Below, piece after piece: positions 1-64,000 of a stretch of DNA of 64,000 nucleotides (the stretch's first letter is position 1; each line of letters starts with the position of its first letter). Source of the stretch: Natrinema salsiterrestre (lineage in GTDB: Archaea > Halobacteriota > Halobacteria > Halobacteriales > Natrialbaceae). Both the position numbers and the translations under genes were made by a program. The notes beneath the pieces are model-generated. The model did not search any database and was not told the DNA's origin. It saw nothing but the letters and a program-made list of their open reading frames with translations. The stretch lies in contig NZ_JAMQOT010000003.1 in assembly GCF_029502005.1 (NCBI RefSeq), positions 124,001 to 188,000 of the forward strand, in the 5' to 3' direction.

Positions 1-451
1 CGTAGGTGTACACCGCGCGCATCCCGGCGTCCTGCAGCGCGTCGACGGCCCGTTCGCCGTGTTCGAGCGAGTTGGGATACGACCAGTCCAGAGCCGTGGT
101 CGTTCCCGTATAGAGCTTCTCCAGCGCACCGAAGAGGCCGCCGAGATACATGTCTTCGGGCCGGTAGAGCCCGGTGATATTGCCGAGCATGTCATCGAAG
201 TATTCGCCCATGAGCGACCAGTCCCCGGCGATTCCCCGTACTTGAGTCTGTGCGAGATGGATGTGCGAGTCGACGAAGCCGGGTACGACGATGTGGTCGT
301 CCGCGTCGATGACCTCGGCGTTCGATGGAGAGAGTCCGCGGCCGACCTCGATTATCTCTCCGTCTTCGATGAGAACGTCGGCCTCGTCCAGTTGTCCGAT
401 CTCCGGATCGAGGGAAACGACGGTCCCGTTTCGTATGATCGTTCGTGACAT
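1..451 (-). CDS. Amidohydrolase, N-terminal part (runs off the left edge)
   Basis: This is the first 150 codons of a metal-dependent hydrolase of the amidohydrolase superfamily (cytosine deaminase / chlorohydrolase / S-adenosylhomocysteine deaminase group). The reading starts MSRTIIRNGTVVSL and has the usual N-terminal beta-sandwich pattern (DADVLIEDG-type and VVPGFVDSHIH). The His-x-His metal ligands lie in SHIHLAQTQVRG near residue 65, and TTALDW follows near residue 125. The catalytic C-terminal half is outside the window, so the substrate cannot be named. It is transcribed divergently from the TetR gene. A T/A-rich TATA-like element about 28 bases before the ATG touches the inverted repeat at 486-501, so repression by the neighbouring TetR protein is a reasonable inference. 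Confidence 0.85.
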   Translation of the reverse strand, partial: MSRTIIRNGTVVSLDPEIGQLDEADVLIEDGEIIEVGRGLSPSNAEVIDADDHIVVPGFVDSHIHLAQTQVRGIAGDWSLMGEYFDDMLGNITGLYRPEDMYLGGLFGALEKLYTGTTTALDWSYPNSLEHGERAVDALQDAGMRAVYTY

Positions 452-485
452 GATCAACTGCTATGTTTGACCATAAGGTTAAAAA

Positions 486-501
486 TTTACCGTCCGGTAA
501 A
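486..501. promoter_or_regulatory. Inverted repeat, probable TetR operator
   Basis: TTTACCG-TC-CGGTAAA is a perfect dyad with 7-base arms. It lies between the divergent amidohydrolase and TetR starts, next to the amidohydrolase TATA-like element and about 35 bases before the TetR TATA element (about 531-541). The core TTACC-N4-GGTAA recurs at 2769-2782. The site itself is seen directly; its role as an operator is inferred. Confidence 0.6.
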
Positions 502-561
502 CAATGTCCGTCGCGGGTTTCGGAGCAATCGTATTATATATCTCTCGCTACGATTACCCGT

Positions 562-1185
562 ATGAGCGAATCCCGCGACAAGGTCTCCTCCAAAGACACC
601 CGGCAGGTCATCATGGAAGCGACCTTCCGTGCCCTGAGCGAGCACGGGTACAAGGACCTTCGCATGCGTGACATCGGTGACGAGATGGAACTCACTCGGC
701 AAGTCATCCACTACCACTTCGACGGCAAGTACGACCTCCTGTCGTCGTTTCTCGAGTACATCATCGATCAGTACGAGGGAAGCGTCGAGGTCAACGAGGA
801 CGCCGAGGTCAGAACGGAACTCAACGCCCGGATCGACCAGTGTCTGTTCGGCCCGGAGTTCGAGGACTTCAGTCACTGGGAGCGAATGAAGGTGTACCAC
901 GAACTGTACACGTACGCCCAGAACGACGGCGAGCACCGAGAGATATTCGACGACCACTACGACCGGATTCGCGGCAGCATCGTCGAAGTCGTCGAAGACG
1001 GCATCGAAGAGGGAACGTTCGAACCCGTCAACGCCGACCGCATGGGTCAGCTCATCACCGACGTCATCCACGCCGCCCGCGGCCGTCGGATCTCGCTGGG
1101 TCACGAGGACGCACCGGAAGAAGCTCGAAAGGCCATCGACGAGTTCATTCTCGATTCGTTGTACGCGTCACAGACCGAGGATTAA
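562..1185 (+). CDS. TetR/AcrR-family transcriptional regulator
   Basis: A 207-residue regulator. The N-terminal helix-turn-helix spans about residues 15-60, with the family signature RDIGDEMELTRQVIHYHFDGKYDLL (read in two halves: RDIGDEMELTRQ, then VIHYHFDGKYDLL). The C-terminal helical ligand domain shows no obvious ligand class. The ATG at 562 is preferred over an upstream in-frame ATG at 463 because a strong TATA element (TATTATATATC, about 531-541) sits about 25 bases before it, which suits a leaderless haloarchaeal transcript. The gene is divergent from an amidohydrolase and convergent with a small OB-fold gene (4-base overlap of stop codons). It likely controls itself, the amidohydrolase and perhaps the CoA-transferase through the shared inverted repeat; this is inferred. 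Confidence 0.9.
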   Translation: MSESRDKVSSKDTRQVIMEATFRALSEHGYKDLRMRDIGDEMELTRQVIHYHFDGKYDLLSSFLEYIIDQYEGSVEVNEDAEVRTELNARIDQCLFGPEFEDFSHWERMKVYHELYTYAQNDGEHREIFDDHYDRIRGSIVEVVEDGIEEGTFEPVNADRMGQLITDVIHAARGRRISLGHEDAPEEARKAIDEFILDSLYASQTED

Positions 1186-1400
1186 TCGGCCGGATCCTCG
1201 ACCGCTGTGAGACGGGGCTTCTCAGTTCGCTGTTCCGCTCGAAGCCGATGCTTGCCGGCGAACTCGACCGCATCGTCCACACTCACTGTATCGTCGGCCA
1301 GCTGAGCGATTACCTGTACCCCGCCGAACCGGGCGAGTACGAGGTAGTTCGGTAATCGGATGTCCGGTGGCGTCATCTCGACGGTCGTCTTCGCGGCCAC
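1182..1400 (-). CDS. Small OB-fold protein (DUF35-like, no zinc ribbon)
   Basis: A 72-residue reading begins at a GTG (VAAKTTVEMTPPDIRLPNY); an alternative ATG lies at 1376. The order of strands, with LPNYLVLARFGGVQVIAQL followed by an acidic DDTVSVDDAVEF stretch, resembles the C-terminal OB-fold of DUF35 / acyl-CoA-associated proteins, which normally also carry an N-terminal four-cysteine ribbon; none is present here. It begins just past the stop of the family III CoA-transferase, so it is probably its last operon member and may bind acyl-CoA or a partner thiolase. It could instead be a decayed remnant of a longer DUF35 protein. It was found by reading the frame, not by length. Confidence 0.5.
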   Translation of the reverse strand: MAAKTTVEMTPPDIRLPNYLVLARFGGVQVIAQLADDTVSVDDAVEFAGKHRLRAEQRTEKPRLTAVEDPAD

Positions 1401-1416
1401 TTCTCCGGTCTCGAGT

Positions 1417-2634
1417 TCATTCCTCGTCGTCTCCCGAGCCGAACACGCCGGCGTTTGCCAGCGCCTCGACCTCCTCCTCGGAGTACCCCAGTTCGCGGAA
1501 CACCGCTCGGTTGTGTTCACCGAGCAGCGGCGGCGCGGAGTCGAACCCGCTCTCTGCGTTATCGTACCGGAGCGGGTGTTCGATGACCGGAATCTCCCCG
1601 AGCTCCGGATGTTCGACCTCGGTGATCGTCCCTCGCGCGTCTATCTGTGGGTTGTGCAACGCCTCTTCGACGTCGTAGACCGGGCCGGCCGGGACACCGG
1701 CGTCCTCCGCGATGATCTCGATCCACTGGTCCGTGGTCTTCTCGCTGAGAGTGTCCTCGATCTCGGCTTCCAACTCGCCGATGTGCTCGACGCGGTCCTT
1801 ATTCGTCTCGAAGCGATCGTCGGCCGGGAGATCGGGCCGGTCGAGCGCCTCACAGAGCTCGCCCCAGAGCTTCTCGTTGAGGATGCAGATATTCAGGTGT
1901 CCGTCCTCGGTCTCGAAGGTCTGGTACGGCGCGAGTACCGGATCCTTCGTCCCCATCCGCCGCGTCTCCTCGCCGGCGAACACCATGCCGGCCTGTTTCG
2001 TCAGCCACGGCAGCGTCGCCTCGAGCATCCCGAGGTCGATGTATTCTCCCTCACCGGTCCGTTCGCGGCGATAGAGCGCAGTCATCGTGCCGAAAGCGGC
2101 CCACATGGCCGTGATGAGGTCCGTCATCGGCAAGCCGACCTTGACTGGCTGTCGCCCCTCTTCTCCGGTCACGTCCATGATCCCGCTCATCCCCTGAATG
2201 AGCAGGTCGTACCCCGATCGCTCGCTCCAGGGTCCGGTCTGTCCGAACGCGGAGATAGCGAGATAGACGAGGTCCTCGTTGTACTCCGAGAGCGTCTCGT
2301 GATCGACGCCGAGGCGCTCTGCAGTCCCGGGTCGGAAGTTCTGGATGAAGACGTCGGCCTCTGCGACGAGTTCGTACAACGCCTCCGTCGCTCTCTCGTT
2401 CTTCAGGTCGAGTTCGAGGCTCTTCTTCCCGTAGTTCAGCGTCCAGTAGTACGGCGATTCGCCGTCGATGAACGGCGGGCCGGAGTGTCGGACGGCGTCA
2501 CCGTAGCCCGGCTGTTCGACCTTGACGACCTCTGCCCCCTGATTAGCGAGCATCGCCGAGCAGAAGCCGCCGGTGACGAACGTAGAGAGATCGACTACCT
2601 TGACGCCTTCCAGGATCTTCTTGTCGGCAGTCAT
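1417..2634 (-). CDS. Family III CoA-transferase (CaiB/BaiF type)
   Basis: A 405-residue protein, the normal length for CaiB/BaiF/formyl-CoA transferases, which move CoA between carboxylic acids through an enzyme-bound aspartyl thioester. Recognisable parts are the N-terminal LEGVKVVDLSTFVTGGFCSAML with AEVVKVEQP, the KKSLELDLK segment near residue 72, FIQNFRPGTAERLG near 97, and GLPMTDLITAMWA near 170, whose Asp matches the catalytic Asp position. The C-terminal tail is acidic. Substrate is unknown. It is followed by the small OB-fold gene and preceded, 135 bases upstream, by a copy of the TTACC-N4-GGTAA repeat. Together with the amidohydrolase this suggests use of an organic acid or amide. 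Confidence 0.9.
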   Translation of the reverse strand: MTADKKILEGVKVVDLSTFVTGGFCSAMLANQGAEVVKVEQPGYGDAVRHSGPPFIDGESPYYWTLNYGKKSLELDLKNERATEALYELVAEADVFIQNFRPGTAERLGVDHETLSEYNEDLVYLAISAFGQTGPWSERSGYDLLIQGMSGIMDVTGEEGRQPVKVGLPMTDLITAMWAAFGTMTALYRRERTGEGEYIDLGMLEATLPWLTKQAGMVFAGEETRRMGTKDPVLAPYQTFETEDGHLNICILNEKLWGELCEALDRPDLPADDRFETNKDRVEHIGELEAEIEDTLSEKTTDQWIEIIAEDAGVPAGPVYDVEEALHNPQIDARGTITEVEHPELGEIPVIEHPLRYDNAESGFDSAPPLLGEHNRAVFRELGYSEEEVEALANAGVFGSGDDEE

Positions 2635-2768
2635 ACTTCCCCTATCAGTGTGCCGTTCGCGTCTTCGCGTTCCATCCAGTGAAGTATCGAAGCGGACGAT
2701 GCGGTCTGCTCTCGACCGCTATTCGAAGCGAGCGTGTGGTTAGTACACATCCGTGGTGAGTCATTGCC

Positions 2769-2782
2769 TTACCAGATGGTAA
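2769..2782. promoter_or_regulatory. Second TTACC-N4-GGTAA inverted repeat
   Basis: TTACC-AGAT-GGTAA repeats the core of the dyad found beside the TetR gene at 487-500, upstream of the CoA-transferase. The shared half-sites and spacing suggest one regulator acts at both places. It is 135 bases from the annotated ATG, so either the leader is long or the promoter serves another transcript. Confidence 0.5.
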
Positions 2783-3260
2783 AACCTTCGCAAGGACGTG
2801 TTCGTGTTCTGAACAGCGATTATCCGATGTGGATAGGTGGCGTATATCGAGATATCGTCACGGCAGTCCGAAGTCCGTCAGCAGAACTGTCGTCGTCGCC
2901 CACTTTCTCTCGGCGTCTTTCTTAGCCTATCCGTCGCTGTCCTCTCCCCGGGTCAGAGTTCACTGTCTCGGCGGTTCAGCTGGGTCCGCTCGTAACTGCC
3001 ATCTACGTTCCACAGTCGTTCCTGCACCTTCCGATAGGTGACGTCCTCGGCCCGTCGGTAAAGAGTAGACCGCCGTCGTCGTCCGCTCGTTCACCCAAGA
3101 CGCTTCTAAATCCCCCTCGTAACTCTCGCTGAGCAGGTCTATGACCATCCTGACCGATTCGCTCAACGACCCGCTCGTTTCTCAAATCGGCTCGACTAGA
3201 CAGTGCCGGTCGATATATTCTCAGTTCGAACGATTTCCCAGCAGGTCGTCGCGTGGCAAA

Positions 3261-3410
3261 TTCACCGGAAATACGGTGTGCGCGAAATTCGTCCATCGGG
3301 CCGGTCCCAGTCTGCTGACCCGTTCACCGGAAACACGGTGTGTCACACGGTCGCGATTTCTCCGAAACCGCTCCGCCGTTCCGAACGAGATTCACCGGAA
3401 ACACGGTGTG
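3261..3410 (+). repeat. Three ORB-like 20-bp direct repeats
   Basis: Copies start at 3261 (TTCACCGGAAATACGGTGTG), 3323 and 3391 (both TTCACCGGAAACACGGTGTG). All face the same way, spaced 62 and 68 bases apart. Each contains the dyad CACCG-N6-CGGTG, and two are followed by CGCGA. Haloarchaeal origin-recognition boxes carry a comparable GGAAAC-containing core, but no orc1/cdc6 gene is in the window, so an origin role is only a suggestion. The repeat is too short and the spacing too long for CRISPR. Confidence 0.5.
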
Positions 3411-3624
3411 CGCGATTCGGTCCCGGGCGATACTCGGGTGAGGATTCACTGCCGTCCTGGACGCGCTGCCCAGTGCTCGGCTCTCGTATCGGTCGGCCGG
3501 TCGACCGGCACGGTTCGTGCAGTCGACTCGCATCGGTCCATCGAGAGGAGCGAGACGAGGGAAGCGATCCAGATAGCAACGGTAGGGTCGATCGGTTCGA
3601 TAGTAGCGATCGATCGATCCGGAG

Positions 3625-3801
3625 TCAATAGTAGTAGAGCTCGAGCTCGTGACCGCAGTTTCGACACTGGGTTTCCTTTCCGAGAAGTTGATTCGAGTCG
3701 CTCTCCTCGTGGATCCCCGGTCCGGGGGGAACGGAGGTGGTGACGGTTGCGTCACACTCCGGGCAGCCGATATGCATATCCGCAAACTCTGTTCGAGACA
3801 T
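3625..3801 (-). CDS. Small two-CxxC zinc-ribbon protein
   Basis: A 58-residue protein, MSRTEFADMHIGCPECDATV... ending CRNCGHELELYYY. The pairs Cys-Pro-Glu-Cys (residues 13-16) and Cys-Arg-Asn-Cys (about 47-50) would bind one zinc. Proteins of this size and layout are common in haloarchaea and mostly uncharacterised. It is transcribed away from the repeat-containing stretch and has no obvious operon partner. The ATG at 3801 is the only good start. Confidence 0.7.
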   Translation of the reverse strand: MSRTEFADMHIGCPECDATVTTSVPPGPGIHEESDSNQLLGKETQCRNCGHELELYYY

Positions 3802-4036
3802 CACTCGAACGTGACCGTCGATCCCTGATAGTTATCGAAGCCGTACGGAACCGCTGGCAACCGTTTCGGTTCGTTCGTACGCTTTAGAGTCCGATTTACG
3901 GCCGAAACCGCCGGCGGAACGTCGCGCTCCGTCGCACCAGCTCTCGGAACTGGATCGCGAGGTCTCGGTATCGGACTGCGCTCGCCGCTCGAGTCGGTTT
4001 CCTCGACGCGGGTGTGAGTCACTCAGGTCGGCCGGA

Positions 4037-5149
4037 CTAGACGGTGTACGTCAGCGCCTCGAACTCGAAAAAGGCCGTCTCGTACCCGTCGTGGCGCGAT
4101 ACCTGTGGCGCCGAGTCGACCGTGACGGTCACGCGATCACCGTCGGTGAGTTCGTCGACCTCGAGCCCGTAATGATGGCCGAACTCGCCGTCCAGCGTTT
4201 CGGTGAGTGACTCCTCGTGGAGGGTCGAACCGTCGCGTTCGATGCTCGCGGAGAGGGACGTAAATGGGAGGATAATGTCGTTGTATGGCGTTCTGGGAGT
4301 AATCGCCAGATAGGTGCCGCCGTCGGTGAATCGATCGGCGTCGGTCGCGATCGCGGAGAGCTTCGCGTCACCGCTCCGGTCGGTTCCGAGGTGGTCGCCG
4401 GGGAGGCTCTCGATCGACGGCCCCTGTCCTGTCGGTACGTGACCGGAGCCGCCGTCACCGTTCCCGCCCTGTTCTCCCCCGCCGTGGTTCATCAGCGGGA
4501 GCGCATCGGGGCTCCCTCGCCGATCCGGTTCGATCGAGTCGAACGAGAGGCCGGTGACGTCCGATCGAGCGTACTCGAACGTCACTGCGAGCGAGGCCGC
4601 GGATTCGAATCGACCCTCGAACGCGCCGACTCGATCGAGCGTGAGCGGCCCCGCTCGAGCGCGGACGGTGTACTCGCCCTCTCCGGGAAGCCGGACGTTG
4701 TCGCCGTAGTGAAAGCCCATCCGCTGGGAAATCATGGGCCACGGTGAGAGGGTCCCGCCGTCGATCGGCGAGCCGTCCCGCCGGATTTCGAGTCGCATGT
4801 CCACCGGGAGGACGGTGCCCGTCTCCCGATCCCAGAGCGTGGCCATGAGGTGGAGACTGTCGTCGGCCTCGACCTCGACGAGTTGTTTCCCGTCGGCGGT
4901 CGCTTCGACGGTCCAGAACCGGTGGGGAAAGGTATACGAGAACGCGATGGCGTAATCGCCGTCGGTCGCGGAGCCGTACATCCCCATCTCCTCGCGCGAG
5001 GCCGGGAGGTAGACGGCATCTGGGCGGTTCTCGACGAGCGGCGGGTTCGCCAGTGCGGACTCTTCTTCGAACCCGAGTCCCTCGAGACAGCCGGCGATAC
5101 CGGCAGTCCCGATCGCTGCTGTTCCGCGGAGGAAACGCCGACGGTTCAT
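4037..5149 (-). CDS. Lipoprotein with duplicated Tp34-like metal-binding domain
   Basis: A 370-residue secreted lipoprotein. MNRRRFLRG is a twin-arginine start and IAGC (Cys21) is a lipobox, which favours the ATG at 5149 over an upstream one. The mature part has two related beta-rich units (about residues 35-190 and 260-370), separated by a Gly-rich linker near 235-260. Each unit carries a similar landmark, GFHYGDNV and GHHYGLEV, and a strand ending in RRDG or ERDG. The fold pattern resembles Tp34-type periplasmic iron/copper-binding proteins. It is divergent from the SCO-TlpA-CcdA genes, which suggests a role in extracellular metal handling for haem-copper enzymes. The family call is by pattern and is tentative. 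Confidence 0.65.
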   Translation of the reverse strand: MNRRRFLRGTAAIGTAGIAGCLEGLGFEEESALANPPLVENRPDAVYLPASREEMGMYGSATDGDYAIAFSYTFPHRFWTVEATADGKQLVEVEADDSLHLMATLWDRETGTVLPVDMRLEIRRDGSPIDGGTLSPWPMISQRMGFHYGDNVRLPGEGEYTVRARAGPLTLDRVGAFEGRFESAASLAVTFEYARSDVTGLSFDSIEPDRRGSPDALPLMNHGGGEQGGNGDGGSGHVPTGQGPSIESLPGDHLGTDRSGDAKLSAIATDADRFTDGGTYLAITPRTPYNDIILPFTSLSASIERDGSTLHEESLTETLDGEFGHHYGLEVDELTDGDRVTVTVDSAPQVSRHDGYETAFFEFEALTYTV

Positions 5150-5431
5150 TGGACCGGATTTAGAATCCGGTGACAAAACACCTGTTGGTTCGTCAATCGA
5201 ACGCGCGCGGAATCCGTCAGCGAACGGTGGCCGGATTCGCGAGCGCACGATAACCGCCCGCCCGAGATCAGTGAAGCCGTTCGAGTCGAGTAGTCACTTT
5301 CTCGAGAGCTGCGGCGATAGGTCTGCGAGAAGCGTCCGTTCGGTCGATCCCTTCGTCTGTGGGTTTCGCCCTCACCGCTATTCGTGAACCGAACCAATGA
5401 ACCTTTGATCGGGCGTTCCTACCGTTCGTAT

Positions 5432-6121
5432 ATGGACCGGCGGACATACCTCGGTACAGTCGGAATCGCAGGACTCTCGAGTGGTGCCGGCTGTCTCGGT
5501 GAGGCTCTCAGGGGAGACACGGGTAACCCCGATACCGTGCTCGGACCTCCGGAGCAAGACCTGAGCGAGGCGACCCATCCGAGTTACGGCGAGGAGTTCC
5601 CCGCGATCAGTCTACCCGACCCCTTGACTGGTGAAACGATCTCGACCGATCAGTTCGAAGGGGATCGGACCGTTCTGATGACCCTCTTCTACACGATGTG
5701 CCCGGATGGCGTCTGTCCGCAGTTGATTCTCCGATTACGGCGCGCACAGGCGGTCGCGGCCGAGGAAGGGTACGGCGACGACGCCGCGTTCCTCGCGATG
5801 ACGTTCGATCCGGAGCGGGACGGCGAAGACGAACTGCGAACGTTCGCCGACCAACAGGGGGTCAATCTCGATGCCGGGAACTGGCACTTTCTGCGACCGA
5901 CGGAGTACGAGACGGGGAAAGAGATCGTCAGCGAAGATTTGGGCCTTCCCTTCAAGAAGGAGTTCGACAACGAGTACGAGGAACTCGAGTACACCTTTCC
6001 GCACTATCCCTACATCTTCCTCGTAAACGAGGGAGGGTTCGTCGAGCGGACGTACCCGCGGGGATCGACCATGGAGATTTCGCGGCTCGTCGACGACTTC
6101 GAAACGGTGGTGACGGGATAG
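5432..6121 (+). CDS. SCO1/SenC-like copper chaperone or thiol reductase, lipoprotein
   Basis: A 229-residue thioredoxin-fold protein exported as a lipoprotein (MDRRTYLG start, lipobox Cys21). SCO proteins deliver copper to the CuA site of cytochrome oxidase or reduce its cysteines. The expected copper ligands are visible: a Cys pair in TMCPDGVCPQ (Cys90 and Cys95) and a distal His191 in TFPHYPYIFLVN. The Cys spacing is CxxxxC rather than the classical CxxxC, so metal affinity or redox role may differ. The start at 5432 leaves a normal signal; an in-frame ATG at 5384 would add an unlikely extension. Its stop is followed directly by the thioredoxin gene (start at 6122), so translation is probably coupled. 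Confidence 0.85.
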   Translation: MDRRTYLGTVGIAGLSSGAGCLGEALRGDTGNPDTVLGPPEQDLSEATHPSYGEEFPAISLPDPLTGETISTDQFEGDRTVLMTLFYTMCPDGVCPQLILRLRRAQAVAAEEGYGDDAAFLAMTFDPERDGEDELRTFADQQGVNLDAGNWHFLRPTEYETGKEIVSEDLGLPFKKEFDNEYEELEYTFPHYPYIFLVNEGGFVERTYPRGSTMEISRLVDDFETVVTG

Positions 6122-6694
6122 ATGCGCAGGCGGGACGTGCTCGCTGGAATCGGAAGCGTGGGCGTCATCGGCGGTGCAGGAGCCCTGGCGATACGCGGTC
6201 CCCCGTCGTTCGACGACGGTACTGAGGAGACGGAACCGACCGCCGACCCGCTCGTGATCGAGACGGTCGACGCACCGGGAAGCGAGGCCAGGGACGTTCG
6301 AATCCCGGCTTCCGACCGGGCGACGTTCCTCGATTTCTTCGGGACGTGGTGTGGCCCCTGTAAGGAACAGATGCCCGCGCTCGTCGAGGCGAACGACCGA
6401 ATCGGTGACGAGGTGCGCTTCATTTCGGTCACGAACGAAGCGGTCGGTCGGTCCGTGACGAGGGAAGAACTCGCCGACTGGTGGCGGAAATACGACGGAA
6501 ACTGGCTCCTCGGGATCGATCCGACCGCGGAACTGAGCGCCGAATACTCCATCGGCGGCGTGCCCTACGCCGTCGCGATCGATTCGTCGGGGCGCGTTCA
6601 GTGGTCGGAAGCGGGCAGGAAGTCCGCAGACGAACTCGTCGCCGGCATCGAACGCGCCCTCGAGACCGGCGAGACCGACGGCGGGGACGGATAG
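6122..6694 (+). CDS. TlpA/ResA-type membrane-anchored thioredoxin
   Basis: A 190-residue protein with an N-terminal signal or anchor (MRRRDVLAGIGSVGVIGG) and a thioredoxin domain from about residue 45. The active site is FFGTWCGPCKEQMP (Cys77, Cys80), and the cis-Pro loop is GGVPYAV near residue 143. Such proteins reduce disulfides on the outer face, for example in apocytochromes or CuA centres. It begins immediately after the SCO gene stop and is followed, one base after its own stop, by ccdA, which would supply its electrons across the membrane. Good confidence in the operon and fold; the client protein is inferred. Confidence 0.88.
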   Translation: MRRRDVLAGIGSVGVIGGAGALAIRGPPSFDDGTEETEPTADPLVIETVDAPGSEARDVRIPASDRATFLDFFGTWCGPCKEQMPALVEANDRIGDEVRFISVTNEAVGRSVTREELADWWRKYDGNWLLGIDPTAELSAEYSIGGVPYAVAIDSSGRVQWSEAGRKSADELVAGIERALETGETDGGDG

Positions 6695-6695
6695 A

Positions 6696-7370
6696 ATGGT
6701 CGACGCGACGCTCGCGACCACGATCGTGTTCGGGCTGGTCTCGGGAATTGGAACCTTCTTTTCGCCGTGTTCCTACCCGCTCCTTCCGGGCTACGTCGGC
6801 TTCTACGTCAGTCAGACCGACGGCGAGGACGCATCGCTCGGCGGCGCACTGAGCCGCGGACTCGTCGCGGGTATCGGCGCGCTCGTCACCCTCGCCGCCC
6901 TGCTCGGGGCGACGTTCTGGGTCGGGAACGAGACGCTGTCGCGTATCACGTGGTTCGAAGTGGTCGCCGGCGTCATGTTGATCGCCTTCGGCCTCCTGAT
7001 CGTCTTCGACCGCGCCCCGTCTCCGTCGGTCGCTCTCCCGAAGCGACGCTCGAGCGTGCTCGGATTCGCGGTCTTCGGCGTCGGCTACGCGCTGGCGGCG
7101 GCGGGCTGTGTCGCGGCGGTGTTCTTCGGCGTGGTCGCCCGCGCGCTCTCGCTGCCGGCGACCTCGGCGGCGATCCTCCTCGGAACGTACGTCGGAAGTT
7201 TCGTCGTCCTCATGGTCTCGTTGACCGTCGCGACGGGAATGGGCCTCGTCGCGAACGCTGGACGATTCAGCGCGTACTCCGAGACTCTCAAGCGGCTCGC
7301 AGGCGCGGTCATGATCGTCGCCGGCGTCGGCCAACTGTACCTCGCGATCGTCGTCCTCGACGTGCTCTGA
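6696..7370 (+). CDS. ccdA: CcdA/DsbD-type transmembrane electron carrier
   Basis: A 224-residue protein with six hydrophobic segments. The two conserved membrane cysteines of the family are visible in FFSPCSYPLLPG (Cys25) and ALAAAGCVAAVFFG (Cys138). CcdA passes reducing power from cytoplasmic thioredoxin to extracytoplasmic thioredoxins. The gene is tightly coupled to the TlpA-like gene upstream, so the three genes form a thiol/copper maturation unit. The ATG at 6696 lies directly after the upstream stop; no separate promoter is visible. Confidence 0.88.
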   Translation: MVDATLATTIVFGLVSGIGTFFSPCSYPLLPGYVGFYVSQTDGEDASLGGALSRGLVAGIGALVTLAALLGATFWVGNETLSRITWFEVVAGVMLIAFGLLIVFDRAPSPSVALPKRRSSVLGFAVFGVGYALAAAGCVAAVFFGVVARALSLPATSAAILLGTYVGSFVVLMVSLTVATGMGLVANAGRFSAYSETLKRLAGAVMIVAGVGQLYLAIVVLDVL

Positions 7371-7375
7371 GCCGG

Positions 7376-7460
7376 CCTGCGAGCGCTGCATCACTTCCGC
7401 TCTCCGAACCTGCCTGCGACCGCTATGTCGCTTCCGCTCTCAGTACCTGCCTGCGGTCGT
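7376..7460 (+). repeat. Imperfect 37-bp tandem repeat after ccdA
   Basis: Units begin with CCTGCG at about 7376, 7413 and 7450, and share the stretch CTTCCGCTCTC. The third unit is truncated. It sits between the ccdA stop and an AT-rich promoter stretch. No function is apparent. Confidence 0.5.
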
Positions 7461-7552
7461 TCCCCGGATCGCGCATAGTCTAATAATAATTACGTTCAAT
7501 CCAAATCGTTATGGTGTAATTTTTATCCGCGAGAGCGTGTTGCGTCCGTATC

Positions 7553-7684
7553 GTGAGCCGACACCAGTGTCCGAACTGCCTCGAGGAGTCGGCGGCGGAG
7601 ATCGATCGATCGGTGACCGATGCCGGGTTGCGGCGGCGGTTCGAGTGTCGGGACTGCGGGCACGAGTGGGACGTGATCTTTTGA
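7553..7684 (+). CDS. Tiny zinc-ribbon protein (43 aa)
   Basis: The reading begins at a GTG and gives VSRHQCPNCLEES with CRDCGHEWDVIF at the end. The two CxxC pairs (CPNC, CRDC plus His) can hold one zinc, as in small archaeal ribbons related to RPA-like or transcription-factor zinc ribbons. A T-rich TATA element (AATTTTTATCC, about 7518-7527) lies about 28 bases before the GTG, so a leaderless GTG start is supported. It is followed by uspA in the same direction. Confidence 0.65.
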   Translation: MSRHQCPNCLEESAAEIDRSVTDAGLRRRFECRDCGHEWDVIF

Positions 7685-7762
7685 CGGCGACCGATTCGAC
7701 GGCTGGCAGGCAACGGCAGGTCCGGGATGTATCCCGCCGTCTCTCGAAGGAGCGGACACGCA

Positions 7763-8185
7763 ATGTACCAGGACTTGCTGCTCGCGACGGACGGGAGCGA
7801 CGCCGCCCGCCGCGCGACCGAGCACGGAATCGAACTCGCGAGGGGGCTCGAGGCTGACCTCCACGTCCTGTCCGTCTCGGAGGACGGTCCGCAGGCCGCG
7901 GAGAAAGAGGACAGATTACGATCGGATCCGGAGGACGAGGCCGTGGCGGCCGCCGAACACGCCAAAGAGTCGGCGGATCGCGAGGGGGTCGACGCGACGA
8001 CCGACGTCCGCCACGGAGTTCCACAGGAGCAGATCGTCGACTACGCGGAGACCAACGACGTCGATATGATCATCGTCGGGACCGCCGGACGGTCCGGCCT
8101 CGACCACCTGATTTCGGGCAGCGTCGCCGAGGAAATCGTCCGGAACGCACCGATTCCGGTGCTCACGGTTCGGGACGACTCCTGA
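7763..8185 (+). CDS. Universal stress protein, UspA family
   Basis: A 140-residue single-domain Usp. MYQDLLLATDGSDAA opens the first strand, and the ATP-binding Gly-rich motif GTAGRSGLDHLISGSV is present near the C-terminus, followed by APIPVLTV, so it belongs to the ATP-binding class. The start at 7763 matches the usual family N-terminus; an in-frame ATG at 7727 would add 12 unrelated residues. It follows the tiny zinc ribbon gene. Its physiological role is not deducible from context. Confidence 0.9.
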   Translation: MYQDLLLATDGSDAARRATEHGIELARGLEADLHVLSVSEDGPQAAEKEDRLRSDPEDEAVAAAEHAKESADREGVDATTDVRHGVPQEQIVDYAETNDVDMIIVGTAGRSGLDHLISGSVAEEIVRNAPIPVLTVRDDS

Positions 8186-8499
8186 TGTGCTCCCGTTCCA
8201 GTAGCGCGGACTCCTGAAATTGTGGTCCGGACTCTCCCTCTGGTAGCCCGGACCTATACGTCCGTGCGGCGGTGGATTCCTCCCTCCGCGGGGCCGCCGA
8301 TTCCGATCCCCCTGCGACGCGCGAGTACGAGACAGATACCTATAGTTCAGGGCGGTGATCCGACTCCCATCGTGTTCGGTCGTCTCGGTCGTGCATTCGT
8401 CGGGGTAGAAACCGATCCGGAGGGGGACGGTCCGGCGGACCGGTATCCGTTCCGAACAGAACCAGCCGAACGCACGTCTCTCTTCGGAACCCCCGTCCG
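8186..8499. other. Intergenic stretch without a recognisable gene
   Basis: It lies between uspA and the large sensor-regulator gene. TACCTATAGTTCAG (about 8337-8350) contains a possible TATA element. No convincing coding frame or repeat was seen. Confidence 0.3.
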
Positions 8500-11400
8500 A
8501 TGAGCGACGCCACCCAAACCGTCGTCGGCGATGCCATCTGCGTGCTGGTCGTCGGCGATTCCCAGCCCGCCGACGAGGCGATGAGCGCACTCGCCGCTCG
8601 CCTCGAGGGCGTGTCGTTGCTCAGGGAACGGACGCTCGAGGGCGCTCGCGACCGACTCGCCGACCGCGACGTGCACTGTCTCGTCTGTCCGTTCGACGTC
8701 GGCGACGGGGGAACGTCGGAGCCGACGTTCGAGCGACTCGCGGCGGGAGCCGACGAACGGCCGATCATCGCGCTCACGGACGACGAATACGCTTCGCGGG
8801 CGCTCGAGGCCGGCGCGAGCGATGTCGTCGATCCGGACGACTCCCCCGACCTGCTGACCGCTCGCATCAGGAACGCCGCCGAGCGGGAACGGTACCGACT
8901 GGCCGCCGAGAAATCGGACCAGCGGTACCGATCGATCCTCGAACACGCCGCGGCGGTCGTCTGGGTCCTCGATCCGACCGGCGAGATCGAGTACGCGAGT
9001 CCCGCAGTCGAGTCGCGGATGGGGTACACGCCGACCGAACTCGAGCGAACGGGGATCTCGAGGCTCGTCCACCCGGACGATCGCGCGGCCGCCCGAGACA
9101 CGCTCGCAGCCGTCGCCGCGGCCCCGGTCGGAACGTCTGAGCGCGTTTCCCTCCGGCTCGGCCACGCCGACGGCACGTGGCACGTCGCGGAACTGACCGT
9201 CGTGAACCGGCTCGAGGACCCGACCGTCGACGGGATCGTCGTTACACGGACGGACGCGGGAGCGCCGACTGGCGCGGCCGCGGACGACGCCGCCCGAACG
9301 GGGATCGACCGGCTCACGGATCCGTTTTTCACGCTCGGTCCGCAGGGCGAAATCCGGTACGCTAATCGAGCAGCGAGACGGGTCTTCGCAGCCGTCAGCG
9401 GCCGAGAGGCCGACGACGAGATCCCGACGGGAACGATCGTCTGGGAGCTGCTCCCCGACGACATCGGCGCGACGGTAGCCGACCGGATCCGCGAGGCCGA
9501 GACGACGGAGTCGGTCGTCGAGTTCGAACTGCCCGTTCCCCCGCTCGAGACGCGGCTCGACGTCGCCGTCTATCCCGGCGACGATGGCGTTTCCGTCTAC
9601 GCGAAAGAGCGCTCACCCGCGACCGGGACGTCCGCAACCGCCGCGGACCGCGACCGGCTCGCCCTCCTCGAGTCGGTCGTCGACGGGCTGGACGACGGCA
9701 TCGCCGTCCTCGAGGGCTCGACGGTCGAGCTGGCGAACCGTACCTTGCTGGAACTCGCCGAGACGGACGCGCTGGTCGGCCGGCCCCTCGAGGAGTTGTT
9801 CGACGACGCGCTCGCGGAGACGGTTCGAGAGCGGGCCGAATCGCCGGTCGTCAGGTGGATGGATCCCTGTACGGGCGAGCTCGCGATCGACGCGAGCCGG
9901 TCGCGCCCGGTCGACGTCTTCGTCGCGCCGCTCCCCGATCCGGACCGGACGCTCTGTATCGTCCGCGACAGGCGGGGCTCCCGCGGCGCCGCGCTATCGA
10001 CGATCCAGCGGACCGCAACCGCCCTCCGAAACGCGGACACGCCGACCGCAGTCAGGGAGTCGGTCACCGGTGCGATTCGCGAGTACGTCGGCGCGGATGC
10101 CGCGATCTGGTATCGGGTCGACGACCGCCTCCGTCCGGCCGCAGTGACGACGGCGGCGCAGGTCTCCGACAGCGAGCAGCCGGGAATCGAGCCCCCGTCG
10201 CTCCGTCCGGACGCGATTCCGCTGGCGGACCTCCTCGACAGCGCGGAGCCGAGCGTCCGCGACCGGCCGGACTTCGACGACGCCCTCGAGCGAATCGGCC
10301 TCCGGGCCGAACGGGTTCTGGCGGTCCCGATCGCCGATCGCGGGATCGTCCTCGCGACCAGCACGGAGCCGATGGCGTTCGACGGTGTCGATACGGGACC
10401 GCTCGAAACGCTCTCGGCGACTGCCGTCGTGGCACTCGAGCGCCTCGAGTACGCCGACGGCCTTCGAACCTGTCGACACGATCGCGATCGATTGCAGACC
10501 ACTGTGGCCGAGGTCGAACGGGTATGGGACGCGGCAGAGTCGATGGTGGACGCCGACACGCGCGAGGTGGTCGAACGGCAGCTCTGCGAGGCCATCGTGT
10601 CGCTGCCTCCGCTCGAGTCGGCCGACGGGATCGAACTCGCCTGGGTCGGCCGTCTGGATTCGGCTCGAGAGACGGTCGTCCCGGAGACGTGGGCCGGCCG
10701 GGACGGCGCGTTCCTCGAGGAGACGCCGCTCTCGCTGGATTCGTCCGCGGCGTCGCCGACGGTCACCGCGGCGGCCACCCGCGAATCGGTCCTCTGCGAG
10801 GATCTCGAAACCGGTGGTGCCGGTCGGGGAGACGACGGAGAGGGGGACCGATGGCGGCGGCACCTCCTCGAACGCGGCTTTCAGTCGGTACTGAGTCTCC
10901 CGCTCGAGTCCGGCGAGTTCTGCTACGGAACGTGTACTGCGTACGCGAGCGACTCGGCGGCGTTCGACGACACCACTCGACGGGCCTGCGAACACCTCGC
11001 GACGATCGCCGGGGCAGTGATCGGCGCGATCGAGACGAAGCGCGCGCTGCTCGCGGATCGGATCACCGAACTCGAGGTCGTCGTCCGGGACGACTCGGAC
11101 GCGCTGTCGTCGATCGCGCACCGCATCGACCGACGGATCGACGTGCAGGCCGTGATCCCACGGTCCTCGGGCGGATCGACGGTGTTCTGTTCCGTCGACG
11201 ACGCCGATTCGGACGCGATTCGGGACGCGATCGAATCGCTACCGGCCGTCGATCGGATCTCGGTCGCCGAGGGCGGGAACGGAGAGACGGTCCTCGAGAT
11301 CGGACTGACCGAAGCCGCCGACCCGCACATCGCCCGATCGGTCGCGGAGAACGGCGGCGTCCTCCGGTCGCTCACGCCGGTCGACGACCGAACCAGGCTC

Positions 11401-11733
11401 GCGATCGAACTGGGACAGTCGGTCGGCGTCCGTCCGTTCCTCCGGGCGCTCGAGCAGTCCCATCCGGACCCGGAGTTGGTCGCGCGCCGGGAGCGGGATC
11501 GGTCACCGCGTTCGGTCCGGCCGTTCGATACGCTGGTCGAGCACCTGTCCGAGCGACAACGGCGGACGCTCGAGGCGGCCTACTACAGCGGCTTCTTCGA
11601 CTGGCCCCGCGAGCACACGGGCGAGGAAGTCGCCGAATCCCTCGGGATCTCACAGCCCACGTTCAGCCGCCATCTCAGGATCGCCCAGCGAAAACTGTTC
11701 GCGCTGTTGTTCGACGAGTCCCGCGACGAGTGA
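8500..11733 (+). CDS. PAS/GAF sensor with BAT and HTH_10 DNA-binding domain
   Basis: A 1077-residue one-protein sensory regulator of the bacterio-opsin-activator type. Domains in order: receiver-like (about 10-125), PAS (about 140-245), PAS (about 265-370), PAS (about 385-490), GAF (about 510-650), GAF (about 680-840), BAT domain (about 865-1000), and HTH_10 at about 1020-1072 (LSERQRRTLEAAYYSGFFDWP, then EVAESLGISQPTFSRHLR). The receiver-like part lacks an obvious phospho-acceptor arrangement, so it may only be structural. Such proteins sense small molecules, redox or light and bind DNA directly without a kinase step. Targets are unknown; another HTH_10 gene lies just downstream. Confidence 0.9.
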   Translation: MSDATQTVVGDAICVLVVGDSQPADEAMSALAARLEGVSLLRERTLEGARDRLADRDVHCLVCPFDVGDGGTSEPTFERLAAGADERPIIALTDDEYASRALEAGASDVVDPDDSPDLLTARIRNAAERERYRLAAEKSDQRYRSILEHAAAVVWVLDPTGEIEYASPAVESRMGYTPTELERTGISRLVHPDDRAAARDTLAAVAAAPVGTSERVSLRLGHADGTWHVAELTVVNRLEDPTVDGIVVTRTDAGAPTGAAADDAARTGIDRLTDPFFTLGPQGEIRYANRAARRVFAAVSGREADDEIPTGTIVWELLPDDIGATVADRIREAETTESVVEFELPVPPLETRLDVAVYPGDDGVSVYAKERSPATGTSATAADRDRLALLESVVDGLDDGIAVLEGSTVELANRTLLELAETDALVGRPLEELFDDALAETVRERAESPVVRWMDPCTGELAIDASRSRPVDVFVAPLPDPDRTLCIVRDRRGSRGAALSTIQRTATALRNADTPTAVRESVTGAIREYVGADAAIWYRVDDRLRPAAVTTAAQVSDSEQPGIEPPSLRPDAIPLADLLDSAEPSVRDRPDFDDALERIGLRAERVLAVPIADRGIVLATSTEPMAFDGVDTGPLETLSATAVVALERLEYADGLRTCRHDRDRLQTTVAEVERVWDAAESMVDADTREVVERQLCEAIVSLPPLESADGIELAWVGRLDSARETVVPETWAGRDGAFLEETPLSLDSSAASPTVTAAATRESVLCEDLETGGAGRGDDGEGDRWRRHLLERGFQSVLSLPLESGEFCYGTCTAYASDSAAFDDTTRRACEHLATIAGAVIGAIETKRALLADRITELEVVVRDDSDALSSIAHRIDRRIDVQAVIPRSSGGSTVFCSVDDADSDAIRDAIESLPAVDRISVAEGGNGETVLEIGLTEAADPHIARSVAENGGVLRSLTPVDDRTRLAIELGQSVGVRPFLRALEQSHPDPELVARRERDRSPRSVRPFDTLVEHLSERQRRTLEAAYYSGFFDWPREHTGEEVAESLGISQPTFSRHLRIAQRKLFALLFDESRDE

Positions 11734-11788
11734 CGCGGGCCACCGGTCGTCCGGTTTCTCCGACCGCTCGCGCTGGTCAATTCGGTCG

Positions 11789-11803
11789 GTAGTACCGTAT
11801 TAC
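11789..11803. promoter_or_regulatory. GTAATAC-N-GTATTAC-type palindrome (copy a)
   Basis: GTAGTAC-C-GTATTAC is one base short of a perfect palindrome and is about 220 bases upstream of the second HTH_10 gene. Related copies lie at 15666, 23413 and 35470. Confidence 0.45.
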
Positions 11804-12021
11804 TCGCTCGTTCTCGACAGGTAATCCGATCTTTCCACGCCGAGAATGACGATCGGACTGTTCGGAAAAATACGATTGGACTGCTAACAGATGAATCAGT
11901 ATTGAGTGCGAAACGGAATCGGATTTGGTGTATAGCGTCTACGATCATGTAGACGGCTCCTAATAGGACAGGTAATGAGTGCGTTCGAGGTAAGTCACGA
12001 TTACGGCGGTCATCCCTCCGG

Positions 12022-12777
12022 ATGGCGGATCGGTCTGTGAGCATCGATATCGCCGACACCGAGGACGCGGTCGAGACCGAGGGCACGAGGACCGTCGAAA
12101 CGGGCGACGATCGGACCGAAGTCCGGTCGCAGGCCGAGGGGGGAATCGTCGCCCAACTTCGGCTCGATCATTCGGACCTGTTCATGCGCTCGACGCTTCG
12201 ACGCGCGTCGGCCGTCACCGTCGAACCGGAGTACTGGACCACCGTCGAACCGGGGCGGACGCTCGTGTTCGTCACCGCCTACGGGGACGAGTTCGACGGC
12301 TTCGAAACCGCTCTCGAGTCGGACCCGACGGTCGCCGAACCGGTGCTCGTCGATCGCTACCCCGACAGACGAGTCTATCGACTCGTCCGTACCGACCGTG
12401 CGATCACGTTCACCGCCAAAACTGCCGACCTCGGCGGCCGGCTGCTCGACCTCTCGAGTTCTCGTGACGGGTGGCTCGTCCAGCTTCGGTTCCCCGACCG
12501 CGACCGACTCGTCTCGTTCAACGAATACTGTCGCGAGCTGGATATTTCAGTCACGGTGGATCACCTCCGCGTCTCCGACGACGAGAACGACGGGGTCGTC
12601 GCGCTGACCGACAAACAACAGGAGTTGCTCACCGTCGCCCACGACGAAGGGTACTTCGACGTCCCCCGCGGAATCACACAGAACGAACTCGCGGATCGAC
12701 TCGGCGTCTCGAAGTCGGCCGTGTCCCAGCGATTGCGACGGGCGATCGGCGAACTCTGCGACGCGACCCTTTCCTGA
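12022..12777 (+). CDS. HTH_10 family transcriptional regulator
   Basis: A 251-residue protein with an N-terminal BAT-like sensory region (about 35-185; VAQLRLDHSDLFMRSTLRRASAV is the typical opening, read as two parts) and a C-terminal HTH_10 (about 193-248; LTDKQQELLTVAHDEGYFDVPR, then ELADRLGVSKSAVSQRLRRA). It has no PAS or GAF domains, unlike its larger neighbour. The stop is directly before a spacer leading to a convergent DUF5786 gene. It is probably a local regulator of envelope or energy genes, but no target can be inferred with confidence. Confidence 0.88.
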   Translation: MADRSVSIDIADTEDAVETEGTRTVETGDDRTEVRSQAEGGIVAQLRLDHSDLFMRSTLRRASAVTVEPEYWTTVEPGRTLVFVTAYGDEFDGFETALESDPTVAEPVLVDRYPDRRVYRLVRTDRAITFTAKTADLGGRLLDLSSSRDGWLVQLRFPDRDRLVSFNEYCRELDISVTVDHLRVSDDENDGVVALTDKQQELLTVAHDEGYFDVPRGITQNELADRLGVSKSAVSQRLRRAIGELCDATLS

Positions 12778-12937
12778 ACCCGCGATTCCGTCAGTACTTC
12801 CGTTCTCCGAGCGACGGCACGCGATCTCCCGTCGATCGGGCCGGGCGAAAAATCGATGTCGCGACCGGGTCGGAATCGGATCGTTTCGGGGCACTGGGGC
12901 TCGAGCGAGGGGACTCGTATCGGCCCCGATCGGCAGC

Positions 12938-13123
12938 TTACTCCTCGGATTCGTCGTCGTCTTTCATCGAGCCGAGCTGGTCGACCAGTTCGTCCGTCGA
13001 CACGTCGGACTCGAACGACATCTCCCCGTGATGGTCGTTTTCGTGAACGTTGACGGCATCTACATCTTCCTCGTCGGTCGTCTGCTCTTTTTGTTCGGAT
13101 TCGTCGTAGCTACCAAAGCCCAT
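12938..13123 (-). CDS. DUF5786-type small acidic protein
   Basis: A 61-residue, very acidic protein, MGFGSYDESEQKEQ... with a central HENDHHGEMSFESD segment. I recognise it as the haloarchaeal DUF5786 family, short conserved proteins of unknown role that are generally found in all haloarchaea. It has its own promoter-proximal spacing and converges with the HTH_10 gene. Confidence 0.8.
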   Translation of the reverse strand: MGFGSYDESEQKEQTTDEEDVDAVNVHENDHHGEMSFESDVSTDELVDQLGSMKDDDESEE

Positions 13124-13718
13124 ACGTAACCCTTCGTCGCCACCGCAAAAGGTGTGCCGATTCGGTCTATTTCGACTCGATCGAGGCGCGGTCAGCAGAC
13201 GGCGGACCGGTCGATCGCCGCTCCAGTCTGCACCGCCGCGATCTGCATCGGTTGTTTCCCGTCCCTACCGATAGTTGGGGGCTCGTACCGACCGTTCGGG
13301 ACACCGGTCCCGAACGCCGATCGGCCGTTCGTTTATCGTACTTTTCAAATGAACGCCGCGATCACTGGAAAGGACCCAAAAGAGCGGCGCTAATCCAACG
13401 ACTGTCGAACACAGCGGTGAGATACGCCGTCCGCCGTCGGACTCGAAAGCGTCACCACCGCGAATCAGCGGCGGAGTACCTGGTGACTACGGGATTCAGT
13501 AGTCCGTCTATAGTAATGGGTTCGCATGGTTTGAATTCCGCTTATGGTTGCGTACCGTCTCCCCGCTCGACGACCGGCCACCGATCAGCACGACACCTCA
13601 CGTCGTCTCTCGACCACCCCGAGACACGGTCGATTCGACGACGTGCCGTCCGCGAAAACCGATACGCTCCCCGGGCGAGACGACCGTCTCGGCCGCTCCG
13701 GCGGTCGGTGATCAGCCG
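13124..13718. other. 595-base leader/intergenic stretch before glmS
   Basis: Short frames here lack haloarchaeal codon character. A TATA-like GTCTATAGTAATGGG sits at about 13504-13518, implying a transcript with up to about 180 bases of leader before glmS. No known riboswitch was recognised. Confidence 0.35.
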
Positions 13719-15530
13719 ATGTGTGGAATCATCGGACGCGTCGGCGACGGCAACGCGATCGAGCCGTTGCTGACCGGACTGGAGAACCTCGAGTACCGCG
13801 GGTACGATTCGGCCGGTATCGCCGTCCAGAACGGATCCGGGATCAACGTCGAAAAACGCTCCGGCAAGGTCCAGGACCTGAAAGAATCGATCCGCGATCC
13901 CCTTCAGGGCGAGGTCGGCATCGGTCACACCCGCTGGAGCACCCACGGGCCGCCGACCGACGCGAACGCTCATCCGCATACCGACGAGAGCGAGGACGTC
14001 GCGGTCGTCCACAACGGGATCATCGAGAACTACGCCGCACTCAGGGAGCGACTGGCGGCGAACGGCTACGAGTTCACGAGCGACACCGACACCGAGGTCA
14101 TCCCGCATCTCGTCCAGTACTACCTCGATGCCGGGTTCGACAGCGAAACGGCCTTTCGGCAGGCGATCGACGAACTCGAGGGCAGTTACGCCGTCACCGT
14201 GATGGTCTCGGGCGAGCACGTCCTCTACGGTGCCCGGCGCGGGTCGCCGCTCGTGGTCGGGATGGAAGACGGCGAGTACTTCCTCGCGAGCGACGTGCCG
14301 GCGTTCCTCGAGTACACCGACAACGTGGTTTACCTCGAGGACGGCGACGTCGTCATCGTCGACGAGGACGGCGTCGAGTTCACCGACTGCGAGGGGGACC
14401 CGATCACGCGCACGCCCGAGACGGTCGAGTGGGACCCCGAGCAAGCGGGGAAAGGCGAGTACGATCACTTCATGCTCAAGGAGATCACCGAGCAGCCGAC
14501 CTCGCTGGCGCAGGCGCTCGAGGGGCGGATCGATTCGGCGAACGGCCGGATCGCGCTGGCCGATTTCGAGCCGGGCACGTTCGCCGACGTCGACAGCGTC
14601 CAGTTCGTCGCCTGTGGCACGTCGTATCACGCGGCGCTGTACGGCTCGCTCGTGTTGAATCAAGCGGGCATCCGGTCGACCGCCCTGCTGGCGAACGAGT
14701 ACAGCGTCTCGGCCCCGCCGGTCGACGACGACACCCTCGTGATCGCGGTCAGCCAGAGCGGAGAGACCGCCGACACGCTCGCTGCGCTCCGGCAGGCCAC
14801 GGCCGCGGGCGCGGACACCCTGACGGTGACGAACGTCGTCGGGTCGACGGCCGCTCGGGAGGCCGACGACGCGCTCTTCATCCGCGCCGGACCGGAGATC
14901 GGCGTCGCCGCGACGAAGACGTTCTCCTCCCAGGCCGTCATGCTCACGCTGCTCGCCCAGCGCATCGCCGCCGACCGATTGGGCGATCCACCGGCCGATC
15001 TCGAGGCCCTCCTCGCGGAACTCGAGGCGATGCCCGGTCGAATCGAGCGATTGCTCGACGAGTCGACCGCTCGAGGGATCGCCGACCGGTACAGTGACAG
15101 CGAGTCGTACTTCTTCATCGGCCGGGGACTCGGCTTCCCCGTGGCGCTCGAGGGCGCGTTGAAGTTCAAGGAGATCACGTACGAACACGCCGAGGGCTTC
15201 GCCTCCGGCGAGCTCAAACACGGCCCGCTGGCGCTCGTCACGCCCGAGACGCCGGTGTTCGCGATCTTCACCGGACAGGAAGACGAGAAGACGCTGAAAA
15301 ACGCCGAGGAAGCACAGACTCGCGGCGCGCCCGTGATCGCGGTCTGTCCCGACGGGCATCCGGCCGTCGACGCCGCCGACGAGCACCTCGCGATTCCCGA
15401 GACCGTTCCGGACCTCGCCGGATTGCTCGCGAACGTCCAGCTCCAGCTGGTCTCCTACTACGCTGCGGACCTCCTCGATCGCCCCATCGACAAGCCGCGA
15501 AACCTCGCGAAGAGCGTGACCGTCGAGTGA
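13719..15530 (+). CDS. glmS: Glutamine-fructose-6-phosphate aminotransferase
   Basis: A 603-residue GlmS, which makes glucosamine-6-phosphate from fructose-6-phosphate and glutamine. The start MCGIIGRVGDG places the nucleophile Cys2 at the processed N-terminus, which fixes the start against a longer open frame. The glutamine amidotransferase (class II) domain runs to about residue 240, with RGYDSAG near 30 and HTRWSTHG near 73. Two SIS domains follow (SQSGETADT near 345; the second carries GRGLGFPVALEGALK, GELKHGPLALV). The protein ends LAKSVTVE, the standard C-terminus. Together with glmM nearby it supplies the UDP-GlcNAc route used by the surface-glycan genes in this window. Confidence 0.96.
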   Translation: MCGIIGRVGDGNAIEPLLTGLENLEYRGYDSAGIAVQNGSGINVEKRSGKVQDLKESIRDPLQGEVGIGHTRWSTHGPPTDANAHPHTDESEDVAVVHNGIIENYAALRERLAANGYEFTSDTDTEVIPHLVQYYLDAGFDSETAFRQAIDELEGSYAVTVMVSGEHVLYGARRGSPLVVGMEDGEYFLASDVPAFLEYTDNVVYLEDGDVVIVDEDGVEFTDCEGDPITRTPETVEWDPEQAGKGEYDHFMLKEITEQPTSLAQALEGRIDSANGRIALADFEPGTFADVDSVQFVACGTSYHAALYGSLVLNQAGIRSTALLANEYSVSAPPVDDDTLVIAVSQSGETADTLAALRQATAAGADTLTVTNVVGSTAAREADDALFIRAGPEIGVAATKTFSSQAVMLTLLAQRIAADRLGDPPADLEALLAELEAMPGRIERLLDESTARGIADRYSDSESYFFIGRGLGFPVALEGALKFKEITYEHAEGFASGELKHGPLALVTPETPVFAIFTGQEDEKTLKNAEEAQTRGAPVIAVCPDGHPAVDAADEHLAIPETVPDLAGLLANVQLQLVSYYAADLLDRPIDKPRNLAKSVTVE

Positions 15531-15839
15531 GGAACGGACGCCACCGGTGACGGACCGGCCGGGAGGGATTTCGAATTTCAGCGGAAATCACTGCGACGGT
15601 CGGACCGGAGACCAGATCGCGTTCCGAGGGCGATCGTGGAGTCGGCCGGACTGATTTCCGGTCACAAAATACTGTATTACCGCGCCGAAATATCCCATTT
15701 CTTCCGAATGAGTCGCTGAAAGTCCCGATATCCGGACTGTCTTTCGTGTCAATTGCTACCACCCGAAATATCGGACTAACGCGGGGCTCGTCTATTATGC
15801 TGTCTATAGTAAATACCGTTCTATCGCTATGGCCTGTTG
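15531..15839. other. Intergenic stretch with TATA element and palindrome copy b
   Basis: It contains AAAATAC-T-GTATTAC (15666-15680) and a TATA-like GTCTATAGTAAATACC (about 15801-15816) about 27 bases before the next ATG. No gene seen. Confidence 0.4.
15666..15680. promoter_or_regulatory. GTAATAC-N-GTATTAC-type palindrome (copy b)
   Basis: AAAATAC-T-GTATTAC has a perfect right half-site and a five-of-seven left half-site. It is about 160 bases upstream of the small zinc-finger gene at 15840. Confidence 0.4.
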
Positions 15840-16046
15840 ATGTCGACGGACCAATCCGCGAAGTGGACGCCAATGACGGCCGAACAGCACACGACTGCGC
15901 CGCGCTGTGTCAACTGTGGCAACCAGGTGACGCGCCAGTTCGCCCGCGTTTTCGGTGACAATCGCGACGTCGTCCACGCCTGCCCCGACTGTGCGACGTA
16001 CCGTGAAATGAAGACGTCCGATTTCATCCCCGAGGAAGCTAGATAA
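15840..16046 (+). CDS. Small DUF7563-like zinc-finger protein
   Basis: A 68-residue protein with APRCVNCGNQVTRQFARVFGDN and VHACPDCATYREM, the pattern of a conserved haloarchaeal four-cysteine family. The ATG at 15840 fits a leaderless start because a TATA element is about 27 bases upstream; an internal ATG at 15873 gives a length closer to other family members and cannot be excluded. It is convergent with glmM. Confidence 0.8.
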   Translation: MSTDQSAKWTPMTAEQHTTAPRCVNCGNQVTRQFARVFGDNRDVVHACPDCATYREMKTSDFIPEEAR

Positions 16047-16143
16047 CCCGATCGCACCGACCGACGGCCGTTCCGTGCGCACCGCCGTGACCCGTATCCT
16101 ACGCGAAACCGGTCCGATGGTATCAGTCGCCTCTCTCTTTCTC

Positions 16144-17469
16144 TCAGGGCTCCGTCGTAGCAGCACCCGCCACGAGGTCCCGTGCAGTCTGGAAGAGGGT
16201 CTCGGCGTCGGACGGCGATCGCGCCTCCGCGGTGACCCGGATCAGCGGCTGCGTGCCGCTCGCGCGAAGCAGGAACCAGCCGTCTTCGGTCTCGACGCGG
16301 ACGCCGTCGAGCGTATCGACGGTCTCGTACCGGCCACACACTAGTTCGCTGACGTCGCCCATCACTGCCGCCTTGTCCGCGACCTCGATCGACGTCCGCC
16401 GAATCGGATACGCCTCGATTTCGCCGACGAGGTCCGACAGCGGTCCCCGCTCGGCGACCAGTTCGACGAGCTTGCAGGCCGCCAGCGGGCCGTCCGGACA
16501 GCGGGTCTCCTCGGGCCAGATCCAGGCGCCGCTCGGTTCGCCGCCGAAGACGACGTCGGGTTCGGTCGTCCGTTCCGCGACGTACACGTCTCCCACCTGC
16601 GTCCGCGTTAGCGACGCCCCGACGCCGGCCAGCGTGTCGTCGACGGCGAGACTGGTATCGACCGGTGCGGCTACCCGGTCGCCCTCGCCCGCCGCTTCTC
16701 GTGCGAACAGCGCGAGCAACGCGTCTTTCGGGACGAACGTCCCGGTCTCGTCGACCGCCAGCATCCGATCGGCGTCGCCGTCGTGTGCGACGCCGAGTTC
16801 CGCATCGGTCGCCGCGACCAGCGTCGAGAGGGTCTCGAGCGTCTCCGCGGTCGGTTCGCTCGGTCGGCCGGGAAAGGAGCCGTCTTCCTGGCCGTTGAGA
16901 GTGCGGACGCGACAACCCAGGTCGTCGAGTACCGACGCCGTCACTCCCCCGGCACCGTTGCCGATATCGACCACGACGCTCGGGGACCGCTCGAGGGCGA
17001 CCGCGTTCCGGAGCGCGTCGGCGTGGTGGGATCGGACGTCCTCGCGGCGGGTTCGGTGGCCGACCTCGTCCCACGCTGCCAGTTCGTAGTCGTCCTCGCG
17101 AACTCGTCGCTCGATCGCCGCCCGCCGGTCGGGACCGAACGCCTTCCCCGAGGGGTTCCAGAGTTTGATACCGTTGTCTTCGGGTGGATTGTGCGAGGCG
17201 GTCACCACGATCCCCGCGTCGGCGTCGAGGTGGGCGATCGCTCGAGCGATCGTCGGCGTGGCTTCGACGCCGACCGTGACGACGTCCGTCCCGCACTCGC
17301 ACAGCCCCGCGGTGATCGCGTCGACGAGCATCGACCCGCTTTCGCGGACGTCGCGGCCGACGACGACCCGCTCGTCCCCCTCCGAGGCGACCGCTCGACC
17401 GACGGACAGCGCCACCGCTGCCGTCACCTCGTCGCCCACTCGCCCGCGAATGCCGCTGGTTCCGAACAT
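16144..17469 (-). CDS. glmM: Phosphoglucosamine mutase / phosphohexomutase
   Basis: A 441-residue alpha-D-phosphohexomutase that interconverts glucosamine-6-P and glucosamine-1-P. The four family landmarks are intact: phosphoserine loop VVTASHNPP (Ser92), Mg-binding DGDADR (230-235), sugar-binding GGEPSG (309-314) and phosphate-binding RASGTQP (402-408). The start MFGTSGIRGR is standard for GlmM. Proximity to glmS, in the opposite direction, supports the glucosamine assignment over a general phosphomannomutase, though specificity cannot be proven from sequence. Confidence 0.92.
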   Translation of the reverse strand: MFGTSGIRGRVGDEVTAAVALSVGRAVASEGDERVVVGRDVRESGSMLVDAITAGLCECGTDVVTVGVEATPTIARAIAHLDADAGIVVTASHNPPEDNGIKLWNPSGKAFGPDRRAAIERRVREDDYELAAWDEVGHRTRREDVRSHHADALRNAVALERSPSVVVDIGNGAGGVTASVLDDLGCRVRTLNGQEDGSFPGRPSEPTAETLETLSTLVAATDAELGVAHDGDADRMLAVDETGTFVPKDALLALFAREAAGEGDRVAAPVDTSLAVDDTLAGVGASLTRTQVGDVYVAERTTEPDVVFGGEPSGAWIWPEETRCPDGPLAACKLVELVAERGPLSDLVGEIEAYPIRRTSIEVADKAAVMGDVSELVCGRYETVDTLDGVRVETEDGWFLLRASGTQPLIRVTAEARSPSDAETLFQTARDLVAGAATTEP

Positions 17470-17880
17470 ATTCTCCTCTCAGTATGGCGATCGCCTTACT
17501 ATGCACGGGTTACTGCGGCCGTCCGATGCGGTCGGCTATCGTTCACGGGAACGCCACTGTGGCGCGGTTCGAGCGCCGATGGTCGATGACCGCTCCGGAC
17601 GACACACGGCATCGAGCGGGCGTTCGAAGCGGCTCTCTGCCGCGTCGACCGAATGTTAGTTCCTCCCTGTCGTTCTGAACTGTCGGTGCCGTATATACGT
17701 CTCACACCGGTACGCTCGAGTGAGAATGCTATCGACGCATCCCGCCACCTCTCGGCGGCCCCCGGCGGTCGTCGGATCGACGAGACGGCCCCGGCCGCCG
17801 GACGCGACGAGTACCGACGGATCGCCACCTCGAGTACTGCCGACCGGACCGCCCCGGATCGACCGGACGGATAACCGCCT
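17470..17880. other. Divergent promoter stretch, no gene seen
   Basis: It separates glmM and a rightward winged-helix gene. The overlapping short frames have no recognisable domains. GTGCCGTATATACGTC (about 17686-17701) contains a possible TATA element for a rightward transcript. Confidence 0.3.
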
Positions 17881-18171
17881 ATGAGCGCGACCGAACCGAA
17901 CGCCGACGTCGACGACGCCGCCGAGTCCGACGAGACCGGCGACGGTGGGGGCTCGGACGGCTCAGTCTCCGACGTTCCGCCCAGCGCGAAACTGGTCTAC
18001 AAGGTCCTCGAGTACGAGGCCCAGCTGACCCAGGAAGGGATCGCGGCCGAATCCCGGCTCTGTCCCCGGACCGTCCGCTACGCGCTCGGGAAACTCGAGG
18101 ACCGGGGGCTCGTGACCAGTCGCGCGTGCCTCGAGGACGCTCGCCAGTCGAAATACCGGATCGCCGAGTAG
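17881..18171 (+). CDS. Winged-helix (MarR/TrmB-like) DNA-binding protein
   Basis: A 96-residue protein with an acidic, low-complexity N-terminus (about 1-35) and one winged helix (about 38-94). The core is KLVYKVLEYEAQLTQEGIA, then LCPRTVRYALGKLEDRGLV. Haloarchaea carry several such single-domain regulators. No ligand domain is present, so it may be a chromatin-like or promoter-specific binder. It precedes the structured RNA candidate by about 180 bases and may be unrelated to it. Confidence 0.8.
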   Translation: MSATEPNADVDDAAESDETGDGGGSDGSVSDVPPSAKLVYKVLEYEAQLTQEGIAAESRLCPRTVRYALGKLEDRGLVTSRACLEDARQSKYRIAE

Positions 18172-18319
18172 AACGGCCGTAACCGGGACCGCGGTTCCGG
18201 GAGTCCACCACGAGGCGGCTCCGAGTTTCCGCGCCGGTACTCGAGTGGTACGTGTCAAACCACAGCCGGGACCACGACAGTGTTGGCTTCGAGAACCTCT
18301 TCATTCGAATCTTTCACTA

Positions 18320-18328
18320 GATATAAGT
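18320..18328 (+). promoter_or_regulatory. TATA element for the RNA candidate at 18349
   Basis: GATATAAGT lies about 27 bases before the first stem of the structured RNA candidate, the spacing expected for an archaeal start site. Confidence 0.45.
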
Positions 18329-18348
18329 TAACACCTGTAGAATTTTTA

Positions 18349-18450
18349 TCCGGAAGGCAGTTCCAACGAAGCGGCGGGCATGCAGTGAAATGCCCCGGGT
18401 GATGGGACACCCGGGAGCTGGCTTCCAAACACGAGCCGTTTGCAAGCCAT
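18349..18450 (+). ncRNA. Structured RNA candidate with three-way junction
   Basis: Three stems close on each other. The outer stem is GGAAGGCAG (18352-18360) with CTGGCTTCC (18418-18426), with one mismatch. Hairpin 1 is GGGCAT (18376-18381) with ATGCCC (18390-18395). Hairpin 2 is CGGGT (18396-18400) with ACCCG (18409-18413), loop GATGGGAC. AAACA follows the outer stem. A second pairing, GGCTT (18420-18424) plus AAAC (18427-18430) with GTTT (18438-18441) plus AAGCC (18444-18448), competes with the outer stem. The ACA just after a stem, and a UGAUG...GA-type loop, recall an archaeal H/ACA guide RNA. The competing stem recalls a riboswitch. No coding frame fits here. Transcription and class are not shown by sequence alone. 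Confidence 0.5.
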
Positions 18451-18567
18451 GTTCCACTTACGCCCGGCGAAATATAAACTCCTCGAACGGCGACAGAATC
18501 CCGTGCGAACACCGGTCACGCTCGAGTCTCGATTCCGGCGACTGCGGCACGACGTCGGGAGGGATCG

Positions 18568-18786
18568 ATGAGCGACAAAGACGAGGAGGACGGCGACCCG
18601 AGCGCCGACCCCTCCTCGACCGCTGCGAGGAACTCACCGGCGGGGCGCGACCCACCTCGGTGTCCTCGCTGTGACACGCCCATCGGGCTGGTCGTCAGTT
18701 ACGGTCCGATCACCCACGAGGCCTCTCCGTGTGGCTGTCCGGTCTCCGCTGCCGTCCTCGAGGGGATCGAAGACGACACGGAGTAG
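18568..18786 (+). CDS. Small cysteine-rich protein (72 aa)
   Basis: The protein has a disordered acidic N-terminus (about 1-25) and a compact C-terminal half with PPRCPRCDTPIGLVV and SPCGCPV, enough ligands for one zinc. The ATG at 18568 follows a TATA element (AATATAAAC, about 18471-18479), giving a leader of roughly 65 bases. It resembles other conserved haloarchaeal short zinc proteins, but I cannot name the family. Its leader lies just after the structured RNA candidate, so a cis-regulatory link is possible if transcription reads through. Confidence 0.65.
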   Translation: MSDKDEEDGDPSADPSSTAARNSPAGRDPPRCPRCDTPIGLVVSYGPITHEASPCGCPVSAAVLEGIEDDTE

Positions 18787-18904
18787 GCGATCGATCGGGG
18801 CGCGACGGAGTCCGTCGTGTTCGACCTCGTCACTGACCGAATTCGCTTGGCCACCGGTTCGGACGCACCGCGAGGTTTTTGCGCCATCCGGCGAACTAGT
18901 CCCC

Positions 18905-19582
18905 GTGCCCGCATTCGATGCAGTCCTCTTCGACCTCGACGGAACGCTGTGCCATCCCGACCGGGATACGGAGGCACTGTACGCCGCCGCGTTCGATCGC
19001 GCCGGCGTCGAGCCCTTCGGCAACCCGCGGGCGCTCTGGGCGGCGCTCGAGGGGCCGCCGGATCACGACGACTGGCCCGGTTACATCGGTGCCGGGTTCG
19101 CCCGGCTCGCCGCCCGACACGGTCGGACGGACGTCGATCCGATCGCGCTCGCCGAAGCGCTGGAGGCGGGCGTCGACGACGCCGCGGTCTCGCCGGCCGC
19201 CGGTGCGGCGCGCGCCCTCGAGAGGGCGGCCGATCTCGGACCGGTCGGGCTCGTCACGAACGGCCCGGAAACACGCCAGCGGGCGAAACTCGAGGCGCTC
19301 GACGTCGCACACCGGTTCGACGTCGTCGTCTACGCCGCGGACCTCCCGCGAAAGAAGCCCCACGCAGCGCCGTTCGAGCGCGCGCTCGCCGATCTCGCGG
19401 TCCCGCCCGAGAGAGCCCTGTACGTCGGAAATTCGCTCGAGTACGACGTCGCGGGCGCACAGAACGCGGGTCTCCCGGTCGCGTGGCTTCGCGGGCCGGA
19501 CGGCGACCCCGGACCATACGATCCGGAGTACGCGATCGACTCGCTGGCCGACCTCCCCGATCTTCTGGTCGAGCGGCGATGA
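18905..19582 (+). CDS. HAD-superfamily phosphatase-like hydrolase
   Basis: A 225-residue HAD hydrolase. Motif I is FDAVLFDLDGTLCHP (Asp10, Asp12), motif II is the region GLVTNGPE near residue 117, motif III is the Lys in PRKKPHAAPFE near 150, and motif IV is YVGNSLEYDVAGAQNAG near 175. The start is a GTG at 18905 with a T-rich element about 30 bases upstream; the open frame extends further left but without domain support. The last codon overlaps the first of the next gene (ATGA), so the two are translated together. Substrate unknown; phosphoglycolate-phosphatase-like. Confidence 0.88.
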   Translation: MPAFDAVLFDLDGTLCHPDRDTEALYAAAFDRAGVEPFGNPRALWAALEGPPDHDDWPGYIGAGFARLAARHGRTDVDPIALAEALEAGVDDAAVSPAAGAARALERAADLGPVGLVTNGPETRQRAKLEALDVAHRFDVVVYAADLPRKKPHAAPFERALADLAVPPERALYVGNSLEYDVAGAQNAGLPVAWLRGPDGDPGPYDPEYAIDSLADLPDLLVERR

Positions 19583-20535
19583 CCGGCGAGCCGTGGACGG
19601 ACGCGTTCGACGACGAACTGCGGGCCGGCGCTGCGGCCGCACTCGAGTGCATCGACGACCGACCTCGAACAGTAGAACCGATACGCCGCGGCAATCGAAA
19701 GCGAACGGTGGTCATCCGGTTTCGCGAGCACCCCCCGATCGTGGTGCAGGTGTGCGACGAGCCGGCGCGGTTGCGAACCGAAGCGACGCTTCTGACCGAG
19801 ATCGCGGAGCGAACCGACGTTCCGGTCCCGCCCGTGCTGGCATTCGGTCGCCACGACGACGTCGCGTCTCTGCTCACGGAGTACGTTCCGGGTGACGATC
19901 TCCACGAGCGCTTTCGCGAACTGACACCGGAGACGAGACGGTCGGTCGTCGAGTCGTTCGGTTCCTCTCTCGCCCGGCTCCACGAGGCCTTCCGGTTCGC
20001 CGCCTGCGGCGCGCTCGTTCCGGCGGGCGACACGCTCACTCCCGAGGGAGCGGCGTGGGATGCGTGGTTCGGCGACTATGCGAAACGGGCTGTCGGACGA
20101 CTACCGCGGTCCTTCGACCCGATTCGAACCGAGTTGCGGGAACTGGTCGCTGACCGCCCGCGGAAATCCGCGCCCCCGACGCGGCTCTACCCGTGGGATC
20201 TCCGGCCCGGAAACGCGCTCGTCGCTGACGGCAACGTGACTGCACTGGTAGACTGGGAGGCACCGCTGGCCGCCCCGGCGCCGCTGTCCGTCGCGAAAGC
20301 CGAGTACCTCGCGGCGGACTGGTACGTTTCGGACCCGGCTCCCCTCAGAGACGCCTTTCGGGCCGGCTACGCGGGAATCAGACCGTACCCGACCGTGTCG
20401 GATGCAGAGCGCGCGGCCGCGATCGCCGACAGCGCCGTCGATTCGAGCGGCGACGTGACCAACCCGCGGTATCCGGAGCTCGCGGTCGACGAGTCGATCG
20501 CGTTCCACCGGCGGGCGCTCGAGGAGTGTCTCTAG
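19579..20535 (+). CDS. Aminoglycoside-phosphotransferase-like kinase
   Basis: A 318-residue small-molecule kinase of the APH/choline-kinase fold. Visible parts are the N-lobe with VVIRFREHPPIVVQVCDEPA and a hinge near SLLTEYVPGDDLHERF (about 97-112). The catalytic segment is LYPWDLRPGNALVADGNVTA, where WDLRPGN replaces the usual HxDLxxxN, and VDWE stands for the metal-binding Asp. The catalytic His is thus replaced by Trp, while Asp and Asn are kept. The ATG overlaps the HAD stop. The kinase-phosphatase pairing suggests a small phosphometabolite, but not an antibiotic-resistance role. Confidence 0.82.
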   Translation: MTGEPWTDAFDDELRAGAAAALECIDDRPRTVEPIRRGNRKRTVVIRFREHPPIVVQVCDEPARLRTEATLLTEIAERTDVPVPPVLAFGRHDDVASLLTEYVPGDDLHERFRELTPETRRSVVESFGSSLARLHEAFRFAACGALVPAGDTLTPEGAAWDAWFGDYAKRAVGRLPRSFDPIRTELRELVADRPRKSAPPTRLYPWDLRPGNALVADGNVTALVDWEAPLAAPAPLSVAKAEYLAADWYVSDPAPLRDAFRAGYAGIRPYPTVSDAERAAAIADSAVDSSGDVTNPRYPELAVDESIAFHRRALEECL

Positions 20536-20592
20536 AGAAGGTGAGCGTCCCATCTATGACCGAACGACGACGTGACACCACGGAGCGGATCC

Positions 20593-21603
20593 CTACCGGT
20601 GTTTCTGATACCGGTCGACCAGGAGGTCGATTCCGAACGCGCCGGCCGTGATCTCGTAGGTCGTCACCAGCCGCGGGTTGAACTTCGCCTTGTATCGGTT
20701 GATGCTGGGCACGCCGGCCCCGACGAGATCGTACTCGTCGGCACCCTCGCTGAGCCCGTCGCGCATGACGTGCCAGTCCAGCAGGTCGTTGATCGCGACG
20801 TCGACGTCGGCGTCCGGTTTGACGCCCCCCTGCCAGCGGTAGCGCGTCCGGTCGGACTCGACGACCAGAATGCCCCCGAGGAACTCGCCGTCGACGCGAC
20901 AGACGTAGGGGCGAATCGCACCGTCGGGAAGCGTTTCGTAGAGCGACTGCGCGAAGTCAGCACTCAGACCGAACGGCTGGCCCTGGCTCTCGTAGCGTTC
21001 TCTGACCCGTTCGACGATGCGGCCGACGTCGTCGGCGTCGCCTTCTTCGATCGCGTACCGGTCGTCGTCCGCGTTCCGGATGTTGCTCCGCGCGTCGCTA
21101 CTGAACCCGTCCAGTAGCTCGTCTTCGCTCCCGTCGAGATCGACGACGTAAGTGTAGCCGGGTTCGATGTCGTACCCGTTCCAGACGAACGGCCGGACGT
21201 CGGCGAACTCGCCCGTGACGAATTTGCTGTACAACGGCGATATTTCCTCGTCGATCCACCCGAGACAGCCCTCGAGGAAGCGTTTGATCCGGCGATCGGC
21301 CTTGCGCTGTTTGAGTTTGTCGACGTTCAGGAGCGCGGGCCCGAGGTACGCCGTCCACGAGTGGGGGGCGGGAGAGAAGGCCCCGGTGACGGGACCCCTT
21401 GCGTACTCGAAGACGGGGAAGACGCCGACCGGCTCCTGTCCCTTGAACCCGGCGAGCAGGTGCGGTGTCGATCCGGTGTCTTCCGCCTGCAATTCGAGCG
21501 CTTCGGCGCGGAAAAACGGGTTCGTCCCGTCGGAGCGGTCGACGTAACGGTTCCACTCGTCCGCGTCGGATCGCGGGTCACAGACGCGTATCTCGACGCT
21601 CAT
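20593..21603 (-). CDS. FemAB-like GNAT aminoacyl/acyl-transferase, copy 1
   Basis: A 336-residue protein of the FemAB/BioF2-like double-GNAT class, which in bacteria adds amino acids to cell-wall precursors. Landmarks are HLLAGFKGQEPVGVFPVFEY near residue 50, the substrate-loop DARSNIRNADDD near 165, and the C-terminal block DEYDLVGAGVPSINRYKAKFNP near 295. The start ATG overlaps the stop of the alkaline-phosphatase-superfamily gene (ATGA), so they are co-translated. Two paralogs occur at 45283 and 61002. In an archaeon without peptidoglycan, the acceptor is probably a glycan or glycolipid; this is inferred. Confidence 0.82.
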   Translation of the reverse strand: MSVEIRVCDPRSDADEWNRYVDRSDGTNPFFRAEALELQAEDTGSTPHLLAGFKGQEPVGVFPVFEYARGPVTGAFSPAPHSWTAYLGPALLNVDKLKQRKADRRIKRFLEGCLGWIDEEISPLYSKFVTGEFADVRPFVWNGYDIEPGYTYVVDLDGSEDELLDGFSSDARSNIRNADDDRYAIEEGDADDVGRIVERVRERYESQGQPFGLSADFAQSLYETLPDGAIRPYVCRVDGEFLGGILVVESDRTRYRWQGGVKPDADVDVAINDLLDWHVMRDGLSEGADEYDLVGAGVPSINRYKAKFNPRLVTTYEITAGAFGIDLLVDRYQKHR

Positions 21604-23228
21604 AGATACCCCAGTTCGGACAGGCGTTCTTCGACGGCCCTGTCGTCGGTCGTCCGACGGGGGGCCGGATCGTACGCCGGGTACGGTCGCACCGCACTCC
21701 CCTCGATGATCGGAAGCGGGTCGCCGTCCATCGCCGCGTCGACCGGGACGTCGAAGAGCGAACAGATCGTCGGCGCGATATCGAAGATCGTCGCCCCCTC
21801 GAGCGAGGCGGACTCGCCGAACGCCGAACCGGCGGCCGCGACGACGCCGGTTCGCTTGTGATTCCACGACTCCATCGGCTCGCCGAACTGCCCTCTCCCG
21901 AGGTCGGCGGAGATTGCGGTGTCGAATCCGCGCGGAACCGTCACGACGTCGGGTGCCGCCTCGACGTGTGGCCCGTGGAAGTAGGTCTCTCTCGGCTCGA
22001 CGGCGTCGAACATCGGCTCCCCGTCGGGGGTTCGAACCGCCGACAGCGATTCGATGAGCTCCCTGCGGACGTCATCGTACGCCGATTCGGGAACCCGACC
22101 GTTCGGCTCGCGCCCGACGAGATTGATCCGGACGCCGAGTTCGCTCTTCGAGCGGACGTACGCCTTCGACTCGGGGAAATCGACCTGCTCGCTCGCCGCC
22201 CGGATCGCGTCGTTGGGCACCCGCGTGCCGATCGCTTCCTTGAGCCCGACTCGGTCGAGCGCGCTCGCGACGCGCTGGGTCGTGAGTCCGACGGTCGCCG
22301 CCGCGTTCATGGCCCGCTCGAGCGGCGTCGGTTCGCGATCGCCGGCCTCGGATCCCTCGAGCAGGTCGTTCTCCCACGTCCTCGACCAGTCGGGCATTCC
22401 GTCGCCGCCGCTCCGGCCCCTCACGTAGCCGCGGTCCCGGAGGAACTCGTTGACCCGGAACTCGGAACCGGTCACTCGTCCCATGCCGTGGTCGCTGACG
22501 ACCAGCACGTTCTCGGGGTCGGTTCGCTCGAGCGTCTCCGCGAGCTGTCGATCGACCTCGCGATAGACCGCTTCGATCGCTCGTTTGTCGCCGGGCCGCT
22601 CGTGAAACACGGAGTCGGTCTGCTGGAACTGGAGGAAGCCGAAGTCGGGGTCGAACCGCCGGGCGAGGTATCGAAACGCCTTCCCTCGGAGTTCGATCGC
22701 GCGCTCGTACCCCTCGATCGAGCGGTCCGGGTACGGCCCGCTCTGCGGGTAGAGCCAGTACTCCCCGCCACACGCAAGCCTGACGTCTTCGAGGATCCCC
22801 GCCGGGTGGCAGTCCGGATCCTCGGGGGCGGTCAGTCCCGGAATCAACGCGCCGTCGAACGGCCGAGCGGGATGGGTCACGGGAACGTTGACGACGACAC
22901 TCGAGACCCCGTGATCGCTCAACAGTTCCCAGATCGGCCGCGCCCTGACGTGGGTCGCGTTGACGACGTCCCAATCGTAGCCGTCGAAGGAGAGGAAGTC
23001 GTAGACGCCGTGTTTGCCCGGATTTTGTCCGGTGTACAGCGACGGCCAGGCGCTCGCGGTCCACGGCGGTATCTGGGACTCGAGGGCCCCCGACGTTCCG
23101 CCCTCGAAGAGTCCCCGGAGGGTCGGAAGGTCGCCCGACTCGAACAGGGGTTCGAGTACCGGTCGACAGCCGGCGTCCAACCCGACGACGAGCAGACGAA
23201 GGTCCTCTCCGTCCGTCGAACCTGCCAT
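21600..23228 (-). CDS. Alkaline-phosphatase-superfamily phosphodiesterase/transferase, copy 1
   Basis: A 542-residue protein of the type I phosphodiesterase / nucleotide pyrophosphatase branch. The metal-binding start LLVVGLDAG, the nucleophile segment IPPWTASAWPSLYTG (Thr57), GKHGVYDFLSFDGYDW and the second metal site VVSDHGMG are all seen. There is no clear signal peptide, so it acts in the cytoplasm or at the inner face. It is the first gene of a two-gene unit with the FemAB-like gene. A close paralog at 43464 also sits beside a FemAB-like gene, which points to a shared pathway, for example phosphoryl-group decoration of a surface glycan. Substrate unknown. Confidence 0.85.
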   Translation of the reverse strand: MAGSTDGEDLRLLVVGLDAGCRPVLEPLFESGDLPTLRGLFEGGTSGALESQIPPWTASAWPSLYTGQNPGKHGVYDFLSFDGYDWDVVNATHVRARPIWELLSDHGVSSVVVNVPVTHPARPFDGALIPGLTAPEDPDCHPAGILEDVRLACGGEYWLYPQSGPYPDRSIEGYERAIELRGKAFRYLARRFDPDFGFLQFQQTDSVFHERPGDKRAIEAVYREVDRQLAETLERTDPENVLVVSDHGMGRVTGSEFRVNEFLRDRGYVRGRSGGDGMPDWSRTWENDLLEGSEAGDREPTPLERAMNAAATVGLTTQRVASALDRVGLKEAIGTRVPNDAIRAASEQVDFPESKAYVRSKSELGVRINLVGREPNGRVPESAYDDVRRELIESLSAVRTPDGEPMFDAVEPRETYFHGPHVEAAPDVVTVPRGFDTAISADLGRGQFGEPMESWNHKRTGVVAAAGSAFGESASLEGATIFDIAPTICSLFDVPVDAAMDGDPLPIIEGSAVRPYPAYDPAPRRTTDDRAVEERLSELGYL

Positions 23229-23412
23229 AGCGGGGATATCCGTTCGCCGGTGCTTTGTTATGTGACGTGCTGGGGTGGTGTAGGCTCGTACTGGTGATTG
23301 TACGGTCGGAATACCAGTTCAGACGCCGAGACTGTCGACTGCGGCCGAGACGAGTAAGTAGCTCTTGTCCCTGCGTCCCCGGCCTGTATCGACCCTATCA
23401 CTAAGGTCGCGG

Positions 23413-23427
23413 TCAGTACTGTATTAC
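23413..23427. promoter_or_regulatory. GTAATAC-N-GTATTAC-type palindrome (copy c)
   Basis: TCAGTAC-T-GTATTAC lies about 45 bases before the ATG of the DegT-type gene, where it could overlap the promoter. The right half-site is perfect; the left is partial. Confidence 0.45.
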
Positions 23428-23472
23428 GTCGATGATTCGCTCTACTGGTGCCCCGACGCACCGTTTCTCCAT

Positions 23473-24591
23473 ATGATCCGCGCAACTCCTTCGGTGTTCG
23501 ACGCGTCGCGTTCGAAATCAGGGGAGGGAATCGGCTCGTTCGTCGAGCGACACGCTCCGGACAGCACGTACACGTACTACGGCTCGGGCAAAATCGCGCT
23601 CCGCGACGGTCTCGCCGGCCTCGTCGACCCCGGTGAGAACGTCCTCGTACCGGCGTATCTCTCGCCCGCGGTCGTCGAACCGTTCCACGAACTCGGCCTC
23701 GAGTCCCGGTTCTACGCCATCGAGGAGACGTTCGAACCGGATTTCGCCGACCTCGAGGCGCGGATCGACGACGACACCGTCGCCGTCATGTCGGTCAACT
23801 ACTTCGGCTTCCCGCAGCCGGGGCTCGAGCGGATCGCCGCGCTGACCGACGAGCACGACTGTTACCACATCGACGACAACGCGCACGCCCCGATCAGCGT
23901 CCACGACGGGACGCTGCTGGGGACCCACGGCGATTTCGGTGTCACGACCCTGCGAAAACTGCTTCCGGTTCCCGACGGAGCGGTGCTGTATCGTACCAGC
24001 GACGAGGTTCGGGCACAGTTCGAACCGTCGCCGTTGGCCGGCAGGTCGGACCAGGTGGGGACCGCGGACTGCCAGTTCGTGGCGACGTCAGTCGCGAGGA
24101 GGCTCCTCGAAACAGCTCCGTCGCTTCAACGGTCGGTCGACGCCGTCCTCTCCGATGAAGCCGATCCGTCGTCGGTGGACCCTCGAAGCCGGTACGATGA
24201 CGCCAAGATACCCATGTCGAGGGTTTCGGGGGCCGTCGCCAGCGTCGCCGATCCGGATCCGATACGGGCTGCCCGCCGCGAGAACTTCCGCACCTGGCAG
24301 CGGGTACTGGACGGACGCGACGACGTAACCCCGCTCTACGACGCCCTTCCCGAGGGCATCAGTCCCTACGAGTTTGCGGTCCGGGCCAGTGACCAGACAG
24401 CGTTCCTCGAGGAACTGAACGACGTCGGCGTCGTGGGCGCTCACTCCTGGCCGATCCTCCGTCGGTCCGTTCGCGAAGACGAGACCTACGAAACGTCGAT
24501 CCGACTCGCGAACGAACTCGTCGCGCTCCCCGTCCACCAGGGGATCGACCCGTCGACGATAACTGCGGTGGGCGATCGACTCCGGCGGTGA
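23473..24591 (+). CDS. DegT/DnrJ/EryC1-type sugar aminotransferase
   Basis: A 372-residue PLP-dependent enzyme of the family that aminates or dehydrates nucleotide-linked keto sugars. The PLP lysine is likely Lys162 in GVTTLRKLLPVPDG; the Asp that contacts the pyridine nitrogen lies in YHIDDNAHAP (about 131-140); the phosphate contact is YYGSGKIAL near 35-43. The ATG at 23473 fits the family N-terminus; an open extension upstream starts at TTG and lacks support. The upstream palindrome suggests co-regulation with other glycan genes. Specific sugar unknown. Confidence 0.85.
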   Translation: MIRATPSVFDASRSKSGEGIGSFVERHAPDSTYTYYGSGKIALRDGLAGLVDPGENVLVPAYLSPAVVEPFHELGLESRFYAIEETFEPDFADLEARIDDDTVAVMSVNYFGFPQPGLERIAALTDEHDCYHIDDNAHAPISVHDGTLLGTHGDFGVTTLRKLLPVPDGAVLYRTSDEVRAQFEPSPLAGRSDQVGTADCQFVATSVARRLLETAPSLQRSVDAVLSDEADPSSVDPRSRYDDAKIPMSRVSGAVASVADPDPIRAARRENFRTWQRVLDGRDDVTPLYDALPEGISPYEFAVRASDQTAFLEELNDVGVVGAHSWPILRRSVREDETYETSIRLANELVALPVHQGIDPSTITAVGDRLRR

Positions 24592-24633
24592 CCCCGACCG
24601 CGTGCTCGCGACTGTCGGTACGTCGGAATCCAG

Positions 24634-26391
24634 CTACTCGGTGTTCGCGGTCGCCGCCTCCGGCAACTCTTCGAGGACGTCGTCGCACAGCTCGTAGGTC
24701 CGTTCCCCCGACCGCTCGAGCAACCCTTCCGTCCGAAGTTCCGAGACCAGACTCTGGACCGCGACTCGCGACCGATCCACTTCCGCGGCGATCGCCGTCG
24801 TCTCGAGGGGCCCGTTTCGCGCGAACGCGCCGAGAATCTCCTCGGCCGTGTCGGTCGAACACTGCGATCCCTCGCAGGCCCGCGTCACTCGATCGCTGAT
24901 CCAGGGGACGTCGAGCAACTCCGACAGTTCGCGTTTCTCGTCCGCGACGACGAACTCCCGTTCCTCGTCCCCGTCCGGGTCCGAGTCCGACTCCGCGTCG
25001 GACTCCTCCGGGCCGGGAGTGTACCCGTACTCGTGGTCCTCGCCGCCGGCGTGAACGATCGACGAGCCCTCGTCGTCCGGACTCTCCTCGGTAGCCGTGT
25101 CCTCGGTATCGGTACCGTCCGCCCCGTAGCTCTCCTCGTGGCTGAGGTCGCGGACCACGCTCCGCAACTCCCTGTTTTCGCTCCGGAGGCGATCGATCTC
25201 GTCCGCTCGCGTCGCCAGTTCGGTCTCGAGTTCCGCGATCCGATCCTCGCGTGTCCCGAGCGTCTCCTGCAGCTCGTCGCGCTCGCTCTCGAGGTCGGTG
25301 ACCTCCTCGTGAAGCCGGCGCAGATCACCGTCAGTTCCCGGAAGCTCCGACTGGATGGTGTCCGTGTTCTGCAGGGCGTCGGCCATCTGCCTGGCCGCGC
25401 TCGAGACGTCCCGCGCGGAGGAGAGCTCGTCTTCGAGCGTCTCGATCCGTTTCTCCTTCTTCTCGAGTTCGCTCTCGAGTTCGTTGATCCGGTCCTGTTC
25501 GCGGTCCTTGCGCTCGGAGATCTCCTGGAGGTCGCCCACCAGCGCGTCCGAGACGGACTTGAGCTCGGGCCGTTCGAAGTCGTCGAGGCCGGGCGTCGCG
25601 CCGGCGTCGAACGTTCGCTTCCGTCGGAACTGGACCTTCCGGACGTCGATCTCGGTCCAGTCGGTCTGGACGAACGCCTGCCCGTCGTCGAGATCGGACA
25701 CGAGCTCTTTGTACTCGGTGTCGATGATCCGACCGACGACCTTCGTGTCGTTGTCCCAGGTCAGCCGGTGCCAGACGAGCCAGTTCGCCTGCGTGATGAA
25801 GTCCTTCTTGACGTCGGCCGGGCGCTGGCTGATGCCGACGATACCCAGCCCGTGTTTGCGGCCGCGCTTGCTGATCTTGATCAGCAGGTTCCCGGTCTCG
25901 CCGACGCCGCCGCCCTCCGGGATGTACTCGTGGACCTCCTCGACGACCAGCAAGAAGGGCTTCTTGAGCTTCTTCTCCTTGACGAACAGGTTGCGGGCGA
26001 CCTCCCTGAGCAGTTCGTCGGCCACGTCCTCGTCGAGGTAGCCCGAGACGTCGAGGATGACGGGGACGTTCTCCTCGAGCGCGAGCGTGGCCATCTGCTC
26101 GGCGTGTTCCGGCCCGATCTGGATGTCACACTCCTCGTCGGCCCCGGCGTGGAGCATCTCGTACTCCTCTTTCAGCCCGTAGTACTCCCCGTCGGTGTCG
26201 ACGATCAGGAGAGGATAGCCGGCCTCGAGCAGCTCTTCGGCGATGACCGACGCAGTGTTCGACTTCCCCGATCCGGACTTGCCGGTGACGAACCCGCGAC
26301 CCGTGAGCAGTTCGACCACGGGTAACTTCAGATCCACACCGTCGGCCGTCTCGCCGACGAGGATCTGGCGCTGCTGGGCGCCGTCGCTCAC
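24634..26391 (-). CDS. HerA/DUF87-type hexameric ATPase with long coiled coil
   Basis: A 585-residue protein. The N-terminal half is a HerA-like ATPase: Walker A TGKSGSGKSNT (37-44 core), Walker B FLLVVEEVHEY near residue 145, and an arginine-rich finger segment KISKRGRKHGLGIVGISQRP near 172. A coiled coil of about 140 residues follows (about 285-425), then an acidic linker and a C-terminal winged-helix-like end (about 515-570). HerA proteins translocate DNA, often in end resection with NurA, but no nurA lies here. The coiled coil and wHTH make it an extended variant, possibly a chromosome-organising translocase. Single gene, convergent with the DegT gene. Confidence 0.82.
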   Translation of the reverse strand: MSDGAQQRQILVGETADGVDLKLPVVELLTGRGFVTGKSGSGKSNTASVIAEELLEAGYPLLIVDTDGEYYGLKEEYEMLHAGADEECDIQIGPEHAEQMATLALEENVPVILDVSGYLDEDVADELLREVARNLFVKEKKLKKPFLLVVEEVHEYIPEGGGVGETGNLLIKISKRGRKHGLGIVGISQRPADVKKDFITQANWLVWHRLTWDNDTKVVGRIIDTEYKELVSDLDDGQAFVQTDWTEIDVRKVQFRRKRTFDAGATPGLDDFERPELKSVSDALVGDLQEISERKDREQDRINELESELEKKEKRIETLEDELSSARDVSSAARQMADALQNTDTIQSELPGTDGDLRRLHEEVTDLESERDELQETLGTREDRIAELETELATRADEIDRLRSENRELRSVVRDLSHEESYGADGTDTEDTATEESPDDEGSSIVHAGGEDHEYGYTPGPEESDAESDSDPDGDEEREFVVADEKRELSELLDVPWISDRVTRACEGSQCSTDTAEEILGAFARNGPLETTAIAAEVDRSRVAVQSLVSELRTEGLLERSGERTYELCDDVLEELPEAATANTE

Positions 26392-27017
26392 CGACGTCCC
26401 ACCCCGATCGTGCGCGACTCGTTCATACTATCAGTACAGTCCGAACACGTGACCTTCAATATTGGCTTCGTCACGACCGGTGAGTCGACGGCCATGCCGG
26501 TCACGCGTCGGCGGTACTGTCGGTTCGATCTCCGCGAGCACTGATCTCCCGTTCCCGACTCGCTCGCGGAGACGGGACGGGTCATGTTATGTGTGAACAT
26601 ACGCTGAAAAGGATTATATTACTGTCGTCTGATGCTCTAATCGTTCGCCGACCGATGATCCCATCCATCCCACCGATCCGCATCCCTGACCAGCGTCCGT
26701 CAGGGACGCGGATCGCAACGGCCGACCCCGGAGACGACTACGGGGACGGAACCGGGCACGGCGGGGGTGGACGGAATCCGAGCCGGTCATCGCGGCCGGG
26801 ATCGGTCGGAATCGGCTCCGTCCGCGCCGCGTAGACCGGTGCTCGGCCGGAGCCGACCGGATCTGGTTTTCGGGACGCGTCTCCTCCGTCTGCCAGGCGA
26901 GTTCGGCGGTCGGTCGGCACGGGTTACGACGGCGCGGGGATCGCTTTCCCCCGTGGTGTACTGGGCAACACGCGGGCACCGGGCTCGAGCGTCGAGTTCG
27001 ACTCTCGACGGGGGAGT
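26392..27017. other. 626-base intergenic stretch with hairpins
   Basis: It contains the dyad TATGT-GTGA-ACATA (26588-26601), a TATA-like GATTATATTAC (about 26614-26624), and two strong hairpins at 26675-26714 and 26726-26745. An 81-codon frame across it (26589-26834) is Pro/Arg/Gly-rich and not convincing as a protein. Confidence 0.4.
26645..26760 (+). ncRNA. Candidate small RNA with two hairpins
   Basis: GATCCGC-A-TCCCTGAC (26675-26690) pairs with GTCAGGGA-C-GCGGATC (26699-26714) around an 8-base loop, with only one mismatch in 16 positions. A second stem, CCCCG (26726-26730) with CGGGG (26741-26745), follows. A TATA element about 25-30 bases before 26645 gives a plausible start. The structure is seen; that it is transcribed is inferred. 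It could instead be an attenuator or a remnant of an insertion end. Confidence 0.35.
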
Positions 27018-27341
27018 ATGAACCGACCAGCGAACCCAGTCGTGGCGACGCTGACCGTGCGCGTCCCCCTCGGCGCGACGGGCAGCCTCGCCGACGGCGC
27101 AGCTCGAATCGTGAACCGAATCGATGCCGTCGATGCGATCGCAGATCCTGACGTCCGGCGGGTTTCGCCCGGACTCAACGACACGCGCGTCGAACTCCGG
27201 ATCCGCGTCGAGCTCGAGCCGGCCGCGGACGGCGATCTCGACGCGATTGCGAGACGGGAACTCGAGGCCGGCGTCGGCGTCGAAACCGTCGAGTGCGTCG
27301 AACCGGACCCGCCACCGAGAGCAGATGCCGGCAGCCCCTGA
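27018..27341 (+). CDS. Conserved-looking hypothetical protein (107 aa)
   Basis: No family is recognised. The protein begins MNRPANPVVATLTVRVPLG and has alternating hydrophobic strands (VATLTVRV, ARIVNRI, RVELRIRVELEP) with an acidic C-terminus ending in a Pro-rich tail, suggesting a small alpha/beta fold. Its codon use is typical of neighbouring real genes. It converges with the XPB gene with 7 bases between stops. Confidence 0.6.
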   Translation: MNRPANPVVATLTVRVPLGATGSLADGAARIVNRIDAVDAIADPDVRRVSPGLNDTRVELRIRVELEPAADGDLDAIARRELEAGVGVETVECVEPDPPPRADAGSP

Positions 27342-27348
27342 ACCGATT

Positions 27349-29283
27349 TCAGCGGCTCCTTTCGTCCTCGCGATCGACCGTCTGCTCGCGGATCGTCATG
27401 CCCTTTCGACCGAGATGCTGGAGCTGCTTCCGGGCGAAGTCCTCCTCGCGCGTGCCCCGCGTCGCGAGGACGTAGACGAGCGCACCGCCGGCGGGCCGCA
27501 TCGTGCGCCCGGCGCGCTGGGTCCCCTGTCGGCGCGAGCCCCCGAGACCGGAGGCGACGATGGCGAGATCGGCCGTCGGCAGGTCGATCCCTTCGTCGCC
27601 GACTCGCGAGATGAGCAGCAGATCCCGTTCGTTCCGCCGGAATTCGTCGAGCAGTCGCCGCCGCTCGTGGTGTGGCGTCTCGCCGCTGAGGAAGGGCACG
27701 TCGAGGGCCTCCGAGAGTTCGCGGCCCTGCTCGAGGTAGTCGACGAAGACGAGCGCCTTCGAGTCGGGGTGGGCCGACAGCAGGTAGCGGACCTCGTCGA
27801 CCTTCCCGCGATTCCGCGCGGCGATCCGGTACTTCTCCTGCCCGTCGGCCGAGCCGTAGGCGTTCGCTTGCTCGTCGTCGCCCCACGGCACGTACCGGAT
27901 CTCGAGTTCGGGTTCGGCGACGTGGCCCGCGTCGAACAGCGCCTCCCAGTCGGTGCCGATCGGCGGGCCGACGAGGGTGAAGATCTCCGTCTGGCGGTCG
28001 TCCTCCCGAATGGGCGACGCTGACAGGCCGAGTCGATGCTTCGACTGCAGGTGCGTACTGCGCCGATAGACGTCCGAGGGGACGTGTTGACATTCGTCGA
28101 AGATCACCAGCCCCCACTCGCGGTCGTCGAACAGCGAGCGGTGGCGGTCCATCCCCGCGATCTGGTAGGTGGCGATCGTCACCGGCCGCACTTCCTTCCG
28201 GCCCCCGTGGTACTGGCCGATCTGGTGGGGCTCGAGCGAGGTGTACTCCACGATGGTGTCGGCCCACTGCTGTGCGAGGTCGCGACTCGGGACGAGGACG
28301 AGGGTCTCGCCGTCGACGTGGGCCATCGCGCCCATCGCGGCCACCGTCTTGCCGCTCCCCGGCGGGCCGACGAAGACGCCCTCGCCGGCCTCCGCGAACC
28401 GATCGACCCAGGTCCGCTGGTAGTCCCGCAGTCGAACCTCGAGATCGATCGGCAGCTCCTCGCCGGACTCGAGTTCGCGGTGATCCTGCACCGGATAGCC
28501 GGCCTCGTAGAGGATCCGCTTGATCGCGGCCTCTGAGCCCTCCTGCACCCAGTCTTCGGTCTCGGAGATCGGCGCGTGGACGTGTTCCTCGTCGAGTTTC
28601 TGCCGGGCGACGTTCCCCATGATCTCGGGGCTCTGGGCCTCGAGCACGGTGTAGCCGTCCTCGTGGGTCACGAGCCGGAACTGGTGGGCGCGATCCCACT
28701 GGCTCTCGACCCAGTCCTCGAGGTCCTCGGAGCGCTGGCCGAGCGCTTGCCGCATCGTTCGCGCGAGGTCGTCGAAGGAATCGTGTGGCGTCCCCCAGAC
28801 GTCCTCCGGGCGGACGACGTAGCGGTAGCCCTGCTCGCCGTTCGCATCGGCGAGGTGAGCGAACTGGGAGAGCTGTGCGCGGGTGAACTGGTCGGGTCGG
28901 TCGACGATAATCTCCCGTCGCTTCGGGAAGACGACCACCCGCTCGCGGTCGGTCAGATCCTCGAGTTCGCTCGGATACCAGACCACCGGATCCGTCGAGA
29001 CGGCGTGGCGCTCGAGGTCACCGTTTTCGGCGAGCGCCTCGAGCCGGTCGGCGGCTTGTTCCTGTGAAATCTCGAGTGCACGCGAGACGGCCGCAGCGGT
29101 GAGGACCGGCCGTCCTTCCTGCTGGCTGGCGTCGTGGAAATCGGCGATCGTGAACTCGTCGTCGGGGTCGTTCTCCTCGCCCGTGTCGTTCTCGTCGCCG
29201 GCGACGGCCGGCTCCGCACCGCCCGACGCCTCGGACTCGCTTCGCTCGTCGTCGGTCGGCTCCGAAGAACGTTCGTCGGTCAC
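27349..29283 (-). CDS. XPB/Rad25-type DNA helicase
   Basis: A 644-residue SF2 helicase. It has an acidic N-terminus, a winged/damage-recognition-like region (about 45-250), and the helicase core: Walker A FVGPPGSGKT (306-313 core), DECQH as motif II (about 396-400) where most XPB has DEVH, and motif VI QRAGRTMRP near 610. Archaeal XPB proteins act in DNA repair or promoter opening, often with the nuclease Bax1, which is absent here. The GTG at 29283 is preferred over an ATG 37 codons upstream because a TATA-like TTTACAC lies about 27 bases before it and the upstream part is basic and low quality. Divergent from a small conserved gene. Confidence 0.85.
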   Translation of the reverse strand: MTDERSSEPTDDERSESEASGGAEPAVAGDENDTGEENDPDDEFTIADFHDASQQEGRPVLTAAAVSRALEISQEQAADRLEALAENGDLERHAVSTDPVVWYPSELEDLTDRERVVVFPKRREIIVDRPDQFTRAQLSQFAHLADANGEQGYRYVVRPEDVWGTPHDSFDDLARTMRQALGQRSEDLEDWVESQWDRAHQFRLVTHEDGYTVLEAQSPEIMGNVARQKLDEEHVHAPISETEDWVQEGSEAAIKRILYEAGYPVQDHRELESGEELPIDLEVRLRDYQRTWVDRFAEAGEGVFVGPPGSGKTVAAMGAMAHVDGETLVLVPSRDLAQQWADTIVEYTSLEPHQIGQYHGGRKEVRPVTIATYQIAGMDRHRSLFDDREWGLVIFDECQHVPSDVYRRSTHLQSKHRLGLSASPIREDDRQTEIFTLVGPPIGTDWEALFDAGHVAEPELEIRYVPWGDDEQANAYGSADGQEKYRIAARNRGKVDEVRYLLSAHPDSKALVFVDYLEQGRELSEALDVPFLSGETPHHERRRLLDEFRRNERDLLLISRVGDEGIDLPTADLAIVASGLGGSRRQGTQRAGRTMRPAGGALVYVLATRGTREEDFARKQLQHLGRKGMTIREQTVDREDERSR

Positions 29284-29410
29284 TGGCGACTCGTAACGGC
29301 GGTGCGTGTAAACCGATTTCGTTCGGCGGCCTCCGGCTGCTCTCTCGCGAGGCGAGTGCGTCCTCCGTTCCCGGATAGCTATATTTGACTGCACGACATC
29401 GAGTCCCAGT

Positions 29411-29599
29411 ATGTACCGCGCGATCCTCCCCGAAGGACAGATCGAGTGCGAACGATACGACCGGACCGAGAACGGCGTCGAACTCTACGGCGACGAGGAC
29501 GCGTTCATCGCGTTCGTCCCCTACGACAACCTTCACGCGCTTGCCGACGAGGCCCTCTACACCGGGGGCAGCGGCGAGGACGAGCGGTCGATCATGTAG
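29411..29599 (+). CDS. Small conserved haloarchaeal protein (62 aa)
   Basis: MYRAILPEGQIECERYDRTENGVEL opens a compact, acidic beta-rich protein without cysteine pairs. Proteins of this type are conserved beside XPB and TFB genes in haloarchaea as far as I recall, but the function is unknown. The TATA element GCTATATTTGAC (about 29378-29389) is about 27 bases upstream of the ATG, so the message is probably leaderless. Its last 8 bases overlap the end of the convergent TFB gene. Confidence 0.7.
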   Translation: MYRAILPEGQIECERYDRTENGVELYGDEDAFIAFVPYDNLHALADEALYTGGSGEDERSIM

Positions 29600-30551
29600 T
29601 CGGCTGCTGGTCGATCGCCTCGAGCTGCTCGCGATACCGGTTTCGGACGGTGACGACGGTCGTCTGGGCGGTGTCGGCGACCGCTCGCTGCGGGATGGTC
29701 TCGTCGCAGAGGAGGCCGGCGGCGTAGATGGCCGCGGCGGCGAACCCGGTCGGTGACTTGCCCGAGTGGAGTCCCTTCTCGGTCGTCCGATCGATGATCT
29801 CGATGGCCTTGGTCTCGACGTCCTTGTCGACGTCCAGTTCCGAGCAAAAGCGCGGCACGAACTGTCGGGGATTCGTCGGCTCGAGATTGATGTCCAGTTC
29901 GTCAGCGATATAGCGATACGTCCGCCCGATCTCCCGCTGGTCGACCCGTGAAACGGACGTTACTTCCTCGAGGCTGCGGGGAATGCCCTCTTTCCGACAC
30001 GCCGTATAGAGCGCGCTGGTCGCGACGCCCTCGATCGAGCGGCCGCGGATGAGGTCCTGCTCGAGCGCCTGCCGGTAAATGACGCTTGCGGTCTCCTTGA
30101 CCGGCTTGGGCACGCCCAACGCGCTGACCATCCGGTCGATCTCCGAGAGGGCGTACTTGAGGTTGCGTTCGCCCGCGTTTTTCGTGCGGATTCGTTCCTG
30201 CCAGACGCGGAGCCGATGGAGCTGGCCGTGTTTGTCCGCCGACATCGAGTGGCCGTTGGCGTCCTTGTTCCGCCAGTCGATGGTGGTCGTTAACCCGCGG
30301 TCGTGCATCGACTGGGTCAGCGGCGCACCGACGCGGGAGAGCTCGTCGTGTTCCTGTGCGTTGAACGCCCGCCACTCCGGTCCGTAATCGATGGGATCTT
30401 CGGTGAGGACGAGCCCACACTCCTTACAGACTTGCTCACCGCGGTCCGGATCGTGGACGATCGTGTCGGTCTCGCAGTCGGGACACAATCCGGTCTCGAC
30501 CTCCTCGGACTGTGATTCGCTGCTGTGTTGATCGATGATAGACCGCGTCAT
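29592..30551 (-). CDS. tfb: Transcription initiation factor TFB
   Basis: A 319-residue TFIIB homolog. The N-terminal zinc ribbon has CPDC and CKEC (Cys23, 26, 42, 45). The B-finger/linker region includes EWRAFNAQEHDELSRVGAPLT, split here as EWRAFNAQ and RVGAPLT. Two cyclin folds follow (about 120-210 and 220-310). It bridges TBP-bound promoters and RNA polymerase. Haloarchaea have several TFBs; which paralog this is cannot be told. A longer open frame exists upstream, but the ATG at 30551 begins the family-type sequence MTRSIIDQ. Confidence 0.93.
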   Translation of the reverse strand: MTRSIIDQHSSESQSEEVETGLCPDCETDTIVHDPDRGEQVCKECGLVLTEDPIDYGPEWRAFNAQEHDELSRVGAPLTQSMHDRGLTTTIDWRNKDANGHSMSADKHGQLHRLRVWQERIRTKNAGERNLKYALSEIDRMVSALGVPKPVKETASVIYRQALEQDLIRGRSIEGVATSALYTACRKEGIPRSLEEVTSVSRVDQREIGRTYRYIADELDINLEPTNPRQFVPRFCSELDVDKDVETKAIEIIDRTTEKGLHSGKSPTGFAAAAIYAAGLLCDETIPQRAVADTAQTTVVTVRNRYREQLEAIDQQPTT

Positions 30552-31392
30552 CACTACCGGAGGAAACCCGGCCGGCACTGTAAGGGGCTCACATGGTTTC
30601 GCGGGAAACAGCGACTTACTGCACTGCCGGCTGTCAGTCACTGCGACGATCCGCCGCATCGATGGCGGGGAATCACGTGACCAGTTCCGAGCGACGGAAC
30701 GCAGTCCCAGACGAGTCCGACGTCGCCGGCGAAAGAGAGAACGGAAGGCAGACGATACGACCGCCATCCGCCCCGAGCGATCGGTGTGCCGGTCGCGTCG
30801 AGACCGTGTCCCATCGGTCCAGTTCGGGTGAAGCGACCGCCGTCCGGTCGCTTCGACCCAGTGTGTGCAACGCACACATGGCACATGAAACGTGGCGCTC
30901 GTTTCGTCGAATAGCCGACGTAAATGTCCGATTCACGGTGTAAATCCGTTGTTCGCACGTGAACTGTTGGTTGACTTTATATTGGTCGCTTCGGACCTTT
31001 GGAATCAGCGCCGTGTTGGTAACCAGCCCTCCACCCCGCGCCAGCGTTCGGTCTTCATCCGGTGATATCACCCGTACGAGGTCGATATTCGGGCGCAATC
31101 ACCGAGTACCGACCGGCGTCCGCGGGAGCCGAAACCGCCCGTCGCGACGGTTCTCGAGCGTCGCGATACTCCCCTCGAGAAGTCGCCGCGTACCCCCTTT
31201 GCAGACGGTGCGAAACGTGGCCGTGTTTAAGAGTATCTCTGTTGGTGTACAACCTGGTGTGTCAAACGTGATCCCGACTCGCCGTTCGAACGTACAGCGG
31301 TCACCGTCAAGCCGACGCTTCGGTGACGTCGAGCACCGTGCCCAGGGGGCGTCGTGCTCGAATGGAACCGATACGACAGGAGGGTCGTCATA
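30552..31392. other. 841-base intergenic stretch
   Basis: No persuasive gene. It has a perfect palindrome TGTGTGC-AAC-GCACACA at 30862-30878 and a TATA-like CTTTATATTGG at about 30974-30984 facing right, about 410 bases before the DUF7344-like gene. A short frame (30959-31393) is Arg/Ser-rich and reads like noncoding DNA. Confidence 0.4.
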
Positions 31393-31989
31393 ATGTCCTC
31401 GATCGATACGTCCTTGCCCGACGAAATCGCATCCGTCGCGGACGCCGACGGAGACGAACGCCTTTCGAAGGACGTCATTTTCGAACTTTTGAAAAACAGA
31501 CGCCGACGCGAGGTTCTCGCATACCTGCTGGAAGCCGACGAAACGGTGACGCTCGGTGAACTCGCGGAACAGATCGCCGCGTGGGAAAACGAGACCGAGG
31601 TAGAGGCGCTCAGCTCCGATCAGCGCAAGCGCGTCTACGTCGCCCTCTATCAGACCCACTTGCCGAAGATGGACGACGCCGGAATCGTCGAGTACGATCA
31701 GGATCGCGGGCTGATCTCGCTGGCCGATAACGCCGACCTGTTGATGATGTACCTCGATACGGACACGCATCGACAGGACCGGTGGGACCGGTGGTACGCC
31801 GGTCTCAGCGTGATCGGCGCTGCCTTTCTCGGCGCGGCAGTTCTCGGCGTTCCTGTGGTGTCATCCCTCCCGCTGATCGCCCTCGCCGGCGTCGTCGTCG
31901 GTGCCTTTTTTTGTCTCTCAGTCACCCACGTCGTCCGAAACCGGTCCCGCGAACGCAACGTCGACGGCAAACTGTCCCGTATCGAGTAA
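31393..31989 (+). CDS. DUF7344-like HTH protein with C-terminal membrane hairpin
   Basis: A 198-residue protein. The N-terminal winged helix (about 18-110; SKDVIFELLKNRRRREVLAYL is characteristic, with TLGELAEQIAAWEN after it) is followed by two adjacent transmembrane helices (about 137-155 and 158-178) and a basic tail. This DNA-binding-plus-membrane layout is frequent next to haloarchaeal surface-glycan genes and might tie transcription to envelope state. It opens the polysaccharide region. The ATG at 31393 matches related proteins. Confidence 0.82.
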   Translation: MSSIDTSLPDEIASVADADGDERLSKDVIFELLKNRRRREVLAYLLEADETVTLGELAEQIAAWENETEVEALSSDQRKRVYVALYQTHLPKMDDAGIVEYDQDRGLISLADNADLLMMYLDTDTHRQDRWDRWYAGLSVIGAAFLGAAVLGVPVVSSLPLIALAGVVVGAFFCLSVTHVVRNRSRERNVDGKLSRIE

Positions 31990-32541
31990 CCCGCCAATCG
32001 CGACGGTGCAATCGTGTGGCGACCGGACCCCGATAGTACTGTCCCCCTGTCGTCCGTTCGTGCGGCGGTCGCTGCCCGTTGTCGATCTCTGAAGCAGCGA
32101 TTCGATCACTTACGCGCACGCCGAGTACGGTCACCGTCGCCTGATCCCCGCTATCCGATCGCCTCGCCGTCTCCTCGCGGACTGCAAAGAAGCTTTTTAG
32201 CGTCCGCTTACGTAGAGTCGAACGGCTCCCGACGACCGTCATCCACTACCGGAACAGTCGCGTGCCAGCAGCTGTTCTCGGCGCGGGAGCCGTTTCCTCG
32301 ATCAGTCCCATTACTCCACCCGCGGCGTCCACGCCCGCCTCGAGTCGCGACTCCCTCGAGGAGGACACCGGTCCGGAAGCCGCTAGTCACGTCTCGTCGC
32401 CCGTCGACGCGCGGATCCGTCGGGACGGATGGGCGTTACTCTCAGTAACCGGTATCGTATACGGACAGTACGCCGAGAGAGAGTTATCCACGGTGAAGTA
32501 ACCGGATTAAAACTAATGACGGGTGAGGTGACGGTCCCCAC
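31990..32541. other. 552-base intergenic stretch
   Basis: No gene seen. AGCTTTTTAGCG (about 32191-32202) and GATTAAAACTAATG (about 32503-32516) are T/A-rich promoter-like elements; the second is about 30 bases from the oxidoreductase ATG. Confidence 0.35.
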
Positions 32542-33690
32542 ATGGTCGTGCGAACCGCAGTTGTCGGCGCAGGAACGGTTTCACGGGCGCACCTCGCCGG
32601 TGCCCGGAACAATCCCGACATGGAACTGGTCGCGGTCTGTGATATCGACGCGGAACTGGCCAGGGAACGGGCACGGGAGTTCGGGACGATGGCCGTGACG
32701 GACTTCACCGATCTCCTCGACGAACTCGACTGTCTCCACGTTTGTACGCCGGTACAGACGCACTTCGACATCGCTCGGCAGGCGATCGAAGCCGGCGTCG
32801 CCGTCATCATCGAGAAGCCGGCGACCGTCACCGTCGAGGAGGCCGAGGAGCTCATCGCCCTCTCGCGGGAACACGAAACGCCGGCGACGGTCATTCACAA
32901 TCACCTGTTCTATCCGGCGCCCCGCAAGGCCCGCGAGCTGATCGACGCCGGCGAACTCGGGCAGATCAGGTCCGTGAACGTCCTCTACGCGGGACTGACG
33001 CCCCCGGATCAGGTCAACCGCGGCTCGTGGGTGTTCGAGCTCCCCGGCGGCGAGTTCGAAGAGGGGCTCCCCCATCCGATCTACTCTATTCTCGGCGTCG
33101 GCGGCTGGCCTGAACGCGGCGACGATATCTCCGCACAGACCGTCCTCTCGACGGACTACGAGGAGGACTTCGAGTACGATCAGGCACAGGCACAGTACGT
33201 CTCCGAGGCGGGCGCGCTCTGTAACGTGACGATGATTTCGGGGACGCTGCCACAGCGCCTCCACGTGATTACCGGGACCGAAAAGTCCCTGATCGTCGAC
33301 GAGATCAACCAGTCGCTCTACGAAGTCGACGAGGACTACACCTCGTCTGTCCTCGCCCGGTCGAAGAAGAGCCTCGACGTGTCGCTGGCGCAGGTCACCA
33401 GTACGCTCGAGAACGCGAAATCCGTCGCGACGTCCCGGTTCGACGACAGCTGGGAGGCGGAAACCGAGACGAACTCCCACTGTGCGATCTTCGACGGGTT
33501 CGTCGACGCGATCGAGGGCGACGCCGACGTGCCGGTCCCGCTCGAGCAGTCGAAATGGACGATCCGTATTATGGAAGCGATTCGGGAGTCCGCTCGCCCG
33601 CAGGAGGGAGCCGACCTGCCGGACGTGGCGGACGCGGGAGAACCGTCGGAGACGCGAGACGACGAGTCGTCGGTCTCCGCCGACCTCTAA
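32542..33690 (+). CDS. Gfo/Idh/MocA-family sugar oxidoreductase
   Basis: A 382-residue NAD(P)-dependent dehydrogenase. The Rossmann loop is VVGAGTVSRAHLAG (Gly9-Ser14 core), and the EKP motif (Glu90-Lys91-Pro92) begins the nucleotide-facing segment. The C-terminal alpha/beta domain includes a loop with GLPHPIYSILGVGGWPERGDD (given as GLPHPIYSIL and GGWPERGDD). The likely substrate is a nucleotide-sugar intermediate, for instance 3-oxidation of a uronic or amino sugar. It sits just before a flippase gene and may be co-transcribed with it (31-base gap). An acidic tail is added at the C-terminus. Confidence 0.88.
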   Translation: MVVRTAVVGAGTVSRAHLAGARNNPDMELVAVCDIDAELARERAREFGTMAVTDFTDLLDELDCLHVCTPVQTHFDIARQAIEAGVAVIIEKPATVTVEEAEELIALSREHETPATVIHNHLFYPAPRKARELIDAGELGQIRSVNVLYAGLTPPDQVNRGSWVFELPGGEFEEGLPHPIYSILGVGGWPERGDDISAQTVLSTDYEEDFEYDQAQAQYVSEAGALCNVTMISGTLPQRLHVITGTEKSLIVDEINQSLYEVDEDYTSSVLARSKKSLDVSLAQVTSTLENAKSVATSRFDDSWEAETETNSHCAIFDGFVDAIEGDADVPVPLEQSKWTIRIMEAIRESARPQEGADLPDVADAGEPSETRDDESSVSADL

Positions 33691-33721
33691 TCGGGCTCGA
33701 TAGCGCCACTCACTGCTACCG

Positions 33722-35185
33722 ATGTCTCTCTCACACCGTATCGTCCGCGGAGTCACGGCCACGTTCGGTGCGCAGCTGCTCCGACTCGGGGCACAGGGGG
33801 CCATCATCCTGTTGCTCACGCGGGTGTTCCTCTCACCCGACGACTACGGGCTCATCTTCCTCGCCATCTCCGTCTTCTCGATCGCAACGCTGTTCGGAAC
33901 CCTCGGGATCCCGAAATCGATGGCGAAATTCGTCACCGAGTACCGGGAGACCGACGAGTCCCAGATCCCGCACATCGTCCGTTCGTCGATCGCGTTCAAC
34001 GCAGTCACCGTCACCGTCGTCTGCCTTCTCTTCGTCCGCTTTCGCGACCCGATCGCCGCCGCGTACGGCGAACCCCGGTTGGAGCCGTTGCTCGCGCTCG
34101 GGGTCGTCTACATCGTCGTCAAGGTGGCGCAGGGCTACCTGCTGATCGCGTTCCAGGGCTTCGGGAGAGTCACCCTGACCGCGGCCACCAGTACGGTCTC
34201 GAGCGTCGGCCGACTCGGGTTCATCGTCCTCTTCGTGATCGCCGGCTTCGGTGCCTACGGCGCGCTGGCCGGCTTCGTCGTGGGCTATCTCCTGTCCGTC
34301 GTCGTCGGCGGCGTCCTCCTCTATCGGATCGTGTCGTCGTATCCGACCGCCGACTCGAGCGAACCCGGCCTGTCGACGCGAATCGCCAGGTACAGCCTCC
34401 CCCTAACCGCATCACAGGGTGCGAACGTCCTGTACAAGCGCGTCGACACGCTGATGGTCGGCTTCTTCCTGACGCCGGTCGCGGTCGGCTTCTACGAACT
34501 CGCCAAACAGGTCTCGACGTTCGTGATCGCGCCCGCCGACTCGCTGGGCTTCACGCTCGCACCGACGTTCGGCGAACGCAAATCCGACGAACGGCTCGAT
34601 CGAGCCGCTCGGGTGTACGAACAATCGCTCGAGTACGTCCTGCTCGTCTACCTGCCGGCGATGGCTGGGATCGTGCTCCTGGCCGACCCGGGAATTCGAT
34701 TCGTCTTCGGGGACGCATACGCCGGTGCTGCGCCCGTCTTGCAGGTGTTCAGCGTCTTCGTCCTGTTTCAGGCGATCGACAAGATCACCAACGACAGCCT
34801 CGATTATCTGGGGCGGGCGACGGAGCGGGCGATCGGCAAAGGGGTCACCGGCGCGTTGAATTTCGGACTGAACCTCGTCCTGATTCCGTCGATCGGGGTC
34901 GTCGGCGCGGCGACGTCGACGGCCCTCTGTTACGGGCTCATGGTCTGTTACAACGTGTTCCTCATCGATCGGGAACTCGACCTCCACTGGCGCAGTCTCG
35001 CGACGTCGATCGCGGCCGCCGCCGGCGTGACCGTCGCGATGACCGCTGCCGTCGTCGCGTTGCAGCCGTTCGTCACCGGGCCGGCCACCTTGCTCGCCGT
35101 GGTTGCTGCCGGCGTAACGGTGTGGGCAGCGCTGTCCGTCGCGAGCGGTCTCGTCGACATCTCCGAGATCGGGACGCGCGTCTAG
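33722..35185 (+). CDS. Wzx-like polysaccharide flippase, GC-rich copy
   Basis: A 487-residue MOP-superfamily membrane protein with about 14 hydrophobic segments, opening HRIVRGVTATFGAQLLRLG and with FLSPDDYGLIFLAISVFSI near residue 37. The KRVDTLMVGFFLTPVAVGFYELAKQ stretch near 240 is the family landmark in the second half (read as two parts here). It should move lipid-linked oligosaccharide outward for surface glycan or N-glycan assembly. A paralog of identical length lies at 54430 in an AT-rich setting. It is 31 bases downstream of the oxidoreductase. Confidence 0.88.
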   Translation: MSLSHRIVRGVTATFGAQLLRLGAQGAIILLLTRVFLSPDDYGLIFLAISVFSIATLFGTLGIPKSMAKFVTEYRETDESQIPHIVRSSIAFNAVTVTVVCLLFVRFRDPIAAAYGEPRLEPLLALGVVYIVVKVAQGYLLIAFQGFGRVTLTAATSTVSSVGRLGFIVLFVIAGFGAYGALAGFVVGYLLSVVVGGVLLYRIVSSYPTADSSEPGLSTRIARYSLPLTASQGANVLYKRVDTLMVGFFLTPVAVGFYELAKQVSTFVIAPADSLGFTLAPTFGERKSDERLDRAARVYEQSLEYVLLVYLPAMAGIVLLADPGIRFVFGDAYAGAAPVLQVFSVFVLFQAIDKITNDSLDYLGRATERAIGKGVTGALNFGLNLVLIPSIGVVGAATSTALCYGLMVCYNVFLIDRELDLHWRSLATSIAAAAGVTVAMTAAVVALQPFVTGPATLLAVVAAGVTVWAALSVASGLVDISEIGTRV

Positions 35186-35634
35186 CGCCTCGGTGGCTGC
35201 CGGACCAGGGACCAGTCATCCGTCCGACGCGCGTTCGGTTCGGCAACTCGTTTGACGACTCGGAGCCGGGACGGACTATTTCGATTCTGCCGTCACGGCT
35301 CTGCATTGTTCGTCTTTCGTTTCTCGCGATGAGTTGCCGATCCGAACCGTCCTCGTGTTCGATCCGCTTCGGGCACTGCGCTCTCTCTCTCTCGCGTCGA
35401 GCGCTGGTCCTCCCGTTCCGTTGAAACGTATCGTCACGGAGAGGGTCCGAATTCCCGGCCGGAACAGCGGTAATACGGTATTACCCAGTCGCCGCCTAGC
35501 AGTTCCAGTATAAAACATACGTATTAAAATGCTATAAAATAATGGAATATATTGGCTAAAGCTCTGAAAGTCTGTTTATTTTATACAGAATTAAGGGGAA
35601 AGTTTATGGGCGCATGCTGGTATTACCCGACCGC
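35186..35634. other. AT-rich promoter stretch before the first beta-helix gene
   Basis: The last 130 bases are markedly AT-rich (TAAAACATACGTATTAAAATG; read in parts as TAAAACATAC and GTATTAAAATG) and precede the beta-helix gene. The perfect palindrome at 35470 lies here. No gene seen. Confidence 0.4.
35470..35484. promoter_or_regulatory. Perfect GTAATAC-G-GTATTAC palindrome (copy d)
   Basis: This is the only fully symmetric member of the set. It is about 150 bases upstream of the beta-helix gene, and a further half-site GGTATTACCC occurs at about 35618, close to its start. Inferred to bind a dimeric regulator. Confidence 0.55.
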
Positions 35635-37704
35635 ATGGCACGCGACAATTCGGTAGCGGATGACGACTCTTCATCGGGTAGCGGCCCCGAAAGCGGTGAT
35701 AATAGCGGTAATAACGAATTACTCGATCGACGCTCGTACCTGAAACTGACGGGTGCGGCGTCCGTCGTCGGTGGCGGGTTGGCGACGGGAAGTGCGACCG
35801 CCGCCGCCGAGGAGTACGAAGTTATCGAAGCCTCCAACGAGTGGTACACTATCGACGACGGCGAGGTCTTCGAGAACAAGATTATCGACTTCTCCAACGG
35901 GAACTGGTTCGGACTCTACGCTCGAGAGTCGACGAACTGGACGATCCGGAACGTCGGGTTCGTCGGAACTCACCGCTACGACAATCACGCGATCGCGGTG
36001 GCCGACGTCGGCGGCAATACGTCGACGATCGAGAACGTCTACATGGGCGACGGTTGTATACGCCCGAGCAGTTACAGTTCACACGGGCAGTGTGGGATCT
36101 GGGTCGCGCCGGAGCACAACGGCCACATCGACATTCGAAACTGTAACGTTCAGGACTGGCCGAACAACGGGATCTACGCGTCCGCACCCGGTTACAACGG
36201 GAGCGGCGGGACCGTCCACATCGACAGTTGCTACGCGGCGAACAACTACGTCTCGAGTTTCCGGCTGAGCTCCGACGGGTCGAAGTGTACGAACTCCGTC
36301 GCGTACAACGATAGCAACGGCCGATACAACGGGCGATGTTTCTGGGGCTGGAACCCGGGACGGATGGTCGTCTCCGGCTGTGATTTCAGCTCCGGGTCCT
36401 ACAACGACGCGATCCACCTCGGTCGAAACGGTGAGACGACGCGGGTCACGATCGAAGACACGCGCTTCGACGGGATCAGCCAGCGCGGAGACGTTCGGCT
36501 CTCACGCGAGGGCGGGCTCGGATCGGATCCCGACCTCTCGATGCCCGAGGGCGTGCCGACGTCCGCGGAAGAGGCCGCGAGCGGCGGATCGTCGCCGTCT
36601 CCCTCAAGTAACGACTCGGACGAAGAGACCGGCGATTCGTCGCTCGCGAACACGATCGTCTTCGACGGGAACGGCACGACCGACACCACGAGCTACGAAT
36701 TCGTGGTCAGCGATGCGGTCGAGCCGAGCACCGACGAGAACGCGACGATCGACGAGGCGGCGACGGTCGACGGCACCACTGCGAGCGGCACCGTCGCCGA
36801 CTACCTCGACGCGTTCCGTTTCGACGGCCAGATCGAGCGCCTGTCGGTCGACGGCAACGCGACCGTCCGGGTCAACGGCGTCGAGATCGACCCCGCCGAC
36901 ATCGACGACGTCCTGGGTAACGTCGTCCTGATCGACGGGAGTTCCGAGGACGTCACCCGCTACGAATTCACCGTCAGCGGCGAGGCCGAACGAAGCGGCT
37001 ACGACGGCGCCTCGATCGACGACGAGGATGCCATCGAGGACGGCACCGTCTACGGGACCGTCGCCGACTGGAAGGACGCGTTCCGCTACAGCGGCGACAT
37101 CGAACAACTGACCGTCGACGGCCCGGGAACCGTCTCCGTGAACGGCGAGCAGGTCGATCCGTCCGACTTCGGTGCCGACCTCCCGCACGTTCTCGCGGTA
37201 CGGGGCCCTGGAAAACCGGTCGGCTTCGAGATCACGGTGGACGGCGACATCGAACTCGCAGGGAACGAGGACCCGGAAGACGAGGCGACGACGATCTCGG
37301 GGTCGACGGTACAGAGCACCGTCACCGACGACAGTCTTCGCTTCCGATTCTCCGGAACGGTGACCGACGTGTCGCTGACTAACGGGACGCCCACGATCAC
37401 GGTCGACGACGAGGAGATCGACCTCGAGGAATACGGCGACCCCGAACTCTTCCCTCACGCGGTCGTCTTCGACGGGACCGAAACGTCCGAGCCGAGCACG
37501 TATTCGTTCCGCGTCGACGGCAGGGTCATCCAGGCTCAGTACCGCGACGCGTCGGTAAACGATGACGACGTCGTCGAGGACACGACGGTTCGCGGCGGCG
37601 TCGGCAACTGGCTCGACGCCTACTGGTTCGACGGCGACATCGAGGACTTCACCATCCTCGGCGACGCGACGGTCGACGTGCAGTACAACGCGCGGGAGCA
37701 GTAG
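35635..37704 (+). CDS. Tat-exported right-handed beta-helix protein with four C-terminal repeats
   Basis: A 689-residue secreted protein. The Tat motif DRRSYLKLTG (Arg32-Arg33) precedes a hydrophobic stretch ending near SATAAAEE. Residues about 60-300 form a right-handed parallel beta-helix (repeated WTIRNVGF, STIENVYMGD, HIDIRNCNVQ, GTVHIDSCY turns), like NosD or polysaccharide lyases; no catalytic triad is identified. A hinge, GVPTSAEEAASG (about 305-315), leads to four repeats of about 88 residues (about 336-688) with signatures such as VVSDAVEPSTDENATIDEA and VADYLDAFRFDG. Two paralogs lie at 38391 and 58813. Likely a glycan-binding or modifying surface protein. The ATG at 35635 fits the signal peptide. 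Confidence 0.85.
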   Translation: MARDNSVADDDSSSGSGPESGDNSGNNELLDRRSYLKLTGAASVVGGGLATGSATAAAEEYEVIEASNEWYTIDDGEVFENKIIDFSNGNWFGLYARESTNWTIRNVGFVGTHRYDNHAIAVADVGGNTSTIENVYMGDGCIRPSSYSSHGQCGIWVAPEHNGHIDIRNCNVQDWPNNGIYASAPGYNGSGGTVHIDSCYAANNYVSSFRLSSDGSKCTNSVAYNDSNGRYNGRCFWGWNPGRMVVSGCDFSSGSYNDAIHLGRNGETTRVTIEDTRFDGISQRGDVRLSREGGLGSDPDLSMPEGVPTSAEEAASGGSSPSPSSNDSDEETGDSSLANTIVFDGNGTTDTTSYEFVVSDAVEPSTDENATIDEAATVDGTTASGTVADYLDAFRFDGQIERLSVDGNATVRVNGVEIDPADIDDVLGNVVLIDGSSEDVTRYEFTVSGEAERSGYDGASIDDEDAIEDGTVYGTVADWKDAFRYSGDIEQLTVDGPGTVSVNGEQVDPSDFGADLPHVLAVRGPGKPVGFEITVDGDIELAGNEDPEDEATTISGSTVQSTVTDDSLRFRFSGTVTDVSLTNGTPTITVDDEEIDLEEYGDPELFPHAVVFDGTETSEPSTYSFRVDGRVIQAQYRDASVNDDDVVEDTTVRGGVGNWLDAYWFDGDIEDFTILGDATVDVQYNAREQ

Positions 37705-38390
37705 ATTGGGTTAGCCGAGCGCCGTCTCGCCTCCGGTTTGCCGAAGTCAGACTCTTTCTCCCGGTTCCCGGCGCTCGAGAACTTGGTACGTCACGTTTCT
37801 CGACCGAACTCGTTCGTTTCAGCCCAGTTCACGCGGCGGTCGTCGTCGCTTTCCTCGGAGAGAGTCGTCGACCGGCTGCGGAGACAGTTCCGTGAGTCGC
37901 GTCTGCGGTGATACTTCGCACAGGGTAACGGAGCCCTCCCGCTCGAGCCACCGGAGTGAGCTCGCGCTCGTGGGGACCACCCGATCGATACCGGTCCTCT
38001 CGGGGATCGATGGCACTTCGTCCCGTCTTCCCCGCCGACTGCACCGGTCTCTGGAAGTCGACTATCCGCGCTCGCACCGGATACCGATCACGAAGCGCAG
38101 CAGCCTGCGACGCCATCTCCGGACGCGAACGGAAACACCGTGCGCTGGCTCGTCAACTCCGCCTTTGATATCCGGTGGCCCGGCGCTATCGGTATCGAAG
38201 CGGGTTCTCACGGTGTCCGTCGGTTGCCGTAGCTGGCCGATCGAACGCTGAGAAAAAACCGCAAACGCGTACGATGGTGGATGGAGGAATCCGATCGCCC
38301 GATGGCAGATCGCGTCAGCGGGGCGTCGGAGGGTCTGCGTGGGCGGTGCGTCGGACGGCCTGCGTCAGCGGGGAGTCGTTCAGGGTCGGC
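37705..38390. other. 686-base intergenic stretch between two beta-helix genes
   Basis: The two beta-helix genes converge here. No frame has recognisable domains; short frames on both strands are Arg/Ser-rich. No repeats of note. Confidence 0.35.
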
Positions 38391-39341
38391 TCAGTTCTGG
38401 GAGCCGGATGCCGCTTCTTCGGGGCTCGTCGGCACGCCCTCGGGGATGACTGCTTCGGGATCGGTGCCGACGCCGTCGCCGAGCTGGACGCTCGAGCCGG
38501 CCGCTTCGGAGATCCCGGCCTGCTCGTCGTAATCGGAGTCCGTGACGGTGACCTCCGTCGGGTTCCCGTTCGCACCGGCGACGATGGCGTTGTTCTGCCC
38601 GTTCATCTCGATCTGGCAGCCCTCGACCTCGACCGTGCCGGGTGCCCACGCCCAGATACCGCGGCCGACGTAGCCCTCGCTACCGTCGACGTAGACGCTG
38701 GAGTTCGTCACCTTGCTCCCTTCGGTGCCCAGTCGGAAGTGGGAGACGTAACAGTTCGCGGCGAAGCTGCTGTCGATGTGGATCGTCCCGCCGCCGCTGT
38801 TCCCGGGGGCGGAGCCGTAGATCGCGTTGTCCGCGAAGTTCTGGATGTTGACGTTCTTGAAGTCGATGTGTCCGTTATGGTCCGGCGCGACCCAGAACGC
38901 GGTCTGGCCGTGCCCGTTCGGATTCCCGTTCCCGTCGCTCGAGCCGTCACCGAGGTAGACGTTTTCGACGGTGCAGGTGCCGCCGCTCGTATCGGAGACG
39001 CCGAACGTCGCGCTACCGGTTCCGGACGTGTTTTCGCCCTTGAAGCCGATGTTTCGGATCGTCCAGTCGCTGCTGTGAGCGGTGACGACGATGTCCTGCC
39101 CGGTCGTCATGTCGATGAGCTTGTTCTCCCAGGTCTCACCGGCGCCGATGGTGATCGTCTGACCCTGGGCCTCGATGACCTCGTAGTCGTCCTGTGCCGC
39201 AGCGGTGCCGGCGCCACCGATCGCGGTCGCCGCGGTCGCCACCGCGGCGAGCGAGCGAACGTAGTTGCGGCGGGTTAATTCGCTGTTACGGCCTGCAGTC
39301 GGAGTAGATTCCGTCTCGGACGTACGGGAGTTCTGCGCCAT
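38391..39341 (-). CDS. Tat-exported beta-helix protein, short form
   Basis: A 316-residue paralog of the 35635 protein. It has a Tat signal (LTRRNYVRSLAAV, Arg24-Arg25) and a beta-helix of about 240 residues with matching turns (WTIRNIGFKG, CTVENVYLGD, HIDFKNVNIQN, GTIHIDSSFAAN). It ends within the hinge EGVPTSPEEAASGSQN and therefore lacks the four C-terminal repeats of its neighbour. The paralog pair is arranged tail to tail. Upstream (39349-39420) is an AT-rich promoter region, with a dyad at 39634-39648. Confidence 0.85.
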   Translation of the reverse strand: MAQNSRTSETESTPTAGRNSELTRRNYVRSLAAVATAATAIGGAGTAAAQDDYEVIEAQGQTITIGAGETWENKLIDMTTGQDIVVTAHSSDWTIRNIGFKGENTSGTGSATFGVSDTSGGTCTVENVYLGDGSSDGNGNPNGHGQTAFWVAPDHNGHIDFKNVNIQNFADNAIYGSAPGNSGGGTIHIDSSFAANCYVSHFRLGTEGSKVTNSSVYVDGSEGYVGRGIWAWAPGTVEVEGCQIEMNGQNNAIVAGANGNPTEVTVTDSDYDEQAGISEAAGSSVQLGDGVGTDPEAVIPEGVPTSPEEAASGSQN

Positions 39342-39912
39342 ACACTTGCGTAACTCCGCCTTACACTCATAAACTTTTTCTTGCCCTTATGGCTTAAATT
39401 TACAGAATATTTTTCTAACACTGGTTATTGAGCCACAATCTACCGATAGAATGTCACGAAATTACGAACGAATTCGTGACGAATTCCGATCCCGTAATCG
39501 CGTCTTTGCCGCGGAAATCGGATATTGATGCCTCGAGAGACCGTGCACGAGGCTCTGATCAGCGATCGGTGAGAACGGCAGTGATCCGGGAGGACCGACC
39601 GTTCCGACGCCGCAGTTACGTATTTCCGGGCCCGTAATCAGCTATTACCCGGGGTTTCACCGGATCTCATCGTTGCTCGGCCGGTCCACGAGAGTGGTTT
39701 TCACGGGCAGATCCTCGAGCGGAACGGGGAGACAGAGTCTGTTCGTCGGCCCGTGCTCACACGCGTGCGCACGAAACTGAGTCTGCTGCTTCCTCGAGCG
39801 GAGTGGAAGACTGTCGCTTCCGGCGTCCCGGTGGGTTGGCCGAAGGAACCGCCGGACAGCGCGTCAGCACCATCGGTAGCGCGAGTCAGCGTGCGACTAG
39901 CGATTCGCGTCG
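39342..39912. other. 571-base intergenic stretch with a GTAAT-N5-ATTAC dyad
   Basis: It is AT-rich next to the beta-helix start (AACTTTTTCTTGCC and TATTTTTCTAAC). The rest is GC-rich with no gene. The dyad at 39634 resembles that upstream of the other beta-helix gene. Confidence 0.4.
39634..39648. promoter_or_regulatory. GTAAT-N5-ATTAC dyad upstream of the short beta-helix gene
   Basis: GTAAT-CAGCT-ATTAC followed by CCC. The half-site spacing is the same as in the perfect palindrome at 35470 (GTAAT-ACGGT-ATTAC, also followed by CCC). It is about 290 bases from the beta-helix ATG, so function is uncertain. Confidence 0.4.
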
Positions 39913-41706
39913 CTACGACTCGCTGCTGATAGCGTACATCTCGAACTCGTCGTTCGAAATCACCTTATTCGCGCTCGGGTCGGTGTCGAGTCCCTCGTAT
40001 GCGGCCTCGCGGTAGTTGAGTTCGTCGTAGACGTCGAACTCCTTCGTCCTGTCCCACTCCGTGACGGTGAGGTAGTACTCGTCGGTGGGGTAGGCCCCGC
40101 TATAGTTGCCCGCCGAGAACACGCTGGCGTTGACGGTTCCGGTCGTTGCCGACCCGCCACCGATATTGCCACCGCCGCCGGGGATCCCGTTGATTCCGTG
40201 GTCGTATCGGTAGGGATCGTACCCCATGCCCGCGTAGGGAACGTCCTCGGCACCGTGATCCAGACCGTCCTCGTACCCGCTCATCATTTCGGGAGTCACG
40301 TGCTGGCTCGGATTGTAGATCAGCGGCGACGTGAACACGGTCATCAGTCCGAGCACCAGACAGGCGCCGAGTACCAGCGCCGTGACCGCGTTCGCGCCGG
40401 GCCTCGTGACCACGCGCGAGAGGCCGCCCGCGAGCTGTGCCAGCGCGACACCGGCGAGTATCGTCAGGACCACGTAGATGAATCCGACCTGTCGGAACGC
40501 CATCGTCGGCGTCCCGACGAAGTACACCGCGAACATGGCGCCGAGCGGAACGAGCGCGAGCGCGAGGTAGTTGACGAACGATCTGGTCTCGGCGTCGAGG
40601 CTCGAGCGACCGAGCCAGACGGCCAGCACGAACAGCCCCGCGACCAGGCCGACGATCGCCGCGTCGAGGAACATCTTCACGAAGAGCTCGGTGAGGCTCC
40701 CGCCGATATCGGTCAGCGACGTTCCCCGCTGGGCGACTTCGGTCCCGGCACCGATGTCCTGTGCGAGCAGCCCGGAGACGAGTCCGGCCGCGGCGCTTCG
40801 GAACCGTTCGTTGCTCAGCGCCCAGAGGCCGAACAGCGCGCCCAGCCCGATCGTGTGGACGTACGTCGTCGGGTGCTCGAGCATCGGATGGTCGTCGAAC
40901 CGCCAGCGGGCGAGGAACTGCACGCCGCTGATTGCGCCGACGAGGATGACGACGTTGAACATCTGTTGTGGATGGACCAGCAAGAGCGCGAGACCGGTCA
41001 GGAAGACGAGAACGCTGAACGGGGAGAGTCCGAGCGGGAGTCGGTCCCGAGTCGACCGCCGTCGGAGGTAGGCGACGAACGCGAAGACCACGGCGGGAAC
41101 GAGAAAGAGCGCGTTCGAGTTGGTGTGGACGCCCATGAACGTCGCGATGTTGTTGACCGGCAACACCATCCAGGAGGTGATCGCGGCGAGGCCGACGGCC
41201 GATTCACCGGCCCCCATCGCGCGAACGGCGAGCGGGACGAAGACGACGAACGGGACGAAGAGAACGACCATGCCGATCAACAACCCGCGCTCGATCGAGA
41301 CGCCGCCGACGAAGTGAAGCACCGTCGCGATGGTGTGCAGTCCGGGATAGAACAGCTCGTGGGGAGGGGTCCCGCCGGACACGATGTCCCGGGTCCAGCC
41401 CAGATGCGTCATCGCGTCGCCCATCCCAGCGAAGTGGTAGTTTCGGATCACGGGGAGGCTCACGATCGCGATCACCGTCGTCGCACCGAGCCCGATGCCG
41501 AGTCCCTGCCGTCGGCCGCGACAGGTAAGCGTCGCCGCGACCGCGATCGCGAGCGAGAGTGCGAACAGGGCCCACGTGACCGTCGGTGATCCGGTATAGA
41601 CCGACGACTCGTAGGCAGTTGCCGGGTTCGCTCTCGCCGCGAGAACGCCCAGTGCGATCGCGAGAAAGCCGAACGTGAGCGTCGCGTCGAGCGTCGATCG
41701 TCTCAT
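39913..41706 (-). CDS. Large multi-span membrane protein, GC-rich paralog
   Basis: A 597-residue membrane protein with about 12 hydrophobic helices, followed by a hydrophilic, Gly-rich extracellular C-terminus (about 470-597). The early motif VIRNYHFAGMGDAMTHLGWTRD near residue 87, with two acidic residues in a loop, recalls GT-C type glycosyltransferases or polymerases, and HPQQMFN occurs midway. The C-terminal part has YDELNYREA... A paralog of 595 residues lies at 52205 and shares these blocks. It is probably a glycan polymerase or lipid-linked-sugar transferase; no specific family was identified. It is divergent from the PP-loop gene. Confidence 0.75.
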   Translation of the reverse strand: MRRSTLDATLTFGFLAIALGVLAARANPATAYESSVYTGSPTVTWALFALSLAIAVAATLTCRGRRQGLGIGLGATTVIAIVSLPVIRNYHFAGMGDAMTHLGWTRDIVSGGTPPHELFYPGLHTIATVLHFVGGVSIERGLLIGMVVLFVPFVVFVPLAVRAMGAGESAVGLAAITSWMVLPVNNIATFMGVHTNSNALFLVPAVVFAFVAYLRRRSTRDRLPLGLSPFSVLVFLTGLALLLVHPQQMFNVVILVGAISGVQFLARWRFDDHPMLEHPTTYVHTIGLGALFGLWALSNERFRSAAAGLVSGLLAQDIGAGTEVAQRGTSLTDIGGSLTELFVKMFLDAAIVGLVAGLFVLAVWLGRSSLDAETRSFVNYLALALVPLGAMFAVYFVGTPTMAFRQVGFIYVVLTILAGVALAQLAGGLSRVVTRPGANAVTALVLGACLVLGLMTVFTSPLIYNPSQHVTPEMMSGYEDGLDHGAEDVPYAGMGYDPYRYDHGINGIPGGGGNIGGGSATTGTVNASVFSAGNYSGAYPTDEYYLTVTEWDRTKEFDVYDELNYREAAYEGLDTDPSANKVISNDEFEMYAISSES

Positions 41707-42065
41707 GCCGTCTCACCGCCTTCGACCGAACCACTCTCGAAACGCATGTGTTGCCCGACCCGTCGTCACTGCCGCGGTTTGTTATCCGTCTCCTACCTTC
41801 GAGAACAGCAGTACGCGTCGATAACGGGATCGTGAACCGCAGTATCGGACAATCACGGGCCCTGTCACCCGTCCCACACGAACGGGCGGGGTCTCCCCAG
41901 TCACGAGCGACCGACCGCTGCAACCGTCGACACGCTGTACGGTGTTCCTATCGACTCCGGACGGTCGGCTACGGGTCGACTTCTCGAGCGCTGCCCGATC
42001 AACGGTTCCAGTGGTTTTTGTAGTCGATCGTAATACCCTCGCTCGAGAGCGAGACGACCCTATCT
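41707..42065. other. Intergenic stretch with GTAATACCC half-site
   Basis: This is the promoter region of two divergent genes. GTAATACCC at 42030-42038, about 30 bases before the PP-loop gene ATG, is a half-site of the recurrent palindrome. No other feature seen. Confidence 0.4.
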
Positions 42066-43373
42066 ATGTCATCGATTATTATCGACCGGCTCACCGCCGA
42101 CGACGGGACGCTCGAGTGTTCGGTTCGCGCCTCGGCCGACCTCGAGCGGTTCGTGACCGACGAACCGTTCCGAACCAGCTACGACGTCCCGATCGCGGAC
42201 GTCCCCGACGGCGTGCTCGCGATTCCCGTCCTCGCGCAGATCTGTCCGGTCGCGTGGGCCAACGGGGCCGACGTCTACGTCGACGAGGTCGACGCGACGT
42301 TCGCCCGCGCGCTCGAGGACGTCGCGGAGTCGCTGTCCGCGATGTACGACTTCATCGACGGTGGGACGCTCTATGCCCGCAGCACGATCGATCCGGACCC
42401 CGAGGGAACCGACGAGACCGGCCTGCTCTTCACCGGCGGTGTCGACTCGACGTACTCGTACGTTCGCCACCGCGAGGAGTCGCCGACCCTGATCAGCGTC
42501 CGGGGCTGGACGATCACCCCGGACGCCGGCGACGATGAGAAATGGGACGCCCTCCGGACGCGCGTCTCGAGCTTCGCCCGCGAGCACGACTGCGAGACGG
42601 CGTTCGTCGAGTCGAACATGCTCTCCTTCCTCGACCACCCGATGTTGCTGGCCCACTACAAGCGCCACGTCGACGGCGGCTGGTACAGCTCCGTCGGTCA
42701 CGGTCTGGGGCTGCTCGGACTCTGCGCGCCGATGGCCTACGCACGCGGGATGACGGACCTCTACGTCGCCGCGACCCACTGGGAGGGGATCGACCTCGAG
42801 TGGGGCTCTCGTCCCGACATCGACGACCGCGTCCGGTGGGCCGGGACGCAGTGTCACCACGACGGCTACGACCTCACTCGCCAGGAGCGCCTCGATCGGA
42901 TCGCCGACTACGTCCGGACCGAAGCGCCGACGCTCCAGCTGCAGACCTGTAACGATCGGATGGACGGCAACTGCGGCGCATGCGAGAAGTGTTACCGAAC
43001 CGCAGTTGGCCTCCGCCTCTCGGGCCTCGAGCCCGACGATCACGGGTATCCCTTCGACGACGGCGACTACCACCGCCTCCGTCGCTCCCTCGAGCGCGGC
43101 GAGTGGGTCCTCGGGCAGGACGAGCGACATATGTGGGCGGACATTCGCGAGCGCGCCCGCGACACGGCGCCCGCGACGCCCGCCGAACGGACCTTTTTCG
43201 AGTGGCTCGAGTCCGTCGATCTGGACGACCTGATCTCGGCGTCGGAGCCGCCGCTCTCCCATCGGCTCCTCCGTGCGGGCGCACGGAACACACCGAACGC
43301 GGTCTACAACACCGCGTATCCGGCCTGGACGGCGGCGAAAGCGGGCCTTCGTCTCGTCCGGTCGGACAAATAA
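42066..43373 (+). CDS. PP-loop ATPase resembling QueC, in a glycan gene setting
   Basis: A 435-residue protein. The PP-loop GLLFTGGVDSTYSYV (GGVDST at 124-129) binds ATP pyrophosphate, and four cysteines (Cys295, 303, 306, 309 in CNDRMDGNCGACEKC) form a zinc site with spacing close to that of QueC 7-cyano-7-deazaguanine synthase. It has about 120 extra N-terminal residues and a C-terminal extension that normal QueC (about 220-240 residues) lacks. PP-loop enzymes adenylate a carboxylate or carbonyl and transfer nitrogen or sulfur. In this neighbourhood, amidation of a uronic-acid sugar is a reasonable hypothesis. Function is not established. Confidence 0.75.
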   Translation: MSSIIIDRLTADDGTLECSVRASADLERFVTDEPFRTSYDVPIADVPDGVLAIPVLAQICPVAWANGADVYVDEVDATFARALEDVAESLSAMYDFIDGGTLYARSTIDPDPEGTDETGLLFTGGVDSTYSYVRHREESPTLISVRGWTITPDAGDDEKWDALRTRVSSFAREHDCETAFVESNMLSFLDHPMLLAHYKRHVDGGWYSSVGHGLGLLGLCAPMAYARGMTDLYVAATHWEGIDLEWGSRPDIDDRVRWAGTQCHHDGYDLTRQERLDRIADYVRTEAPTLQLQTCNDRMDGNCGACEKCYRTAVGLRLSGLEPDDHGYPFDDGDYHRLRRSLERGEWVLGQDERHMWADIRERARDTAPATPAERTFFEWLESVDLDDLISASEPPLSHRLLRAGARNTPNAVYNTAYPAWTAAKAGLRLVRSDK

Positions 43374-43463
43374 GGATCGCCGCTGATCGGTTCAGTCGGT
43401 TCGACGATGCTCCCCGTTCGGGAGCCCTGATCGGTACCCGATCCGGCACCGTCCGGCTCTGGC

Positions 43464-45092
43464 TCACTCGAGGTAGCCGAGATCAGCGAGCCGCTTTTCG
43501 ACCGCTTCGTCGTCCGTTTCGATCGATCGATCCCCGTCGAACCGGGGATATCGGCGCGTCTCGCCAGCGTCGACGCTTGGAAGCGGCTCGCCGTCCATTC
43601 GCTCGTCGACCGGCACGTCGAGGGTCGATAGGACCGTCGGAGCGATGTCGAAGAGGTGAGGAGTCCCGACAGACACGCCGTGATCGACCGCGTCACCGTA
43701 GGCCGCAACGGTGCCCGTGAGCTTGTGGTTCCACGGTTCGCTTGGCGGCCCGAACTGTTGGTTTCGCAGCGTCGCGGAGAGGAAGTGATCGAAATCGGCC
43801 GGAACGGTAACGACGTCGACTGCGTGTTCACTCTCGGGGCCGTGAAAGTACTCTTCTCGAGGACGAACGGTCTCGAAAACGGGATCCCCGTCGGGCGTCG
43901 TGACCGACCCCAGAGCGTCGATGATTCGCGTCCGGACCGTCTCGTACTCTTCGGGCGGGACGACGCCGTCGGGTTCGCGTCCCTCGAGATTGATCCGAAC
44001 GCCGAGTTCGATCCGCGAGCGGACGTACGCAGTCGATTCACTGAAGTCGACTTGCGTTGCGCCCGCGTTGACGAGCCCGGCAGGGGCGTATGCTGCTACG
44101 AAGTCGTCGATGCCGAGGCGCTCGAGGACAGCTCCGATCCGCTGGCTCGTGAGACCGATCCCAGCGGCGGTCGCCATCGCTCGCTCTGCGACGCCGGGCT
44201 CGTACCTCGTGGCATCCTCTCCTCGCTTGAGATTGTCGTCGCGAACCGTCGCCCACGTCGGCATTCCCGATCCGCCGCGTTCGACTTCGACAATCCCCGT
44301 CTCGCGGAGGTACTCGTTGACGCGGAACTCTCGTCCGTCGTACGGTCCCATTCCGTGATCGCTCGCGACGATCACGGTCGCCGGATCGTGGGCCTCGAGG
44401 ATTTCTCCGAGTTGTCGATCGACCTCGCGGTAAATGGCGCGGATCGCCGCGTCGTCATCGGGTCGCTCGTGGAAGATCGAATCGGTCGCCTGGAACTCGA
44501 CGAAGCCGAAATCGGGGTCGAACCGATCCGCGAGATAGCGAAACGCTTCGCCTCGCATGCGCACGCAGTCACTGTATGTACTTCCGAGATCGGCCGCGTC
44601 CTCGTCGGGGTAGACGCGGTACTCCCCGATCGATTCTCTGACCTCTTCGAGCAACCCGGCGGGGTGACAGTCCGGATTCTCCGGTGCGGTGTAGCCGGGG
44701 ATCAGTGCACCGTCGAACTCCCGCGGCGGGTGCGTGACGGGGACGTTGACGACCACGCTCGTCATGCCGTGGCGATCGAGCAGCTCCCACAGCGTTCGTT
44801 CGCGGACGTCCGTGGCGTTGACGACATCCCAATCGTAACCGTCGAACGAGAGGAAGCCGTATATGCCGTGCTTTCCGGGATTCATTCCCGTGTACAGCGA
44901 CGGCCACGCCGACGCCGTCCACGGCGGGATCTGTGACTCGAGCGGGCCGTTCGTTCCGTCCCGGTAGATCGACTCGAGGGTCGGGACGTCGCCGTCGTCG
45001 AACAGCGGTGCGAGTATCCGATCGCAGGCTGCGTCGATCCCGACGAGTAACGTCTGGAGGGAAGATTCGCCGTCCATCGACGGGACCGTCAT
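43464..45092 (-). CDS. Alkaline-phosphatase-superfamily enzyme, copy 2
   Basis: A 542-residue paralog of the 21600 protein, identical in length. Landmarks are TLLVGIDAACDRILAP, nucleophile IPPWTASAWPSLYTG (Thr59), GKHGIYGFLSFDGYDW and VASDHGMG, with EYFHGPE late in the chain. Start ATG at 45092, or a second ATG five codons on. It lies downstream of a FemAB-like gene on the same strand (gap 190 bases), repeating the AP-FemAB partnership seen near 21 kb but in reversed gene order. No signal peptide. Confidence 0.85.
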   Translation of the reverse strand: MTVPSMDGESSLQTLLVGIDAACDRILAPLFDDGDVPTLESIYRDGTNGPLESQIPPWTASAWPSLYTGMNPGKHGIYGFLSFDGYDWDVVNATDVRERTLWELLDRHGMTSVVVNVPVTHPPREFDGALIPGYTAPENPDCHPAGLLEEVRESIGEYRVYPDEDAADLGSTYSDCVRMRGEAFRYLADRFDPDFGFVEFQATDSIFHERPDDDAAIRAIYREVDRQLGEILEAHDPATVIVASDHGMGPYDGREFRVNEYLRETGIVEVERGGSGMPTWATVRDDNLKRGEDATRYEPGVAERAMATAAGIGLTSQRIGAVLERLGIDDFVAAYAPAGLVNAGATQVDFSESTAYVRSRIELGVRINLEGREPDGVVPPEEYETVRTRIIDALGSVTTPDGDPVFETVRPREEYFHGPESEHAVDVVTVPADFDHFLSATLRNQQFGPPSEPWNHKLTGTVAAYGDAVDHGVSVGTPHLFDIAPTVLSTLDVPVDERMDGEPLPSVDAGETRRYPRFDGDRSIETDDEAVEKRLADLGYLE

Positions 45093-45282
45093 GCTATCGA
45101 GCCTTGGTTATAGACGAAATTACTGCGGGTTGACTCGTTTATCGTGTTCGAACCGATCCAACGCCACAGAGTGACTGCCTGTAGCGTCTTCGTCCAACGA
45201 GAGAAACGACCCCATACCGGTGGTAATTCGAACCGGAGCGTAGTGCGTTCGGTTCCGAATCCGTTACGCGAGGCACAGATCC

Positions 45283-46293
45283 TCACTTCACGCTGTCGTA
45301 CAGCGAGGCGACCGTTCGCATGCCCCACGAGCCGTACTCGAGGCCGTAGTACGTTTCCAGCTCGGGGTTGAACTTCGCCTTGTACCGGTTGATACGCCGC
45401 GTATCGGCACCGACGAGGTCGTACGTCTCGAGACCCCGATCGATGCCGTCGCTCATGATCGCCCAGTCGAGGAGATCGTTCGTCGGTAGGTCGACATCGG
45501 CATCCGTGCGAACGCCACCGAGCCACCGTCCGGTGGTGTCGCCGTACTCGAGGGCCAGGATGCCACCGACGAACTCACCGTCGACGGTGAGGTTGTACGG
45601 ACGGACGTGGCCGTTCGGCGACCGGTCGGCGAGGTCGAGAACGAACTCGACCGGTACGCCGAAGCTGATCCCCTGTGACTCGTACCGATTTTCGACCTGG
45701 TCGTGGATCTGGCGGATCTCTTCGGGACCGCCGACGGCGATTTCGTAAGCGTCTTCGTCGGCGTTCCGGATGTTACTTCGCGCGTCGCTACTGAACGACA
45801 TCAGGAGGTCGTCCTTGTCTTTCGAGAGATCGACCGCGTAGGTGTACTCCGGCGTCGCGTCGTACTCGTTCCATTTGAACGGGCGCGAGTCATCGACGGC
45901 CGTCGCGGTGCGGACGTGACCGTACCTCGGGTTCAGTTCGGCACTGATCCACTCGAAGCAGCCGTCCAGAAACCGCTGTCGCCGCCGCTCGCGCTTTCGC
46001 TGTTTCAGTTTCCCCATGTTCAGGAAAGCGGGGCCGAGATATGGCACGCGGAGGCGCGGCGGCGGCGAAAACGCAGTTGTCACGAGCTGCTTTCTGATCT
46101 CGAAAACCGGGAAGAGTCCGACTGGTTCCTGTCCCTTGAATCCGATCAGCGGATGCAATGCCGCACCGGCGTGGTCGGCCTGGACTCGGAGCGCCTCGAG
46201 TTCGTGCCACAGCGTTCCCTGTGGCGACCGTTCGACGTACCCGTTCCACCGCTCGAGGTCGTCTCCCGTCGCGATGTGGACGTCGATACTCAT
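45283..46293 (-). CDS. FemAB-like GNAT transferase, copy 2
   Basis: A 336-residue paralog of the 20593 protein, same length. Shared blocks: LIGFKGQEPVGLFPVFEI near residue 50, SDARSNIRNADED near 167 and ETYDLVGADTRRINRYKAKFNPE near 295. The ATG at 46293 matches the paralog start; a longer frame upstream is basic and not supported. Upstream gene of the pair with the AP-superfamily enzyme. The conserved C-terminal motif is found in all three copies and probably shapes the acceptor site. Confidence 0.82.
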   Translation of the reverse strand: MSIDVHIATGDDLERWNGYVERSPQGTLWHELEALRVQADHAGAALHPLIGFKGQEPVGLFPVFEIRKQLVTTAFSPPPRLRVPYLGPAFLNMGKLKQRKRERRRQRFLDGCFEWISAELNPRYGHVRTATAVDDSRPFKWNEYDATPEYTYAVDLSKDKDDLLMSFSSDARSNIRNADEDAYEIAVGGPEEIRQIHDQVENRYESQGISFGVPVEFVLDLADRSPNGHVRPYNLTVDGEFVGGILALEYGDTTGRWLGGVRTDADVDLPTNDLLDWAIMSDGIDRGLETYDLVGADTRRINRYKAKFNPELETYYGLEYGSWGMRTVASLYDSVK

Positions 46294-46757
46294 GGGCTCG
46301 ATCCCTCGATCTCGGTCGTCGGAGTCGGTTCGGTAGTCGATCGGGGTTCCATGCCAGACGGATTCCTTCACAGCCACTTTGTAAGCATCATATTTCCGTC
46401 GTCGACAGCAACGGGTTCGATCGCATCGATGGGTCTCGGATTCCGAGACTCCCGTCTCCCTCATTTGCAATCAGTCACGGACAACCTACCGCGAGTGTGA
46501 ACGGACACCGATCAGTACACTCGGGCGCGACGACTCGACAGATGCGCTCGCCCAGAGGCCGACCCCACCGAGAGGATCCGGTCTTCGATCGGCCGGTGCA
46601 GCGATATCACACTCGAAAGAGGTGCAGCTCAGGACACGATCCGCTCTGGACTCTGATAAGCGTATTAGTAATACCGGGAATTCGAGCGCCTGATACCGGG
46701 TTATCCGACGAGTAACAATAGCTGGCGTAATCGACCAACTGATAACTGACAACTATA
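46294..46757. other. 464-base divergent promoter stretch
   Basis: The gap separates the FemAB-like and DUF1616 genes. It has GTATTA-G-TAATAC at 46662-46674 and becomes AT-rich close to the DUF1616 start (AACTGATAACTGAC, ACTATAATG). No gene seen. Confidence 0.4.
46662..46674. promoter_or_regulatory. GTATTA-G-TAATAC palindrome before the DUF1616 gene
   Basis: A perfect 13-bp palindrome, about 85 bases before the DUF1616 ATG. It is the half-site of the GTAATAC palindrome in inverted order. It is followed by CC, giving GTAATACC. Confidence 0.45.
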
Positions 46758-48065
46758 ATGAAAGAGATCCCGATCAATCTGTTCGCGACCGTGCGACGAC
46801 GAAGCAAGCGCCTCGCTTCTTGGATACCTACCGATCTGGTCGGAGTCGCCGGCTTCGTCGCCCTCGCGATCGTCGTATTGGCCGTCGTCGATGTGTCTTC
46901 GCCACTGATACGGGCGGCGATTGGATTTCCGCTCCTGTTTTTTGCACCTGGATACGTGACCGTTTCGACGCTGTTTCCGCGGTCATCATCCGCTCAGGAG
47001 GTGGCCACCGAGGACCGCCTGCTGATACGACAAGTAGTATCGATGACGGACATCGAGCGCGTGGCGCTTTCGTTCGGATTGAGTGTCGCACTGTTGCCGC
47101 TGCTCGCCCTGGGTATTGCCGCGACACCCTGGGGATATACTGGACCGGTTGTCGTTACTACCGTGAGTTGTTTCAGTCTCTTCGGCGCCGGGCTCGCTGC
47201 TATTCGACGATCGGTCGTTCCCCCAGCTGATCGCTACGAAATCGAGTTCGGTCGACGACTCGAAGGGGTTTACGTGGCAATCTTCGGCGTCGAATCGTCG
47301 CTTCACGTCGCCGTTAACGTCGTACTCGTCCTTGCCGTGGTACTCTCACTGACGACAGCCGGGTACGCGTTCATCTCTCCGCAGGAGGGGGAGCAGTATA
47401 CGAGCCTGCAGTTGCTCACCGAAAATGAATCGGGGGAACTCGTCGCATCGGGGTACCCCTCGGAGAGTGAACTGGGTGAGTCGTTCCCGTTCGTTATCGC
47501 CGTCGAAAACCAGGAAGATCGGGATATAAACTACACGGTCGTCGTCCAGGAACAGCGTCTCGAGGACGGTGATGTAGTCGAACGTACGGAGCTCCGACGG
47601 ATCGACGCGGGAGTCAGTGAGGGAGCGACCGAATACTACGAGCGAAACGTCACGCCAGCATCCGGCGAGGGGTCCGCTCGAATCTCCGTGCTGCTGTACA
47701 CCGATGGGGTCCCGGAGACGCCGACCCACGAGAACGCCTACCGACACGCGTACTTCTGGACGACCGTCACTGAGTCGGACGGTAGCGATTCCGAAGCAGG
47801 CGATAGCGGTAGCGATTCGGAAGTAGCCGATAGTGGAGACGACTCGAGCGAGGAGGATGACGACCCGTTCGACGATCTGTTCGGTGACGACGACGAGAGT
47901 GAATCCGATGACGATGAGGGCGAACCCGACGACAGTGACGAGACGGACGATGAGGGTGAATCCGATGACGAGAACGAAACCGACGAGGGGACCGGTGACG
48001 GTGACGACGAAACCGAACCGATCGACGACGGAAGCGGTGACGGCGGGAACGAAACTGACGGATAA
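46758..48065 (+). CDS. DUF1616 membrane protein with acidic tail
   Basis: A 435-residue protein. Residues about 24-205 carry five hydrophobic helices in the DUF1616 pattern (GFPLLFFAPGYVTVSTLFP near 55). An extracellular beta-rich region (about 210-330; FVIAVENQEDRDINYTVVVQEQ in part) follows, and residues about 338-435 are almost all Asp/Glu/Ser/Gly. DUF1616 proteins are frequent in archaeal envelope and glycosylation loci; the role is unknown. The exceptional acidic tail suggests exposure on the salt side. Start ATG at 46758 follows an AT-rich promoter. Confidence 0.85.
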   Translation: MKEIPINLFATVRRRSKRLASWIPTDLVGVAGFVALAIVVLAVVDVSSPLIRAAIGFPLLFFAPGYVTVSTLFPRSSSAQEVATEDRLLIRQVVSMTDIERVALSFGLSVALLPLLALGIAATPWGYTGPVVVTTVSCFSLFGAGLAAIRRSVVPPADRYEIEFGRRLEGVYVAIFGVESSLHVAVNVVLVLAVVLSLTTAGYAFISPQEGEQYTSLQLLTENESGELVASGYPSESELGESFPFVIAVENQEDRDINYTVVVQEQRLEDGDVVERTELRRIDAGVSEGATEYYERNVTPASGEGSARISVLLYTDGVPETPTHENAYRHAYFWTTVTESDGSDSEAGDSGSDSEVADSGDDSSEEDDDPFDDLFGDDDESESDDDEGEPDDSDETDDEGESDDENETDEGTGDGDDETEPIDDGSGDGGNETDG

Positions 48066-48368
48066 ACGGTTTCCACGGTCGGTAAGTTGGACCGTATAAC
48101 GGGTCGGCCCGGTCACGATTCGCTCGCGGTTTCTGATCGAGTTCGAACGATTCCCTTCTCTGTGATCAGTCCTTGAGCGCGCCAGCTACCGTCCGGTCCC
48201 GGTGAGCTGATGTGTCGGCCGAGTATCCGTGGCAGTAGGGTACAGTATCGATCAGTGAGAGTCGGAGGGAACGCCCTGCCCGGGGACTAATCATCTGCAT
48301 AACAATAATATGTCCCGTGACTGGTTCGAGTAGCGGATACTCCGCCCTCCCAGAAAGACCTGACAAGT
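48066..48368. other. Promoter stretch before the first PGF-CTERM gene
   Basis: AACAATAATATGTCCC (about 48301-48316) gives a TATA-like element about 55-65 bases before the ATG. No gene seen. Confidence 0.35.
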
Positions 48369-49442
48369 ATGATAATACGAGATAATATCTCCGTAATCGG
48401 AACGTGCTCGGTTCTCGCCGCAGTTGCAGTGCTCATCGCGTTCGCCTTCGGAACGGCAGTCGGTGTCGGTACCGTCGCGGGTCAATCCGCACCGTCGGAC
48501 GCCGACGAGTACGCGGTCGTGCAAGGTGACGAGTGTTACACTATCGAACCGCTCGGCGACGGCTCGCAGTCCGTCGAGGAGTTTTACGACTACCGAACGC
48601 CGAATACGACCCCGAGTTCGTACTCCTATAGCTCGTTCGGCACCACCCACCTCCAGGAAGACGACACGAGCTCGCTCTTCCTGTACGAGGGAAGCGACGG
48701 AATCAGCCTCGTCGCGCTTCACGATCAGTACAACGGTAGCTCGCCGGGCGGGGCGGTGACGATGCAGTTCGACGGCCTTCCCGAGGACGGCGAGTGGGTT
48801 ATCGAGGACGACAGTTACGACGGTCGCTACGACGAGTTCGATCACAGCGGGGACTCGAGTCGAATCACCTGGGCGTACACCGACGGCCGAAACGACGGGG
48901 CCGCCTTCCGCGGCGGGCTGGAAGACGACTTGGATCTCACGATCGAGCCGGCGTTTAACGACGCGGCCGACTTCCGCGTGTACGAGGGGGAGATTACCGA
49001 CTGGCAGGTCATTTCAGCGACCGAGGACGGCCACGAACGCACGTCGCTGGACATGTCCGAACCGATCGAGCTCCGCTCCGGGGGCTGCACCTCGTACGCG
49101 ATCTCCGATCTGGAGACGGACGGAACGGTGACGGCGGGCGACCCCGTCGATATCACGGCGACAGTCACGAACGACGGTGAACGGACGATAACGACCGAAA
49201 TTCCGTTCCTCATCGACGGTGAGACTGTCGACGAGCAGGACGTGACCCTCGAGCCCGGCGAGACCGCGACCCTGTCGACGACGGCAACGGTCGACGAGGC
49301 GGGGACGTACACCGTCGGGGTGGGCGATCGATCGACGGAGATGACCATCAGCGATGGCGGCGATCGAATGCCCGGGTTCGGCGTCGGTGCCGTGATACTG
49401 ATGGCCGTTCTCGGGGTGCTGATCGTCCGATACCGGCGATAA
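48369..49442 (+). CDS. PGF-CTERM surface glycoprotein with CARDB-like domain, copy 1
   Basis: A 357-residue secreted protein. It has an N-terminal signal (about 1-38), a beta-rich domain (about 45-230; FYDYRTPNTTPSSYSYSS, THLQEDDTSSLFLYEGSDG) and a CARDB-like domain (about 245-325; VTNDGERTITTEIPFLIDGE in part, LEPGETATLST). It ends in RMPGFGVGAVILMAVLGVLIV, a PGF-CTERM sorting signal (split as MPGFGVGAVIL and MAVLGVLIV) with a basic end. Archaeosortase ArtA would cut this tail and attach lipid. It precedes a close paralog in tandem. Ligand unknown. Confidence 0.87.
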   Translation: MIIRDNISVIGTCSVLAAVAVLIAFAFGTAVGVGTVAGQSAPSDADEYAVVQGDECYTIEPLGDGSQSVEEFYDYRTPNTTPSSYSYSSFGTTHLQEDDTSSLFLYEGSDGISLVALHDQYNGSSPGGAVTMQFDGLPEDGEWVIEDDSYDGRYDEFDHSGDSSRITWAYTDGRNDGAAFRGGLEDDLDLTIEPAFNDAADFRVYEGEITDWQVISATEDGHERTSLDMSEPIELRSGGCTSYAISDLETDGTVTAGDPVDITATVTNDGERTITTEIPFLIDGETVDEQDVTLEPGETATLSTTATVDEAGTYTVGVGDRSTEMTISDGGDRMPGFGVGAVILMAVLGVLIVRYRR

Positions 49443-49866
49443 ACGGAACGGTGACGGCTGCTCGATCTGCGTTTGATTTCGACGGCGGAGTCCACGGCGA
49501 AGACGCTCGGAGCGACGCCGCCGGTCGCGCCTCTCGGTCGTTGACACAGGCGGCCTGCCGTACTCGAGGACGCATTCGGTGTCCCCGAGGACGGACCTTC
49601 ACTCGAATCGAGACTCCCGATTCGGCTGGCCGGTCACCCGCGGAACTCGAGGTTCGGACAGTAACGCGCGCTGCGGACCGGTGATCCGTGCGATCGGGGT
49701 CGATCCGAAAGCGGAATCGACGGACCCCACCGTGAGAAATGCGGCTACGTTCCGTCACCTGTCTGCAGGAGATCCCCGTCGGAGACACCGAAAATACCGC
49801 GTTATACGATCAGAAACGATGACATAACAATTCGTGTGAACGGTCTCGACGGATCCAGAGCGAATA
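49443..49866. other. 424-base spacer between the twin surface-protein genes
   Basis: It is mostly GC-rich and has no persuasive frame. Short AT stretches (AAATACCGCGTTATACG at about 49791-49807) precede the second gene and may be its promoter. Confidence 0.35.
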
Positions 49867-50931
49867 ATGACACGACGAAACAGTTCCGCGAATACGGTAC
49901 CGTATTCGGTTCTCGTCACGATTGCTGTCGTGGTCGCGCTCGCCGTCAGTGCGACGGCAGTGGCCGGCGCAGCGACTCCTCCCCCCGATTCGGACGAGTA
50001 CGCGGTTGCGCAGGGAGACGACTGCGTGACCGTCGAACCGATCGGTGACGGCGTTCGGACCGTCGAGGAATTCTACGACTACCGCACGCCGAATACCACC
50101 CCGAGCTCGTACTCCTACAGCTCTCACGGGACGACCCACCTTCAGGAGGACGATACGAGTTCCGTCTTCCTGTACGAGGGGAGCGACGGGCTCAGTCTCG
50201 TACTGGTTCACGACCGATACGATGGCGACTCGCCGGGCGGCGCGGCGACGATGACGTTCACCGGCTTGCCCGAAGACGGCGAGTGGGTCGTCGAGGACGA
50301 CGGGTACGACGGCGCCGACGACGAGTTCGATCACAGCGGGGACTCGAGTCGCATCACCTGGGTCTGGTCCGAGAACCGGAGCGACGGTGCCGCGTTCAGC
50401 GGCGGACTGGACGACGAGTTCTCGATCACGATCGAGCCGCGGTTCAACGATGATGCTGCCAAGCAGGTGTACGATGGCCACGTCAGCGACTGGGAGGTGA
50501 TTTCGGGGACCGAAACCGGCCGCGAACGGGCCTCGCTCGACATGGACGACCCGGTCGTGATCGCGTCCGGAGAGTGCACCTCGCATTCGGTTATCGACCT
50601 GAACGTGCCAGAGACAGTGACGGTGGGTGAATCCGCGACTATCGAGGCCACGGTCGAGAACGACGGCGCGACACCCGGAAACGCTACCGTTCCGTTCACC
50701 GTCGACGGCGAGACCGTCGACGAGCGGACGGTGTCGCTCGAGTCCGGCGAAACGACCACGCTGTCGACGAACGCCACGTTCGACGAAGCCGGCACGTACA
50801 CGGTCGGGGCAGCGAACGCGACGGCGGAGGTGACCGTCAACGAGGGCGACGACGAGATGCCCGGCTTCGGTGTTACTGCCGCGGTCCTGGCGGCACTGGT
50901 TGCAACACTGATCGGACGTCGTCGACTGTAG
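49867..50931 (+). CDS. PGF-CTERM surface glycoprotein with CARDB-like domain, copy 2
   Basis: A 354-residue tandem paralog of the preceding gene with the same order: signal peptide (about 1-38), FYDYRTPNTTPSSYSYSS domain, CARDB-like domain (VPETVTVGESATIEATVEND in part) and a PGF-CTERM end (MPGFGVTAAVLAALVATLIG). Many stretches are nearly identical between the copies, others are freely changed. Both are probably lipid-anchored, extracellular and glycosylated (several Asn-x-Ser/Thr sites, for example NATVPFT and NATFDEA). The function is unknown, but the duplicates are likely partners. Confidence 0.87.
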   Translation: MTRRNSSANTVPYSVLVTIAVVVALAVSATAVAGAATPPPDSDEYAVAQGDDCVTVEPIGDGVRTVEEFYDYRTPNTTPSSYSYSSHGTTHLQEDDTSSVFLYEGSDGLSLVLVHDRYDGDSPGGAATMTFTGLPEDGEWVVEDDGYDGADDEFDHSGDSSRITWVWSENRSDGAAFSGGLDDEFSITIEPRFNDDAAKQVYDGHVSDWEVISGTETGRERASLDMDDPVVIASGECTSHSVIDLNVPETVTVGESATIEATVENDGATPGNATVPFTVDGETVDERTVSLESGETTTLSTNATFDEAGTYTVGAANATAEVTVNEGDDEMPGFGVTAAVLAALVATLIGRRRL

Positions 50932-51079
50932 GCCGTCGTCTCGCTGCCGTCGGTCCCTCGACTACCGCGAACGAACTGCCAGAGAGGCAACAGGGGCATC
51001 CCGAGGCTTTCTTGAAGACGTTCGGGCCCTGAATACGGAACCTCTTATCCGTTTTTCACGGGACACCGCCGTAGACCCC

Positions 51080-52003
51080 TCACTGATCGACGACGTCGCG
51101 ATACACGTCGTGAATCTGGGCGGACATCCACTCCGTACTTATTCTCTCGGCCCGTTCGCGTCCGTTTGATCGGTCACCCCGCTCGAGAACTGAGGATAGC
51201 GCGCGTCGAAGCTCCCGATCGGATCGGCAGACTGCGGAGGGCGTGACGCCCTCGAGCCGTTCAGGAACGTCTCCAACGTCGACGGAAACGACAGGAAGAT
51301 TACAGGCTATCGCCTCTTTGACTACGTTTGGCGACCCTTCGCGGTCGGACGTTAACAGGAGACAGTCGGCGGCGTTCATGTACAGGGGCATCTCCGAATG
51401 CGGCACTTCGCGGGCCGTCTGCAGGTGTACCGGCTCCGGAACGTCGTCGCGAATTGCCTCGACGATCCGTTTTGCCCGCGGGTAGTTCTTCACCTCGCGT
51501 TCGGCTTTGTACGGGAAGAGGACGTGTTTCGCGTTCGGATCCCAGCCGAGCCGGTCCATCGCCTCCGACCGCGGCGACGGCTCGAACAGAGCGAAATCGA
51601 CTCCGTGGGGAATGACGTGACAGCGCTGACCCAGTTCCCGTTCCATCCGCTCCGACATGACGATCGTGGCATCACAGAAATTCGCACACAGTTTGCTGAT
51701 CCAACCGAGTTCCCCATCGAGATCCGTTCCCCAGAGCGACAGTACGACGGGTAGTCGCGGTTGAGTTATCGCGAACGGTGCCGTCAACCCATAATTCGCA
51801 TGAATGAGATCGTACGACCCCAACGACTCCTTCAAAACAGTCGGATGAAATCGGAGATAGTCGAGGATGGATCGACTCGAGTCCGCCGTCACCGTCCCCG
51901 GTACAGAGACCGTCGTACAGTCGACGCCCCGTTCCTCGAGTGCCTGTACCTGGAGTTCGAATGGAGGTGAATTCTCCTTCGACGTGATATTCAGTACATT
52001 CAT
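51080..52003 (-). CDS. GT4-family glycosyltransferase
   Basis: A 307-residue, GT-B fold enzyme on the short side for the family (usually 350-400). The C-terminal nucleotide-sugar domain carries the E-x7-E motif in REGSPNVVKEAIACNLPVVS and HVIPHGVDFALFEPS near residue 135. The N-terminal acceptor domain (MNVLNITSKENSPP, LIHANYGLTAPFAI) is present. It transfers a sugar to a lipid-linked or surface acceptor. The ATG at 52003 is followed by typical family sequence. It is divergent from the second large membrane protein. Confidence 0.87.
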   Translation of the reverse strand: MNVLNITSKENSPPFELQVQALEERGVDCTTVSVPGTVTADSSRSILDYLRFHPTVLKESLGSYDLIHANYGLTAPFAITQPRLPVVLSLWGTDLDGELGWISKLCANFCDATIVMSERMERELGQRCHVIPHGVDFALFEPSPRSEAMDRLGWDPNAKHVLFPYKAEREVKNYPRAKRIVEAIRDDVPEPVHLQTAREVPHSEMPLYMNAADCLLLTSDREGSPNVVKEAIACNLPVVSVDVGDVPERLEGVTPSAVCRSDRELRRALSSVLERGDRSNGRERAERISTEWMSAQIHDVYRDVVDQ

Positions 52004-52204
52004 CGTCGTATAGGTAACCTTATGCAGATGTTCAGAAGCCGAACGTTTTGTTATGGAGCGTTTGCGGTCGGTATCCGAGTGTCCCTGTTATTGCTGGCCA
52101 ACTGATTACCAGTAACCCTTCTCCCCGACGTGCTATCGCATATACAGAAACTACGTTCATTCACACGCTTCATAACAAGGTACAATTCTGTAGACGAACA
52201 GATA

Positions 52205-53992
52205 ATGTCACATTCACCTTCGACACTGAGAAAGAGGGGGCTCCTCACAATCGGATTTCTCGCGCTCACCGGCGCCATTCTAACGGCTTACTCGACGCCG
52301 GCAACCGGGTACGAACTTTCGCTGTACTCGAATACCCCCCTCTCCTTCTGGGTACTATTCGGATGTGCGCTGTTCGTTGCACTACTTGTTTCCATTCGGG
52401 CGAATACTGACTGGAATCGCCGTCTCGCACTCGCGCTCAGTGGTATTTCGATGGGGGCATTCGTCGGCCTCCCTGTATTGAGAGGGTACCGGTTTTACGG
52501 TGCTGGCGACGCACTTACTCATCTCGGGTGGATGCGAAGCGTTCAGTCAGGGATAATTTCGCCGTTCGAGTTGAAGTATCCTGCTCTTCATACAATCACG
52601 ACCTTCTTCGCCGTTACCATCGGAATTGACCTTACACAGGCGGCATCACTTGTAATCGTTCTATTGTCGTGTTTATTCTTCCTTTTTGTGGCGTTATCGA
52701 CATCGCTCGTGTTTGAAAGTCGATACAGCACAGCTGTCGGCGCCTTTGGCGCATTTCTATTGCTGCCGGTTACGGCTCTCAGCACATATATCGTTCCCCA
52801 TGCAATGTCGCAGGCGATCTTCTTTTCAGCAGTCTATATTTACATCCTACTACAATACATTCAGAGTTCTGCGTCATCCCGCACCCCGTCGGCTGTTGGT
52901 GTACTTTTCGTGATTACGTCGTTCGCATTGGTTGTCTTCCATCCACAACTCGCAGCACACCTTATCGCCGTGTTTTGCGGAATATGTATAATGCAGTATC
53001 TGTATCGTTACTATCGGAATTCACATCCGGTCGTTGATCATCGTCCGATCTACGGACAGAGTTTGGCACTTGTGGTCGCGTTTCTTGCTTGGACTGCGAA
53101 TCACGATTTTTTCGGTGGTGTGGTGGAGTATGCTATCTCAAGTGCTGTCACATACTTTGTTGCCGATGGAACGGCAGCATCCTCCGTTAACTCTAAGAGT
53201 GAATCGCTTGCCGCAATTGGTGGAAGTGTCATCACTATATTCCTAAAACTATTCAGCTCGAGTGTCGTTTTTTTCGGACTTACGGGACTTCTCCTCTTAT
53301 GGGCCATTTTGAAAAAGAACGGGACTCTCACCAGCAATACGAACGGCTTACTGCCGTACTTTACTATTTCATTGATCACTCTGGCTGGAATCTTCGGTCT
53401 ATACTTCTTCGCCTCATACTCTGAGATGTACTTCCGCGTGTTTGGACTCATGATGGTTTTCATCACCATCACGGGCTCTGTTACTATCGCATACAGTATA
53501 ATTTCTTTTTCAGGGCAGATACCGAAGACAGTTCTCCAGAGCGTCGTTGTTGTCGGGTTTGCAATAGTATTATTTCTTTCTCTACTTACTGTCTTTCCCT
53601 CGCCGTACATTTACAACGCCTCTCCCCATGTGACAGATATGTCAATGGAAGGTCATGAAAAAGCCTTCGAGACGCAAGATGCGAATGTTACGTTCGTTGG
53701 TATTCGCGCTGGACCGAACCGACATGCCGATGCGATACACGGTAATTTAGACCGTACACAAAAGTACAGTGCCATAACTGGAGAGGAAATCGACGAGGGA
53801 ATAACACAGCAATACTCCGCCGATCGATATATCATTATAACCCAGGCCGACAGAGCGCGAGAAATACGTTCATATCAGGAGTTGCGGTATTCACAGTCAC
53901 AGTTAGCTTCAATCTCATCACAGAGGGGCGTCAATCGAATTCAGTCGAACGGGGAGTTTGAACTATTCCATATAAGAGGAACTGCGGAATGA
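52205..53992 (+). CDS. Large multi-span membrane protein, AT-rich paralog
   Basis: A 595-residue paralog of the 39913 protein. Shared blocks: TPATGYELSLYSNTPLS near residue 30, GYRFYGAGDALTHLGWMRS near 90 and FHPQLAAHL in the middle, then a hydrophilic end with a beta-rich tail (about 480-595). About 12 helices. Codon choice is clearly more AT-rich (AAT, ATA, TTA frequent) than in the paralog. Start ATG at 52205 is preferred over 52130, since the extra 25 residues are basic and unsupported. It is placed upstream of the second flippase. Confidence 0.78.
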   Translation: MSHSPSTLRKRGLLTIGFLALTGAILTAYSTPATGYELSLYSNTPLSFWVLFGCALFVALLVSIRANTDWNRRLALALSGISMGAFVGLPVLRGYRFYGAGDALTHLGWMRSVQSGIISPFELKYPALHTITTFFAVTIGIDLTQAASLVIVLLSCLFFLFVALSTSLVFESRYSTAVGAFGAFLLLPVTALSTYIVPHAMSQAIFFSAVYIYILLQYIQSSASSRTPSAVGVLFVITSFALVVFHPQLAAHLIAVFCGICIMQYLYRYYRNSHPVVDHRPIYGQSLALVVAFLAWTANHDFFGGVVEYAISSAVTYFVADGTAASSVNSKSESLAAIGGSVITIFLKLFSSSVVFFGLTGLLLLWAILKKNGTLTSNTNGLLPYFTISLITLAGIFGLYFFASYSEMYFRVFGLMMVFITITGSVTIAYSIISFSGQIPKTVLQSVVVVGFAIVLFLSLLTVFPSPYIYNASPHVTDMSMEGHEKAFETQDANVTFVGIRAGPNRHADAIHGNLDRTQKYSAITGEEIDEGITQQYSADRYIIITQADRAREIRSYQELRYSQSQLASISSQRGVNRIQSNGEFELFHIRGTAE

Positions 53993-54429
53993 GGGCACTA
54001 CAGGTTCGGTCTAGAGTTAACCAATTCACATTTTCCCTGACAGACACGGTGGTAATAATCTGCTCTCACTTACTGATGATTGACGGGAGTAATACCGCCC
54101 ACACGATGACGAACTCGTTTACCTTTGACGGTTTGATCGTCACCTCTTTCTGATGATAAGTACAATTCTGGCTAATAAAAACATTGATGTAAATTATAAT
54201 AGCTAGTAAGTTACATAATTTCACATTCTCCATTTGGGACGTCCGATATCGTTTAGGGCCATAAATGCCATTACCATGGCATCTCCATCATTTTCAGGTA
54301 GCGAATTTCTCTGTTACCAGCGTGCTGTCTCTACCACTTATAACCCATAGTGTAATACATCTCCGGACGTTTCAAATTCTGCAGTTCTCCCAAACAGATA
54401 ATTGTCAGTGGAAGGCAGAATCAGTAGAA
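53993..54429. other. 437-base AT-rich stretch before the second flippase
   Basis: No gene seen. GGAGTAATACCGCC (about 54086-54099) contains the GTAATACC half-site. AAAAACATTGATGTAAATTATAA (read as AAAACATTG and TAAATTATAA) near 54177-54200 is promoter-like. Confidence 0.35.
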
Positions 54430-55893
54430 ATGCCTCTTATTTCCCAACTGGCTGATCGATTCAAGGCCGAATTAGTTGGTCAGATCATTTCAGTTATCTC
54501 CGGAGCAATTCTCACTGTCGCATTAGCACATCTACTCAACCCGGACGGATACGGACTACTATTTTTAGCAATTTCGGTACTAGGTACGATTAAAACCTTT
54601 AGCAAACTCGGAGTCGCTAAATCGGCTAGCCGATATATTGCGGAGTACAAGGAAACGGACTCCGGTCAAATCAGACATATCCTCAAATTTTCTTTCGTCT
54701 TGAATCTTCTGACGATCGCGGTCGTCTGCTTCGGGACTCTTCTCAGTTACAAATACATAGCAAATCTCATTGGTGAGTCCGACCTTGTTCCCTTTCTCTT
54801 ACTCGGAGTCCTATTTTTGATTTTTGGGACATTAGTGACATTCGTGCGAACGGTACTTCAGGGGTTCGAGGCAATTAAGGCGGGTGCGGTCCTTCACGCC
54901 GTGGATCGTGGGACGAGGCTCGTACTTGCACTCGGTTTCGTGGTTCTAGGTTACGGTGCAATTGGTGCTCTCCTTGGCTACATTATCGCGTTTGCCATAA
55001 CTGCCGTGCTCGGACTCATGTATCTGTATATTCGGCATTATCGAAGTGGCAAACGGAGTGAGAGAGAGTCCGATCTCCGGCGGCGAATCGTAGAATATAC
55101 TATCCCACTGACAGCTACGGGCACTGCAGACGTACTCGACAAGCGCGTTGATACGGTCATCGTCGGATTCTTCCTTGGACCAATCGCAGTTGCGTATTAT
55201 ACGCTTGGTAGACAAATCGTCACCTTCATCCAGACACCAATGTCAGCTCTCGGATTCACACTTTCCCCGACCTACGAATCACAGAAAGCAAAAGGCAACA
55301 CAGAGACAGCAGCTCAACTCTACGAACAAGCGCTCATCCACGGGTTGGCAGTATACATTCCCGCAGCAGCTGGGCTGATACTCGTCGCAGAACCGCTAGT
55401 CACGCTCGCCTTTGGTGATGACTACCTCGGTGCCGTTCCCATATTACAGGTACTGGCGGTTTACGCTGTGTTACAGTCGATTACTGCACTTACGAGTAAT
55501 GGACTCGATTTTCTCGGCCGGGCACGAGAACGAGCCATCATCAAAGGTGTTACCTCTGTCTTGAACGTGATTTTGAACATAATTTTAATTCCAAGAATTG
55601 GTGTTGTTGGGGCCGCAATTGCAACTTTGGCCACATATTCTATATATACATTCACGAACGTATATATAATTGGGCTCGAATTCGACCTTCAGACAAGGTT
55701 GATACTCCGGAACGTTATGGTTATTTTATCAATTACCAGTGTAATGTCTGCGTGTGTCTATGTGGTATCTGACTACGTTACTGGGTTCATAACGCTATTT
55801 GCTGTCATCGGTTTTGGCACTCTTGTCTGGCTGTCACTAATAGCCTTTTCAGGCGTACTTGATTTCCGAAAAATAATTTCAACACTTTCATAG
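54430..55893 (+). CDS. Wzx-like polysaccharide flippase, AT-rich copy
   Basis: A 487-residue MOP-type membrane protein, the same length as the 33722 copy. It shares NPDGYGLLFLAISVLGTI near residue 37, KRVDTVIVGFFLGPIAVAYY near 240 and NGLDFLGRARERAIIKGV near 357. About 14 helices. The ATG at 54430 begins a family-type N-terminus (MPLISQLADRFKAELVGQI); the 55 codons upstream in frame are not supported. Base use is AT-richer. The likely substrate is a different lipid-linked glycan from that of the GC-rich copy. Confidence 0.88.
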   Translation: MPLISQLADRFKAELVGQIISVISGAILTVALAHLLNPDGYGLLFLAISVLGTIKTFSKLGVAKSASRYIAEYKETDSGQIRHILKFSFVLNLLTIAVVCFGTLLSYKYIANLIGESDLVPFLLLGVLFLIFGTLVTFVRTVLQGFEAIKAGAVLHAVDRGTRLVLALGFVVLGYGAIGALLGYIIAFAITAVLGLMYLYIRHYRSGKRSERESDLRRRIVEYTIPLTATGTADVLDKRVDTVIVGFFLGPIAVAYYTLGRQIVTFIQTPMSALGFTLSPTYESQKAKGNTETAAQLYEQALIHGLAVYIPAAAGLILVAEPLVTLAFGDDYLGAVPILQVLAVYAVLQSITALTSNGLDFLGRARERAIIKGVTSVLNVILNIILIPRIGVVGAAIATLATYSIYTFTNVYIIGLEFDLQTRLILRNVMVILSITSVMSACVYVVSDYVTGFITLFAVIGFGTLVWLSLIAFSGVLDFRKIISTLS

Positions 55894-56105
55894 CTAATGC
55901 TGTGTGTGGCTATGGTTTCTTCCACGTATCATAAGTTCTCAACAACTGTTTTGACAACTTCTCACCTGGTCAAACTGTGACAGAGAGATCGAGTATTAGG
56001 GCACCGTCTAGTTAGTACGGTTTGAAAACGAGCAGGCCGTAGAGTTTTGCTCCCGTGCGGCCCATCAGAACGTGAAACATTCTGAGGACGGCGAAGCCGT
56101 CGCGG

Positions 56106-56529
56106 GTCGCCATTGATGAAACAACAGTCAAGATTAATGACAACCGGTCTTGGATGTCCGCTGCAATAAACATAGATCCACAGCTCATTCTCGATGTCGC
56201 AGTGTTCGGACGACGAGCCACTGATCCAGCTGCTGCGTTTCTCCATTGATTGACCGAGAAATACGATCTCTCTAACACCGTGTTTCTCGTTGATGGCTAT
56301 CCGACTTCCCTCTCTCGAATAGAATTGAGCAGTCATCTCGACTAAGTTGATCGAATCCTGATTGAAAAGTGGTCACACTCTAAAGATGCGTGGTGACCGC
56401 TTCCACAACTCGTGGGTGAGCAATCGCGTAAGCGTTAGAAATTGGCTTGAACAGTTCGTACACTATCATAGCACCCAACGACCGCAACGATCACCCAACG
56501 GACAGACGCCAGCGGAGGTTCGAAACTAG
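56106..56529 (+). pseudogene. Decayed DDE transposase remnant
   Basis: Frame 1 from 56106 reads VAIDETTVKINDNRSWMSAA, then stops at 56247, then continues LTEKYDLSNTVFLVDGYP; these are the first two Asp regions of an IS6-like DDE enzyme. A frame change is needed to reach the C-terminal piece (from about 56395), RFHNSWVSNRVSVRNWLEQF and HYHSTQRPQRSPNGQTPAEVRN (given in two parts), which ends at 56529. Several stops and a shift show it is long inactive. It lies directly upstream of a younger IS6-type element. Confidence 0.7.
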
Positions 56530-56684
56530 ACAATACCGACATATGTCGATTACCAGCGGTCAGTACCGACGATTCTTGATAAATGGGATTACGCCCAAAA
56601 CGTATGCAGTATCCTTCTCATCTTCAATACACTTAAGGTCGTCTAAAGACTCGCTATTCCCACGGCTCTTGGCGACTTCTCAAA

Positions 56685-56692
56685 GATGCTTT
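56685..56692. repeat. Left target-site duplication of the IS6-type element
   Basis: GATGCTTT, repeated exactly at 57390-57397. Eight bases is the usual duplication for IS6-family insertion. Confidence 0.75.
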
Positions 56693-57389
56693 GGTGGTGT
56701 TTAGTTAAGCGTGAAAAGTGAGGCGTGCTGATTTCCAGCTGGTTCATGGCAGAAATCGCACGCCTCAGCGGTAGTAGCGGCTGGATTGATTTGGATTTTG
56801 TGGAGCGTGAGCGGACACCGCGTCAACTGATGGAGTTGGGTATTCGACTCCATCTGTCCGGACTATCGCTTTCGAATACCGTTCGAGAATTATAGAAGTT
56901 CGGTGTCCAGCGATCTCGAAAGGCCGTTCACGATTGGATACACAAGTGTGATCTACAGCCTGCCACTGATGCGTCACCGAATCACGTTGCGCTCGACGAG
57001 ATGGTGATTCGAATCGACAATCAACAGTACTGGCTGTATGCTGCTGTCGCTCCCAACTCGAACGAATTGCTCCATATACGGCTGTTTTCGACAACTACGA
57101 CCGCTCTTACAGAGCTGTTTTTACAGGAACTGACCGAGAAACACGACGTCGAGAACGCTGTGTTTCTCGTCGATGGAGCAAAACATCTCCAGACTGCACT
57201 CCGTCGATCTGGGCTCCGATTTCGCTTCGAAAAACATGGAAATCGGAACGCTGCTGAACGTGTCTTTCGCGAGATAAAACGTCGTACCTCTTCGTTCTCA
57301 AACTGCTTCAGTCACGCACAACCGTCAACAGCTGAATCCTGGCTCCAAGCCTTCGCAGTCTGGCACAATGCTACAAACTAAACACGACC
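56693..57389 (+). mobile_element. IS6-family insertion sequence, 697 bp, transposase broken
   Basis: Terminal inverted repeats are GGTGGTGTTTAGTT (56693-56706) and AACTAAACACGACC (57376-57389), matching at 13 of 14 positions. The element is flanked by 8-bp direct repeats GATGCTTT on both sides. It holds one transposase reading with a nonsense codon. Size, ends and duplication length are all typical for IS6. Intact flanks mean it has not been rearranged since insertion. Confidence 0.8.
56746..57381 (+). pseudogene. IS6-family transposase with nonsense codon at position 50
   Basis: The frame would encode 211 residues: MAEIARLSGSSGWIDLDFVE opens it, the HTH region is interrupted by TAG at 56893-56895 (from a likely Glu or Gln codon), and then the DDE domain continues. 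The catalytic triad is visible: Asp in VALDEMVIRI, Asp in VFLVDGAKHL and Glu in NAAERVFREIKRR. An internal ATG at 57001 would give a 126-residue piece without the HTH. The end WLQAFAVWHNATN is normal. Either the copy was moved in trans, or it lost function after insertion. Confidence 0.78.
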
Positions 57390-57397
57390 GATGCTTT
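57390..57397. repeat. Right target-site duplication of the IS6-type element
   Basis: GATGCTTT, identical to 56685-56692. Confidence 0.75.
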
Positions 57398-57537
57398 CGG
57401 CCAAAAATACTTGAAACACGCGGGTTAAATATCATAAATGAGTTTCTGCAATGTATTGCGTTAGAGCTCACTCGGCTATGGACTCCGTACGACATATGAG
57501 AGACGTAAGACTGATTCGATTTCTGGAGACCACTGTC

Positions 57538-58587
57538 TCAGTCAGAACTTGAGGCTTTGAGCGGCTCAGCGGGCTTCTTCTCGGTTGATGATTTTTTTGT
57601 AACAATTAGATTGTAGGCCATTTCACAGTCGGAAAGATCTTGAATATCATCAACGTCCTTGGGGCTGACAAATGGCTCGATCGTTATTGTTTCGGTTAAT
57701 GCTCCGGCAACAATGAAGCCATGATGATCGAGAATATCTAGGAGATGTTGGGTCTTTTCGAGATCGAGAAGATTGGCATGGACTTCAAGAGACAAAACCA
57801 GTGGACCATCAGCTTCGAGGACTGGTTTGAGACTTTGAAGCACTTCAACTTCCAGACCCTCGATGTCCATACGGACAGCAATGACCGACTCTGGCGAGTG
57901 ATTTTGCTTGGTGAGATATTCATCTACCGACCACATGTCGACGGTAATTGATTCGCCGGTATCGTATCGCCAACTGGATGTCGATGGAGCTCGTATTTTA
58001 TTTAAGTTGCTGTGGGTCGACAGCTCGAGTTCGGCTTTACCGCATTCCGGTCCTATTGCAACTCGCTCGATAGTTGTTCTATTTCTGTAACCGTTTAGCT
58101 CCAAGTTCTGTTCCAGTAGCTTCGTATTCCGCTCATCGGGTTCAAACGCGATTACTTCGGCCGAATCTCTGAGCACCTCTAACTCCATCAGTGCAAAGTA
58201 CCCGATGTTTGCACCAATTTCGAGAACAAGCCCGTTATCAACTTCATCACGTATCTGTTTGAGCTCTTGTTCGAATATTTGAATGCCGCGTTGCTCTCGA
58301 ACACCATAGAGAAAGAGGTCCCGGGAGAGTCCTTCGTCCTCAAGATTTAACACCATCGGATTGCCTCGGATCTCCCGTCTGATTGTCATACCGTTGCGTT
58401 TTCCAATCCAGTCAATATAGTAGTCATACACTCTCCATCCGGTCACTGCTGCGATGAAATAACTGATAAGTGCACCTAGGCGACGCTGTCGGATGAGTAG
58501 TAATATTTCGCCGACGCTGTGTTTTGCCCACCACACCTTTCCTTTGGGATCGGAGACAAAGGCGCGAAACTTCCGTAGTACCTCCAT
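57538..58587 (-). CDS. FkbM-family methyltransferase
   Basis: A 349-residue SAM-dependent O-methyltransferase. The SAM loop is VLEIGANIGYFAL (121-133) and the acidic ribose contact is VIAFEPDERN near 145. The FkbM core spans about 115-290. The N-terminal 60 residues contain a hydrophobic patch (LGALISYFIAAVTG) that may hold it at the membrane. FkbM enzymes methylate sugar hydroxyls in surface glycans. It is right of the IS and left of the third beta-helix gene, within the AT-rich block. Confidence 0.87.
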   Translation of the reverse strand: MEVLRKFRAFVSDPKGKVWWAKHSVGEILLLIRQRRLGALISYFIAAVTGWRVYDYYIDWIGKRNGMTIRREIRGNPMVLNLEDEGLSRDLFLYGVREQRGIQIFEQELKQIRDEVDNGLVLEIGANIGYFALMELEVLRDSAEVIAFEPDERNTKLLEQNLELNGYRNRTTIERVAIGPECGKAELELSTHSNLNKIRAPSTSSWRYDTGESITVDMWSVDEYLTKQNHSPESVIAVRMDIEGLEVEVLQSLKPVLEADGPLVLSLEVHANLLDLEKTQHLLDILDHHGFIVAGALTETITIEPFVSPKDVDDIQDLSDCEMAYNLIVTKKSSTEKKPAEPLKASSSD

Positions 58588-58812
58588 TGTAACCTAGGGA
58601 GATAGATTCTCTTTCATCAGGTAGTTATAGGCCATGAAAAGACCTTCATGAAACGCCATACATGTGGTAGAGACAATATACCCGCAGATAATGTATATTA
58701 TCAATCATTACATGACGAACCATGATCTTACTTCAAAGGTACGTCGGTGGAAGATCGCTTTTAGCGAGACACGTAATGAATTACCGAAATAAACTAATTC
58801 GCGATAGTATCT

Positions 58813-60663
58813 CTACGTACTACTAACATCATCGAAGCGGTCCGAATCAACCTTGACACCGTTGACCCGGATGGTAGCGTCCCCATCGATACTGAACTGT
58901 TCAATTTCGCTATTAAACCGCCACGCGTCGAGGTAATCCGCCACAACGCCACTGGCATACGTACCATCAACGGTAGCGGCCTCGTCGACCGTCGCGTTTT
59001 CGTCATTACTCGGTTCAACCGTGTCACTGACAACGAACTCGTAACTCGCCGTGTCGCTGGTCCCGTTCCCGTCGATTACAATCACGTTCGGCAACTGGGC
59101 TTCCTCCTTTTCACCGACGTCATCGAAGCGGTCCGGATCAACCTCAACACCATTAACACGGACGGTGGCGTCCCCGTCGATACTGAACTGTTCAATTTCG
59201 CTATTGAACCGCCACGCGTCGAGGTAATCCGCCACAACGCCACTGGCATGCGTACCATCGACGGTAGCGGCCTCGTCGATCGTCGCGTTTTCGTCGTTAC
59301 TCGGTTCAACCGTGTCACTGACAACGAACTCGTAACTCGCCGTGTCGCTGGTCCCTTCCCCGTCGATCACGACTACATTCGGCAACTGAGAATCCTTGTC
59401 TCCCGGGACAGACGTGATGGTATCAAATACACTCAAATCAAGAGGTGTTCCATTCGCAGTTATCCGTGACGTTCCCTGTATTTCTCCAACTCGTAGAATT
59501 TCACCACCAGTAACGCGGAAATTATCGGCCGAACCGCCGGTATATCCGTGAATATACCAGTGTTCTCCCGATTCAAAGGCTCGATCCGTGTACTGTTCAT
59601 CATCAGGTTCAGCTTCGTTACCCACTTCGACGGCTTCAGCATCAAGTTCAATCAGATACTCGGCGAAATCATTTTGAGCAGTCACTTCAAGCGAAAAATC
59701 ACCTGCCGGAATGAACGGATCTATGTTATTGTCGTCTGTACTATCCCCTGACTGACCACTGGCAGCTTCTTCGGCTGAAGCCGGCGCGCCAATATCACTT
59801 GGACTCCGGTGCCGTGGTGTCCCTGCCGACGAGCCATTAATTCCGCTACCAGCGTTGCTCACTGTGTCATACCGTGAGTTCTTGACGCTGAGTTCGGCAG
59901 TATCCTGTTTTGGGTATGAACTGCCACCGAGGATTATGTCAGTGCCGTTCTCTCCGTAGTCACAGTCGATCATGTCCGAGTGTTCGTAATACTGCCAGTG
60001 TCCACGGTGGATTCCGTTCCACCCGACACAGTTCTTAACGTAGGAGCTCGAGGTTCCGATTCGAGTATGACATGTCGCGTTGCCGTGGAAATACGAGTCT
60101 TCGATACGAACCGATCCATCGGCACCATCCGACCCTTCATGGCCGGTCGATGAGGCATAAATTCCGTTGTCCTGCATGTTCTGAACGTTGACGTTCTGGA
60201 TGAGTAGATCACCACCGTGGTTGCGCGTGACATAGATTCCCATCGGGCCATTATAGTCGTGTCCCGGTTCGTACGCACCTGGAAGGTAAACGTTCTGGAT
60301 CAGACCGGTCGCGTCGGCCGACGGAACTTCTACATTAAACGCAGAGCCATTCGTATGGCTGTCGAACGTTCCTAGAACGCCGATATTTTTAATTTCCCAG
60401 TTATCAGCAACGGCTATGATGCTATAAGCAGCCCCTTCTGCCGAGATATCAATGAGTACGTTTTTCCATGTTTCTCCGTCAGAAAGTCTCTTGCTGAACG
60501 TTTCTCCACTGCCCACTTCAATAACGTCATAGTCCTCGGCAGATGCGCTTGCCGTTGTTTGGAGCGTGGTTGCTCCGACTGCGGCTACGGCCGCTTTCAA
60601 ATATGATCGTCGATCAATCGATTTCTTTTTCGGGAAACTCTCGGGGTCACCAATCATTTGCAA
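58813..60663 (-). CDS. Tat-exported beta-helix protein with tandem C-terminal repeats, AT-rich copy
   Basis: A 616-residue protein. The Tat signal is SIDRRSYLKAAVAAVG (Arg18-Arg19). The beta-helix spans about 45-300 (WEIKNIGVLG, GLIQNVYLPG, DLLIQNVNVQNMQDNGIYAS), ending with the hinge GAPASAEEAASGQSG. A domain of about 100 residues absent in its paralogs follows (about 315-415). Then come two nearly identical 97-residue repeats (about 420-612) with VVSDTVEPSNDENATIDEAA and VVADYLDAWRFNSEIEQ, related to the repeats of the 35635 protein. The start may be ATG 60663 or ATG two codons later. Transcribed toward the IS. Probably surface-exposed, glycan-interacting. Confidence 0.85.
   Translation of the reverse strand: MQMIGDPESFPKKKSIDRRSYLKAAVAAVGATTLQTTASASAEDYDVIEVGSGETFSKRLSDGETWKNVLIDISAEGAAYSIIAVADNWEIKNIGVLGTFDSHTNGSAFNVEVPSADATGLIQNVYLPGAYEPGHDYNGPMGIYVTRNHGGDLLIQNVNVQNMQDNGIYASSTGHEGSDGADGSVRIEDSYFHGNATCHTRIGTSSSYVKNCVGWNGIHRGHWQYYEHSDMIDCDYGENGTDIILGGSSYPKQDTAELSVKNSRYDTVSNAGSGINGSSAGTPRHRSPSDIGAPASAEEAASGQSGDSTDDNNIDPFIPAGDFSLEVTAQNDFAEYLIELDAEAVEVGNEAEPDDEQYTDRAFESGEHWYIHGYTGGSADNFRVTGGEILRVGEIQGTSRITANGTPLDLSVFDTITSVPGDKDSQLPNVVVIDGEGTSDTASYEFVVSDTVEPSNDENATIDEAATVDGTHASGVVADYLDAWRFNSEIEQFSIDGDATVRVNGVEVDPDRFDDVGEKEEAQLPNVIVIDGNGTSDTASYEFVVSDTVEPSNDENATVDEAATVDGTYASGVVADYLDAWRFNSEIEQFSIDGDATIRVNGVKVDSDRFDDVSST
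58830..59390 (-). repeat. Near-identical 291-bp tandem duplication
   Basis: Two copies of about 270 bases (about 58830-59098 and 59121-59389) lie 291 bases apart in frame inside the beta-helix gene. Differences are few and mostly synonymous, indicating a recent duplication or ongoing homogenisation. It explains two of the C-terminal repeats. Confidence 0.8.
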
Positions 60664-60690
60664 ATTAGGCGTGACCTTCTGCTCTGATAG

Positions 60691-60706
60691 ATATTCACGT
60701 GAATAT
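60691..60706. promoter_or_regulatory. Perfect 16-bp palindrome before the third beta-helix gene
   Basis: ATATTCACGTGAATAT, centred about 35 bases before the ATG, where a TATA box or its flank would be expected. A dimeric regulator site is likely; identity unknown. Confidence 0.5.
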
Positions 60707-60751
60707 GGCCGTCCTATTTATGAGGCTTTTATTGACGGATAACAAGAGGCA

Positions 60752-60768
60752 ACATTAACTATTAATGT
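60752..60768. promoter_or_regulatory. Perfect ACATTAA-CTA-TTAATGT dyad
   Basis: Seven-base arms with a 3-base centre, about 90-105 bases upstream of the same gene. It may be part of the same control region as the palindrome at 60691. Confidence 0.4.
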
Positions 60769-61001
60769 GGAGGTGCTTACAGTACTGTTTGCTTGATCCA
60801 CCTCTAGTCATTATATAAACATTTCAAGAACATAGTGATACGTTGAGCTAACAGTAGTCTGCTATGGTCCTACACCACGTAGATAATCTTTATTGGATTC
60901 TCTTAATAAGTGGGATGAAGTAATATCTGCGCGAGGAGATGAAGACTAATGTGCTCGAAAAATAAATCCTTCCCGCGAGGACTATCCCGACTGATGATGG
61001 C

Positions 61002-62027
61002 TTACCCCTTGCTCAGTGAACCGGAGATTTTTTTGTATGTTGTCTTTGCGACCTGCATTCCGAGTCCCGACGACTCGATCACGTAATACGGTCGGAGCTC
61101 CCCGTTGAACTTCCCCTTGTACTCACAGAGCCGTTCGGTGTTCGCACCGACGAGGTCGTATCCAGTCACCGTCTCGAGTTCGGGATCGGTAACTAGATCG
61201 TCCAGAATGACCCGATGGAGGAGGTTGTTGACGCTCACGTGGTCGTAGGAGGCGGTGACTCCGCCGTGCCAGTAGTAGGCCAAATCGCCCGAGTAGAGCG
61301 TGATGATCCCGCTCTTGTACGTTCCGTCGGGGGTCCGCGCGGCGTACACCCGCCACCGGTCGTCGTCCAGGCTCGAGAGGAGATCGCGGAGGAACGCGCG
61401 CGACATCGGTGCGGTGTCGTCGTACTGTTCGTACCGGTCGACGACGTCGTCGTAGATCCGGAGGGCGGTGTCGATGCCCTCGGTCTCGATCGAGAGATCG
61501 ACCTCGTCGTACCGACGCATCTCGTTTCGAAGGCTCTTGCTGAACCCCGCCATGGCGTCCTCGAGGTCGTCGGCGTCCTCGATATCGACGACGTAGGTAA
61601 ACTCCGGTTCCACCGAGAGGTCGTTCCAGCGAAAGGGACGTGGATCGGCGTAGTCGACCGGACAGGTCATCCGAAAGAGGGTCGATCGCTTCTCGATGTC
61701 GAGGTCGTCGACGACGGCTTCCACCAGGGCGCTGTTGATTCGTTCCCGTTTGCGACGCTTCGGGCTGTTGGGAGTGACGATCGGCCCGAGGCGAGGAACG
61801 CTGAGCGAAACCGGTGGCGAGAGGACCGCCCGCCCGATCGATCGGTCGGTGACGAATACCGGTAGTAACCCCACTGCTTGCTGGCCCTTGTAGGCACCGT
61901 ACAACTGTAAATCCGCATTCGTGTGATCCTCGAGGACGGAGAGTGCCGCCGGTTCGTGAAACACTTCGTACCCGGATGTCGGCAGTGCGTCGCCCCACTC
62001 CTCGAGGTCGATCCGTTTGACGTCCAT
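61002..62027 (-). CDS. FemAB-like GNAT transferase, copy 3
   Basis: A 341-residue, more divergent member. It has LYGAYKGQQAVGLLPVFVTD near residue 42, SKSLRNEMRRYDE near 165 (the other copies have DARSNIRNAD) and the C-terminal block GYDLVGANTERLCEYKGKFNGE near 300. No AP-superfamily partner is adjacent. GC content is again high, so the AT-rich block ends before it. The ATG at 62027 gives a normal N-terminus. Likely adds an amino-acid or acyl group to a different acceptor. Confidence 0.8.
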   Translation of the reverse strand: MDVKRIDLEEWGDALPTSGYEVFHEPAALSVLEDHTNADLQLYGAYKGQQAVGLLPVFVTDRSIGRAVLSPPVSLSVPRLGPIVTPNSPKRRKRERINSALVEAVVDDLDIEKRSTLFRMTCPVDYADPRPFRWNDLSVEPEFTYVVDIEDADDLEDAMAGFSKSLRNEMRRYDEVDLSIETEGIDTALRIYDDVVDRYEQYDDTAPMSRAFLRDLLSSLDDDRWRVYAARTPDGTYKSGIITLYSGDLAYYWHGGVTASYDHVSVNNLLHRVILDDLVTDPELETVTGYDLVGANTERLCEYKGKFNGELRPYYVIESSGLGMQVAKTTYKKISGSLSKG

Positions 62028-62293
62028 ACTACTTCATCGTGTCCTTACTGATGACCTTGTTATTCGCTCTGTAAGCGCGTGTGGAGGGTCATCGATACTG
62101 ATGAAAGCACGTCTCTCGAGCGAGTAGTGCGCTCGAGCCACTATCGAGATTCCCGGTATGTCCGCACTACTGATTTATACTGACTGCACTAGAGTCGACT
62201 ATTTTGATACGTTCCTTGGAGCGTATCGGTACGGCCGAGATAACAAACACGGTGAATTGCCTATTCTTCGTCCAGAATGCGGTGGCTTTCAAC

Positions 62294-63412
62294 ATGAGAT
62301 ACCTGTTCTTCACGAACACGCCGGCACACGTTCACCTGTACAAACACGCCGTACGGGCGCTTCAGGAGCGAGGACACGAGGTGCTCGTCCTCGCTCGAGA
62401 GTACACCTGTACGGTCGATCTGCTCGAGTGGTACGAGCTCCCCTTCGAGGTCTACGGCTACTGTGACACGTCGAAGGGATCGCTGCTGAGTCGCCTGCCG
62501 ATGCACTACGTGCGAGCCATCCGGCACGCGCGACGGTTCGATCCGGACCTCGTCTTCGGGATGGGGGGATACGCGGCCCACACGGGCGCAGTCACGCGGA
62601 CGCCGACGGTCCTGCTCATCGATTCCGAACCGGCGTCGTTCGACCACTCGGTTTCGACGCCGTTCGCTCGCGCCATCCTCACACCTCACACCTTCCGGAA
62701 GGATCTGGGGGAGAACCACTACGTGTTCTCGGGGTTCAAGGAGTGCGCGTACCTCCACCCGGACGTTTACGCGCCGAACCCGTCGATCCGGGAGCGTCTC
62801 GAGCTCGACCCCGGCGAACCGTACGCGATCATTCGGCTCAACGCGTTCGGATCGCAACACGACGTCGGCAAGGAGGGGATCACGGGCGCCCAGTGTCGGC
62901 GCCTCGTCGAACGGCTCAGCGACGACGCGCGGGTCCTCGTCTCCGACGAAGGGAACGGCGTGGACCTCGCGGACCTCCCGGCGCAAACGTTCGACCTCCA
63001 CCCGGCGTTGATGCACGACGCGCTCGCCGAGGCGACGCTGCTGATCGCCGATACGCAGACGATGGTCACCGAAGCCGCGCTGCTCGGAACGCCGGCGATC
63101 CGCTCCAACTCGTTCGTCGGCGACTCCGACATGGGGAACTTCCTGGAACTCGAGAACGAGGGGCTGATCCACAACGTGTCTCGGTTCGACGAGATCCTCG
63201 AGCTGTCGACGACCCTGCTTCGCGACGACGCCGTCGACGAAACGTGGCAACGGCGACGAAACGAGTTCCTCTCGGAGACGGCGAATCTCACCGACGTGAT
63301 CGTCGACATCGCGTCCGCCCGCGGGGACGTCAGCGGGCTCGATTCGGTCCGGCAGTTCGACCAGCCGAACCGAACCGAACCGAAACCGCAGATCGGCGTC
63401 GGCAGCGACTGA
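62294..63412 (+). CDS. DUF354-type glycosyltransferase / epimerase-like protein
   Basis: A 372-residue GT-B-like protein, MRYLFFTNTPAHVHLYKHAVRALQERGHEV at the start (given as MRYLFFTNTPAHVHLYK and RALQERGHEV). GMGGYAAHTGAV near residue 96 and the C-terminal ADTQTMVTEAALLGTPAIRSNS (in parts ADTQTMVTEAA, GTPAIRS) match DUF354, a family related to UDP-GlcNAc 2-epimerases and glycosyltransferases. The ATG at 62294 is chosen over one at 62204 because the family-type strand begins there. It probably acts in surface glycan assembly. Confidence 0.85.
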   Translation: MRYLFFTNTPAHVHLYKHAVRALQERGHEVLVLAREYTCTVDLLEWYELPFEVYGYCDTSKGSLLSRLPMHYVRAIRHARRFDPDLVFGMGGYAAHTGAVTRTPTVLLIDSEPASFDHSVSTPFARAILTPHTFRKDLGENHYVFSGFKECAYLHPDVYAPNPSIRERLELDPGEPYAIIRLNAFGSQHDVGKEGITGAQCRRLVERLSDDARVLVSDEGNGVDLADLPAQTFDLHPALMHDALAEATLLIADTQTMVTEAALLGTPAIRSNSFVGDSDMGNFLELENEGLIHNVSRFDEILELSTTLLRDDAVDETWQRRRNEFLSETANLTDVIVDIASARGDVSGLDSVRQFDQPNRTEPKPQIGVGSD

Positions 63413-63469
63413 TCCTCGACGGCCGGCCACCGTTCCCGACCGATTTCGGTCTCCGATAGCCGTTCCGGC

Positions 63470-64000
63470 TCACGGTCCGACGCTCGAAACCCGTGACTCG
63501 CCGCGCGCGTCGCCCTCGAGTTCCGCGCGGAGTTCCCGAGGCGACCCGACCCACGCGCCGAGTTCCAGTGCGCGTTCGACGAGCCATCGGTACAGGGATC
63601 GATAGCCGGGGAACTCCCGCTCGTTGAAGTAGCGGGGGTGCCAGAGTGCCGTCATCACGGCGTCGTTCTCAGCCGCTTCCTGCAGCAGACGCTCGCAGAT
63701 CTCGCGGGCGGCCTCGAAGTCGGCACCCGGATCCGGGAGCGCTTGCTCCATGATCGTCAGCGGGAAGACGAGGAAGTCGTCGTCGAACGGGCGAACGGGC
63801 CGGTATCCCGCGTGGAATCCGCAGTCCGTGCTCGAGCCGAGGCTCGCATCGTACGCGAGGCCGATCGCACGGTGGTGCTCCCACGTCTCCGGGACCGAGA
63901 GCCGCAGGTAGTGTTGCCGACCGCCGGTGACGGACCGGCCGAGCACGTCCTCGAGCGCGGTCTTCTCCTCGCGCAACCGGTTCGGATCGTCCGCGGAGTG
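63470..64000 (-). CDS. Polysaccharide deacetylase-family protein, C-terminal part (runs off the right edge)
   Basis: At least 176 residues of the C-terminal half, continuing past the window edge (it enters with HSADDPNRLREEKTALEDVLG). The sequence HYLRLSVPETWEHHRAIGLAYDASLG, in which SVPETWEHHRA and YDASLG are characteristic, and TALWHPRYFNEREFPG match haloarchaeal NodB-like polysaccharide deacetylases. The metal-binding Asp/His motifs expected in the N-terminal half are not visible. It would remove acetyl groups from amino sugars, consistent with the neighbouring GT gene, with which it converges. Confidence 0.8.
   Translation of the reverse strand, partial: HSADDPNRLREEKTALEDVLGRSVTGGRQHYLRLSVPETWEHHRAIGLAYDASLGSSTDCGFHAGYRPVRPFDDDFLVFPLTIMEQALPDPGADFEAAREICERLLQEAAENDAVMTALWHPRYFNEREFPGYRSLYRWLVERALELGAWVGSPRELRAELEGDARGESRVSSVGP

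Follow-up and report, generated by a model that had tools for sequence, protein, structure and literature searches.

The window, i.e. the whole 64-kb stretch of Natrinema salsiterrestre DNA that was analysed, contains a structured RNA element at 18349–18451 (142349–142451 in contig numbering, covariance model R1). It is flanked on one side by a MarR-type helix-turn-helix gene and continues on the other into a short ORF and a zinc-ribbon gene. The sole tRNA of the window, a tRNA-Arg (ccg), lies at 26946–27017. The features of the locus, with the respective evidence in brackets, are:

17881–18171, strand not given: MarR-type helix-turn-helix gene, one flank of the element
18322–18327, + strand: TATA element TATAAG, putative promoter of the leader transcript (P1 5' strand 30 nt downstream of the TATA start)
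18349–18451, + strand: leader RNA element with the AUG as its 3' end (R1 match with 88.3 bits, E 7e-18; R2 match with 71.7 bits)
18352–18364, + strand: S1, 5' strand of stem P1, GGAAGGCAGUUCC (P1 covariation, swap tests)
18376–18395, + strand: hairpin P2, GGGCAU/AUGCCC, arms 18376–18381 and 18390–18395 (pair covariation)
18387–18389, + strand: conserved GAA in the P2 loop (kept in all three alignments)
18396–18413, + strand: hairpin P3, CGGGUG/CACCCG, arms 18396–18401 and 18408–18413 (pair covariation)
18414–18426, + strand: S2, 3' strand of P1, GGAGCUGGCUUCC (swap tests, fold energies)
18427–18441, + strand: upper part of hairpin P4, AAAC/GUUU, arms 18427–18430 and 18438–18441 (arm swap test)
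18429–18431, + strand: ACA of the window copy, 3 nt past the outer stem (sequence)
18442–18448, + strand: S3, GCAAGCC, start-codon-proximal strand and presumed start-site sequestor (S2:S3 swap tests)
18449–18571, + strand: leader ORF of 40 codons, MFHLRPAKYKLLERRQ... (stop TGA at 18569–18571 overlaps the next ATG as ATGA)
18468–18485, + strand: degenerate hairpin P5 inside the leader ORF, CGAAAU AUAAAC UCCUCG (broken in the window copy)
18568–18786, + strand: small zinc-ribbon protein of 72 aa, CPRC...CGC, presumed final target of the switch

An initial annotation of this region had described a TATA element, a stable outer stem around two adjacent hairpins, an ACA after this stem and a competing helix that uses the 3' strand of the stem. 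All four were found. The outer stem P1 is paired at 12 of 13 positions in the window copy and encloses P2 and P3. The rival helix joins GGCUUCC (18420–18426, the last 7 nt of S2) to S3 and is extended by AAAC/GUUU. Two points had been overlooked: the 3' end of the rival helix abuts the AUG at 18449–18451, which opens the ORF overlapping the zinc-ribbon gene, and the element is a member of a large family.

With enforced pairs, the window copy reached −41.1 kcal/mol with P1 and −38.9 kcal/mol with S2:S3. The two folds differed by no more than 5 kcal/mol in 75% of the near and 54% of the distant copies, calculated for 1 M NaCl, from which the molar KCl of haloarchaea differs. The exchanging part is the outer GGAAG:CUUCC; the inner base pairs of P1 can be retained alongside S2:S3.

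Two covariance models were built, R1 from 30 copies and R2 from 50 distant copies. R1 detected 28 copies in the window genome with 60–88 bits, and the next match had 20 bits. With blastn, matches were found in 67 of the 125 genomes of the organism's family (Natrialbaceae), with many copies each. R1 matched 112 of the 392 genomes of the order Halobacteriales and R2 matched 232 of them (72 of 95 genera); per-genome copy counts in these large searches are lower bounds, with part of the candidates scored. In a sample of 247 genomes of the phylum, all R2 matches were inside the order. The plasmids pNRC200 (Halobacterium) and pNG700 (Haloarcula marismortui) gave no match to the RNA. A few copies have no AUG or are broken (L016, L077).

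Neither the window nor 40 loci with near and distant copies matched an Rfam 15 family at the gathering threshold, and the window element had no match even at E 10. No description of the element was found in the literature covered on haloarchaeal riboswitches, structured leaders, candidate structured RNAs and zinc-finger proteins; subscription papers and preprints were mostly outside this coverage, so an earlier description is possible. In distant copies, a TATA-like sequence mostly starts 28–29 nt ahead of the element start (53 of the 66 scored). Because of this spacing, we expect the 5' end of the transcript at the structured RNA or immediately ahead of it. The leader RNA is a previously uncatalogued structured RNA, predicted to lie at the front of mRNAs in most haloarchaea.

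Folded as a single sequence, the window element was only mildly unusual (z −2.05; 8 of 200 shuffles were as stable). As the fold is only slightly stabler than shuffles, the case for an RNA was made by comparison, and the evidence from the copies places the element far beyond chance. Covariation across homologous copies had been suggested in the initial annotation as the check on the stems, and these were found to change with compensation. In 50 distant copies, 94.7% of the cells of P1-P2-P3 were paired and two-sided changes occurred in 20 of the 23 pairs, with only 35–47% pairing in slid-partner controls. For 27 copies on which R2 had not been trained, the corresponding values were 94.9% and 21 of 23. 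The pair counts come from alignments that had been fitted to the P1-P2-P3 structure, and the copies are themselves related. Permutation counts are for these reasons not true probabilities.

Because the alignments were structure-fitted, an alignment-free swap test was also used, in which the longest Watson–Crick run between two strands was compared within and between copies (2000 permutations). Both S1:S2 and S2:S3 paired better within than between copies in the near, the distant and the independent sets (0 of 2000 permutations). For S2:S3, 52 copies from further loci gave 6.04 within and 4.37 between copies (0 of 2000). The S1:S3 control had no such preference, with 848 of 2000 permutations and, for the 52 further-loci copies, 1812 of 2000. 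The S2:S3 helix was never included in any covariance model.

The strand S3 next to the AUG is a copy of S1, the 5' strand of P1. All three strands change jointly between copies: GAAGCC/GGCUUC/GAAGCC-AUG, GAAGACC/GGUCUUC/GAAGACC-AUG, AAAGACC/GGUCUUU/AAAGACC-AUG and AACGCC/GGGGUU/AACCC-AUG. The upper arms of P4 had 4.67 consecutive pairs when matched and 3.27 when swapped in 75 near copies (0 of 2000). A third alternative, the self-hairpin P0 of the 5' strand, was weakly supported (0 of 2000 in near copies, 13 of 2000 in distant copies). Outside the helices, conserved bases are limited to the GAA of the P2 loop and the P3 apex, and the sequence of the three-way junction is not conserved. The P3 apex GUG..CAC is near-invariant, and the pairs below it covary in distant copies. 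Conservation outside the helices is lower than in most metabolite aptamers. At the level of sequence comparison, the two-state anatomy of the element is established.

The AUG at the model end is the annotated CDS start in six plasmid genes (L308, L374, L377, L378, L379, L380). The annotation of a seventh gene (L375) begins 108 nt downstream of this AUG in the same frame, and two homologous copies (L309, L373) have no annotated gene on that strand. In plasmid records (L307, L310 and others), the leader ORF and zinc ribbon are mostly absent from an incomplete gene table, and sometimes a wrong-strand ORF is annotated over them.

In the window genome, 26 of the 28 copies run into a short ORF with a CxxC..CxC zinc ribbon after it. 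A zinc ribbon is recognisable in 98 near copies; among these, the stop of the leader ORF overlaps the zinc-ribbon start in 93 (60 via ATGA), and the two are fused in frame in another two (L010, L295). The overlap measures 4 or 8 nt, and the leader ORF has 33–55 codons. Overlaps of the ATGA type couple translation strictly in Haloferax volcanii (PMC6728339). The overlap seen here is alike, whereas the upstream partner is an ordinary gene there and a short leader ORF under a putative RNA switch here. No clear selection at the peptide level was found for the leader ORF. As variability was flat over the three codon positions (0.38, 0.40, 0.38), we read the leader ORF as serving to couple translation, not as encoding a conserved peptide, with selection probably acting on the open frame and the overlap only.

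Codons 7–13 of the leader ORF in near copies carry a further hairpin, P5, with the consensus CGRGAY AUAAAC GUCYCG. Its third pair is compensated: of 75 near copies, 43 have G-C and 26 have A-U there. Most near copies have an intact P5; in the window copy and its close homologue (L002), the hairpin is broken.

Common to ORFs of unrelated proteins downstream of distant copies (e.g. L120, L129, L311, L331) is a nucleotide element, CAAGARSGUAUCG, at +25 to +37 from the AUG. Its U at +33, a third codon position, occurs in 46 of 65 copies at a background of 17% (p 2.5e-21), and its A at +29 in 61 of 65. A scan for pairing between this element and the leader gave no clear signal. It is possibly a protein or RNA binding site.

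Neither Pfam nor NCBIfam has a family for the zinc-ribbon protein of the window. In distant families, the target gene begins directly at the AUG. These targets include SWIM zinc fingers in Haladaptatus, a CxxC protein before a RAMP-like protein in relatives of Halorubrum and Haloarcula, as well as OB-fold, Tat-signal and other small proteins. At least two CxxC/H pairs were present within the first two ORFs in 26 of 60 distant copies. On this simple census, zinc binding by the downstream proteins appears to be common, not universal. Homologues of the downstream proteins were absent from sequenced phages, and no defence or NCBIfam families were assigned to them (PADLOC, NCBIfam).

Haladaptatus plasmids (NZ_CP085302.1, NZ_CP085339.1 and others) carry SWIM zinc-finger genes at as many as 25 places each, and several of these genes, not all, are preceded by the RNA. 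In the CxxC arrangement, the second protein is conserved and RAMP-superfamily-like (weak, Pfam E 0.044), has no PADLOC or NCBIfam match, and stop and start usually overlap (L180, L185, L186, L188, L191, L317, L318, L324, L328, L330, L333). One further copy (L030) has a HalOD1-like domain fused to the zinc ribbon (Pfam E 0.023); in L016 such a domain was seen by eye just upstream.

The leader RNA is probably a cis-acting two-state switch that controls access to the start codon. A translational on/off switch is the best explanation because of the position of the element, the exclusive covarying helices that end at the start codon, the conserved compact domain and the near-equal energies of the folds. 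The transcript would begin at the structured element. In the first state, P1 (S1:S2) would close the P1-P2-P3 domain and leave S3 and the AUG free. In the second state, the outer half of S2 would leave S1 and join S3, forming P4 up to the AUG, and the ribosome would be blocked. Translation would be turned on or off by a signal that makes the P1-P2-P3 domain more or less stable. In the window genome, the switch would reach the zinc-ribbon protein via the leader ORF by termination–reinitiation, and in the other families it would act on the AUG of the target gene itself. Haloarchaea are mostly without Shine–Dalgarno sequences. We infer that the leader is transcribed, that control is translational and that P1 is the on state, the latter because the AUG is accessible when P1 forms.

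The archaeal riboswitch considered in the initial annotation is supported as far as sequence comparison reaches. Three features expected of a riboswitch were found, namely a 5' leader before the start codon, a covarying folded domain of three helices and a mutually exclusive, likewise covarying rival helix that reaches the start codon. We do not claim a riboswitch in the strict sense; on paper, the element would work like one. A small molecule or an ion might well be the trigger, with a chance not far below even. A protein bound to the conserved P2 and P3 loops is a lesser, still serious candidate, while temperature or salt alone is an unlikely trigger. Only tentatively do we suggest that the element represents a new class of riboswitch, which would be the first natural one of haloarchaea; one common signal would then gate the Shine–Dalgarno-free start codons of a large set of scattered genes for small proteins, most of them zinc-binding.

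A protein-operated leader would depart from this explanation solely in the operator of the switch. Here, a regulator (maybe the zinc-finger product, a ribosomal or another RNA-binding protein) would hold one fold via the P2 GAA and the P3 apex, in autogenous or global control. The conserved unpaired bases are indeed in the hairpin loops and not in the junction. Moreover, almost all copies of the window genome precede paralogous small zinc proteins, which fits feedback, and many small zinc-finger proteins are known in haloarchaea (PMC10716476, PMC11241148). However, the distant downstream proteins are unrelated in fold (SWIM, CxxC with RAMP-like, OB-fold, Tat-signal), and a single self-binding product therefore cannot account for all copies. 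We consider a protein operator rather unlikely.

The near-equal predicted energies in most copies would also suit a thermosensor or salt sensor, in which the balance of the folds itself responds to temperature or ion strength and no ligand is needed. Halophiles meet changing salt. For plain melting, however, the conserved P2 loop and P3 apex would be superfluous, and both exclusive helices, including the competing P1, are compensated across very different sequences. Such a sensor is quite improbable.

A guide or other free small RNA that lies before the gene by chance is hardly credible: the fold is compact, has its own TATA and, in the window copy, an ACA near the outer stem as in box H/ACA RNAs, but 123 of 132 copies lack the ACA, the strongest constraint on the 3' side falls on the strand touching the AUG, this AUG opens an ORF in almost all copies and Rfam gave no match. 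The H/ACA guide RNA proposed in the initial annotation was rejected because the ACA is not conserved (8 of 82 near and 1 of 50 distant copies, 9 of 132 in all); the RNA runs directly into the ORF, and its site is an mRNA leader. Equally far-fetched is a dispersed mobile DNA repeat whose inverted repeats merely resemble RNA stems: one genome holds 28 copies and many megaplasmids carry the element, but 20 of 23 pairs are compensated, the TATA spacing and the AUG position are fixed, flanks and downstream genes are unrelated, and no terminal repeats or transposase are shared.

The switch preferred here, with its two states and the start codon at its end, can be compared with known systems. Translational riboswitches (e.g. 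TPP and SAM-type) and the archaeal fluoride riboswitch (crcB) likewise have a P1-closed leader domain that shares its 3' strand with a rival helix covering the start. Their rival helix reaches the Shine–Dalgarno sequence, whereas the one described here ends at the AUG itself. A further difference is that the leader RNA has no Rfam match and that a genome can hold as many as 28 copies, which precede small genes, either for zinc-binding proteins or uncharacterised. The fluoride riboswitch of Thermococcus kodakarensis is named as the only experimentally determined natural archaeal riboswitch (PMC8241225).

Archaeal ribosomal-protein leaders (Halobacteria S15, eL15 and L4; PMC7247131) are also structured leaders found by covariation, one of them in Halobacteria. 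They precede ribosomal-protein operons and bind the product, whereas no ribosomal-protein gene was among the genes observed after the leader RNA. A ribosomal-protein leader was accordingly ruled out, the downstream genes being those for zinc ribbons, SWIM, CxxC and other small proteins.

Overall, the leader RNA looks like a widespread riboswitch-like on/off switch for small, often zinc-finger, proteins. Structured leaders have been judged not typical in haloarchaea (PMC4983044), and Eckert and Weinberg remark that very few cis-regulatory RNAs have been found or predicted in archaea (PMC7247131). This picture would be contradicted by an unlisted leader class that is present in three quarters of the sampled haloarchaeal genera and, in some genomes, controls dozens of small proteins without a known role. 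It would offer a natural system for Shine–Dalgarno-free start-codon control in molar salt. Moreover, it would define a regulon of small zinc-finger genes and correct the annotation for many small ORFs now left out of it, and it would provide a native expression switch for haloarchaeal genetics.
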